Assembly: GCA_001791795.1 (NCBI GenBank)
Contig: MGFH01000152.1
Coordinates: 1-46,054, forward strand
DNA: 46,054 nucleotides
Reading direction: 5' to 3'
Origin: Candidatus Wallbacteria bacterium GWC2_49_35
GTDB taxonomy: Bacteria; Muiribacteriota; UBA9980
Both the position numbers and the translations under genes were made by a program. The notes beneath the pieces were generated by a model. The model had not been told where the DNA came from and did no database searches. It saw only the letters and a list, made by a program, of their open reading frames with translations. Positions 1-46,054 of the stretch are shown one piece after another. Each line of letters opens with the position of its first letter. Within the stretch, counting starts at the first letter, position 1.

Positions 1-1194
1 CTCGCCGGTCGCGTAAGGCGGGAAATTATAGTGCAGCATGAATTTCTGGCGCGTTTCTTCGTGGTGGAGGCCTTCGACTATCTGCTGGTCTTTCTTGGTG
101 CCGAGGGTCACCATCGCGAGCGACTGCGTCTGGCCGCGGGTGAACAGCGCCGAGCCGTGCGTGCGCGGAAGAATGCCGACCTCGCATGACAGCGGGCGTA
201 TTTCGGTGAGGGCGCGGCCGTCGACGCGGAGCTTTTCGTCGAATATCATATTTCTGACCACGTCGTATTCGACCGATTCGAGAACCGGTTTGATCTGTTT
301 TTTAAGGGACGCTATTTTGTCTTTTTCGTCTTCTTTGATGCAGGCCTGGGCGAGAAAATGCTCGATGCATTTCTCGACGGCGCCGCTGACGGCGTTGCCG
401 CGCGCCTGTTTGTCTTTAACGCGAAGAGCCGCGTCGCACAGAGGCTTGAAGAAATCGTAGACCGCCTGTTTTAAAACGGGGTCGATCTTCGGCTCGGGGA
501 CCGCGATCTTCTCTTTTTTGACCTTATTTATGAATTCGAGCTGTATGTCGATCAATTTTATCAATTCATCCTGGGCAAATTTTATGGCCTTCATGAATAC
601 GTCTTCGCTTACTTCGTTGGCGCCGGCTTCAATCATGAGAACGCGATCGCGAGTTCCGGAAACGAAAAGGCTCAGTTTGGCCTCATCCATCTTTTTTTCG
701 TCGGGATTGATTACGAATTCGTCGCTTCCTTCGAAAAGGCCTATGGAAACAGCCGCAACGGGAGCTATAAAAGGAACCTGGGAAATGCAGAGCGCCATGG
801 AAGCCGCGTTAACGGCCAGCACGTCGTGGGGCGTAACCAGATCGTAGGATAAAATATTTATTATTACCTGCACTTCGGACTTGAAACCTTCGGGAAACAT
901 AGGTCTTATGGTGCGGTCTACTATGCGGCCCCTCAGTATTTCGTCGTTGGAAGGCCTGTTTTCGCGTTTGATGAACCCGCCCGGAAACTTGCCGGAAGCC
1001 GCCGCTTTTTCACGGTATTCGACCGTAAGCGGGAAAAAGTCCACGTCGCGTTCGTTGAGTTTGTCGTAGCACACGCTGGTAAATACGACGGTTTCGCCGT
1101 TCTGAACAAGAACCGCGCCGTCGGCCTGCCTTGCGATTCTGCCGGTTTCAACTATAAAAGGTTTGCCGGCGTAGGTTGTCTGCATTCTTTCCAT
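1..1194 (-). CDS. pnp: polyribonucleotide nucleotidyltransferase (PNPase), N-terminal part, truncated by window edge
   Basis: Minus-strand translation from ATG at 1194: MERMQTTYAGKPFIVETGRIARQADGAVLVQNGETVVFTSVCYDKLNERDVDFFPLTVEYREKAAASGKFPGGFIKRENRPSNDEILRGRIVDRTIRPMFP..., typical PNPase first RNase PH domain. Not in the ORF track because it runs off the window. Confidence 0.97.
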   Translation of the reverse strand, partial: MERMQTTYAGKPFIVETGRIARQADGAVLVQNGETVVFTSVCYDKLNERDVDFFPLTVEYREKAAASGKFPGGFIKRENRPSNDEILRGRIVDRTIRPMFPEGFKSEVQVIINILSYDLVTPHDVLAVNAASMALCISQVPFIAPVAAVSIGLFEGSDEFVINPDEKKMDEAKLSLFVSGTRDRVLMIEAGANEVSEDVFMKAIKFAQDELIKLIDIQLEFINKVKKEKIAVPEPKIDPVLKQAVYDFFKPLCDAALRVKDKQARGNAVSGAVEKCIEHFLAQACIKEDEKDKIASLKKQIKPVLESVEYDVVRNMIFDEKLRVDGRALTEIRPLSCEVGILPRTHGSALFTRGQTQSLAMVTLGTKKDQQIVEGLHHEETRQKFMLHYNFPPYATGE

Positions 1195-1317
1195 TAAATA
1201 TCTTCCTCCTGTATCTTTTGGTTGCATATATTATATTACAAATCGCAGCGTTTGTCTATCAAAAATTTGATCTCGAAAAAAAATAAAAGAGCGTAGAAAA
1301 TAACCCCTGAAAAAACG

Positions 1318-1350
1318 AAAAATGGAAGCAGAACTACTGCCTCCATTTTT
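1318..1350 (-). terminator. hairpin between rpsO and pnp (terminator/attenuator or processing site)
   Basis: aaaaatggaagcag-aacta-ctgcctccattttt: 14-bp stem with one G-U/mismatch; T-rich tract follows on the minus strand (TTTTTCGTTTTTTC). Confidence 0.7.
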
Positions 1351-1515
1351 CAGAGCAAAGTTATTATGCAAAACCACACTTATTATAAAAAACGATAAAG
1401 TTTCTTATACCACGAAAGTCGGACCACGGCAAGCATTAATCTCGCGCGTGCGGCTTATTATTAATTTTTAAATTTCAACCTTTTTGCTTTAAAGCCAGGA
1501 ACCGTTTCCTGAATG

Positions 1516-1785
1516 TTACTTTCTGATGCCTAAGGATTCGACTATCTCTTTGTACTTGTTGGGGCTGATCCTCTTCAAGTAAGTGATCAGTCTTTTTCTC
1601 TGTCCAACGAGTTTCAAAAGACCGAGCCTCGAATGATGATCTTTCTTGTGTACTTTAAAGTGATCGCTCAGCTGGGTGATTCTGGTGGTCAAAAGAGCAA
1701 TTTGCACTTCTACTGAGCCGGTGTCTGATTCGTGGGTTTTGTACTTGCTGATAACTTTTTGTTTGGTTTCATGGTCTAATGACAT
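1516..1785 (-). CDS. rpsO: 30S ribosomal protein S15
   Basis: 89 aa, [72 protein letters not shown]..., canonical S15; followed by pnp as in many bacteria. Confidence 0.98.
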
Positions 1786-1922
1786 TTTTAAAAAACCACC
1801 TTATCGTTTATTCCTTAACCGGAAATAATGTCAGTGCAAAACAAAAATTCCAGTAATAAAGGTAATGTAATTATAACAAATTGTACGACAAAAGTAAAGT
1901 TATTTTTTACTTTTTTTATAAA

Positions 1923-2927
1923 TCATTCGCTTTTCGCGATTTTTTTTACGATCAACCGTTCCGAATCGATGAACAGCGTGTAGATACAGCCATCGGAGCC
2001 GACGCATTCGTCGTATAGCATATTCGAGCGCTTGGAAGAATAAGCGGGATCCATGACTATGGTTTCGACGGCCCTTAAATTCGGTGCTATCACCGCTATT
2101 TTTTCCGTTATGTCGCCAAAATATCTGAGATAAAAATTGCCTCCGCCGTCGCGCCCTATGAACTTGAACTGTGAAACGAACTCGGACGAGGCTATTTTCA
2201 TGCGTCCCGAAGGCGAGCCCGCTTCGCCGCCGTACCGGTACCTGTACACGCAAAGGGTTCCGGGCGACAAAAGCGAGGGCGAAAGGAACTCTTCGTTCGA
2301 AACAGGCCATGGAAAAAGAATATTATCAAAGCTTGATATTATCGCAGCCGTCTTTTTTTCGAAGTCGGCCGCGGCCGAGTATATTCGCAAATTCTTATAA
2401 TCATACGCGGTGAAGTATTTCGGGTCCCATTCGAATATCCTGCCGCATTCGGCGGCGCCTTCGAGCTGCGCCCTGCCGGTTATTTTCCCGTTTTCGTCGG
2501 CGCGGTAAATTTCTTTGGCGGTGTGTACGATTATCTCGCCCGATCCGCCGGCGGCGATCCCGCAAAGCTCGTCCCACTTTATGTCGAAACCCGCCGAAAG
2601 TTTAACCAGTGAATTAAAATCGCCCGAAAGACTGTATTTTTTTACCCTGGAGTTGGCCGCGTCGAGAATGTAAAGAAGGCGGCCGGCGACGCAGAAAGCC
2701 GGCGCGCCGTTGGCGAAATACTGAGAGTAAGAACTTTCGCCCTGACTTTTTATAAAAAATTCCTCCGGCGCGCTCCCCGCGTTGGCGGTTATGACGGTCG
2801 AAGCCGCGTAGCCCGCGGCGAAACAGGGCGCGCAAAGGAAGACGACCGCGGCCTGCAAAAATATCGCCGCGGCAGAAAAGCGAAAACGCTCGATCAAACG
2901 GAGAAGCGCGCCGGCTGTATCAATCAT
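1923..2927 (-). CDS. exported beta-propeller/NHL-like protein (copy 3)
   Basis: 334 aa with N-terminal hydrophobic signal-like segment; repeated motifs such as FCVAGRLLYILDAANSRVKKYSLSGDFNSLVKL; similar in layout to the next two ORFs upstream. Confidence 0.7.
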   Translation of the reverse strand: MIDTAGALLRLIERFRFSAAAIFLQAAVVFLCAPCFAAGYAASTVITANAGSAPEEFFIKSQGESSYSQYFANGAPAFCVAGRLLYILDAANSRVKKYSLSGDFNSLVKLSAGFDIKWDELCGIAAGGSGEIIVHTAKEIYRADENGKITGRAQLEGAAECGRIFEWDPKYFTAYDYKNLRIYSAAADFEKKTAAIISSFDNILFPWPVSNEEFLSPSLLSPGTLCVYRYRYGGEAGSPSGRMKIASSEFVSQFKFIGRDGGGNFYLRYFGDITEKIAVIAPNLRAVETIVMDPAYSSKRSNMLYDECVGSDGCIYTLFIDSERLIVKKIAKSE

Positions 2928-2969
2928 TTATTTACCTCACGAGCGCCGCTTTTACGCGGCGGAATTTCA

Positions 2970-3917
2970 TCAATATTTTCTTATAGACATTTTCGTCGGC
3001 ACGGGCGAAGACGCCGTGGCATCCGTTTCCGCGGAATAAAGCGAACCGTCGCCGAAAACGAAGAACTGCCTGGCGAGCTGGGATCTTTTGACCCTGTAGT
3101 TGCTGAGGTACATTCCGTTGGCGTTATATACTATTATCTCCCGGTCGCCGTATTGGTCGAAGTTTCCGAGCGGCGCAGCAAGGTAAACGTTGCCCTTGTA
3201 ATCGGCGCCTATGAACTCCAGGCCTTCGGCGGCGCCGCAGCCGATCGTGAATACGCGCGCGAACGACTTCTCGTTCACGTCGGAGAGCATAAGGCTGTAT
3301 CCGGTGAAACGGTCGTACATGAAATAAAGCAGCTGCCCCATGGAATTTATGGCGAAACCCGGCACGTTGCAGTCGATCTTCTTTATAAAGGAACCGGTCG
3401 GGCTGTAGGCGTTGATCTTTCCCGAAAGCGCGTCCTGGACGAAAATTTTTTTGCCCGCGGCGGCCTCTATCTGGTATATCGACAGAAGTTCGCCTTCCGC
3501 GGTCCCGTATCCGCCGAAACGCATCATCTCGTTTGAAAGCATATCCACCTTAACTACCTGCATTGTTTTAAGCGAGGCGAAGTAGAGCATGCCGTCGCCG
3601 TCGAAGGTAACGTCGCCGGCCGCGGCGAAAAGGCCCTTGTCGCTGGTATAGGACTTTATCAGCCGTCCGATGAAATCGAACTGGAGTATGGAGTCGCCCG
3701 GAGTGTTGGAAAGGTAAAGCGAGCCGTCACGGGATATCTTGAAGCCGTAGGGATAGTTGTAGGAATAGGTCTTAAGCACGCCCGCGCGGCCTTTCCCCGC
3801 GGAAAAAGATATGTTTAGCGCGCCGCTTTCGCCTTCCGCGAACGCCGTCGCGAACGAAAGAACGAACGCCGCGACCAGAAGCGTATAAATTAAAAATTTA
3901 TTATAATATAAATTCAT
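2970..3917 (-). CDS. exported beta-propeller/NHL-like protein (copy 2)
   Basis: 315 aa; signal-like MNLYYNKFLIYTLLVAAFVLSFATAFAE; NHL-like blades (PYGFKISRDGSLYLSNTPGDSILQFDFIGRLIKSY). Confidence 0.75.
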   Translation of the reverse strand: MNLYYNKFLIYTLLVAAFVLSFATAFAEGESGALNISFSAGKGRAGVLKTYSYNYPYGFKISRDGSLYLSNTPGDSILQFDFIGRLIKSYTSDKGLFAAAGDVTFDGDGMLYFASLKTMQVVKVDMLSNEMMRFGGYGTAEGELLSIYQIEAAAGKKIFVQDALSGKINAYSPTGSFIKKIDCNVPGFAINSMGQLLYFMYDRFTGYSLMLSDVNEKSFARVFTIGCGAAEGLEFIGADYKGNVYLAAPLGNFDQYGDREIIVYNANGMYLSNYRVKRSQLARQFFVFGDGSLYSAETDATASSPVPTKMSIRKY

Positions 3918-3942
3918 AAATGATCATCTTCCTCCGCCGCCG

Positions 3943-4929
3943 TCAATCCTCCGCCGGCTTTTTTTTCCTGAGTTCGGCTATGACTGGGCGGCCCGGTTCG
4001 TTCTCCCGCGCTAAAAGCGTCAGTATTTTTCCGGCCGAGTCGCGAGCGGCCTTGCCGACTGAGCATCCTGAAAGTTTGACGGGCGCGCTCGATTTTACCG
4101 CGGCGTTCTCCCCAAGTTCGAGTATGTGGAACTCGTACCTGTCGTTAGTGATGGTTCTGATGCCGGCCGTGAAGCCGCCGGACGGGGTCGCTTCCGCCAT
4201 GAAGACTCCGTCGATATAACCGGCGTATCGTTGGACCCCGAAAAGCCTGGAACCTTCGGGTGAATTAACGGTTATCTCCAGGGTGGAGCCTTCGAAAGTC
4301 ACGCTATAGTAAGAAAAACCTGCGGCGGACGTTTCGGCCGGAACGACGCGCGTTTTAAAAGAGGCGGCCGGCGAGAGGCCCGCGCCGGAAAAAAGCCGGG
4401 ATGTTTTCGCCGGCGCTTCATAAACGATAAGGTTGCCGTTGCCGTCACAGCGGGCCTCGGCGGGCAGGAAAAGAAAGCCCGGAGCGAAAACTTCGCTCTC
4501 GACCCTGAAATCGGTAATTTTCAAATCTATTGAAACGAATATGATTTTCGCGCGCCGTGATTCGAGCAGGTAAAAGCCCCCTTTCGGCGAAGCGGCAATG
4601 TCACTTATCGCCAGCGGCTCGCCCGAATAATTATAGTCGCGGAAATCGGTTTTTTTTATAAGTGCGCCGCGCGGGTCGAACAGGTAAAGCCGGTTGAGCG
4701 CGTTCGAGTACAGGCATATATTGTCTTCGGGCGTGACGGCGAAGCACGAGTCGCGGCCGATATCGCCGTCCCCGGCGTCCGGAGCGAAAACTTCGTGCGG
4801 AACGTAAAACGGCCGGCGGTTTATTTCCCTGACCTCCTGGGCGCGCGCGGAGACCCGCGCTCCCAGGAAGGCGAGCGAGGCCGCCAGGATTATAATGATC
4901 CATCGTCCGGAATTTTTGAGTGAATTCAT
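3943..4929 (-). CDS. exported beta-propeller-like protein (copy 1)
   Basis: 328 aa; signal-like MNSLKNSGRWIIIILAASLAFLGARVSARA; propeller-like repeats (CFAVTPEDNICLYSNALNRLYLFDPRGALIKKTDF); start overlaps the upstream stop as ATGA. Confidence 0.65.
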   Translation of the reverse strand: MNSLKNSGRWIIIILAASLAFLGARVSARAQEVREINRRPFYVPHEVFAPDAGDGDIGRDSCFAVTPEDNICLYSNALNRLYLFDPRGALIKKTDFRDYNYSGEPLAISDIAASPKGGFYLLESRRAKIIFVSIDLKITDFRVESEVFAPGFLFLPAEARCDGNGNLIVYEAPAKTSRLFSGAGLSPAASFKTRVVPAETSAAGFSYYSVTFEGSTLEITVNSPEGSRLFGVQRYAGYIDGVFMAEATPSGGFTAGIRTITNDRYEFHILELGENAAVKSSAPVKLSGCSVGKAARDSAGKILTLLARENEPGRPVIAELRKKKPAED

Positions 4930-5588
4930 GACAGTTTTCTCACGTAAATGTTTTCCGCCACTTCGTTTTCAACGGCCAGCTGGGTCTGCTCGAACTCGAC
5001 CACGTATGCCGGAAAGGTCCTGTGGACCTTTATCGTAAGACCGGGCACCAGGCCGAGCGACATGATCTTGTGCATAACGGGATGAGCCTGGGTCTGTATA
5101 TATGAAACCCGGCCGCATTCGCCGTGCTTTAATTCGGACAGTTTAAATATCACGCGCTCGATCTTCGAAACCCTGTTCCTGCAGCACTCGCCCGGCTGTA
5201 TGCGGGAGCCGTGCGGGCACAGCTCGGGATGCCCGAGCAGCGTGCAGATGTTTTCTTCGAGTTCTTTCGAAATGATATGCTCGAGCACGCACGCGTCAGC
5301 GTCGACCTTCGAGCGGTCCATGTGAAGAACGTCTACCAGCAATCGTTCTGTGAGACGATGGCGGCGGACGAGATCATAGGCCCTCCTGTAGCCTTTTTCA
5401 CAAAACTCTATTTTTTCGCCGGATTTCACCGGTTTTATAAAACCGTCAGAAACGAGACGTTCTAGGATGTCCGCGCCGATGTATTTTCTGAGTTTTTCAT
5501 CGACCTGCTCATAGACGTTTTTGCCGGTTTCTATTTCCTTCCATAAAATGGTCATCGCTTCTTCGAGTTCGTGGCTTATTTCGCTCAT
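4926..5588 (-). CDS. DtxR/MntR-family metal-dependent transcriptional regulator with C-terminal FeoA/SH3-like domain
   Basis: 220 aa: winged-helix N-terminus, RAYDLVRRHRLTERLLVDVLHMDRSKVDADACVLEHIISKELEENICTLLGHPELCPHG..., then FeoA-like MHKIMSLGLVPGLTIKVHRTFPAYVVEFEQTQLAVENEVAENIYVR. Confidence 0.9.
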   Translation of the reverse strand: MSEISHELEEAMTILWKEIETGKNVYEQVDEKLRKYIGADILERLVSDGFIKPVKSGEKIEFCEKGYRRAYDLVRRHRLTERLLVDVLHMDRSKVDADACVLEHIISKELEENICTLLGHPELCPHGSRIQPGECCRNRVSKIERVIFKLSELKHGECGRVSYIQTQAHPVMHKIMSLGLVPGLTIKVHRTFPAYVVEFEQTQLAVENEVAENIYVRKLS

Positions 5589-5717
5589 ATGTTACCTCTT
5601 TCACGCGCCGTCAGCGAAAATAACGGGAGGCTCCCGACGCATGACGCTCATTATCATTTCATTGAATTATAACATAAAAAAACGATTTTTTCAAATCCAA
5701 AAAAACTTGCGGCGTTA

Positions 5718-5746
5718 TTGTTTTTTTAACTGAATTCTGATATAAT
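5718..5746 (+). promoter_or_regulatory. sigma70-like promoter for TPR gene
   Basis: TTGTTT (5718-5723), 17-nt spacer, TATAAT (5741-5746), upstream of ATG 5775. Confidence 0.6.
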
Positions 5747-5774
5747 CAAATTCATTAAAGAAAAGGAGCCTGAC

Positions 5775-7793
5775 ATGCATAAAATTATAAACGATTATTT
5801 CGATTTAAAAAACAGCCCGGCCACATTCAAAATCTATTATATTTGCGCCGCCGCGGTTATCGCTCTGGCGCTGACTCCCTTCTGCGCGCTCGCGCAGAGC
5901 TCGTCGACTAACATTTCAGCGAAGATCGATTTCGGAGTGCCTATCTTCACGCCGCATTTCAAATTCGAAGAAGTCGACTTCGAAGCGGTAAAAAAAGTGC
6001 TCGGCTCCGACACCAAAAACCTTCCTATAAGAGCTTTCGTTCTGTCTTCTTACGTCAACAATATTGCCGGCGGAACCAAATCGATAAACGAATCGGCGCT
6101 CGAACTCGAAAAACTCCTTTCCTTCGTGCTTCTGCGTTACGACCCGCAGTCGTCCGAAACATGCTTCGACAGGGGTTATCTGTACATGACGATTGCCAAT
6201 CTCGGCTATCAGAATTACAACAACCGCATATACGCCCTGATGTCCCTTTGCGATATGGCGTCGCTGCTCTCGGTAGAGCCGCTGAACCCTTATTACCACC
6301 TTTTTTACACCGTCGTTTACGCATCCCTTAAAGACCAGGACATATCGGAATTCAAACTTTACGACCCTCTCGAGGAACTTAAAAAATCCCTTTCCTTCGA
6401 CGTGACCGACCCTCAGTTTCATTATATCGTCGGCTCAACCTTCCTCGCGATCGCGCAGAATTCTCCCGACATTCATCAGCTCGCCTACGCGGAATTCATG
6501 CAGGCCGTAAAACTCGCCCCCAGAAACAAGACCTTAAAAGAGAGGGTCTTTAAAAACCTGATCGATCTGCTCGCCGAATACGACGAGCGCAAAATAAAAA
6601 AACCCGTCTGGCTCGAAGAAAGCGCTTACCTCTACCTCATCGAAAAAGACCAGGACTCGGCCGCGGCACACAATAACCTCGGATACCTGTACACCATGAA
6701 CAACACCAAGCTCGACGCCGGCCTCGAACACTGCAAAAAAGCGGTCTCGCTCGATCCGAACAACCCCGTCTATCTACACTCGCTCGGCTGCGCTTACTAC
6801 AAGAACCGCGACGTCAAAAAAGCCGTCGCCGCGCTGAAAAAAGCTTACAGTTTCGATCCTTCGCTCAAGGAGGTTCACGAACACCTCTCCGAGATCTACC
6901 TTCAGATGAACGACAACGACTCGGCGATTAAACACCTCGAATTTCTTCTGGCGCAGGACACTTCCGAGGCGCTCATCAACAACAACTACGCCTATATCCT
7001 CGCGGAAGCCAATAAAAAACTCGAAACCGCCCTTGAATGCAGCGAAATGGCCGTCAGGACCGAGGGCGAAAACGCCATATACCTCGACACCCTGGCATGG
7101 GTTTATTTTAAGAACGGTATGCTGAAAGAGGCTTTCGAAACCGTCGATCGCGCCATAAAAATAGATCCCGCCCTGGGCGCGCTTTACATGCACAAAGGCG
7201 ACTTCCTTTTTTACAGCGGCAGAATCGACGAAGCGCTGGAAAATTACAACCGCGGCATCATGCTCGACCCGGCGTTCCCTTCGGCTGCGGCCAATATTTC
7301 CATGCTCAATTCGATCAAAGCGATGCGCGACAAACTCTCGGCTCTCAAAAAAAACGTTCCGAAGGTCTCCGATGTGATATGCACCGGTGAAAAAGGTGAA
7401 AAAAGGCCATTTTCATATGACGAATACGAGTTCTACTTTCATAAACTTTTTGAACAGCTCGGTTTCGATCCCGTCAAATTCGAAGTTATAAAAGCCTCGA
7501 AAAAATCTCCCGTTCTACCGGTCGAACCGGATTCGGCCATCGAGATCAAAAATCTCAAAGCTCCCGGTTCCCTTCCCGAAAAGAAAAAACTGCTCAACGA
7601 CGAAAGCTCGATCGGCGAAGATATTTTAAAATTCATGAACACCACGGGCGAAGTCATATTTTACGACAAGACCTTCGAGATCATACTCAAATCCACCGGC
7701 GAAAACCTTCTGAACGGCACAAAGGAAAGCATTATCCAATCGAGCGTCGAAACCGAAATAAAAAAAGACAGCGTTGAGGCCGACGTAAAGTAA
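5775..7793 (+). CDS. tetratricopeptide-repeat protein, probably exported
   Basis: 672 aa; hydrophobic N-terminal segment (IYYICAAAVIALALTPFCALAQ); multiple TPRs (AAAHNNLGYLYTMNNTKLDAGLEHCKKAVSLDPNNPVYLHSLGCAYYKNRDVKKAVAALKKAYSFDP...). Confidence 0.85.
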   Translation: MHKIINDYFDLKNSPATFKIYYICAAAVIALALTPFCALAQSSSTNISAKIDFGVPIFTPHFKFEEVDFEAVKKVLGSDTKNLPIRAFVLSSYVNNIAGGTKSINESALELEKLLSFVLLRYDPQSSETCFDRGYLYMTIANLGYQNYNNRIYALMSLCDMASLLSVEPLNPYYHLFYTVVYASLKDQDISEFKLYDPLEELKKSLSFDVTDPQFHYIVGSTFLAIAQNSPDIHQLAYAEFMQAVKLAPRNKTLKERVFKNLIDLLAEYDERKIKKPVWLEESAYLYLIEKDQDSAAAHNNLGYLYTMNNTKLDAGLEHCKKAVSLDPNNPVYLHSLGCAYYKNRDVKKAVAALKKAYSFDPSLKEVHEHLSEIYLQMNDNDSAIKHLEFLLAQDTSEALINNNYAYILAEANKKLETALECSEMAVRTEGENAIYLDTLAWVYFKNGMLKEAFETVDRAIKIDPALGALYMHKGDFLFYSGRIDEALENYNRGIMLDPAFPSAAANISMLNSIKAMRDKLSALKKNVPKVSDVICTGEKGEKRPFSYDEYEFYFHKLFEQLGFDPVKFEVIKASKKSPVLPVEPDSAIEIKNLKAPGSLPEKKKLLNDESSIGEDILKFMNTTGEVIFYDKTFEIILKSTGENLLNGTKESIIQSSVETEIKKDSVEADVK

Positions 7794-7841
7794 AATTGAT
7801 ATAAGCCATAACAAACCAATTGTAAACAACGGAGGGGTACA

Positions 7842-9092
7842 ATGGGATACACCATGATCGAAAAAATCTTCAAAAGCCATCTCGTGCGGCCGAACGACGA
7901 GGTAAAACCCGGCAATATAGTCTGGATAAAACTGGACGTCCGCTCGGCGCGCGACTTCGGCGGCGCGAACGTCGTGAAAAATTTCAATAAATACTGCAAG
8001 GGCGATAAAGTCAACGACGCGTCAAAAACCTTCTTCACCTTCGACTGCCAGGCGCCCGCTAACACTATCCCCTACGCGAACAACCAGCAGGTCTGCCGCG
8101 AGTTCGCGAAAAGCCAGGGTATAAAAGTTTACGACGTCAACGCGGGCATAGGCTCCCACGTGCTGATCGAACAGGGGCTGGCCGTCCCCGGCTCGACCAC
8201 CGTCGGCACCGACTCCCACCTTAATATCATGGGCGCGGTCGGCGCTTTCGGCCAGGGCATGGGAGACATCGATATCGCCTACGCCATGAGGCACGGCGCG
8301 ACATGGTTCGAAATACCGCCATCCATAAAGATAACCATAAACGGCAAATTGAAATATCCCGCGGGCGCGAAAGACCTCACTTTATTCGTCCTCAAAGAGT
8401 TCGGTTCGGCGGGGCTTCTGGGCGCGTCGGTCGAATTTTACGGCGAAGCCGTCGAAACCCTTTCGCTGCACGAGAGAATAACCCTTTCCTCGATGGCCAC
8501 CGAAATGGGCGCAATCGTCGGCCTGATACCCGCAAACGACGCCGTGGTCGATTATTTCAAACAAAGATCGAAAGCCGGAACGATCGATCACGTTAAAACC
8601 GACGGCGACGCCGTATACACGAAGGAATACACGCTAGACATAACCGGCCTCAAGCCGCTGGCCGCCGCGCCGCCTTCGCCAGACAACGTCGTCGAGGTTG
8701 ACAAACTCAAAGAAATTAAGGTAGATTCTGTCTTCATAGGCTCCTGCACCAACGGCCGGTTCGAAGATATCAAAGCCGCCGCCGACATCGTCAGCGGCAA
8801 AAAGATAAAAGGCAATATCATGGCCAAGATCGTTCCGGCGACCGGGGAGGTCTATCAGCGCATGATCGAAACCGGCGTTTTACAGACGCTTTTCAATGCC
8901 GGATTCATAATTGCAAGCCAGGGTTGCGGCGGATGCGCTTCGGGCCAGATAGGCATGACCGGCAAAAACGAAGTGCAGATATCGACTTCGAACCGCAACT
9001 TCGACGGAAAACAGGGCGACGGAAAGACATACCTGACATCGCCCGTGGTGGCCGCATATTCGGCGCTCAACGGTTACATTTCATACGAATAA
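7842..9092 (+). CDS. aconitase-superfamily (LeuC-like) dehydratase large subunit; substrate uncertain
   Basis: 416 aa; GTDSH, Fe-S ligands SCTNGRFEDI and GCGGCASG; SD ggagggg upstream. First active-site motif reads FDCQAP rather than DHxxP. Confidence 0.88.
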   Translation: MGYTMIEKIFKSHLVRPNDEVKPGNIVWIKLDVRSARDFGGANVVKNFNKYCKGDKVNDASKTFFTFDCQAPANTIPYANNQQVCREFAKSQGIKVYDVNAGIGSHVLIEQGLAVPGSTTVGTDSHLNIMGAVGAFGQGMGDIDIAYAMRHGATWFEIPPSIKITINGKLKYPAGAKDLTLFVLKEFGSAGLLGASVEFYGEAVETLSLHERITLSSMATEMGAIVGLIPANDAVVDYFKQRSKAGTIDHVKTDGDAVYTKEYTLDITGLKPLAAAPPSPDNVVEVDKLKEIKVDSVFIGSCTNGRFEDIKAAADIVSGKKIKGNIMAKIVPATGEVYQRMIETGVLQTLFNAGFIIASQGCGGCASGQIGMTGKNEVQISTSNRNFDGKQGDGKTYLTSPVVAAYSALNGYISYE

Positions 9093-9118
9093 TTATATAA
9101 ACGGGGTGTAAATAAATT

Positions 9119-9673
9119 ATGAAAGACAGAATTATACGCGGCCGCGCGGTTATCTTGCGGGACGGGGACGGAAACATTTACAACAATATCGACACGGACC
9201 AGATATATCACAACAATTACCTGGCCATTACGGACATATCGCTGATGGGACAGTACGCGTTCGGCAACCTGAAAGGCCATGAAAATTTTCACAAAACCGC
9301 TCAAAAAGGCGACATAATCATCGCCGGGCGCAATTTCGGAGCCGGCTCCTCCCGCCAGCAGGCGGTAGACTGCTTCACCGCCCTCGGAATTTCGCTTATC
9401 CTGTGCGAATCGATAGGCGCCATCTACAAAAGAAACGCCATCAATTCAGGATTCCCGATGATCTGCTGCGAAGATATCCTGAAGCTCGCCGCCGCTAAAA
9501 CCGGCGTCATAAAAGACGGCGACACAATCGAAGTCAATATCGAGACCGGCGCGATCCAAAAGATCGAAAACGGAAAAGCGACCGCGATAGGAAAGGCCGC
9601 GCCGTTTTCGAACGTGCAGCTCGATATCTACGAAACCGGAAGCCTCTTCTCGTTCGTACCGCCTTTAAACTAG
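9119..9673 (+). CDS. aconitase-superfamily (LeuD-like) dehydratase small subunit; substrate uncertain
   Basis: 184 aa; NIDTDQI, GRNFGAGSSRQQAVDCFTALGISLILCESIGAIYKRNAINSGFP swivel-domain motifs; directly downstream of the large subunit. Confidence 0.88.
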   Translation: MKDRIIRGRAVILRDGDGNIYNNIDTDQIYHNNYLAITDISLMGQYAFGNLKGHENFHKTAQKGDIIIAGRNFGAGSSRQQAVDCFTALGISLILCESIGAIYKRNAINSGFPMICCEDILKLAAAKTGVIKDGDTIEVNIETGAIQKIENGKATAIGKAAPFSNVQLDIYETGSLFSFVPPLN

Positions 9674-9799
9674 AGTATAGAGAACAGTGAATAGTGAAGG
9701 ATTTTTTAAAAATTAAAAAGCGTTTATTCACAGTAATAATTATTCTAATTGTCAAAAGTCGTCATCTGTTCTCTGTTCTCTATTATCTGTTATCTGAAA

Positions 9800-9834
9800 A
9801 AAAGGCCGCCTGATAATATTCAGAGCGGCCTTTT
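9800..9834. terminator. bidirectional Rho-independent terminator between convergent leuD-like and pilT
   Basis: AAAAGGCCGC-CTGATAATATTCAGA-GCGGCCTTTT: 10-bp perfect outer stem plus inner CTGA/TCAG; A-tract and T-tract on either side. Confidence 0.9.
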
Positions 9835-9867
9835 ATATTGAACTTTAATTTTATTTCAAAAAAACGC

Positions 9868-11127
9868 TTACTGTTTCATCGCCAGTTCGGTGATCCTGTC
9901 TTTGGCTACATCGGCGCTAATCTTGCCGAGCCTTTCGGCCTCTTCAATGGATTCCTTCATGGTGCGCATTCCGAGCTTTTTGCCGGTTTCGATCGCGGAG
10001 TAGATCTGCGGGATCTTGCCGTCGCGGATCATGGCGCGCACGCTGTTGGTGCCGACGAGGATCTCTCTTATTGGAACGCGGCCCTTGCCGTCTTTCGACG
10101 GCATGAGTTCCTGGGCTATGATTGCGGTAAGAACCGTCGAAAGCTGCATGGCTATCTGCTGCTGGCGGTCGGCAGGGAATACCGATATGATACGCGATAT
10201 GGTTTCAGAGGCGTTATTGGTGTGAAGCGTTCCGAAGACCATATGGCCGGTTTCAGCCGCGGTCAGGGCTATTTCTATCGTAAGAAGGTCGCGCAATTCG
10301 CCGAGCAGGATAACATCGGGATCCTGACGGAGCGCGGCGCGCAGGGCGTTCGAGAACGAGTTGGTATGTGCGCCGACCTCGCGGTGCGTCACTATCGATT
10401 TATAATTGGTGTGGACGAATTCGAGCGGGTCTTCGATCGTGACTATATGGCATGCGTCGTTTTTATTGACGTAGTCGATAAGCGCCGCGAGAGTGGTGGA
10501 TTTACCCGAACCGGTAGCGCCGGTGACGATGACGAATCCCTGCCCGTGAAGGGCTAGTTTAGCGATAGCTTCGCTGATGCCGACCTCGTCGATAGTTTTA
10601 ACCCTGATGGGTATCGCGCGGAATACCGCGGCAAGGCCGTAGAGCTGGTGGAAAATATTCATTCTGAAGCGGCCGACGCCCTCTATGGTATAGCACGCGT
10701 CGACCTCTTCGCCGTTCTCGCAGAGCTCACGCTGCTGGGGGCTCAGGATCTGGTATATCATCTTTTTCATAGTGTCGGCCGGTATCATTTTGAATTTAAC
10801 GGGCTTGAGGTTTCCGTGAACGCGCAGGACCGGAGGCACGTTGTAACTTAAATGAAGGTCCGATCCGCCCGAGTTGACGAGCGCCCTCAAAAACACGTTT
10901 AACGCCGGTTCGTTCGGAACCCGCTGCTCCTGAGGCACGAGGTCCGCCAGATCAAGCAAAAAAGGATTGTCGGGATCGGTGAGCATGCCGAATACTTTGG
11001 CGCCCTCCTGCCCCTTCGGAGCGTCGAAGGACGAAAAATCCGGGCGGCCGGACTGGGACGCGGCTTCCTGCGGAGCGCCTTCCGGCTGATCGCCTTGCTG
11101 TGACTCATTCAAAAATTCTGAACCCAT
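9868..11127 (-). CDS. pilT: type IV pilus retraction ATPase PilT-family
   Basis: 419 aa; Walker A GATGSGKSTTLAALIDY, IVTIEDPLEFVH, RQDPDVILLGELRDLLTIEIALTAAETGHMVFGTLHTNNA; extra Gln/Pro/Ser-rich N-terminus. Confidence 0.95.
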   Translation of the reverse strand: MGSEFLNESQQGDQPEGAPQEAASQSGRPDFSSFDAPKGQEGAKVFGMLTDPDNPFLLDLADLVPQEQRVPNEPALNVFLRALVNSGGSDLHLSYNVPPVLRVHGNLKPVKFKMIPADTMKKMIYQILSPQQRELCENGEEVDACYTIEGVGRFRMNIFHQLYGLAAVFRAIPIRVKTIDEVGISEAIAKLALHGQGFVIVTGATGSGKSTTLAALIDYVNKNDACHIVTIEDPLEFVHTNYKSIVTHREVGAHTNSFSNALRAALRQDPDVILLGELRDLLTIEIALTAAETGHMVFGTLHTNNASETISRIISVFPADRQQQIAMQLSTVLTAIIAQELMPSKDGKGRVPIREILVGTNSVRAMIRDGKIPQIYSAIETGKKLGMRTMKESIEEAERLGKISADVAKDRITELAMKQ

Positions 11128-11367
11128 TATTATAACCTGCTCCTCTATATTTTTATCGCTCGATTAAAAGCGTTTACTTTTTGCCGGCGGCGGCTGACAT
11201 TCTGACACGGCCGCAAAAAAACAATTACATTTTACACCAAAAACATCATAAATTCAAGTAATAATTTTAGCTCTGCCGCAGGCAATTTAAAGATGCATTA
11301 AATTAATTTTCTGCCGATAATAAATACGTAGAGTATTTTTTGACGAAAAAAACGGAGAGCTTTTGTT

Positions 11368-11733
11368 ATGATGATTTTATTTCTGGCCGTCCTGGGAATC
11401 GCTGTCGGCGCTTTAAGCGGCCTTTTCGGCATAGGCGGCGGCGTTCTTATTCTGCCTTCGCTGGTATTCATTTGCGGGTTCAGCCATAAAACAGCTACCG
11501 GAACCACTCTGGCAATGCTCCTGCCGCCGATAGGCGTGCTCGCGTTCCTGGAATATTATAAAAACAACTACGTTAACGTTCCGGCCGCCATTATTCTGGT
11601 CATAGGCTTTCTGACCGGAAGCCAGATCGCGGCCAGATACGCCATCGCCATGAATGAAGCCGTCCTGAAGAGGGGTTTCGGGGTTTTACTGATCACGATC
11701 GGAGTAATATATATATATAAGTCATCCAAGTAA
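11368..11733 (+). CDS. TauE/SafE-family membrane protein (single-repeat length)
   Basis: 121 aa; AVGALSGLFGIGGGVLILPSLVFICGFSHKTATGTTLAMLLPPIG motif typical of TauE/SafE. Confidence 0.85.
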   Translation: MMILFLAVLGIAVGALSGLFGIGGGVLILPSLVFICGFSHKTATGTTLAMLLPPIGVLAFLEYYKNNYVNVPAAIILVIGFLTGSQIAARYAIAMNEAVLKRGFGVLLITIGVIYIYKSSK

Positions 11734-11749
11734 AAGGAAACGGTATGTA

Positions 11750-12754
11750 ATGAAAAAAATAAAAAACGACGGGGCCGCGGGCGCCGTTCCGAAAAAGAAC
11801 TCAAAACAGCCGCTTATCGCCTCTATCGGGTTTGGAAGCATGGCCGGGGCTATATGCAGCAATCTGCGTGACTCCGGCATAAAAGTCGTAATAGGCTCGC
11901 GCAATGCGCGTTCGGCGTCCGCAAAAAAAGCGTTTTCGGAAAATTTCGACGTGACGACGATAAGCCGCGCGGTAAAGGCTTGCGATTACGCGCTCATCGC
12001 GATACCCGACCTTCAGATACGCGATTTTTTCAAAAAAAACGGCCTCGATATCTTCAACGGCAAGTGCATAATATTGTGCCACGGCCTTTCTTTCTTTTAC
12101 CACCCCCTTTCTTTCCCCGACGACTGCGATATAATTTTGATCTCGCCCAACGCGATCGCGAACAAACTGCGCGAAAACTACGCGAGCGGGATCGGAGACT
12201 ATGCGCTGTGCGCGGTTCTAAGGGACAAATCGAAAAAAGCCTCGAAAAAACTCAAATATATATGCGACGGCCTCAAGATCTCGAAAAACAGGTTAATTCA
12301 ATCCAAACTCAAAGACGAGGTGTTTTCGGATCTTTTCGCGGAGCAGTCGCTGCTGGTCGGCGGCATACTCGCGCTGACGCTGAGCTCATTCGAAACGATG
12401 TGCGAAGCGGGACTTTCGGAGGAAGCGGCCTACCTTTCGACATTTCACGAGATCAAATATATCGTCGAAGCTATGAACGAACTCGGCATTAAGGACTTTA
12501 TAGCCAAAATTTCCGACGTGGCCCGCATAGGTTCGATCAGGGCTTTTTTCGAGTCGGGCCTCAAGGACAGAATAAAACATGAATTCAAAAGAATTTACGG
12601 CGACATCGAAAGCCACAGATTTTACAATAATTTCATCAACCCCTCCCCGGAGGGCGTGGGCGGCGAATCGCAATACCAGAAGCAATTAAACGGGATACTC
12701 AATTCAAAATTGTGTGAAGCGTATGAAAGATTTAAACGAAAAAACAGACAATAA
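11750..12754 (+). CDS. pyrroline-5-carboxylate reductase-like / NADP-dependent oxidoreductase
   Basis: 334 aa; Rossmann start LIASIGFGSMAGAICSNLRDSGIKVVIGSRNARS; Ala/Glu-rich helical C-terminal half as in ProC/KARI-like proteins. Confidence 0.6.
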   Translation: MKKIKNDGAAGAVPKKNSKQPLIASIGFGSMAGAICSNLRDSGIKVVIGSRNARSASAKKAFSENFDVTTISRAVKACDYALIAIPDLQIRDFFKKNGLDIFNGKCIILCHGLSFFYHPLSFPDDCDIILISPNAIANKLRENYASGIGDYALCAVLRDKSKKASKKLKYICDGLKISKNRLIQSKLKDEVFSDLFAEQSLLVGGILALTLSSFETMCEAGLSEEAAYLSTFHEIKYIVEAMNELGIKDFIAKISDVARIGSIRAFFESGLKDRIKHEFKRIYGDIESHRFYNNFINPSPEGVGGESQYQKQLNGILNSKLCEAYERFKRKNRQ

Positions 12755-13547
12755 AAACTTTCTGGCCAGATATTTAGCCAGCGCGCCGGTGGCGCTCGCG
12801 CTTATACGCGCCATGGAATGCCGGCTCATGGACCACATTCCGTTCGCCAATCCGATACTCGATATGGGATGCGGCGACGGGCTTTTCGCTTCGATACTTT
12901 TCAAGGGCAAAACTTATATAGACTGCGCCATAGACCGTGACGAGACCGAAGTCGACCACAGTTACAAAAAAGGAGTTTACCGCGATATAAAAATAGCGGA
13001 GGCGGAGGACCTGCCATTCGATGACGAGAGTTTCAGATACGTTCTGGCCAACGACCTTTTCGCCCACATAAAAACTCCGCGCGTGGCGCTCAACGAAGCC
13101 TGGCGAGTGTTAAGGCCGGACGGCTATCTGTGCTTCACCGTCCCGACGCTCGTACCTCGATTTCACCTCAACGTTTTCACCGATTTCATAAGCGGCGCGG
13201 CGTCACAGAACCTTATAAGCCTGTTCAACCATAATATCAAATCGTATTTCAGGCTCAATTCGATGCTCAAACTCCAGCAATGGACTAAACTGCTCAAAGA
13301 AAGCGGCTTCAGGGTCGTGCATCACAGAAAATACGCTTCCCTGAGCGCGATATGCATACAGATGATAACTTCTTTTTACCTTTACCGCGGATCGATATAT
13401 AAAAAGGCCATCGGGCGCTACATTCCGTTCCCCGAGATCCACGAAAAGATCATAACGCCTATAACGAGCTGGGTCTTAAAAAGTTTTTACGACGACGACT
13501 CGTACGACGGCGAAAATTATCTGATACTCGCAAAAAAAATCGATTAA
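12714..13547 (+). CDS. class I SAM-dependent methyltransferase
   Basis: 277 aa; PILDMGCGDGLFASILF, LPFDDESFRYVLANDLFAHIKTPRVALNEAWRVLRPDGYLCFTVP. Overlaps the upstream ORF end; ATG at 12723 is an alternative start. Confidence 0.9.
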   Translation: MKRMKDLNEKTDNKNFLARYLASAPVALALIRAMECRLMDHIPFANPILDMGCGDGLFASILFKGKTYIDCAIDRDETEVDHSYKKGVYRDIKIAEAEDLPFDDESFRYVLANDLFAHIKTPRVALNEAWRVLRPDGYLCFTVPTLVPRFHLNVFTDFISGAASQNLISLFNHNIKSYFRLNSMLKLQQWTKLLKESGFRVVHHRKYASLSAICIQMITSFYLYRGSIYKKAIGRYIPFPEIHEKIITPITSWVLKSFYDDDSYDGENYLILAKKID

Positions 13548-13553
13548 ACGGCG

Positions 13554-14609
13554 TTACAATTTACCGCCGCAGTTCGTGCAGAACTTCGCCCCGGCAGGAT
13601 TTAGCGCTGAGCACGCTTCGCAGAAACCCGGAGGAACTATCTTCGCGGCGCAGTTCATGCAGAATTTCGCCGCCGGAGGGTTCGATGCCTGGCATTTACG
13701 ACATTTGATTTCGCCGAATATGGCGGGCTGCTGGGGCTGTACGGCAGTGTTCGGCGCGGCGCTGCCGCCCGCTCCGGGCTTTAGCGCGTCCGCCATCATC
13801 TGTCCGACGGCAAGGCCAAGACCCATATCCACTGCGGCGCCGCCCGCTCCGCCGCCTTCGGCCATTTTGTCCATAGCCTTCGCGGCGCGGTACTTGGCGA
13901 ACCTGTTCAGATCGCCGGCCGCGGCCATGGAGGAACGCTCATCGACGGCCTTCTGAACATCTTCAGGGAGTGTAACCGCTATTATCTGCAGCTCGCAGAG
14001 TTCTATTCCGTATTGAATGAAGTGACCTTTCAGCTGGTTCAAAAGCAAAAGCCCCAGTTCGTCGTATATTTTCGGAAGATCGACCACGCTGGTAATATTG
14101 GTGCCAAGCGTATCGAAGAACTGCGACACTATCTTGTTACGAAGGAAGTCTTCGAGTTCGTTAATCCCGTAACGCCCTCTGGTGCCGGCTATTTTACCGA
14201 GAAAAAGACCGGCGTCGACGACCCGGATCGAATAAGCCCCGCGGGCGCGCAGCCTGACGAATTCGAATTCGGAATCTTTGAATACGACGGGCTCCGGGGT
14301 GCCCCACTTGAGGCCCGTAAAGTCGTTAAGCGCGACGAAATATACCGATGCGCGGAACGGGGATTTGAAATTATAAGGAAGGGAAAGCAGTTTGGTCAGA
14401 ATCGGTATGTTTTCGGTCACCAGAGTATGGCGGCCGGCGCCGAAAGTGTCAAGAAATTTGCCGTCTTTGACGAAAACGGCCGCCTGGTTCTGCTGTACGA
14501 TAAGCTGTGCGCCGTATTTTATTTCGCCCGAATCGGTATGCGGTATGCGCGCGGCGACGGTGCGCCCCGTGCCGTCGAGAAATTCAAGGACTTCTATAAA
14601 CTGGCTCAT
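13554..14609 (-). CDS. SPFH-domain protein (virion-core-protein-like) with two C-terminal zinc ribbons
   Basis: 351 aa; SGEIKYGAQLIVQQNQAAVFVKDGKFLDTFGAGRHTLVTENIPIL; C-terminal CRKCQASNPPAAKFCMNCAAKI and CEACSALNPAGAKFCTNCGGKL. Confidence 0.88.
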   Translation of the reverse strand: MSQFIEVLEFLDGTGRTVAARIPHTDSGEIKYGAQLIVQQNQAAVFVKDGKFLDTFGAGRHTLVTENIPILTKLLSLPYNFKSPFRASVYFVALNDFTGLKWGTPEPVVFKDSEFEFVRLRARGAYSIRVVDAGLFLGKIAGTRGRYGINELEDFLRNKIVSQFFDTLGTNITSVVDLPKIYDELGLLLLNQLKGHFIQYGIELCELQIIAVTLPEDVQKAVDERSSMAAAGDLNRFAKYRAAKAMDKMAEGGGAGGAAVDMGLGLAVGQMMADALKPGAGGSAAPNTAVQPQQPAIFGEIKCRKCQASNPPAAKFCMNCAAKIVPPGFCEACSALNPAGAKFCTNCGGKL

Positions 14610-14658
14610 AATCCCTCCGGAAATAAATTAATTTGTTAATTTTTAATAAACGATCTTT

Positions 14659-15159
14659 TTATAATATGTCTTTTCGCGCCCTGAACTGAGCGAGATACTT
14701 TTCAGACCATTCCGCGACCGCGCGGCCGATCTTTTCAAACTCGGGCGCACCTTCGGCTTTTTCAATGCCGTTTATCACGCCTTTTATTTCCTGAATGGAA
14801 AAATATAAAAACTCGTCGTAAGTCTTCATTTTCGAACATTTCTCGGCCGAGAACGAAGAATAGTCGAAGGAAGGCATCACTCCTCCCCCGTAACGGACCG
14901 TTTCCGCAACGAGTTTAAGGCACGCCGAGATCTTTTCGAGGGCGGCGAGCGCGCTTATCGTCTGGATAGATGCCGTGAAAGAGCGCTTTTTAACGTCGAT
15001 GCCGGATATCATTTCGTTAACGACCGAAACTATATGTTCGCGGATCTTTGAATCGTCTTCGACGACGTCTTTGGCGCCGAGATATCCTTTATATCCGGGA
15101 ATTAAATACTGTAAACTTTTTTCCATAAAGCCGGATGCCCGTTCGTTGTGTTCCTGCAT
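14659..15159 (-). CDS. uncharacterised protein
   Basis: 166-aa ORF, start ATG at 15159, upstream of and co-oriented with the SPFH gene; no recognised motif. Confidence 0.65.
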   Translation of the reverse strand: MQEHNERASGFMEKSLQYLIPGYKGYLGAKDVVEDDSKIREHIVSVVNEMISGIDVKKRSFTASIQTISALAALEKISACLKLVAETVRYGGGVMPSFDYSSFSAEKCSKMKTYDEFLYFSIQEIKGVINGIEKAEGAPEFEKIGRAVAEWSEKYLAQFRARKDIL

Positions 15160-15316
15160 TTCATATTCCTCCGAAAGTTTTATTAAAACTGTGCTTTACC
15201 CCGCGCTGCCGTTTTTAATTATACAATTTTTATGTAAAAAAAACAATACGGCCGGCTCAAACGGGCAAAAAAATCTTTAAAACAATAAAAAAATATATAT
15301 TTTTTTAAAAATATAC

Positions 15317-15346
15317 TTGACAAACAGGCGTGTTATTTAGTATATT
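15317..15346 (+). promoter_or_regulatory. strong sigma70-like promoter with A/T-tract upstream element
   Basis: TTGACA (15317-15322), 18-nt spacer, TATATT (15341-15346); preceded by A7-TATATA-T7 palindrome at 15287-15306. Confidence 0.75.
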
Positions 15347-15382
15347 AAGTATAGGTAATGAACTATACTGAGGTGAATTTTA

Positions 15383-15448
15383 ATGGGTAAAAAACCTGCT
15401 GCAAAAGCTGCTGAAGCTAAAAAAGCGGCCGCGAAGAAAAAAAAATAA
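15383..15448 (+). CDS. 21-aa lysine/alanine-rich microprotein MGKKPAAKAAEAKKAAAKKKK (not in ORF track)
   Basis: ATG at 15383, stop TAA 15446-15448; SD-like gaggtg at 15370-15375; own promoter upstream and intrinsic terminator downstream. Confidence 0.7.
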   Translation: MGKKPAAKAAEAKKAAAKKKK

Positions 15449-15473
15449 CTTTATTTTTTACTTTAACGCTTGT

Positions 15474-15513
15474 AAAAAACCTCGTTATTAAATAAATAAC
15501 GAGGTTTTTTTAT
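15474..15513. terminator. Rho-independent terminator for the microprotein transcript, possibly bidirectional
   Basis: aaaaaacctcgttatt-aaata-aataacgaggtttttt: 16-bp perfect stem followed by T-rich tract. Confidence 0.92.
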
Positions 15514-15530
15514 TTGCGGCGTATCTTATT

Positions 15531-16307
15531 TTATATCGCTTCAGGTTCCCTGACCTCGCTCAGCAGAGTTTTCTGGCCGGCACGGCTGAATTCAACCACT
15601 ATGGCCTTATGCCCGCCCGAGGTCCTGATTATTTTAACGACCTTTCCGCTGTCGTTCCAGGTTTTATGATAAATGAGCTCGCCTATTTCATAACTTTTGA
15701 AGCAGCTGTATTGATTGCCGTTCAGAGACTGCGACTGGCTTTCTTCGCGGCTGAGGCTCCCGCGGCTTTTTTCAGGCGCGGCTGAAACCGGGGCGTCTTT
15801 CGGCGCGTCGGGGATCCGGCGGTTTACGGTTTTGATCGCTTTAGACGGCTTTACCGGCTTGAAACTGCCTTCCGGAGAGCCGGAGACACTCCGAACGCTT
15901 TTTTTATTCAGGGTAAAGGCGGGAATATCTTTTTTAGGGTTCTTCGATGAATCGTCTTTATGGGCGATGATCTTGATTTTCAGCTCGTTTTTCTGGCGCT
16001 TGTGGCGGAGGTTCCGGCGGCACCCCAGCCGCGCGAGTTTTCGCTTGATAGATATTTCGGTAACGTTGAAAACCTTGGCCAGCTCGCGGTCGCTCATCTT
16101 CAGAAAGTTTTCGTGAAGAAATTTCTCTTCGCCGTCCGTCCACTTTTTCTGGTACTGACGCAGCAGTTTGAGACGGGCGAGTTTTCGCTGGATGGCTATT
16201 TTACTGACTCCAAAATGGTCGGCTAGCTTGTTATTGTCGAGTTTCGAGTAGCTGTTCATTAAAAAATTCTCGTCTTCCTTTGACCAGCGCTTCACAGTCA
16301 TAACCAC
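15531..16307 (-). CDS. tandem Myb/SANT-like DNA-binding protein with C-terminal PcrA/UvrD-Tudor-like domain
   Basis: 258 aa; two repeats KRWSKEDENFLMNSYSKLDNNKLADHFGVSKIAIQRKLARLKL and KKWTDGEEKFLHENFLKMSDRELAKVFNVTEISIKRKLARLGC; C-terminal YEIGELIYHKTWNDSGKVVKIIRTSGGHKAIVVEFSRAGQKTLLSEVREPEAI. Confidence 0.7.
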   Translation of the reverse strand: MVMTVKRWSKEDENFLMNSYSKLDNNKLADHFGVSKIAIQRKLARLKLLRQYQKKWTDGEEKFLHENFLKMSDRELAKVFNVTEISIKRKLARLGCRRNLRHKRQKNELKIKIIAHKDDSSKNPKKDIPAFTLNKKSVRSVSGSPEGSFKPVKPSKAIKTVNRRIPDAPKDAPVSAAPEKSRGSLSREESQSQSLNGNQYSCFKSYEIGELIYHKTWNDSGKVVKIIRTSGGHKAIVVEFSRAGQKTLLSEVREPEAI

Positions 16308-16397
16308 AAAACCTCCGGGTGTTATAAATTTTTAAAAAACGATCTTTTTGTATAATCAATTAAAACCATATCCGGCATAACTCGATATGGCATGCGG

Positions 16398-17174
16398 CTA
16401 TTTTATTTGGCCCGCCGTTTCGTCATCGCCGTATTGCTCCGCGTAACTGACCAGGGCCAGGAAAGCGTTGCGGCAGACGTCTTCGTCGCTGTCGTCTATC
16501 GAGTTCAGCAGTATCTGGACGAACTCGTCCGCTTTGATCTCGCCGAAAGCGTAAAACGCGGAAGCTTTCATCCATTTATTGCGGTCTTTTATCATTTCAT
16601 CGAAAACTTTTCTGATTTTTGAGCGCAGTTCGTTGAACTCCCACAGCGCGATAGCCGTGTTGGCCTTGACCCTGTTAGAGGAATCTTTCAGGTAGGGCAC
16701 CAGGAACTCTTTGACCTTGTCGCCCCCTATTTTGCCAAGCGCCTCGACGGCGTTCGCGCGAATTCTTTTATCGTCGGACATCAGAAGACCCGCGATCACG
16801 GGGATCGTGTGGACGTTGCCCATTTTGCCGAGCAGCGTCAGCCAGATGGTCATCTGCATCTTGTCGTCGTCGTTTTTAAGCCGTATTATAAGATTGTTTA
16901 TTATCGGGATCAGGAATTTGGAATCTTTTTTCGACTCGCAGTCGATCTTTATTCCGGTGGCTATTTTGCAGGCCGCCGTTATTTGTTTCGCGTTAAAGGA
17001 ATTGTAATTTTCAAGCAGAGCGTCGATAAAGCGGACTCCATGTTTTTCGAGTTTCAGACAAGCTTTGGATTGTTCGGCTTCACATTCCAGGTCTAGTTTT
17101 TTGATATTATCTATTATTTCTTTTGTTACATCGACTGTCTTTTTCATCATAAATGTCCTCCAGACATCAAGCAA
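16398..17174 (-). CDS. HEAT-repeat protein (soluble)
   Basis: 258 aa; DDKRIRANAVEALGKIGGDKVKEFLVPYLKDSSNRVKANTAIALWEFNE... HEAT repeats; alternative start at the internal MMKKTVDVTKE. Confidence 0.88.
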   Translation of the reverse strand: MLDVWRTFMMKKTVDVTKEIIDNIKKLDLECEAEQSKACLKLEKHGVRFIDALLENYNSFNAKQITAACKIATGIKIDCESKKDSKFLIPIINNLIIRLKNDDDKMQMTIWLTLLGKMGNVHTIPVIAGLLMSDDKRIRANAVEALGKIGGDKVKEFLVPYLKDSSNRVKANTAIALWEFNELRSKIRKVFDEMIKDRNKWMKASAFYAFGEIKADEFVQILLNSIDDSDEDVCRNAFLALVSYAEQYGDDETAGQIK

Positions 17175-17224
17175 TTATATTATTTTTTCAAAATCAACAT
17201 CGTCGTTTTGAACTGGCCAAAGTA

Positions 17225-17253
17225 ATTATACTTGAAATTTTGCAAAATTTCAA
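17225..17253 (-). promoter_or_regulatory. sigma70-like promoter of the small HEAT gene, overlapped by a perfect palindrome
   Basis: Minus strand TTGAAA (17253-17248), 17-nt spacer, TATAAT (17230-17225). Confidence 0.7.
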
Positions 17254-17267
17254 GTTTGAAAATATAA

Positions 17268-17301
17268 AAAAAGATAAAAACCGTTAGATTTTTATCTTTT
17301 T
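17268..17301 (-). terminator. terminator downstream of the PorV-like region or intergenic hairpin
   Basis: AAAAAGATAAAAA-CCGTTAGA-TTTTTATCTTTTT, 13-bp perfect A/T-rich stem. Confidence 0.45.
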
Positions 17302-17381
17302 ATTTACTTTATAGTGTTTTTGTATATATGTAAGCCGTTATCAAGCCCGGAATCTGTTTCCGCGCGGCGCGGGCTTATGAG

Positions 17382-18323
17382 TTAAAACCTTCTGCCCGCG
17401 GATATTCTCTGGTTCGACCCCAGCTCTTCGTCATAAAATGCGTAGTCGAAGTGCCATTCTCTGGAGCTGAAACCCGCTCCGACCGCGAGCTTTTTATTGT
17501 TGACGCCGGCACGCAAGGCTATATTTTCGCTGACCTTTCCTTCCACGCCGAACTTCACTTTGAAATCCTCGTTGGCTGTCTTTTCGAGATCGAGCGCAGT
17601 GAGGACTTTAGGCTTCCACTGGTAGGAAATGCCGGCGACGCCCGTAACGGGAATAGTGTCCGTAACGGTAGAAGAACCGCTCCACTTAAGCGATGCGCCG
17701 AGATTTTTAAGCACCAGGCCTATGTGGGTCTTCTCGTCCGTTTTATAGCGGCCGCCGAGATCCAGTCCGAAGCCTTTCGCGCTCGCGTCGAAAAGAGAGT
17801 GACTGAGCAGTTTTAGAGAGCCGCCATAGCTTCTTTTGGGGTTGATCTTACGACCGAACGTAAGACTGTAGTTATTTTCGACGTCCGAAAAATAGCTGAA
17901 TATCCTTACATTGCCGTTGGCGTCCAGAACGGGATTACCGAGGCCGTCCACCCTGGTTTCGGGTATCTCGTCCACGCCGAAGCGCGTCCACGAGAAAGCC
18001 CATACGCCTTTTCTTTTGGGATCGGGCATCACGTAATTGGCGAAATCGAGTTTTCTATCGAGGCTGAGCATCGCGTGCATCGTGTGGAACTCGCGTTTCT
18101 CGAGCGTGCCGATCCCCGCGGGATTGTAATACGCCGCGGAAGCGTCGTCCGCTACGGCGCTGAACGCTTCGCCCATGCCGAGCGCGCGGGCCGAAACTCC
18201 CATTTTCAGGTAAGCCGCCGCGCCGCCGGCCGAACCCGCTATGGCGCCGGATCCCGTAGCGGCCACTATCAGCAGCGCCAGCGCGATGACCGGTATCACT
18301 TTTTTCAATATATCACTTCTCAT
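17382..18323 (-). CDS. PorV/PorQ-family (UPF0164-like) outer-membrane beta-barrel protein
   Basis: 313 aa; signal peptide then AAAYLKMGVSARALGMGEAFSAVADDASAAYYNPAGIGTLEKREFHTMHAMLSLD, typical PorV/PorQ N-terminus. Confidence 0.9.
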   Translation of the reverse strand: MRSDILKKVIPVIALALLIVAATGSGAIAGSAGGAAAYLKMGVSARALGMGEAFSAVADDASAAYYNPAGIGTLEKREFHTMHAMLSLDRKLDFANYVMPDPKRKGVWAFSWTRFGVDEIPETRVDGLGNPVLDANGNVRIFSYFSDVENNYSLTFGRKINPKRSYGGSLKLLSHSLFDASAKGFGLDLGGRYKTDEKTHIGLVLKNLGASLKWSGSSTVTDTIPVTGVAGISYQWKPKVLTALDLEKTANEDFKVKFGVEGKVSENIALRAGVNNKKLAVGAGFSSREWHFDYAFYDEELGSNQRISAGRRF

Positions 18324-18394
18324 TTTAATTCCTCCACCGTTTAGTGTATTTTATGCTGCGTTTAAGATTATTTCATTATACTGTAAGCGGACGT

Positions 18395-19717
18395 TTAGCT
18401 GCCTTCGCCGAGAGTGAACAGATATGATACTTCGCTGTCTTTGATCGCGTTGACTTTTTCGTTGGCAACGGTGTGACCTGGAAAATTGACGCGGATATCG
18501 CGCTGACCTACCGGCACGTTGTTCAGGCGGTAACGGTAGAACCTGGTCGGGCCTTCGTTGACGAACATAGACTCGATGACCGCGCCTTCGACCGAAAGTG
18601 TCGCCTGCGGAGCCTGGATGGAAAGAACGGCCTCGCTGACGTGAGTGACGTCCGTTATCGCTATGGGCTTATGATAGAGCGTTACAAGTATCGTGCCCTT
18701 TTCAGACATCATAGTGATCGGCGCTATCGTGACATGCTGATTTTTATCCCTTATGGTCACGCCCGAAACTCCGCCGGCGGGATTGGTCATATGGCCCGCG
18801 TCGCTGGTGATTTTAATGGTATAAGAGGAAGTGGAACCGCTGGTTATGACAGGCACGTTATCGACGGTGTAATCCTTCGAAGCCGTGGTAGTATCCGTAA
18901 TTGAAACCTGTTTTGAAGATATCGTTTCGGTGCCGTTGCGCAGAACGCTTGCGACGTACACGCCGGGCGCGAGCGTTTCGTTGGGCGACGCCATGAAATT
19001 ACCGTTAATGGTTACGACGTCGGGCATTATCATTATGTCGAAGTCGATAGTGCCGTTGCCCGGAACGATAAGGTTAGCCTGGGCGAAGGGCGTCGCGATG
19101 CCGGGAACGGTCGCCTGCAGATTGTTGTTGGCGCCGGAAGGTATATTCGACAGTTCGTAATAACCCGGCTTGGAGGGTTTATCGGTGGTGTCTACCTTCG
19201 GTTCGGCGGTGCCGGTAGTGATGGAAACGACGGCGTTCGTGATAGGTTCGCCTGTAGCGGCGTTTTTCACGTAACCTCTGACGGTCCCCGTCGCGGGCGC
19301 GTCAGACCTTAATAGATAGCCGATCATATCGTAAGTTTTGCCCTGCTCGACGAGTACCTGCATGTTGCCGCCGGCGATGTCGGGCACGAACATTAAATGA
19401 AGGTTGGACGGTGTCGTATAACCGTCTTTGGCTATCGAAAGTGTATAGGCTCTATCGGGCGGAAGATCGCCGACGGTGACCTTGCCGCGGGAATCCGTAA
19501 CTACCTGTCTTGCAATCTGGATGTCGCCGTTCGGGCCTTCTACCTTAACTATGGCGTTATCCAGGGGAGCTTTCGTCGTAATGTCCCTGATTTCGAATTT
19601 TATCGTGGACTCGGTGACGCCCGAACTCGAGGTACCTCCGTTGCAGCCGTAAAGAAACATCGTCGAGAAGAACAGCGTCAACACCAATAGCAAACGCTGG
19701 TTTTTGTAACTGATCAT
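18395..19717 (-). CDS. lipoprotein with carboxypeptidase-regulatory-like (beta-sandwich) domains
   Basis: 440 aa; lipobox TMFLYGC; repeats such as IKFEIRDITTKAPLDNAIVKVEGPNG...GKVTVGDLPPDRAYTLSIAKDGY and GTVRGYVKNAATGEPITNAVVSITTG. Confidence 0.8.
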   Translation of the reverse strand: MISYKNQRLLLVLTLFFSTMFLYGCNGGTSSSGVTESTIKFEIRDITTKAPLDNAIVKVEGPNGDIQIARQVVTDSRGKVTVGDLPPDRAYTLSIAKDGYTTPSNLHLMFVPDIAGGNMQVLVEQGKTYDMIGYLLRSDAPATGTVRGYVKNAATGEPITNAVVSITTGTAEPKVDTTDKPSKPGYYELSNIPSGANNNLQATVPGIATPFAQANLIVPGNGTIDFDIMIMPDVVTINGNFMASPNETLAPGVYVASVLRNGTETISSKQVSITDTTTASKDYTVDNVPVITSGSTSSYTIKITSDAGHMTNPAGGVSGVTIRDKNQHVTIAPITMMSEKGTILVTLYHKPIAITDVTHVSEAVLSIQAPQATLSVEGAVIESMFVNEGPTRFYRYRLNNVPVGQRDIRVNFPGHTVANEKVNAIKDSEVSYLFTLGEGS

Positions 19718-20005
19718 AAATTCCTCCTTTGGAATATATAAAATTAACTTTGTTTTCGCTTTTTAGAGTTCTTTTTTTCTACTATCGGCAATATTTAAAT
19801 AAATTTTATGACGCCGCGTAAAATAATTCGCGATCAGGCGGCGCGACCATATAAACAATGCCTTTAAACATGCACTTTTCATACACCGCCCGGACGCCCG
19901 GGAAAATAAAATTTTCGACGGCTGACCTTATTGCGATGATATTATTACCATCTTTATCGGAAAAATTTTAATTAAGTTGATATATAAAACGGATATAAAA
20001 GCCGA

Positions 20006-20034
20006 TTGACTGGCGTAGTTTTTTATGATATAAT
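20006..20034 (+). promoter_or_regulatory. sigma70-like promoter of the asparaginase gene
   Basis: TTGACT (20006-20011), 17-nt spacer, TATAAT (20029-20034). The ORF track start (TTG 20006) lies in this -35 box. Confidence 0.75.
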
Positions 20035-20044
20035 CCACTTTCAA

Positions 20045-21103
20045 ATGAAAGAGCCGCTAACGGCTCCGAAAGCGAAAAAAATGAAGAAAACCAAAGACGA
20101 TAAACCCCATATTTTATTGCTGACCACTGGCGGCACCATCACAATGGTGCACGATGAAAAGGCCGGTTCGCTGGGGCCCGCCCGTTCCTCGGACGAACTG
20201 GTCAGGCATTTCCCCGAAGTTAAAAAGATCGCGAACATAACTAAAAAAGAATTGTTCAATATAGACTCCACTAATATACAGCTCGAACACTGGCAGAAAA
20301 TAGCGCGCGCGATATGCGACAATTACGACGATTACGACGGTTTCGTCATAACGCACGGCACCGACACGCTGGCCTATACCGCCGCCGCGCTTTCCTTCAT
20401 GCTGCAGAACCTTAAAAAGCCCGTCATACTTACCGGTTCGCAGATGCCGCTCGGCGAGATCGGCTCCGACGCGCGCAATAATTTCATCAATTCCTTTATC
20501 GCCGCAACGAAAGACATAAACGAAGTGGCGATACTTTTCGGCGAAAAAATAATCCGCGGCGCGCGCGCGAAAAAAATTTCCGCCTTTCATCTCAACGCGT
20601 TCGAGTCGGTCAACGAAAAACCCATAGGCGAGGTCGGCCTCGTCATAAAACTTTTCGACCACAGAAGGCGCGCCTGCCGTAAAAAACTCCGGCTTGAAAC
20701 GAATTTCAACAAAAACGTATTTCTTTTAAAGATGTTTCCGACGATATCGCCGCGCATATTCGATAAGATAATCGAGATGGGATACGAAGGCATAGTAATA
20801 GAAGGCTTCGGCGCCGGCAATATACCGACCAACCAGAACAGCATCCTGCACGGCATCGAGCGCGCCACGGCGAAGAATATTCCCGTGGTCATAGGCACGC
20901 AGTGCCTTCTGGGCGAGGTCGACCTGAGCCTCTACGAGGTCGGGATGAAGGCCGCGAAAATAGGCGCCATACCCGCGTTCGACATGACGCTCGAAACCAC
21001 TCTGTGCAAACTGATGTACGCACTCGGTAAAAGCTCGGAGCTGAAAGAAATAAGGAAAATAATGAAAACCGATATCTGCGGAGATATTAAGATACATTCA
21101 TAA
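20045..21103 (+). CDS. ansA: type I L-asparaginase
   Basis: HILLLTTGGTITM, VITHGTDTLAYTAAALSFML, LTGSQMPLGEIGSDARNNFINSF; start is ATG 20045 or ATG 20081, not TTG 20006. Confidence 0.9.
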   Translation: MKEPLTAPKAKKMKKTKDDKPHILLLTTGGTITMVHDEKAGSLGPARSSDELVRHFPEVKKIANITKKELFNIDSTNIQLEHWQKIARAICDNYDDYDGFVITHGTDTLAYTAAALSFMLQNLKKPVILTGSQMPLGEIGSDARNNFINSFIAATKDINEVAILFGEKIIRGARAKKISAFHLNAFESVNEKPIGEVGLVIKLFDHRRRACRKKLRLETNFNKNVFLLKMFPTISPRIFDKIIEMGYEGIVIEGFGAGNIPTNQNSILHGIERATAKNIPVVIGTQCLLGEVDLSLYEVGMKAAKIGAIPAFDMTLETTLCKLMYALGKSSELKEIRKIMKTDICGDIKIHS

Positions 21104-21149
21104 AAGATAAGCGCGCCTGAAAAAGCGCGCCTGAAAGGCTTTAAACAAA

Positions 21150-21803
21150 ATGAGCGATATCGCCGTATACCAGATAATTGGCTTCGTCGTCGCCATAACC
21201 ATCCACGAGGCCGCCCACGCTTTCACGGCATATAAATGCGGCGACACCACGGCCTACGACGAAGGCCGCGTGAGCCTGAACCCGATCAACCACATCGACC
21301 CGTTCGGAACCGTTATCCTTCCGCTGATCCTTTTGATAACGGGCTCGCCTTTCATGTTCGGCTGGGCCAAACCTGTGCCGGTGGACCTGCGCAGTTTAAG
21401 GGACCCCAAAACCGACGAATACTGGATAGCTCTGGCCGGGCCGCTTTCCAACTTCGCCCTGGCGGCCATTTTCGGCATAATCATACGGCTTATAATAAGT
21501 TACGGAGAATCGATGGTGGGCGCCGGCCTGCTGCCTTTTACCGCCGCGGTCGCGGTCCTGAAACTGTGCTCGGCGATGATATCGGTAAACCTGGTCCTGG
21601 GGATCTTCAATTTGATCCCCATTCCGCCGCTCGACGGGTTCAACGTCATAAAGACGATGCTGCCGGACGACGTGTATGAAAATCTTTACATTCCGCCGGG
21701 AATAGGCTTTTTAATGTTCATAATCCTTATGAGCACGGGCGTGACCGACGTCATAATCTCTACCTTTTATATGCCCATGTTCAACCTTCTTGTCGGCAGA
21801 TAA
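21150..21803 (+). CDS. site-2 protease (M50) family zinc metallopeptidase
   Basis: 217 aa; ITIHEAAHAFTAYKCGD (HExxH) and NLIPIPPLDGFNV. Confidence 0.95.
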   Translation: MSDIAVYQIIGFVVAITIHEAAHAFTAYKCGDTTAYDEGRVSLNPINHIDPFGTVILPLILLITGSPFMFGWAKPVPVDLRSLRDPKTDEYWIALAGPLSNFALAAIFGIIIRLIISYGESMVGAGLLPFTAAVAVLKLCSAMISVNLVLGIFNLIPIPPLDGFNVIKTMLPDDVYENLYIPPGIGFLMFIILMSTGVTDVIISTFYMPMFNLLVGR

Positions 21804-21816
21804 AACCATTTCAAAT

Positions 21817-23994
21817 TTAAATCTTTTTAAGCCGCGTGGAATTGAGCACTACGAATATTGAAGACGCGGCCATCGCGAACGCCGCCTGCATCGGATCGAG
21901 TTTTCCCGCCATGGCAGACGGTATTAAAACGGCGTTGTAAAAAAAAGCCCAGAAAAAATTCTGCATTATCACGCGGCGCATCTTTCTGCCGAGTTCTATC
22001 GCCTTCACGGCGCTTTCGAGGCCGGAGCCGGTAAGGATTATATTCGCGGCGGTCCTTGCGATATTGGTCGCGTCGGCCATGGCTATGGCGATATCGGCCG
22101 AAGCCATCGAAAGCGCGTCATTTACCCCGTCCCCCACCATGGCTACTCTTCGACCCGGATCGTCCGCTTTAAGCCGCTTTATGAAAGCGGCTTTTTCATC
22201 CGGCTTCATCGAATGCCGGACGTTCGCCGCGTCGATACCGCAGGCGGCGGCGGTTGTCATCGCGTTTTTTTCGACGTCGCCGGTCAGAAGGAACACTTCT
22301 ATATTATTCGATTTAAGCCGTTTTACGGTTTCCGCGGCGCCCGCGCTCAAAACTTCGCCCAGCTCGAAGCGGGCCGCGACGGTCCCGTCTACCGATGCGA
22401 AGAAGACCACTCCGCCGCCGCCCGCAAGGCTTCCCGGCTCGACCAGTTTCGCGCTTCCGGCGGCCACTTTCCTGCCGTCACAAAGGGCAGTTATTCCCAG
22501 ACCGCCGCATGTCTTATAATCGGACACCACGGCGTCAGGTTCTACTCCGGAGCCTTTTGCGTATTCGACGAGCGCGCGGGCGGCCGGATGATCGCAGTAA
22601 CGCTCGGCGGATGCTACGAGCCTGAGCACGCCTTTTTCATCGAGGCCCGGCAAGGACGCGTAGACGGCATTTTTCACAAAAAGCCGGCTTTGCGTGAGCG
22701 TTCCGGTCTTATCGAAAGCGATGGCGTTTATTTTATTTATCGCGTGAAGAGAGTCGGGATCGGTAAAAATAATGCCGTGGAGCGCGGCGGTGTTCGCACC
22801 GAAGTAAAAAGCCGTTGGAAGAGCGAGGCCCAGAGCGCAGGGGCATGCGATCGCGATGACAGAGATCGCCGTCAGAAGCGAAAATTCGATGTTCTGCCCG
22901 AGAGCGAAAAAACGGACGGCGAAAGTGGCGGCGGCCAGAAAGAATATAACCGGAATGAAATAAGCGGCTATCGCGTCGGCCGTCTTCTGTATTCCGGCCT
23001 TTTTCAGCAGAGCCTGATCGAGCATATTTTCTATTTTATTTATGTAGGAGTCGCGCCCGGAGGCCTTCGCCCGCGCGAAAAATATAGCGTCGGAGTTCCG
23101 CGCCCCCGCCCAGAGGCTTCCGCCCGGCGCGGTATATACGGGAGCGCTTTCGCCGGTTATAACTGAATTTTCAACGAACCCTTCCCCGCTTATTACGATC
23201 GAATCGACCGGCACCATGCCGTTGGGCTTTATAACGAGCGTATCGCCGGCTTTGACTTCCGAAACACTTATTTGAAGCTGCTTTCCGTCTTTTTCGACCG
23301 TGCACTCGTCGGGCATCCCCTCGATTATTCCGCCGAGGCTGCCGAACGAGCGGCGGCGCATTCTTTCCTCGATGTGCTTTCCGATCAGTATGACGGCTAT
23401 TATCGAGGCGGATGAATCGAAATATAGTTCATGCGAGCCTTTGAAGTAATATAAAAAAACGCTCAGGAAAAACGACGAAAGAGAGCTCGCCGAAATAAGC
23501 GCGTCCATGGTAAGCGGAAGGCGGTTTTTGAACGTCACGAATGCCTTCCGGTGAAAACCGGCGCCCGAATAAAAAAGCACCGGAAGCGTCAAAACGCTCA
23601 TCAGCGGGGGCGCGTATCTCCATTGACAGAAGAACATGTTCAGAACGAAAACTGGAAGCGCGAAAACGACCGCGGAAACGACCCGCGGATCGGTGAACAT
23701 GCCTCCGGTTTCTTTGCCGGCGATTTTTTTCCCGCCGGACGCGCGGTCTTTTTCGGGCGAAGCTTCAAATCCCAGTTTCGATATAAGCTCGATAATCCGT
23801 CCGCTTGCGATAACGCTTTCATCGAAGACCACCCTGGCCGATCCGCTCGAAAAATCTACCGATATATCTTTAACGCCTTCCGCGCCTTTAAGATACGCTT
23901 CGATCGAATTGGAGCAGTTGACGCACGACATTCCTTTTATCGAAAGTTTAAGCTCGCTTGCGCCCGCCGCCGCGGCGCTTTTTTTTTCAGTCAT
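21817..23994 (-). CDS. heavy-metal (copper-type) P1B ATPase
   Basis: 725 aa; HMA domain GMSCVNCSNSIE; CPC motif ACPCALGLALP; DKTGTLT; MVGDGVNDALSMASADIAIAM. Confidence 0.96.
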   Translation of the reverse strand: MTEKKSAAAAGASELKLSIKGMSCVNCSNSIEAYLKGAEGVKDISVDFSSGSARVVFDESVIASGRIIELISKLGFEASPEKDRASGGKKIAGKETGGMFTDPRVVSAVVFALPVFVLNMFFCQWRYAPPLMSVLTLPVLFYSGAGFHRKAFVTFKNRLPLTMDALISASSLSSFFLSVFLYYFKGSHELYFDSSASIIAVILIGKHIEERMRRRSFGSLGGIIEGMPDECTVEKDGKQLQISVSEVKAGDTLVIKPNGMVPVDSIVISGEGFVENSVITGESAPVYTAPGGSLWAGARNSDAIFFARAKASGRDSYINKIENMLDQALLKKAGIQKTADAIAAYFIPVIFFLAAATFAVRFFALGQNIEFSLLTAISVIAIACPCALGLALPTAFYFGANTAALHGIIFTDPDSLHAINKINAIAFDKTGTLTQSRLFVKNAVYASLPGLDEKGVLRLVASAERYCDHPAARALVEYAKGSGVEPDAVVSDYKTCGGLGITALCDGRKVAAGSAKLVEPGSLAGGGGVVFFASVDGTVAARFELGEVLSAGAAETVKRLKSNNIEVFLLTGDVEKNAMTTAAACGIDAANVRHSMKPDEKAAFIKRLKADDPGRRVAMVGDGVNDALSMASADIAIAMADATNIARTAANIILTGSGLESAVKAIELGRKMRRVIMQNFFWAFFYNAVLIPSAMAGKLDPMQAAFAMAASSIFVVLNSTRLKKI

Positions 23995-24026
23995 TTTCAG
24001 TCACGAATCCTATCTTTTTAAGTTTT

Positions 24027-24689
24027 TCAGGACAAAATTGTTTTCAGCACTCCATAGATCAGCACCAGGCCGAAAAGTATGAAAAGCGCAGAGCATACGA
24101 AAGAGATCAGTTCGAAAAGAGATGCGGTGATATACTTTTTGCCTTTATGAACTATTTTCGCCAGAAGATAAAACCACGCCAGCGACCCGCAAAAGACGAA
24201 CAGCGAAAAAAGCAGTATGGACGTTTTCGGATAATCGGTGAAACTCGCCTTCATGCTGCTGTAGGAAGTCACCGCACCGAGAAAAACGACCCAGAAGCCG
24301 ATGACCATCGGGTTGGTCGTGTTGATGCTGAATCCCATCGCCAGAGGCGCGCGTTTCGAACCGGGGACCTTGATGTAATTCATGACGTCGGGCCTGTGCC
24401 TGTCGATAAAGATCGCTTTAAACCCCGTCAGGCCAAAATAAAGCATGAGAGCGGCGCAGCCGAATCCTAGAACGGCGTTGAGCAGCTTAGACGCCAGTAT
24501 TATTTTCACGACGCCGAAATAAACCAGAAGGCATAGCATGGCGTCAGAAAGCGCCGCACCGATGCCGACCTCTAAGGAGTCTTTGAAACCGCCATGCATG
24601 CCGCGCCTTATAAGTTCAATATTAGCGGGACCGATCGGTATCGATATCATGAAGCCGTAAAGCAATCCGTAAAACATAACCTTTATCAT
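24027..24689 (-). CDS. LysE-family translocator
   Basis: 220 aa; GFMISIPIGPANIELIRRGMHGGFKDSLEVGIGAALSDAM; NPMVIGFWVVFLGAV. Confidence 0.85.
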   Translation of the reverse strand: MIKVMFYGLLYGFMISIPIGPANIELIRRGMHGGFKDSLEVGIGAALSDAMLCLLVYFGVVKIILASKLLNAVLGFGCAALMLYFGLTGFKAIFIDRHRPDVMNYIKVPGSKRAPLAMGFSINTTNPMVIGFWVVFLGAVTSYSSMKASFTDYPKTSILLFSLFVFCGSLAWFYLLAKIVHKGKKYITASLFELISFVCSALFILFGLVLIYGVLKTILS

Positions 24690-24789
24690 ATTTTTATATT
24701 ATCACTATTCAGCCGAAAATACAACATGAATTTAGGCGGGATTTTGCCGTCGATATACGCCGGACGCTTTAAAATATATATTATTTATC

Positions 24790-24819
24790 TTGACAATTCG
24801 ACCGCAATATTATTACAAT
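24790..24819 (+). promoter_or_regulatory. sigma70-like promoter of HEAT/pseudo-phosphoesterase gene 1
   Basis: TTGACA (24790-24795), 18-nt spacer, TACAAT (24814-24819); followed by a perfect 9-bp hairpin 24845-24867. Confidence 0.65.
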
Positions 24820-24897
24820 ACAATGAATGAAAGCATACCGTGCCCGTCCGTCGTCCCCCGACGGACGCGGCACATTAAAACAAAAAAAGGCGCGCAG

Positions 24898-27477
24898 ATG
24901 GACATTCAAAGCATAGAAAAATTATTGACATCTCCTTTCGAGACCGACCGGATAAGGGTCATTTATTTCGCGGTCAAAAACAAGCGCACCGACCTGCATT
25001 CTCTGATCAAAAATACGGCCGATAATGACGAAAGCGTTAACGTCCGCTATTACGCGCAGAAGGCCTGCGAGCTTTTCGAAGAACTGCTGACGGAGCAGAC
25101 GCGTGAAAAAGAGCTCGACAGCGAGCTCGAAAAAAAGAAAAGCGGCCAGACGGCCGTCCGCGACAGGATACTGGAACTTTTGAATTCCGAAGCGCCTGAA
25201 GACAGGATACTGGCCGCGAAGGCCGCCGTCAAAACCCGCGTCAGCGTCTTTCTGGACGCGATTTTAAAAAAGATAGAAACCGAGACCGACGAGTCGGTCC
25301 TGAGCGCCTTCATCAAGGCTGTAGGACACTCCAAAGATAAAAGCTACACTCCCATACTGCTGAAGTATTTGAAACATCCGGGCGCCGAAATAGTGCTTAG
25401 CGCGATCGAAGCTTTTTCTCTGCTGGACGACGCCAGAGCGTTTCCGTATATCATAGGCCTGCTGCATTCCAGCCGCGCGGAAAGCGAAACGGTAACGGCC
25501 GCCATAACCGGATACCTGACCAATTATCCGCCCGACAAGATCCATTTATTTCTGGTGGAAATGCTTAATTATCCGTCCGAAAACATGGTCGAAGCCGCGC
25601 TTAACGCCATATGCGCATTCAACTGCAAAAGATCTTCCGAATATATACAAAAACTAGCCGGCCACCGAAACGAAACCATTTCCGGACGCGCGAAAGCCGC
25701 CATGGAAAGCATTAATTTAAACGGGCTCGACGAATTCGACTTTTCGGTCTTCATAGAAAATCTCATCGCTTCTTTTGACGAGGCCCCCGGCGGCGACGCC
25801 GAAGAACAGGCCGGAAAAGAAAGCGACAGAAAAATAGACGAGCTTCGCGAGCTGATAAGCGGATCTCATCCGTCCGCCGAATCGAGGATCACCGAACTTT
25901 TAAAGAGCGAAACCGACCCGCGCGTTCTGGGCTACGCGATCTCGGCCTGCCGCGTCGTACACGGCGCGCGCAACCTCATGACATTGAAAAAATTTCTGAG
26001 CCATCCGGACGACCGCATACGCGCCAACGCGATCGAGGTCCTTGGTGAAACCGAAGGAATCGATCTGCACAATATCCTGAAACCTTTTTTGACCGACGAG
26101 AATAACCGCGTACGCGCCAACGCCGTGATCGCGCTGAAAAATTATCCCGACGTCGACCACTGCTCGATCCTGAAAACGATGATAGGCGACGATCAGAACC
26201 GGCTCATGACGGTTTCCGCCATATACGCCATCATGCAGATAAAAGGCGACACCGTCGAGCTGCTAAGGCCGCTGGCCAGGGACCGCAACGAGGAAATTAA
26301 GGTCAGGGCGGTGTCCGCCCTCGAATTTTTAGCCGGCGACGCTAAAAACATGGCCGCGAAAAACATACTCGGCGAACTCACCAGCGCAAAGCGCAGGGGA
26401 AAACATACGGCGGCCTACATATTCAACAAATCCTCGATGAGCGACGGCGGAGCGAAGAAACCGAAAGCGAAAATGTCGGTTTCCGCTCCGACGAAAAGCG
26501 TATACGTCGTCAACAAACTGGCGTTGTTCTTCAGAGCGTTCGTGCATATATTCCTCGCCTGCGCGCTCTGCGCGGCCTGCGTTTTCGTCTACCGCGAATT
26601 CGCCTCCACCGCGCCCAGAAGCGCCCTGAATCCTGTCGGTGTCATAGCCAACGTTTTCAGGACAAACGAAAACGACTCCAAAATAATCCTTATCTACACA
26701 TCCAACCTCGACGAGGTAATAGGCGATGCTGCGCCGTCGGCGGCCGCGAAAAAAGCGAAATTAAAGGATATCATAACCAAGGAGCGCGAAAACGCTAAAA
26801 AAGAAGCGAGTTTATTCCTTCTATTCGACCTGGGCAATCATTCGAGCTCGAAGATAAGCCCGACCGACAACACCGAAGGCGTTTACGAATTCCTCGACGA
26901 GCTCGGCTACGACGCCGCGTCATTTGCGGCGCGCGACGCGCTGTTCTGCTTCAACCTGCTTTCCGCCCGGAGCGAAAAATTCAAGCTGCCGGTCGTTTCG
27001 TGCAATATCATCAACAACGCTTCGAAGGAGGTTCCCGCCATATTCCAGACCGGCTACCGCAGAGAATCAGACGCTCTCGCTATCAGCGCGCTAGCCGTGA
27101 CCGACCGGTCCATGAATTCGAAACTTCCTTCGAACCTGACCGCAAGTTACAGCGTAAAAGATCCGCTTGCATCCATAGCGGACGGCTTTAAAAAAAATGG
27201 CGCCGGAAAACCTGTTCTGAAAATACTTTTATCGTCCAACACCGGCTCGCTGAGCGAAGAACTGGCCGCGAAAAAGACGGGGGCTGACATAATCATCGAC
27301 ATGGGCCACGGCCCGGAAGTGAGCATGCTGACCAACTACCAAAAAGCCAACGGCACTCTCATCCTTCCTTCGAAGATCAAAAAAGGCGCAGCGTATATAG
27401 GCCGTTTCGAGTTCATTTACGAATCGGCGTCGAAGTCGGTAGGCGAATCGTGCAAATGGCGCCTGAGCGAACTTTAA
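24898..27477 (+). CDS. HEAT-repeat / TM / degenerate 5'-nucleotidase-like protein, paralogue 1
   Basis: Start ATG 24898 (MDIQSIEKLLTSPFETDRIRVIYFAVKNK) matches the start of paralogue 2; HEAT repeats DDRIRANAIEVLGETEGIDLHNILKPFLTDENNRVRANAVIALKNYPD; TM ALFFRAFVHIFLACALCAACVFVY; C-terminal IILIYTSNLDEV...LFDLGNH...YDAASFAARDALFCF...IGRFEFIYE. Confidence 0.85.
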   Translation: MDIQSIEKLLTSPFETDRIRVIYFAVKNKRTDLHSLIKNTADNDESVNVRYYAQKACELFEELLTEQTREKELDSELEKKKSGQTAVRDRILELLNSEAPEDRILAAKAAVKTRVSVFLDAILKKIETETDESVLSAFIKAVGHSKDKSYTPILLKYLKHPGAEIVLSAIEAFSLLDDARAFPYIIGLLHSSRAESETVTAAITGYLTNYPPDKIHLFLVEMLNYPSENMVEAALNAICAFNCKRSSEYIQKLAGHRNETISGRAKAAMESINLNGLDEFDFSVFIENLIASFDEAPGGDAEEQAGKESDRKIDELRELISGSHPSAESRITELLKSETDPRVLGYAISACRVVHGARNLMTLKKFLSHPDDRIRANAIEVLGETEGIDLHNILKPFLTDENNRVRANAVIALKNYPDVDHCSILKTMIGDDQNRLMTVSAIYAIMQIKGDTVELLRPLARDRNEEIKVRAVSALEFLAGDAKNMAAKNILGELTSAKRRGKHTAAYIFNKSSMSDGGAKKPKAKMSVSAPTKSVYVVNKLALFFRAFVHIFLACALCAACVFVYREFASTAPRSALNPVGVIANVFRTNENDSKIILIYTSNLDEVIGDAAPSAAAKKAKLKDIITKERENAKKEASLFLLFDLGNHSSSKISPTDNTEGVYEFLDELGYDAASFAARDALFCFNLLSARSEKFKLPVVSCNIINNASKEVPAIFQTGYRRESDALAISALAVTDRSMNSKLPSNLTASYSVKDPLASIADGFKKNGAGKPVLKILLSSNTGSLSEELAAKKTGADIIIDMGHGPEVSMLTNYQKANGTLILPSKIKKGAAYIGRFEFIYESASKSVGESCKWRLSEL

Positions 27478-27557
27478 AAGACGCTTGCCGTTTATCGGCG
27501 CCGTGCGCGGTTTTTCATTATAAACGGCGGCCTGAATTAATTTTATGATTAAATTTC

Positions 27558-27586
27558 TTGACAGAAGGACTTAATGCAATTAAAAT
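27558..27586 (+). promoter_or_regulatory. sigma70-like promoter of HEAT/pseudo-phosphoesterase gene 2
   Basis: TTGACA (27558-27563), 17-nt spacer, TAAAAT (27581-27586). Confidence 0.65.
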
Positions 27587-27709
27587 ATATGTTATACATT
27601 TAAAGATCATTACATGATTTTCAGATACCAACATAAACGTCGCATCACGATAATGTTTTTATTCAAACAATGGCTTATAGTAAAATAACAGCGTTAAACG
27701 CGGTATGCA

Positions 27710-30310
27710 ATGAGCGAAAAAAATTTAGAATACTTACTGTCCTCCCCGTTTGAAAACGACAGGATAAAAGTTATATATTACATAGTCAAAAACAGGCTGA
27801 ACGAGTACGGCGAAACCATCAAAAAAATGGCCGCGGCCGACGAAAGCCTGAACGTCCGCTATTATGCGAGAAAAGCCTGCGCCTACTTCGATTCGATCGA
27901 TGACGAAAAAAAACGCGCCGAGGAAATCGATTCCGAACTCGAAGAGCAGAAATCCCGAAAACAGGCCATCAAAGATAAGATCAACGCGCTCGGCGATTCC
28001 GAGAACATCGAGGAGAGAATACTCGCCGTTAAGGGCGCGATCAAATATAAGCTCGAAGGCTTTATCGAGTTTTTAATGCGGCGATTGCACATAGAGACCG
28101 AAGAAAACGTGATAGCCACCCTGATAAAGGCATTCGGCTACTCGAACGACAAGAACTGCACTCCGATACTGCTGAAATACCTCAAGCACGCTAATTTCCG
28201 CATAGTCGCCAACGCCATAGAGGCTATCTCGATGCTCGACGACGAGCGCGCCTTTCCTCACATAATAGGGCTTTTGAACGGAGGCCGCGACAACCGCGTG
28301 GCCGCGAACATCATAGAATATCTGAAAAAATACGACGCCGAAAGCGCCATCAAGCTGCTCGAGGAGATGCTGAGCTTTCCGTCCGACGCCATGGTGGATT
28401 CGGCCGTTTTCGTATTGTGCGGCTTTAAATCAAAAAAGATCCTGCCGCTTCTTGAAAAACTCAAAAGCCATAAGAACCAGGCGATCGTAAAAAAGGTAGA
28501 AGCCGCGATAAAATCCATAAACATAAGCGGCGGTGAAACGCTCTCCATCGACTCGCTCGCCGATAATCTTATCGCCCGTGACGCGTCTTCGCCCGAAAAA
28601 TCAATTTCCGATTCGCTCGTCGATGGAAAGAACCAGGGCGAAACGAAAATATCGAAGATAAGGGAAATGCTCGCCGCGCCCGCGTCGCCGGCTTCGGTAG
28701 AGGCGCTCGCTCAAATATTCCGGGAGGAAAAAGACGAATACGTCCTCGCATACGCCGTTTCGGCCTGCTCGAAGATCAACGCCGGCAAGAACATAACCAT
28801 TCTGAAAAAATACCTGACCCATCAGAACCCTCGCATCAGGGCCAACGCCGTGGAGGCGCTAGGCGAGATCGAAGGCATCGACCTGCATTCGATACTCAAG
28901 CCGCTGTTGAAGGACAAAAACAACCGGGTGCGCGCGAACGCGATCATAGCGCTGCGAAAATATCCCAACATAGACCACGTTTCGTATATAACGGAGATGA
29001 TAAAAAGCGGCGACAAACTGATGATCACCTCTTCCATATACGCCATCATAAAGATCAAAAACGAAACCATACCGCTGCTGAGCGACCTTGTGAAAAGCGG
29101 CGACGAGGAAGTAAAGGAAAGAGCCCTTTCGGCGCTCGACTTCCTGGGCAACGACCTGAACGACCTGAACGCGAAAAAGCTGCTCAACGAGCTCGGCATC
29201 GGCACGAAGAACATATCTAAATCGGCGGAGTACATATTCTCGAAAACCGTTCTGGATCAGCTCGATGTGGCTTACGACGACACCATTTCCGAATCGAGCC
29301 TTATATCGTCTAAAAAAGCGCCGTTCACCTTCACGGCCGACTCAATCAAATCGCTGATCTCACAGAATATGCATATAATACAGAACACCGCCGCCGTTCT
29401 GGTTATACTCGCCGCCGTCCTGGGCGTCTGGAGCTTCTTCTCCTCCCAGACCGGCCAGAAAGTCCTTGATTATGTAAATATATTCAAGGGCGGCGAATAT
29501 AAGACGGTCATCTTATACACGTCCAATCTGGCGGAGATCATAAAACCTAAAGATGTAGGCCGCAGCAACGAAGAAAAGGTGGCTGCGCTCAAAAACCTCA
29601 TAAACTCGGAAAGAGCGGCCGCCAACGCCGAAAAGGCAGTTTTTATCACGCTCGACGCTGGCAACTATCTGTTCGACTCGTCGGAGATCGGCGTGAACAC
29701 GGAGGACTGCTATAAAACCATGAACGAACTCGAATACAGCGCCGCCGGTTTCGGCCTGCGCGACCTGATGTTCTGCTTCAATCTGCTCGAGATCCAGCCG
29801 CCGAAATTCAAACTGCCGGTGCTTTGCACCCACGTGACGGAAAATTCCAAAGACGGCGTCACGCCGGAGTTCTTCAAGCAGGTTTATTTCAAGAACGAAC
29901 GAGGCATAGTATTTTGTATGGTAGGCTTTACCGATGCGGCTGCCGCCTCGAAGGCGCCGGCCAAATACACTAAAAAATACTCGTTCAAAGAGCCCGCGAA
30001 GATCGCCGAACAGATTTTCACGCCCGAGTATATCAAGCCTTCCGAATATAACATGATAATAGCCGTCACTCACAACGGGCTGGAACATGCCCGCGACATG
30101 GCCCAGAAGGCGCCGCTCATTAATTTCATGATCTACCTCGACGACGGCTCTAAAAAAGAAAAGGCGTCAGGTTATACCCAGGTCGGGCCGGCCTACCTGC
30201 TGCCTTCCAGGATCGAAAAAAACAAGGTGAGCTACGGCCGGTTCGAATTCATCTACGAACGAAAACAGCGCACCATAAAAGACGCGCGTTTCGAACTGAA
30301 AGAACTGTAA
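27710..30310 (+). CDS. HEAT-repeat / TM / degenerate 5'-nucleotidase-like protein, paralogue 2
   Basis: 866 aa; collinear with paralogue 1 throughout; TM IIQNTAAVLVILAAVLGVWSFF; C-terminal VILYTSNLAEII...ITLDAGNYLF...SAAGFGLRDLMFCFNLL...VSYGRFEFIYE. Confidence 0.87.
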   Translation: MSEKNLEYLLSSPFENDRIKVIYYIVKNRLNEYGETIKKMAAADESLNVRYYARKACAYFDSIDDEKKRAEEIDSELEEQKSRKQAIKDKINALGDSENIEERILAVKGAIKYKLEGFIEFLMRRLHIETEENVIATLIKAFGYSNDKNCTPILLKYLKHANFRIVANAIEAISMLDDERAFPHIIGLLNGGRDNRVAANIIEYLKKYDAESAIKLLEEMLSFPSDAMVDSAVFVLCGFKSKKILPLLEKLKSHKNQAIVKKVEAAIKSINISGGETLSIDSLADNLIARDASSPEKSISDSLVDGKNQGETKISKIREMLAAPASPASVEALAQIFREEKDEYVLAYAVSACSKINAGKNITILKKYLTHQNPRIRANAVEALGEIEGIDLHSILKPLLKDKNNRVRANAIIALRKYPNIDHVSYITEMIKSGDKLMITSSIYAIIKIKNETIPLLSDLVKSGDEEVKERALSALDFLGNDLNDLNAKKLLNELGIGTKNISKSAEYIFSKTVLDQLDVAYDDTISESSLISSKKAPFTFTADSIKSLISQNMHIIQNTAAVLVILAAVLGVWSFFSSQTGQKVLDYVNIFKGGEYKTVILYTSNLAEIIKPKDVGRSNEEKVAALKNLINSERAAANAEKAVFITLDAGNYLFDSSEIGVNTEDCYKTMNELEYSAAGFGLRDLMFCFNLLEIQPPKFKLPVLCTHVTENSKDGVTPEFFKQVYFKNERGIVFCMVGFTDAAAASKAPAKYTKKYSFKEPAKIAEQIFTPEYIKPSEYNMIIAVTHNGLEHARDMAQKAPLINFMIYLDDGSKKEKASGYTQVGPAYLLPSRIEKNKVSYGRFEFIYERKQRTIKDARFELKEL

Positions 30311-30312
30311 AA

Positions 30313-32205
30313 ATGCTTGATAAAAAAAAACTGCTTTTTAATTCGCTGGCTGACGCAGCAATGTTCATCGCCGCGCCGAACCTGATCTTATTCTCACTGG
30401 CGGCGGCTTATGTACACTTTTACGTCCCGGACGGAAATCCCGCCCGGGCGGACCTCCCTTTCATTCTCACGCTGGCCGCCGTTTCGCTGCTTACGACAGC
30501 CGCGGGGGCTTTTCTCGCTTCAAAAAAAAGCTCGGCCCCCGTCCTGGGACTCGTAAGCCTGGCGAAAAAAATTCAAAAGGGCGAAAGCGGCTTTACGGCC
30601 GACCCCGACGCATCCGACGAAATCGCTTATCTGCAGAAGAGCTTCATCAGTTTTTCGAAAGTGCTCAACGAACGCGAACTTATGAAATCGACGTTTTCAA
30701 GGTATATAAGCGACTATATCGCCGATGAAATACTGACGGAAGACTCCGCGACGCAGTTTCTGGCGGAATACAGGAACGTCACCATACTTTTTTCGGACAT
30801 ACGCGGCTTCACGACGCTTTCCGAATCGCTCGAACCGAAAGACCTCTTCGACGTGCTGAACCATTATTTCGACCAGATGATAGACATCGTCATCAAAAAC
30901 AACGGCGTCATCAATAAATTCATAGGCGACGCCATAATGGTGCTCTACAACGCGCCGCGCCTGTGTGAAAACGCCGGCATCATGGCTATTATTACGGCGC
31001 TGGAAATGAACAGGCGGCTCAGCGAATTCAACCAGAAGTATACTAAAAAATACGGCGTCACGCTCGGCATAGGTATAGGCATCAACTCCGGACAGGTCGT
31101 CGCCGGCAATATCGGTTCCGAAAAGCGCATGGAATATACCGTTATAGGCGACACCGTGAACGTGTCGTCGCGACTTCAGTCGGTTGCCAAAGCCGGCGAG
31201 ATCGCGATATCGGAAAACGTCTTCAAGAGCGCCCAGTATGTCTTCGAGTTGAGCGACATGGGCGAGATAGAGCTGAAAGGCAAGCGCCAGCCGCTCAGGG
31301 TTTATAAGGTCACGGGCGATCTCGCGTACGCGAAAATAAAGGAAAACCTGAAATCGGAAGACGCCGAGGTCCTGCAGCTGAGCCTCATAGCCCTGGGGCG
31401 CGTCGAAAAACTCAGCCTCGAAAACGACCTGATGCCGATCCTCAAGAATAATTTTGAAAAAATACGCTTCATGGCGCTCGAACTCATAATCGAAAAATTC
31501 AAGCAGAAGGCCGAGGAATGCGTCATGTACGTCCTTCAGAACGATAAGTCCGAGTTCGTGAAAACCTTCGCCATAGACAAGATCGGCGCGCTCGGTCTCT
31601 CGCGGTTCGCCAATTTCCTCGCCCAGCAGTATCTCGCCTGCCAGTCGCTGAGGCTCAAAGGCGCGGTCATCCACTGCCTTTACAACCTGAAGGAACCCAA
31701 ATTAAAAGAGCGCATACTCTCGCAGTGCGCCTTTGAAAACCAGCCGATCATGGACGAGATCAAAGCCATTTTCGAAAAATACTCGAAACTCGATCTTTAT
31801 GAAACGCTCGAAACTATGCTTTCCGAAAACGTTTCGATCAGCGAGCGCAAGCTCGGCGTTTATCTTATGTGCAATCTGGGCCTTTCCACGAAGGCAGAGC
31901 TTTTGAACAAACTGTTCCGCGACTGCCGCGACGACGAACTTCGCAAACTCGTCGTGGCAGCTTTTTTAAAGATAGGCAGCTGCAAGAGCGTAATATTTTT
32001 GCTGAAGAACCTCAATAAATTCGAGAAGGAGATACTCAACAGCGCCTATAAGGTCATAGCCCATCTCATCGGAAAGTACCACGCCGACGAATATAAACAC
32101 GACCTGAGCGTCCAGATAGAACTTGATATAATCAAGAGCCTCATCCTGAGTTCCGAAGGCAAAAACTTCGAAAAATTGAAGGTCGCGCTCATCAAAAACA
32201 AATAA
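30313..32205 (+). CDS. membrane class III adenylate/guanylate cyclase with C-terminal HEAT-like repeats
   Basis: 630 aa; two hydrophobic segments, HAMP-like linker; VTILFSDIRGFTTLSE, INKFIGDAIMVLYNAP, EYTVIGDTVNVSSRLQ; then alpha-helical HEAT-like repeats to the C-terminus; 2 bp after the previous stop. Confidence 0.92.
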   Translation: MLDKKKLLFNSLADAAMFIAAPNLILFSLAAAYVHFYVPDGNPARADLPFILTLAAVSLLTTAAGAFLASKKSSAPVLGLVSLAKKIQKGESGFTADPDASDEIAYLQKSFISFSKVLNERELMKSTFSRYISDYIADEILTEDSATQFLAEYRNVTILFSDIRGFTTLSESLEPKDLFDVLNHYFDQMIDIVIKNNGVINKFIGDAIMVLYNAPRLCENAGIMAIITALEMNRRLSEFNQKYTKKYGVTLGIGIGINSGQVVAGNIGSEKRMEYTVIGDTVNVSSRLQSVAKAGEIAISENVFKSAQYVFELSDMGEIELKGKRQPLRVYKVTGDLAYAKIKENLKSEDAEVLQLSLIALGRVEKLSLENDLMPILKNNFEKIRFMALELIIEKFKQKAEECVMYVLQNDKSEFVKTFAIDKIGALGLSRFANFLAQQYLACQSLRLKGAVIHCLYNLKEPKLKERILSQCAFENQPIMDEIKAIFEKYSKLDLYETLETMLSENVSISERKLGVYLMCNLGLSTKAELLNKLFRDCRDDELRKLVVAAFLKIGSCKSVIFLLKNLNKFEKEILNSAYKVIAHLIGKYHADEYKHDLSVQIELDIIKSLILSSEGKNFEKLKVALIKNK

Positions 32206-32311
32206 TTATTCTATTTTTCTTGCTTTTAAAGAAAAATTGTGATACTATATCTTCAATTTATTACAAGACCCAAATTTAAAAATCGCAGTACCAAGAAGGG
32301 GGATAATTTTC

Positions 32312-33058
32312 ATGTCAGGACACAATAGGTGGGCGAAGATCAAACATGGTAAAGCTAAACAGGACATAGTCAGAGGTAAATTATTCACTAAAGCTATTAA
32401 AGAATTAACGATAAGCGCCAAAAACGGCGGCGGAGATCCCGCTCTTAATGCTTCATTGCGCGTAGCCATCCAGAAGGCCAAAGACATCAACATGCCCCAG
32501 GATACGATCAAAAAAGCCATCCAGCGCGGAACCGGCGAACTTCCAGGCGTAAACTACGAAGAATTAACTTACGAAGGTTACGGCCCCGGCGGATGCGCCA
32601 TAATAATCGACGTGCTCACCGACAATAAAAATAAAGCGGTAGCTGAAATACGTTATTTATTCGATAGAAACAATGGCAAAATGGCTGAAGCCGGCGCAGT
32701 AAGTTACATGTTCAAAAAACGCGCGTGCTTTACGGTCAGCAAAGAAAAAGCCACCGAAGACAGCCTCATGTCTATCGTTTTAGACGCGGGCGCCGAAGAT
32801 ATAAAAGAAGTCGGCGACGTATTCGAGATCACCGGCGAACCGTCGGCTTTCGAAGCCATAAAAGCGGCGCTCGATAATGCGAAGATCGAAACCGAAAGCG
32901 GCGCGATCACCAAAATGCCCGATACTTACGTAGCTCTTAATAAAAACGATGCCGAAAAAATGATACGGCTCGAAGAAGCGCTCGAAGAATACGACGACGT
33001 CCAGGACGTTTATTCAAATTACGACATCGACGAAGCCACAGCGGCGGAGATGGCTTAA
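32312..33058 (+). CDS. yebC: YebC/PmpR-family protein
   Basis: 248 aa; MSGHNRWAKIKHGKAKQDIVRGKLFTKAIKELTISAKNGGGDPALNASLRVAIQKAKDINMPQDTIKKAIQRGTGEL. Confidence 0.97.
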   Translation: MSGHNRWAKIKHGKAKQDIVRGKLFTKAIKELTISAKNGGGDPALNASLRVAIQKAKDINMPQDTIKKAIQRGTGELPGVNYEELTYEGYGPGGCAIIIDVLTDNKNKAVAEIRYLFDRNNGKMAEAGAVSYMFKKRACFTVSKEKATEDSLMSIVLDAGAEDIKEVGDVFEITGEPSAFEAIKAALDNAKIETESGAITKMPDTYVALNKNDAEKMIRLEEALEEYDDVQDVYSNYDIDEATAAEMA

Positions 33059-33573
33059 TGCGCGTTATAGGCATCGATCCCGGCACTCACCGCTGCGGTT
33101 ACAGCATAACGGAAAGCGCCGGGTCGAAGCTTAAGGTTCACTGCTGCGGCGTGTTCAACACACAGGAAAAGAACAAGAGCATGACCGCGGCGGAAAGGCT
33201 TTATAAAATAAAGCAGGGATTGTGCGAGCTTATAGAAGCCTATAAGCCGGACGCGCTCTCGATGGAACGGCTCTTTATTAACAATAACCTTAAAACCGCC
33301 ATATCGGTCGGCGAGGCGCGCGGAGTGATAATGCTCACCGCATTCGAGCGGGGGCTTCCGATAGCCGAATATACCCCGCAGCAGATAAAAAGCGCCATCA
33401 CCGGAAGCGGAGCGGCGGCCAAGGACCAGGTCGGCCGTATGGTCAAGATCCTCACCGGCCTCGCCGAAATTCCCAAACCCGACGACGCGGCGGACGCCGT
33501 AGCGTGCGCTATATGCCACCTGCAGTCGGCGCCGTTTTTAAAAGCCGCCGGAAAAGCGCTAATGAGCGCGTAG
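33058..33573 (+). CDS. ruvC: Holliday junction resolvase RuvC
   Basis: 171 aa; MRVIGIDPGTHRCGYSI; SMERLFINNNLKTAISVGEARGVIML; KPDDAADAVACAICH. Confidence 0.96.
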   Translation: MRVIGIDPGTHRCGYSITESAGSKLKVHCCGVFNTQEKNKSMTAAERLYKIKQGLCELIEAYKPDALSMERLFINNNLKTAISVGEARGVIMLTAFERGLPIAEYTPQQIKSAITGSGAAAKDQVGRMVKILTGLAEIPKPDDAADAVACAICHLQSAPFLKAAGKALMSA

Positions 33574-33633
33574 CTCCGGCCCGGGTGCACCGCCGGAAAT
33601 TTATATATAACTGAAACATAAATATAAATTACG

Positions 33634-33666
33634 ATAAAAAGACATAATTAATTTATGTCTTTTTAT
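33634..33666. terminator. A/T-rich hairpin between ruvC and ruvA
   Basis: ataaaaagacataa-ttaat-ttatgtctttttat, 14-bp perfect stem with A- and T-tracts. Confidence 0.55.
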
Positions 33667-33734
33667 TGTAATTAGAGAGAGCGCCGGGAAAATGTCTCGC
33701 AAGGCACTTCGGGCGCCGCTGAACGGTAAAGATC

Positions 33735-34352
33735 ATGATATATTCCATTAAAGGCATACTGCTCGAAAAGCAGAAAGAATTCATCGTCGTAGAGGCCAAC
33801 CAGATAGCCTACGAAATAGTCTTTCCCACCTCCGCTTACGGGCGCCTGCCCGAACCGGGCGGCGAAGTTACCATTTACACGCAGTTTTTAGTGCGCGAGG
33901 ACTGCTTTCTTCTGTTCGGCTTTCCGTCGACCGAAGATAAAAAGTTTTTCAACACCCTGCTGTCCGTTCCTTCGCTGGGGCCAAAAACGGCTTATAACGT
34001 AATGAACGCGCTGCCCATTTCAAGGCTGGTGGACGCCATTTTGAAAGACGACGAAAAATGCCTGACGCAAATCTCCGGCATCGGCGCCAAAACGGCGAAG
34101 CGTATAATACTCGAATTAAAAGACAAAATTTCCAAATTGGGCTCCGCCTCGAAAGACGGCTCCAATTTTTCGTCTGGGACAGGCGCCGGAAGCGGCGTGC
34201 TCGATTCTCTCGCTGAGGCCCGGCTCGCCCTCGGCTCGCTCGGCTTCGCCTACGCCGAAATAGAGCGGATGCTCTCGGCCGTGATCAAAGAACTTGACAT
34301 ATCTTCGGCCACCACCGAAGATATCCTCACCAGGGCGCTAAAAAAGCGTTAA
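33735..34352 (+). CDS. ruvA: Holliday junction DNA helicase RuvA
   Basis: 205 aa; MIYSIKGILLEKQ...; LTQISGIGAKTAKRIILELKDK; C-terminal domain III. Confidence 0.95.
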   Translation: MIYSIKGILLEKQKEFIVVEANQIAYEIVFPTSAYGRLPEPGGEVTIYTQFLVREDCFLLFGFPSTEDKKFFNTLLSVPSLGPKTAYNVMNALPISRLVDAILKDDEKCLTQISGIGAKTAKRIILELKDKISKLGSASKDGSNFSSGTGAGSGVLDSLAEARLALGSLGFAYAEIERMLSAVIKELDISSATTEDILTRALKKR

Positions 34353-34419
34353 CGCTTCGACGACGCGTATTAAAACCGCGTGCGACGGAACGCCGCACTA
34401 ATCAAATTATCGGAGATGC

Positions 34420-35463
34420 ATGATGCTCCAGGACGAAGACATATTAAATCCGAATTTCACCGACGCGGACAGGCACAGCGACATCAGGCCGAAAAGCCTC
34501 GATAAATTCATAGGCCAGGCCAAGGTCAAGCAGAAGCTGCAGGTCTATATGCAGGCGGCCATGAAACGCGGCGACGCGCTCGACCATGTCCTTTTGTGCG
34601 GGCCTCCCGGCGTCGGCAAGACCACTCTCGCCAATATAATCGCGTGCGAACTCGGCGTAGGCATCACCACGACATCCGGGCCTATACTTGAACGCCAGGG
34701 CGACCTCGCGGCGATACTCACCAATATAAATTCCCGCTCGGTGCTTTTCGTCGACGAGATCCATCGCATCAACCATACGGTTGAAGAAATTTTATATCCC
34801 GCTCTCGAAGACTACAAACTCGACATAATTCTGGGCAAGGGGCCCGCGGCCAAAACCATCAGGCTCGACCTGCCCAAATTCACGCTCATTGGCGCCACGA
34901 CCCGCCAGGGAATGCTCAGCGCTCCTCTGCGCGACCGCTTCGGCGTCATATTGTTCATAGATTACTATGAATCAGAAGACCTCGTAAAGATCGTCCAAAA
35001 CGCGGCCCAGGTCCTCGGCGTGACCATCACAAGCGACGGCGCCTACGAGATCGCCAGACGCTCGCGCGGAACGCCGCGAATCGCGACAAGGCTGCTCAAG
35101 CGCGTCAGGGATTTCGCCGAGATCGAATACGAAGGCGTAATCGATAAAAAAGTGGCCGATTATTCTCTCAATCTTCTCGAGATCGACCAGCTGGGCCTTG
35201 ACGCCATAGACAACAAAATATTGAGCACCGTCATTGAAAAATACGACGGCGGGCCGGTTTCAGGCGATACCATCTCAATTTCCGTCGGCGAAGATTCAGA
35301 CACGATCTACGACGTTTACGAACCATATCTTATCAAACTCGGCTTTTTGCAGCGCACGCCGCGCGGCAGGGTAGCGACGAAGCTCGCCTATAATCATCTT
35401 AAAATACCTTACAACAAAAAATACGACCAGTCCCCGGACGGCGCCCAGCAGCAATTATTTTAA
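34420..35463 (+). CDS. ruvB: Holliday junction DNA helicase RuvB
   Basis: 347 aa; [58 protein letters not shown]. Confidence 0.98.
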
Positions 35464-35515
35464 TTTTCTGGATTTTAGCGTTAATAAATAAGAATTAAAG
35501 CCGATAAGTGAAAAT

Positions 35516-36766
35516 ATGAAAAGACATATTTGCGCGCTTTTAATTTTTTTTATTCTGCCAGGCGTGGCTCTGATGCCCGCGGCGGCGGACGCTGCTGTAA
35601 GCGGCGGCGGGGCCGATTTTAAGATCGCGCTCGTAAGGAACGCACAGAAAGTAGAGGTCAGCAACGTCGATTATAAGGCGTCGGCCGGCTACGCGAAGAT
35701 TTTTGAAAAAAAAAGGATGACGAAAAATTTTTCGTCGAGCATAACCGTCGCGAACGGTAATTTATACGTCAATTCGAAACGGGCCGGCGCAAATAAGTTC
35801 TGGCTTTACCCCAAAAAGAATTCGTTCGTTAAGATCAACGCAAAGCCGTACAGGGGAAAATTTTTAGTGACGGCCGGCGCGGGCGGATTGACGGTAATAA
35901 ACACTGTGGCTCTCGAAGATTACCTGAAGGCTGTGGTCCCTTCCGAAATGGAGCCGAACGCCGGCATCGAAGCGCTTAAAGCGCAGGCAGTCGTCGCCAG
36001 AACCTACGCGATCGCGACCAGAGGCAAGCATAAATCCGCGGGATACGACCTGTGCAACACCACCTGCTGCCAGGTCTATAAAGGCGTAAGCGAGGAAAAC
36101 GCGAAAACGAACAGGGCCGTCGAATCCACAAGGGCGCTGGTCATCCTTCACTCGGATAAACCCATAAACGCTTACTACTGCGCTTCATGCGGCGGACGCA
36201 CCGAGTCGGTTGAAGAAGCGTGGCCCGGCGCGAAGGCGGTAAAGTACGCGAAGACCGTCGACTGCCCGTATTGCGCGAAGGACGATAAGATGTCATGGAA
36301 GTATAAAATAAATCAGGGCGAGTTCGTCGCGAAAATGAGGGACGCCGGCTTTAACATAGACGGCGTGAGCTCGGCTAAATTGTACGATAAAACCGGCTCG
36401 GGCCGTTATAACACGGTGGAAATGCGGGGCGGCTTCGGAACGCTTTATTACTCGGCGGAGATATTTCGCAGGATATTCGGCAACACCAATATCCGTTCGT
36501 CGTTTTTCAATATAACCATCGATAAACCAAAAATCGCAACTAAAGACTTTAAATTTAACCGGATTGATGATATAATAAAGGCGAGAAACGATTTTAACAA
36601 TGATAATTTAAATAATTCATATATAACTTTCGCGGGCTCGGGATACGGCCACGGCGTCGGTATGTGCCAGCACGGGGCGAAGAAAATGGCCGGCACGGGA
36701 AGTAATTTCAGGCGTATCATAAATTATTACTTTACTAAAGAAGTCAATGTAAAAAAAATATATTGA
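35516..36766 (+). CDS. SpoIID/LytB-domain protein
   Basis: 416 aa; signal peptide; YLKAVVPSEMEPNAGIEALKAQAVVARTYAIA; YYCASCGGRTESVEEAWPGA; GYGHGVGMCQHGAKKMA. Confidence 0.92.
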   Translation: MKRHICALLIFFILPGVALMPAAADAAVSGGGADFKIALVRNAQKVEVSNVDYKASAGYAKIFEKKRMTKNFSSSITVANGNLYVNSKRAGANKFWLYPKKNSFVKINAKPYRGKFLVTAGAGGLTVINTVALEDYLKAVVPSEMEPNAGIEALKAQAVVARTYAIATRGKHKSAGYDLCNTTCCQVYKGVSEENAKTNRAVESTRALVILHSDKPINAYYCASCGGRTESVEEAWPGAKAVKYAKTVDCPYCAKDDKMSWKYKINQGEFVAKMRDAGFNIDGVSSAKLYDKTGSGRYNTVEMRGGFGTLYYSAEIFRRIFGNTNIRSSFFNITIDKPKIATKDFKFNRIDDIIKARNDFNNDNLNNSYITFAGSGYGHGVGMCQHGAKKMAGTGSNFRRIINYYFTKEVNVKKIY

Positions 36767-36791
36767 AATAAAGAAGTGCAGGTGAAAAACT

Positions 36792-37856
36792 ATGTTTAGT
36801 TTTGGGTCGTCAAAATCGGCAATCGGCCTCGACGTAGGGACATACTCGGTGAAAATGGTTCATATGAAAAAGGGAAGCGCTGAACCTCAGATATTGAGTT
36901 TCGGCATAGCGCAATTTCCCCATGAAGGCGCGGTCGCCTCGGACGGCCAGATAGTCGATCCGAACGCCGTTTCCGAAGTGATCAAGGAGTTGTTCAAATC
37001 TTCGAAGGTAAAACCCGCCAACGTCGTTACGTGCCTTTCGAACCAGAACATCATTTCCCGTTTCATAAAAGTGCCCATGATGGCCGATAACGAACTCGAA
37101 GAAGCCGTCAAGTACGAGGCCGAGCAATACGTTCCATACGCCCTCGACGAAATGAACCTGAGTTTTTACAAACTTTCGCAGGTCGAAGAAGACGGCATAG
37201 CGCAGCATTTCATTCTTCTGGTCTGCGCCCAGAAAGACATCCTCAAAAATTTTCTCAACACGCTGAAAAACGCCGCGGTGACTCCTCAGATCGTCGACGT
37301 GGACAATCTGGCGATAATTAACGCCCTCGAAAAGGCCATCCGCCCGGACGAGGTCACCGCGATAATAGACATAGGCGCGAGTTCCACCAATATCAACATA
37401 ATAAAGGAAGGCGTCCTTAAATTCACGCGTAACATACTTATAGCCGGAAACAATATCACCAACGCCATTATGAACGTGCTCAAACTCGATTTCGCGCAGG
37501 CGGAAAATATCAAAACCGAAGAAGTCGTAGTTTCCACCAGCGAGGATAGCGAAGACAACGACGTTTCCGAAGTCGTAAGAAGCATCATAGAAGAACTCGC
37601 CTCTGAAATCAGACGCTCGTTCGACTACTATAAAGCGCAGCACCGCGAACATACCATCAACAGAATCCTTCTTTCGGGCGGTACCGCAAAATTAAAAAAT
37701 CTTGACGTGTTTTTAGCCAACGAACTCGGCGTAGAAGTCGAAAAGGCCAATCCGTTAGAAGGCATCGTGGCCAACGTCGCCAACGTCGATCAGCTTAACG
37801 AGCATCTGCTCGAACTAACCGCGGCAATTGGCCTTGCCCTGCGTGAGGTGATGTAA
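36792..37856 (+). CDS. pilM: type IV pilus assembly protein PilM
   Basis: 354 aa; IGLDVGTYSVKMVHM; EEAVKYEAEQYVPYALDEMNL; ILLSGGTAKLKNLDVFLANELGVEVEKANP. Confidence 0.95.
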   Translation: MFSFGSSKSAIGLDVGTYSVKMVHMKKGSAEPQILSFGIAQFPHEGAVASDGQIVDPNAVSEVIKELFKSSKVKPANVVTCLSNQNIISRFIKVPMMADNELEEAVKYEAEQYVPYALDEMNLSFYKLSQVEEDGIAQHFILLVCAQKDILKNFLNTLKNAAVTPQIVDVDNLAIINALEKAIRPDEVTAIIDIGASSTNINIIKEGVLKFTRNILIAGNNITNAIMNVLKLDFAQAENIKTEEVVVSTSEDSEDNDVSEVVRSIIEELASEIRRSFDYYKAQHREHTINRILLSGGTAKLKNLDVFLANELGVEVEKANPLEGIVANVANVDQLNEHLLELTAAIGLALREVM

Positions 37857-37858
37857 TA

Positions 37859-38551
37859 ATGATTAAAATCAACCTACTTCCGCAAAAGAAGCGAATGCAT
37901 CTGCCCAAGATACCGATCGGTACCATACTGGGCGTGCTGATACTGTTAGGACTCGGATACTACCTGTGGGTCATTCAGGAAGAGAACTTCCAGGCCCAGC
38001 TCGAAGATCTGGCCAACCAGATAAAAGAAAAGGAAAGAAAGAAAAAACAGGTGCTCGCCGACAAACAGGAAAAATTATCCGCCATAGACCAGCAGATCAA
38101 CTTATACAGGCAGCAGGTCAACCTTATAAAAAGGCTCATAGGCGCCGACATGGTCGCCTGGAGCGTCGTTTTCGAGGACCTCACCTACCTCGTGCCTAAA
38201 GAGACCGTATGGCTGAAGAGCTTCCAGTGCGAAGGCGACGCCAAGATACTCATGCAGGGCACCGCTCGCAGCGACCCGAACTTAGACCCTAAAAAGAACG
38301 AAGGCAAAAAGATCATGACCTCGATAGCCAAGTTCATTGAAAATCTCGACGAATGCTATTACATCGACAACGTATACCTGTCGAGTTCGCAGAAATCGCA
38401 GATGCACGGTCAGGATATTTATCAGTTCTCGCTCTCGGCTAAGATCGACCGCACCAAGAAAAACAGCGACGGCGGAGGCGAATCGGGCTCGGGTGAAGGA
38501 ACTGATTCATCGGGCGGCGGAACCGCAGCGCCCGCGGGAGGTGGCGAATAA
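37859..38551 (+). CDS. pilN: PilN-like type IV pilus inner-membrane protein
   Basis: MIKINLLPQKKRMHLPKIP...TM...; coiled coil; position after pilM. Confidence 0.9.
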   Translation: MIKINLLPQKKRMHLPKIPIGTILGVLILLGLGYYLWVIQEENFQAQLEDLANQIKEKERKKKQVLADKQEKLSAIDQQINLYRQQVNLIKRLIGADMVAWSVVFEDLTYLVPKETVWLKSFQCEGDAKILMQGTARSDPNLDPKKNEGKKIMTSIAKFIENLDECYYIDNVYLSSSQKSQMHGQDIYQFSLSAKIDRTKKNSDGGGESGSGEGTDSSGGGTAAPAGGGE

Positions 38552-39114
38552 TGAATAACACCAAGATAATGATATTCGTATTATTTATAATAATAGCCGC
38601 GTCGATGGTTGGCGTCTGGTACTTCGTTAACTTCAAGGAATTCGAAATACAGTACGACGACAAGATGGCCACGATCGAAAGCCTCGACAAGGCGATCGCG
38701 AACGCGAGCCAAGTCGAAGCCGACCTTCAGCGCAAGAACCAGGAGCTCGCCGAGGTCAAGGAAGAGTTCGAAAAACTCAAAAAGAAAGTACAGATAAGAG
38801 TGGACATACCCAAACTGCTCAAGGAAACCGAACAGGCCTCGCTCGACACCAAGGTAAAGTTCAACGAAATCAAGATAGAAAACCTCGTCCCCTACGAAGG
38901 GTACTCAGAAATACCCATAGAACTCCAGATCGTAGGCGGCTATCACGACCTCGGAAAGTATCTGAGAAAACTCGAGTACATGAAACTTTTCAACGTGAAC
39001 GCCGGAACGCTCCAACTGCAGCCGTTCATCGGCCGCGAGGGTTCGAACAAAGTCGAGATCAATATGACATTAAACGTTAAATCGTTCGTATTGAACGATA
39101 CCGGGGGGTTATAA
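38551..39114 (+). CDS. pilO: PilO-like type IV pilus inner-membrane protein
   Basis: 187 aa; N-terminal TM, coiled coil, EIPIELQIVGGYHDLGKYLRKLEYMKLFNVNAGTLQ. Confidence 0.9.
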   Translation: MNNTKIMIFVLFIIIAASMVGVWYFVNFKEFEIQYDDKMATIESLDKAIANASQVEADLQRKNQELAEVKEEFEKLKKKVQIRVDIPKLLKETEQASLDTKVKFNEIKIENLVPYEGYSEIPIELQIVGGYHDLGKYLRKLEYMKLFNVNAGTLQLQPFIGREGSNKVEINMTLNVKSFVLNDTGGL

Positions 39115-39117
39115 AAT

Positions 39118-39723
39118 ATGAAAGAATTGATATTAAAAAAGAAAATATCACTTTTTAAGGCCGTATTCTTTTTATTCATAATATTCTGCCTTCTCGGATG
39201 GCTGAACATGGCCTCCGCCCAGGACGAAGCGGCGCCGGTTCCCGGCGCTGAAACCGGGGCTGAAACCGCGCCCGGCGAGGAAACTCCCGCCGCCGAAACG
39301 CCCGCGCCCGCTGCCGAAACGCCGGAGGCCGAGCCCGCCGCAGCGGCTCCCGCGGCTGAGCCCGACGTCGAAGAACCGTTCAAGGAATACGAGCCCAAAG
39401 ACAAAAGCAAGGATCCCAAGGACCCTTTCAAACCGTTGATCGCTCCTCCGCCGCCGGTGACTCCGCCTACGCAGCAGTCCGTCAACATCCAGAAAAAAAC
39501 CGAGGTTCAGGTTCCGCCGCTGCCGATCAAAGTGACGTTCATCGTCGGCTCCGACGCTAAAAAAGTCGCCGTGCTGCAGCTTAACAATAAAACCTACGAC
39601 ATGTCCGCCGGCGAACAGGAAGATTCGGGGCTTTTCAAGGTCCTCGAAATAACCGACAACAAGGTCAAGATATGGGACTCGCGCGTTCAGAAAGAGCGCG
39701 ACATACCGCTTCAGGGCCTGTAA
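39118..39723 (+). CDS. PilP-like protein with Pro/Ala/Glu-rich linker
   Basis: 201 aa; N-terminal TM, (A/P/E)-rich region, DPFKPLIAPPPPVTPP, small beta domain VTFIVGSDAKKVAVLQLNNKTYDMSAGEQ; position between pilO and pilQ. Confidence 0.7.
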   Translation: MKELILKKKISLFKAVFFLFIIFCLLGWLNMASAQDEAAPVPGAETGAETAPGEETPAAETPAPAAETPEAEPAAAAPAAEPDVEEPFKEYEPKDKSKDPKDPFKPLIAPPPPVTPPTQQSVNIQKKTEVQVPPLPIKVTFIVGSDAKKVAVLQLNNKTYDMSAGEQEDSGLFKVLEITDNKVKIWDSRVQKERDIPLQGL

Positions 39724-39906
39724 ACCGGGCGTGACGGTCCGGAATTTAAAATGTATTTTTACATAATTAATAAAACACGTTAAATTTTTTGAAATAACTT
39801 ACGATATACATACATAGCACCAAAAGTAAAACCATCTGTTTTTTTATAGTCATAACAATAAATAACTAATTTAAATCAACATACGAAGAATCAAGGGAGG
39901 TATCTT

Positions 39907-41253
39907 ATGAACCACGGGTCACTAAGCCGCAATCGTTTCGGTCCGCTCTCAGGCGCGGGCCTCACGCTTGCAATTTTTATTTTCACGATCGCAGCCGGCC
40001 AGATGGCGTTTACCGCGCCTCTGTGGGCGCAAAGCGGAAGCTCCAACGAATATATCTCGATGAGCACGCAGGGCGCGGGCGAAGACATCCGCCAGGTCGT
40101 TAAAACCATAGCAAAACAGGCGAGCGTCAACATCCTCTGCGATAGATCGGTTTCAGGAAAGGTCGTATTCGCGCTCAAAGACGTATATTACGAAACGGCC
40201 CTGCAATTGATCGCCAAAACCAACAACCTCGCCGTCAGAAAAGAAGGCAACACCTTCATCATCGGCCAGGCGAAAAACTTAGCGGAAGGTTTCGACAGAA
40301 ACACCACGCGCAACTACAAGCTGAACTTCGCCAGACCCGAAGACGTGCAGAAAACCATTTCCGAGGTCTACAAATCGACCACGGGCACTCCTTTAAAAGT
40401 AGCGGTGGACAAACGCATCAACTCAATCGTCGTCCAGGGCACCAAGGAGCAGCTCGACCAGATATCAGAGCTCGTAAAACAGCTCGACGTGAAGGTTCAT
40501 CAGGTATTGATCGAAGCTAAAATAGTGGAAGTTTCGACCACCGGACAGCGCCATCTCGGTATGAACTGGGGATGGGGCGCGGGTCAGTATTCAGAAGGCA
40601 AAGCATCTTCGACGGGCAAGATCGCGGCCATCACCGAAGCCCAGGCCAAAAACGCCAGCGCGACATCCTATCGTCCCGACTTAACGAGTCTTGCGACTGG
40701 CGGTAACGGCGACGTTTTCAAACTCGGCGATTTCTTCAGGGGCCCGATGTTCTTCGAAGCCACGCTCAACGCTCTTGAAACCAGCGGCCACGGCAAGACC
40801 CTCACCAATCCCAAGATCGCGACCCTCAACGGCCAGAAGGCCAATATCGAAGTCGGCAGAAAGATCGCTTACTACACCGGCGGCGACCAGGGCGCGGGCG
40901 AAAAAGACGTAGGCGTTAAACTCGTAATCACCCCGCAGATAAACGACGAAGGCTGGATCACGGCCGAAATCGCGCCTGAAGTAAGTTTCCTCGAAGGCTA
41001 CGACCAGGCTACCGGAAAACTGCCTCTGATAGGCCGAAGGCTCGCGAGCACGGTCGTCAGGGTCAAGGACGGCGAAGAGATCCTCATCGGCGGCCTGATC
41101 AACGAAGAAGGAACCTCCGACACGTCGCGGTTCCCCGTGCTGGGAAACATTCCGCTGCTGAAGACCTTCTTCTCCAGCAAAAAGAACGACGAACGAACCC
41201 AGCAGCTGATAATTCTCGTCAAACCGTCGATCATACCCGAATCGGAAAGTTAG
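39907..41253 (+). CDS. pilQ: PilQ-like secretin
   Basis: 448 aa; QASVNILCDRSVSGKVVFALKDVYYETALQLIAKTNNL; QVLIEAKIVEVSTTGQRHLGMNWG; GEEILIGGLINEE...FPVLGNIPLLKTFFSSKKND..QQLIILVKPSII. Confidence 0.93.
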   Translation: MNHGSLSRNRFGPLSGAGLTLAIFIFTIAAGQMAFTAPLWAQSGSSNEYISMSTQGAGEDIRQVVKTIAKQASVNILCDRSVSGKVVFALKDVYYETALQLIAKTNNLAVRKEGNTFIIGQAKNLAEGFDRNTTRNYKLNFARPEDVQKTISEVYKSTTGTPLKVAVDKRINSIVVQGTKEQLDQISELVKQLDVKVHQVLIEAKIVEVSTTGQRHLGMNWGWGAGQYSEGKASSTGKIAAITEAQAKNASATSYRPDLTSLATGGNGDVFKLGDFFRGPMFFEATLNALETSGHGKTLTNPKIATLNGQKANIEVGRKIAYYTGGDQGAGEKDVGVKLVITPQINDEGWITAEIAPEVSFLEGYDQATGKLPLIGRRLASTVVRVKDGEEILIGGLINEEGTSDTSRFPVLGNIPLLKTFFSSKKNDERTQQLIILVKPSIIPESES

Positions 41254-41295
41254 CGGCCAGGGTCCAGATCTGAAATCTGACCGCGTTAATAAATG

Positions 41296-41337
41296 AAATC
41301 AAAAACCGCCGGAAGAAACTCCGGCGGTTTTTGATTT
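41296..41337. terminator. Rho-independent terminator after pilQ
   Basis: aaatcaaaaaccgccgg-aagaaact-ccggcggtttttgattt, 17-bp perfect stem. Confidence 0.95.
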
Positions 41338-41428
41338 TATAATTCACTTTTTCTTTAAAATTAAAAGCGCGCCGTGCCCGTTAGCGCTTTATATTTTTAC
41401 ATTCGTTCATCTGTATATATGGGAACTG

Positions 41429-42589
41429 TCAGTCTTCGATATCGTCGCCGTCCGGCGATAACTGTTTTTCGCTGAGGGCATTGCTCAATTCCGCCCAGCC
41501 CGGATAGATCTTAGCGGCCATATCGTAAATCTCGCGCGCCGATTTTTCATTACCGACGGCCCTGTAGGCGCGTATCAGCGTTATGTACATATTGCCGAGC
41601 CTTTTATCGATGGTCAAAGCCTGATTTAAAAACTTGAACATTTCCGCCGTGTTCTGCTTCTCGTATTGCGCGTAAAAAGCGTCCTCGACGGGCTGTATCT
41701 TTAAAAAAGCCTTGTAAAGAGCGCCGCCGATACGGTTTAAAATGGCTTCCTCGTCTTTATCGATCATGGCGTTATATTTATCGAAATCCATAGCCAGCTT
41801 GTCGTCGAGCTTGTATAATTCGAAAAAATCGCCGTGCATCGAGCAGCGCGCGATCACTTCGTAATTCTGCGAATCGTTGTTCTTATCGACGCCGAGGGTT
41901 ATCTCGGCGCTCTGAGGACATGATACGCCTTCAGCTAGAAGGCCTTTGGTTTTAAGAAGTTCGAGATCCACTTTCGCGGGCAGCTGCATGTCCTCGTATA
42001 AAACCTGAAGGAGGCTGGCCGCCTTATAGACTGCGCGCGTGTTAAGATAACACTGGCGCCGCGTATCGTTCATTTTTATGTAGCGCTTTTCGGAAATGGA
42101 ATTTATCTTCAATTCGCCGCCGGCGTTTTTTATAAGATTGAACTCCTGCTTTATTATTTCGCCGTCGCCTTCGTAAACGCATGACGCTTCGCCGAACCCG
42201 TTGACCGTTATGGCGCGCTTGTAGTTTTTTATGATGTGGCGGTCGATCATGTAAAAATTATTGACGCACTCTCCGCCTATTTCGGTCGTAACGAAACGTT
42301 CGTAATTACTGCCGCTTTCAAGAAGCGATTTCAGGAATTCGTCTATAACGGAGGACGCTCGCGAAAAATCGGACGAGGGAAGAAACGCCTCGCGCGGTTC
42401 GGAACCGGCGTCTTCGCCTTCGGGCGGCTGCTGAGCGGAGCCGGGCGCAGCGGAGCACGCCGCCGCCAGCACGACGACAATCACAGCCGTGAGAAAGTAT
42501 TTCAAGGCCCACCCCGGGCATGTATTTTTAAATTCGATCGTTTTATTCATAATTATATCCACCCGCGTAAAAAAATATTGACCGGTCAC
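41429..42589 (-). CDS. lipoprotein with TPR-like C-terminus
   Basis: 386 aa; lipobox VVVLAAAC after TM; C-terminal FKFLNQALTIDKRLGNMYITLIRAYRAVGNEKSAREIYDMAAKIYP. Likely start is the internal ATG at 42550 (MNKTIEFKN). Confidence 0.65.
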   Translation of the reverse strand: MTGQYFFTRVDIIMNKTIEFKNTCPGWALKYFLTAVIVVVLAAACSAAPGSAQQPPEGEDAGSEPREAFLPSSDFSRASSVIDEFLKSLLESGSNYERFVTTEIGGECVNNFYMIDRHIIKNYKRAITVNGFGEASCVYEGDGEIIKQEFNLIKNAGGELKINSISEKRYIKMNDTRRQCYLNTRAVYKAASLLQVLYEDMQLPAKVDLELLKTKGLLAEGVSCPQSAEITLGVDKNNDSQNYEVIARCSMHGDFFELYKLDDKLAMDFDKYNAMIDKDEEAILNRIGGALYKAFLKIQPVEDAFYAQYEKQNTAEMFKFLNQALTIDKRLGNMYITLIRAYRAVGNEKSAREIYDMAAKIYPGWAELSNALSEKQLSPDGDDIED

Positions 42590-42634
42590 TGAAAAACTAA
42601 TTATATCACAATTTTATGCCGATATCAAGATAAT

Positions 42635-43528
42635 ATGAGAGTAAAATTTTTCGCGATATTTTTAATATCGATGGCCTTTTTCGCCGCCGGCGCTCAGGCG
42701 GCGTACGCGAAAAGCTCCGGCGGTTTCCGGTTCAGGCTTTCAGGCTACGTTTCCTGCCTGAAAGATTCCTCTCCGCTGGATGGCGTTTCCATTAAGCTCA
42801 ACGGTAAAAAGCAAAAAATCAAAACCGCTCCTTCCGGTTATTATGAGATGAATTTAACCGCCGGAAAATATAAAATATCATTTTCGAAAAATGGCTACAA
42901 AGACGGTGGGTTTTCTTTAGAATCAACCGATTTCGAATTTCCTGAAACTGAAATATCGCGTAACGCCGCGCTCGAACCCGTCGAAAAAAGCCTGAAGGTA
43001 AGAGGGCGGCTTATCGACCGCGTTTCCGGCGAAGGCGTACGGGCGGAAATGCGCGTCAACGACGAAATAATCATATCCGGCCATGACGGCTACTTCGAGT
43101 GCGAGACCTTTCCCGGAGAGGTCAGCCTGAAAGTTTACAGCAAAGCGCACCGGCCGTACGGTAAAACATTCAAAAAAAGTAATATTTACGAACTGGACAA
43201 AGAACTGGAGATCTTTCTGCAGCGCTACACACTTTTTTCGACAGCCGAAGGAGTCGTAATGGAGAAAAAAAACTCGGCGCCGGTTTACGAAGCGGTGGTG
43301 GAGATCGCCGGAAAAAGGGTATTGACCGACGACCGCGGGCGCTTTTTCATGGAGATCAACGAATCGGGCCCGCAAAAGCTGGTGTGCTCGAGGGACGGCT
43401 TTGAAAAAGTAACGAAAGCTATTAAATTAAAAGCCGGCCGAAATAAAATAAAGATTTATTTAAACATAAAAGAAAAAGGGCTGATCGAAAAGCTCAGGGA
43501 AAAATATGAAAAAGAAATTATTCATTAG
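42635..43528 (+). CDS. exported protein with carboxypeptidase-regulatory-like repeats
   Basis: 297 aa; signal peptide; three similar units (FRLSGYVSCLKDSSPLDGVSIKLNGKKQKIKTAPSGYYEMNLTAGKYKISFSKNGY; LKVRGRLIDRVSGEGVRAEMRVND; TAEGVVMEKKNSAPVYEAVVEIAGKRVLTDDRGRFFMEI). Confidence 0.8.
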   Translation: MRVKFFAIFLISMAFFAAGAQAAYAKSSGGFRFRLSGYVSCLKDSSPLDGVSIKLNGKKQKIKTAPSGYYEMNLTAGKYKISFSKNGYKDGGFSLESTDFEFPETEISRNAALEPVEKSLKVRGRLIDRVSGEGVRAEMRVNDEIIISGHDGYFECETFPGEVSLKVYSKAHRPYGKTFKKSNIYELDKELEIFLQRYTLFSTAEGVVMEKKNSAPVYEAVVEIAGKRVLTDDRGRFFMEINESGPQKLVCSRDGFEKVTKAIKLKAGRNKIKIYLNIKEKGLIEKLREKYEKEIIH

Positions 43529-44018
43529 TTATACGCTCATAAAACTTCTGGTCATAATACTTTTCAGCACCGGCTGCCTTCAAAAGGACCGCGACGTGTT
43601 CTGGTCGGGGACTAATTACGGCGACGACGAACCCGTAAAAGCACTTATGACAAACCTCGCCGCCGGGCTGAACCGCCGCGAGATAAGCGCCGTGATGAAC
43701 TGTTTCGACGAATCGCTGAACTTTCCCGATTCGCTGAATCCGTCCATAAAGGTCACCTACAGGACCTTAATGTACGATTACCTCGATTTTTTCAAAAAGA
43801 TCGAGAGCATCGGTTATGAATTCAACGACCAGTACATAATATTGAGCGAACACACGGCCAAGGTCACCATAAAATTGCGCAAGCGCTACAAGGCCGTATC
43901 GCCGTTCTCGCATTCCGTCGACGCCGACGTCGCCGAAACGGTCATTATCACCAAAAATAGCGCCGGAAACTGGCGCATCACCCAGATAAACGAGCTTCTG
44001 CCGCCCCGCATCTATTAG
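43506..44018 (+). CDS. lipoprotein, NTF2-like fold possible
   Basis: 170 aa; lipobox LFSTGC; overlaps the previous CDS by 23 bp; SAVMNCFDESLNFPDSLNPSIKVTYRTLMYDYLDFFKKIESIGYEFND... GNWRITQINELLPPRIY. Confidence 0.65.
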   Translation: MKKKLFISYTLIKLLVIILFSTGCLQKDRDVFWSGTNYGDDEPVKALMTNLAAGLNRREISAVMNCFDESLNFPDSLNPSIKVTYRTLMYDYLDFFKKIESIGYEFNDQYIILSEHTAKVTIKLRKRYKAVSPFSHSVDADVAETVIITKNSAGNWRITQINELLPPRIY

Positions 44019-44048
44019 CCGGAGCCGGAAGCGCAGACCGCGAAAAGA

Positions 44049-46054
44049 TCATTTTTCGTCCAGCGGCGTCAGTTTATGCCGGCCTTCGATATCCTCGTAA
44101 ACAGCCCTCATAAGTTCCGCGACGCTCCAGGCCTGGCTGATACAGCCCGCCGGCCGCCTCGGCTCGTCACCGTCAAAAATTTCAGATATCGACATAAGGC
44201 CGGCTTCTTTCAGGTGCGGTTTAAAGTTATCTATAATTTGCGAACAAAACCCGGCGGTTTCGGCGTCGTACCCGCGCACGCGAAGTTTCGCGGATATAAA
44301 AGGGCCGATGAGATATGCCCAGACGGTGCCCTGATGGTAGGCGCAGTCGCGGGCGTACCTGCCGCCTTCGTAGCGGGGTTTATATTCCGCTTCGCCCGGG
44401 GCGAGCGAGCGAAGCCCGCGTTCGGTGAGCAGATGCGTTTCGACGGTATCGACAATGTCCGCGGCGAGGCGCAGCCCGACTGGCGAAAACGGAAGGCTCA
44501 CGGCGAAAATCTGGTTCGGGCGAATCCGGGCTGACACGCCGCCGCTATTTTCGCCGGCGGGGCCGAAGCAGTCGAGCACGTCATAAAGCCCGCCGCCGGC
44601 AGGTTTTTTAAATTTCTGTGCAAAATGCGTTTTAACGCCGTTTATCAGAACGTCATATTTTTTATCGATATTCACTTTCAGGAGTCCGGCGAAAAACCTG
44701 TAAACGCATAAAGCATTGTACCACAGAGCGTTTATCTCGACGGCCTTGCCGGAACGCGGCGTAACGACGAAACCGTTCACCTTCGCGTCCATCCATGTAA
44801 GCTGGACGTCCGGGCCGCCCTGAGTTATGAGACAGTCGGCCGCGTCCATTCTGATGTTGAAATCGGTGCCGGAGATATAATTATCGATGATCTCCTTCAT
44901 CGGCCGCATCGAATTTTCGATGAAATAAAGGTCGCCCGTATAAAGGTAATATTTATAAAGCGCGTGAAAGTACCACAGCGACGCGTCGACGGTGTTGTAC
45001 TCGGGCGGAGCGCTCGAATCGTCGCTGAAGCGGTTGGGGACTATGCCGTCTTTTATATTTTCTGAAAAGGTGCTTAATATCTCGCGGCAGACGTCGAATT
45101 TTTTCGTCACGAGCGTAAGGCCGCCGAGCGATATCATGGTGTCACGGCCCCAATCCGAAAACCAGTGGTAGCCGGCGATGATAGTTTTTTTGCCCGTGGA
45201 GCGGCGCGAAACGATGAACGAATCGGCCGCGTAAGCGAGCTCGCCGACCATACCGCACTCCGGCGGAAGATTATTAGCGATATCGAATATTCTTTTTTCG
45301 TTGTTTTTCTCGAGCTTCGATACCGGAACGGCGTCCGCGCCTTCTTCGGCGGAGGCTGTCACGCTGACGCTTTCGCCCGGCTTCAAAACGATCGTGAAAC
45401 GCCCCGGGCACAGCAGGTCTTCAGAGCACTCCTCGCCGCGTTCGACTTCTCCGCCCAGCAGAAATCCTCTGTTCCAGACCTCATTGCGCTTGAACACAGC
45501 CCGGTCGGACGTTAAAAACAGTATGCGCTCTCCGAGCTTTTCGCCGGCGAAATTTATCCTGACGTGCTTGTTGAGATGACTTACGGAATGGGTGAATCCG
45601 GGCTTCGAGGCGCAGGTGTTCGCGTGGAAATCGCGAAATGTGACCAGCGGGTATAATTTCAGAGTATAAGGCCCCGGCGCGCTTACAAGCGTATATTTTA
45701 CAACCGTCGTGTTATGGCCGTACACCATGAATACCTTCTTGGCAAGGACCACTCCGCCGCCCATACAGTATGTGAATACGGGCTCGGGCGTAAGTTCGAA
45801 ACTCTCCAGGTAAAGATGTCCGCGCGGCTGTATCACGTTATTCGAATATAGATTACAGGAAAGAAAATATTCTTCGCTCGCCGTCGAAAGTTCTTCTTCG
45901 ATCTTCGAAAGAAGCATATAGCGGTCGACCGGCGGATTGAATGCCGCGACCAGAAGCCCGTGGTATTTGCGGGCGTTGGCCCCGACGGCGGTCGACGACG
46001 CGAAGCCGCCGAGACCGTTTGGAACCAGCCACTCTAAAGAAGAAGCGCGGTCAA
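44049..46054 (-). CDS. glycogen-debranching / amylo-alpha-1,6-glucosidase-like enzyme, N-terminus cut by window edge
   Basis: Frame continues upstream of the track's Met 45917: ...EWLVPNGLGGFASSTAVGANARKYHGLLVAAFNPPVDRYMLLSKIEEEL, the conserved GDE N-terminus; YHWFSDWGRDTMISLGGL and RYARDCAYHQGTVWAYLIGPFI downstream. Confidence 0.93.
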   Translation of the reverse strand, partial: DRASSLEWLVPNGLGGFASSTAVGANARKYHGLLVAAFNPPVDRYMLLSKIEEELSTASEEYFLSCNLYSNNVIQPRGHLYLESFELTPEPVFTYCMGGGVVLAKKVFMVYGHNTTVVKYTLVSAPGPYTLKLYPLVTFRDFHANTCASKPGFTHSVSHLNKHVRINFAGEKLGERILFLTSDRAVFKRNEVWNRGFLLGGEVERGEECSEDLLCPGRFTIVLKPGESVSVTASAEEGADAVPVSKLEKNNEKRIFDIANNLPPECGMVGELAYAADSFIVSRRSTGKKTIIAGYHWFSDWGRDTMISLGGLTLVTKKFDVCREILSTFSENIKDGIVPNRFSDDSSAPPEYNTVDASLWYFHALYKYYLYTGDLYFIENSMRPMKEIIDNYISGTDFNIRMDAADCLITQGGPDVQLTWMDAKVNGFVVTPRSGKAVEINALWYNALCVYRFFAGLLKVNIDKKYDVLINGVKTHFAQKFKKPAGGGLYDVLDCFGPAGENSGGVSARIRPNQIFAVSLPFSPVGLRLAADIVDTVETHLLTERGLRSLAPGEAEYKPRYEGGRYARDCAYHQGTVWAYLIGPFISAKLRVRGYDAETAGFCSQIIDNFKPHLKEAGLMSISEIFDGDEPRRPAGCISQAWSVAELMRAVYEDIEGRHKLTPLDEK

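Follow-up and report, generated by a model that had tools for sequence, protein, structure and literature searches.

The described proteins closest to the two considered here, which we call A and B, belong to the UshA/5'-nucleotidase family (UshA, YfkN, YunD, CD73), with whose N-terminal metallophosphatase domain they have fold and motif order in common. They differ from that family in that their metal ligands and catalytic His are replaced, the UshA C-terminal domain (PF02872) is missing, and the domain is anchored by a transmembrane (TM) helix that follows a HEAT array. The best-scoring NCBIfam model for the domain is that of the UshA-like (seleno)protein NF041198 (UshA_like_PCGU). However, the A domain reaches 49 bits against a cut-off of 275, the PCGU/C motif was not seen in the sequence, and the architecture is a different one.

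A precedent for the gene pairing comes from the polyamine receptor NspS-MbaA of Vibrio cholerae, where a periplasmic binding protein steers the second-messenger enzyme encoded by an overlapping gene (PMC8967002). Like A and B, whose location and lack of catalysis are predicted, NspS lies outside the cytoplasm, is not an enzyme and has its gene next to that of a TM second-messenger enzyme, and the gene overlap resembles that of the GGDEF-linked degenerate UshA cases described below. In contrast to the present system, NspS binds polyamines, MbaA is no class III cyclase but synthesizes or breaks down c-di-GMP, and the available text of that source mentions no HEAT arrays (PMC8967002). HAMP-class III adenylate cyclases, in turn, resemble the neighboring protein C in their two TM helices, HAMP-like linker and class IIIb-type catalytic residues, whereas C has hardly any periplasmic part, carries a HEAT-like region at its C-terminus and has two neighbors of the HEAT-TM-pseudonucleotidase type in tandem.

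None of the building blocks is new: the 5'-nucleotidase fold, HEAT repeats and class III cyclases have been described, as have receptor-cyclase pairs. What appears new is the joining of HEAT array, TM helix and pseudonucleotidase domain in one protein, and the repeated occurrence of degenerate UshA-like genes beside GGDEF or other second-messenger genes; in the open-access literature searched, we found neither described. An earlier sequence-only reading, which had likewise known of no such family, is borne out to that extent. An apparent mention of UshA in a cyanobacterium paper turned out to be a pilus usher.

Architecture and Distribution of Proteins A and B

The window analyzed here is a 46,054-nt stretch, contig MGFH01000152.1 of Candidatus Wallbacteria bacterium GWC2_49_35. 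Within it, two intact open reading frames on the same (+) strand encode A (24898-27477, 859 aa) and B (27710-30310, 866 aa), which, with 38-39% identity over their full length, are paralogues by sequence. In each, a HEAT array at the N-terminus is followed by a single TM helix and a C-terminal UshA/5'-nucleotidase-type domain of ~270 aa (Table 1), and coordinates, HEAT_2 matches, hydrophobic helix and NCBIfam matches all agree with the layout that the sequence-only reading had proposed. HEAT_2 scored 94.5 bits in A, where the best stretch covers residues 362-444, and 125.8 bits in B, well above the gathering cut-off of 27.7. The two arrays are homologous, with 44% identity.

The HEAT array is predicted to lie inside and the pseudo-enzyme domain outside. 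This topology, which the earlier reading had proposed on the condition that the TM helix is a simple N-in anchor, is favored by the charge bias around the TM helix (net charge of the 30 residues before versus after it, +7 versus +1 in A and +2 versus +1 in B) and by the exported nature of UshA relatives.

Table 1. Features of the A-B-C locus (window coordinates).
Feature	Position	Residues	Strand	Basis and remarks
Promoter-like site upstream of A, TTGACA-18-TACAAT	24790..24819		+	Consensus match only
A, N-terminal HEAT array	24898..26442	about 1-515	+	HEAT_2 5e-27; predicted cytoplasmic
A, single TM helix	26536..26592	547-565	+	Kyte-Doolittle 2.37
A, pseudo-5'-nucleotidase domain	26665..27474	590-859	+	NCBIfam, AF2 model and Foldseek, ligand table, dN/dS 0.09-0.13; catalytic residues replaced
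Promoter-like site in A-B gap, TTGACA-17-TAAAAT	27558..27586		+	Consensus match only
B, N-terminal HEAT array	27710..29254		+	HEAT_2 8.4e-37
B, single TM helix	29387..29443	560-578	+	Kyte-Doolittle 2.21
B, pseudo-5'-nucleotidase domain	29486..30307		+	UshA model 2.4e-9, ligand table, dN/dS 0.06-0.07; catalytic residues replaced
C, two TM helices with short loop, HAMP-like linker, class III adenylate cyclase domain, C-terminal HEAT-like region	30313..32205		+	Guanylate_cyc 1.8e-33, HEAT_2 7.6e-6, genus synteny

A profile search over 40 genomes of the phylum, of the kind the earlier reading had called for, recovered the A/B architecture in only four genomes of a single genus, three of them metagenome assemblies. 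A single-protein scan of GTDB contigs returned just three loci, all from close relatives with 71-72% identity; A itself has 72% identity to two orthologues in the genus. When plasmid carriage was checked, no plasmid match was found for the locus. The order A-B-C, followed by ORFs sized like yebC and ruvC, is kept in related records of the genus, and the fourth genus genome has the order B-C-yebC.

Divergently from A (21817-24689, - strand) lie genes for a LysE-type transporter, identified by Pfam, and for a putative heavy-metal P-type ATPase, judged from its motifs; locus L026 also has ORFs of similar size in a similar arrangement next to A-B-C. A small HEAT-repeat protein of 258 aa is encoded ~8 kb upstream of A (16398-17174, - strand). 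HEAT arrays are common in this genome, fused to TPR, to WG and to another HAMP-cyclase, and the sequences suggest that HEAT modules have been shuffled widely in it. The HEAT-TM-pseudonucleotidase fusion would then be part of a broader HEAT-fusion habit. Two HEAT-TM-TPR proteins and one HEAT-WG repeat protein are encoded at L061:3207-5522, L059:4545-7151 and L056:7028-9529, and a second HAMP-class III cyclase-HEAT protein of the same genome, resembling C, at L058:5402-7795 (G000:C223).

A 5'-Nucleotidase Fold With a Replaced Active Site

Whole-protein searches against NCBIfam matched A to UshA_like_PCGU (4.3e-12) and B to UshA (Table 1), both under the curated whole-protein cut-offs. Bit scores to UshA_like_PCGU were 45 and 34 for the whole proteins, and membership among the PCGU selenoproteins was rejected on the cut-off of that model. 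All seven homologous domains (7/7) matched UshA_like_PCGU and several matched SoxB and CpdB-type models, while Pfam PF00149 was reported for none of the seven. Searched against the PDB, a profile of these domains found YfkN and UshA (E 6e-4 to 3e-3), as well as NadN and CpdB-type structures, at 6e-4 and weaker.

Further support comes from structure prediction. The AlphaFold model of A (pLDDT 79, pTM 0.84) was compared with the PDB by Foldseek, and the 50 matches listed were YunD, UshA, CD73, SoxB, YfkN and other 5'-nucleotidase/cyclic-nucleotide-phosphodiesterase relatives, with TMq 0.65-0.76 and E down to 3.5e-16. The model of B was poor (pLDDT 55), and its best PDB matches came from the same family. 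HMMs, the A model and Foldseek agree that the predicted fold of both domains is a metallophosphatase fold of the UshA/5'-nucleotidase type. This is what had been proposed from motif order: the A model matched UshA, SoxB and cyclic-nucleotide-phosphodiesterase relatives rather than an unrelated fold, and alignment largely reproduced the motif correspondences to UshA/SoxB listed at that time.

Of the UshA fold, A and B have just the N-terminal half: a Pfam-type domain search found no PF02872 in either, whereas the domain is present in the intact UshA of the same genome and in the other degenerate lineages. In UshA, this second domain includes a substrate-binding site (PMC10454023), and because it is missing from A and B, a nucleotide as their ligand is not supported. 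The earlier proposal of a ligand-binding sensor therefore loses its nucleotide and keeps its sensor, the latter on the strength of the operons described below.

Active-site residues were mapped against the intact own-genome UshA, which has DHDNHDHHH at D41, H43, D84, N116, H117, D120, H217, H252 and H254. At these nine positions A reads N-D-N-A-R-L-S-P-V and B reads N-A-N-L-R-M-H-S-K. The di-metal ligand set (D41, H43, D84, N116, H217, H252, H/Q254), complete in the intact protein, is thus N,D,N,A,S,P,V in A and N,A,N,L,H,S,K in B, and the catalytic His117-Asp120 pair is gone, replaced by R and L in A and by R and M in B. The first five positions (D41, H43, D84, N116, H117), which are the securely aligned ones, the last UshA motif being ambiguous (the GHGP of A can be aligned two ways), read N-D/A-N-A-R in A and N-A-N-L-R in B and are nearly unchanged in four species. 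The replacements N, N and R are invariant in 7/7 aligned domains, and thus in both A and B copies. Of the earlier claim that ligand positions are replaced and differ between the copies, the replacement holds, but A and B resemble each other over the first five positions, where each copy is near-fixed. Judged by these residues, the C-terminal domain of A and B is probably non-catalytic, as had been supposed.

The Adjacent Predicted Adenylate Cyclase

The sequence-only reading stopped at 30310 and missed both the adjacent HAMP-adenylate cyclase-HEAT gene C and the recurring operons of degenerate UshA-like and second-messenger genes. We consider that the functional unit extends beyond 24898-30310 to 32205 and takes in C. 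The B-C spacing is short in the genus genomes, and in the window C starts 2 nt past the B stop. The cyclase domain (30766-31305) matches Guanylate_cyc with 116 bits against a cut-off of 21.9. The HEAT-like region, from about 31426, scores slightly under the HEAT_2 cut-off, and the HAMP-like linker was not called by Pfam.

C keeps D162, D206, K202, T276, N283 and R287, located by motif, which we take to be the two metal-binding Asp, the substrate Lys/Thr pair and the transition-state Asn and Arg expected of a class IIIb-type adenylate cyclase. By sequence, C has all the catalytic residues expected of a class III adenylate cyclase, and its product is presumably cAMP. Since its two N-terminal TM helices are just ~15 residues apart, leaving almost no periplasmic part, C appears to have nearly no outer sensor of its own.

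Degenerate UshA-Like Genes Elsewhere in the Phylum

The phylum has many UshA-like genes and, besides A/B, three groups of them lack the active site. In the first of these (family f5), a TM-anchored UshA-like protein of ~710 aa keeps PF02872 and has a ligand pattern that is mostly NRDN[MLF]EH[LM]. Its gene lies directly upstream of a HAMP-GAF-GGDEF gene in 21/21 f5 loci (L096:338-2533, L097:2503-4608, L098:6043-8175 and 18 further loci, L152-L169), mostly with overlapping frames, although two of the 21 GGDEF partners are contig-end or broken fragments and the 21 orthologous loci are one inherited arrangement, the independent associations of degenerate UshA-like genes with second-messenger genes numbering two to four. 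The GGDEF signature of the partners is GGEEM in nearly all.

The second, C208-type group (ligand pattern IQDNRDQDT or similar) occurs in the window's own genome and in genome G008, upstream of a homologous HAMP-GAF-GGDEF gene in four of five loci; the fifth runs off its contig. At the own-genome locus (G000:C208, L030:3686-7485), the degenerate UshA-like gene is followed by that of the GGDEF protein.

The third group comprises ~530-aa UshA-like proteins with patterns such as VKSNITLDD, from 20 loci, 19 of them from f5. No recognized cyclase lies within 2.5 kb at these 20 loci. Instead, a GAF-HD-GYP gene is found downstream in 18 of them, and 15 of the 20 then carry a TM protein with HAMP and, given a long enough ORF, HEAT repeats (L199:4024-9832, with similar loci among L192-L211). 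In an hhalign comparison, a profile of this HAMP-HEAT protein was colinear with C over the HAMP, cyclase and HEAT regions in turn (probability 96.6, E 5e-10). The cyclase region of the HAMP-HEAT protein, which Pfam does not recognize, looks degenerate. The group had been chosen as a presumed intact control, and once it proved degenerate and linked to HD-GYP, the generalization that every degenerate UshA adjoins a cyclase was dropped.

Of the 22 intact UshA-like genes whose loci were read, not one has a cyclase on its own strand within 2.5 kb. Within the genome of the window, both degenerate loci (A/B and C208) adjoin a cyclase, as compared to none of six intact genes with one on the same strand (Fisher p=0.036). 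The same 3.67 Mb hold 11 GGDEF and 22 class III cyclase matches, which at an ordinary gene density would be roughly 1% of the genes, and cyclases are numerous in the phylum generally. Three intact UshA-like orthologues in three genomes of the genus (L172:4271-8236, G000:C21; L177; L178) each face a convergent class III cyclase gene at a distance of 413-522 nt.

A tree built without the ligand columns has a branch that separates all degenerate domains from the intact ones, with 89/87 support (not starred) and long-branch warnings; a single origin of the degenerate domains is possible. The recurrence of operons that combine degenerate UshA-like genes with second-messenger enzymes suggests a sensor role and is the best evidence for it.

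Functional Interpretation

We judge it somewhat probable that A and B are non-catalytic receptor or co-receptor subunits that regulate cyclase C through their HEAT arrays. The outer pseudo-5'-nucleotidase domain would bind a cue, be it a periplasmic protein, an envelope component or a small molecule. Binding outside would be relayed through the TM helix to the HEAT array and from there, by physical contact, to C, and A and B would thereby set its cAMP output. Several observations count against this interpretation: the architecture was found in one genus only, cyclases are numerous in the phylum, the independent associations are few, HEAT arrays are common and variously fused, one degenerate lineage adjoins HD-GYP with no recognized cyclase, and A, which lies 112-232 nt from B, may be transcribed separately.

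A competing account, in our view unlikely but the strongest of the alternatives, takes A and B to be membrane-spanning scaffolds or envelope tethers, whose dead fold binds an envelope protein or a partner protein while the HEAT array docks cytoplasmic machinery, the cyclase being a chance neighbor or only co-regulated. HEAT arrays are usually protein-binding scaffolds, and HEAT-TM proteins with other modules (TPR) exist elsewhere in this genome. A and B may also have their own promoters, as the promoter-like sites in Table 1 suggest, although the total of promoter-like matches over the whole region is near shuffle expectation. What argues against a chance neighbor is that the B-C gap is short across the genus and that degenerate UshA genes repeatedly lie directly upstream of second-messenger enzymes.

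Signaling could also run from inside to outside, with the cyclase or another cytoplasmic input acting on the HEAT arrays and so changing the outer pseudo-enzyme domain. The anatomy is symmetrical as to direction, and the near lack of an outer domain in C would suit this direction as well. Nevertheless, we regard it as improbable: a domain-model search found no cAMP-binding domain in A or B, and in the operons with GGDEF or HD-GYP genes the degenerate UshA-like proteins lack a cytoplasmic domain of any size, which makes them more natural as inputs than as outputs.

Continued catalysis, by altered chemistry or at an unusual metal site, might be read from the first Asp of the DxGD motif, which is kept, and from one His per copy (GHGP in A, VTH in B) near a ligand position. 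With at least five metal or catalytic residues replaced in both copies and all species, including both of NH(E) and the D and H of TNDxH, and with PF02872 absent, we consider this very improbable. That the domains are decaying remnants without function, as the loss of catalytic residues alone might imply, is scarcely credible: frames are open through the pseudo-domain in all four species, the replacements are near-fixed, and dN/dS of 0.06-0.13 (HEAT arrays 0.04-0.07) indicates purifying selection rather than decay, synonymous sites being near saturation in most pairs and the closest pair (dS 0.57) giving 0.09.

Returning to A and B as receptor subunits, we tentatively extend this interpretation to the phylum, as a possibility that we would not call probable. 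Here the 5'-nucleotidase fold may have been turned generally into a receptor for second-messenger signaling that no longer catalyzes. There would be at least four versions of it: the HEAT-TM fusion beside an adenylate cyclase, the TM-anchored protein and the C208-type protein, each beside GGDEF, and the ~530-aa protein beside HD-GYP and a HAMP-cyclase-like-HEAT protein. The version in A and B would act in trans, via a membrane-spanning HEAT protein, on a sensorless cyclase.

If true, an unexpected fold would join the extracytoplasmic receptors of bacteria, and the change from enzyme to receptor would have taken place inside one phylum in which intact and degenerate copies can be compared. The locus would also suggest how a sensorless cyclase could be controlled by a separate HEAT-array protein. 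Many of the genes in this phylum that would be annotated as 5'-nucleotidases probably do not encode enzymes.
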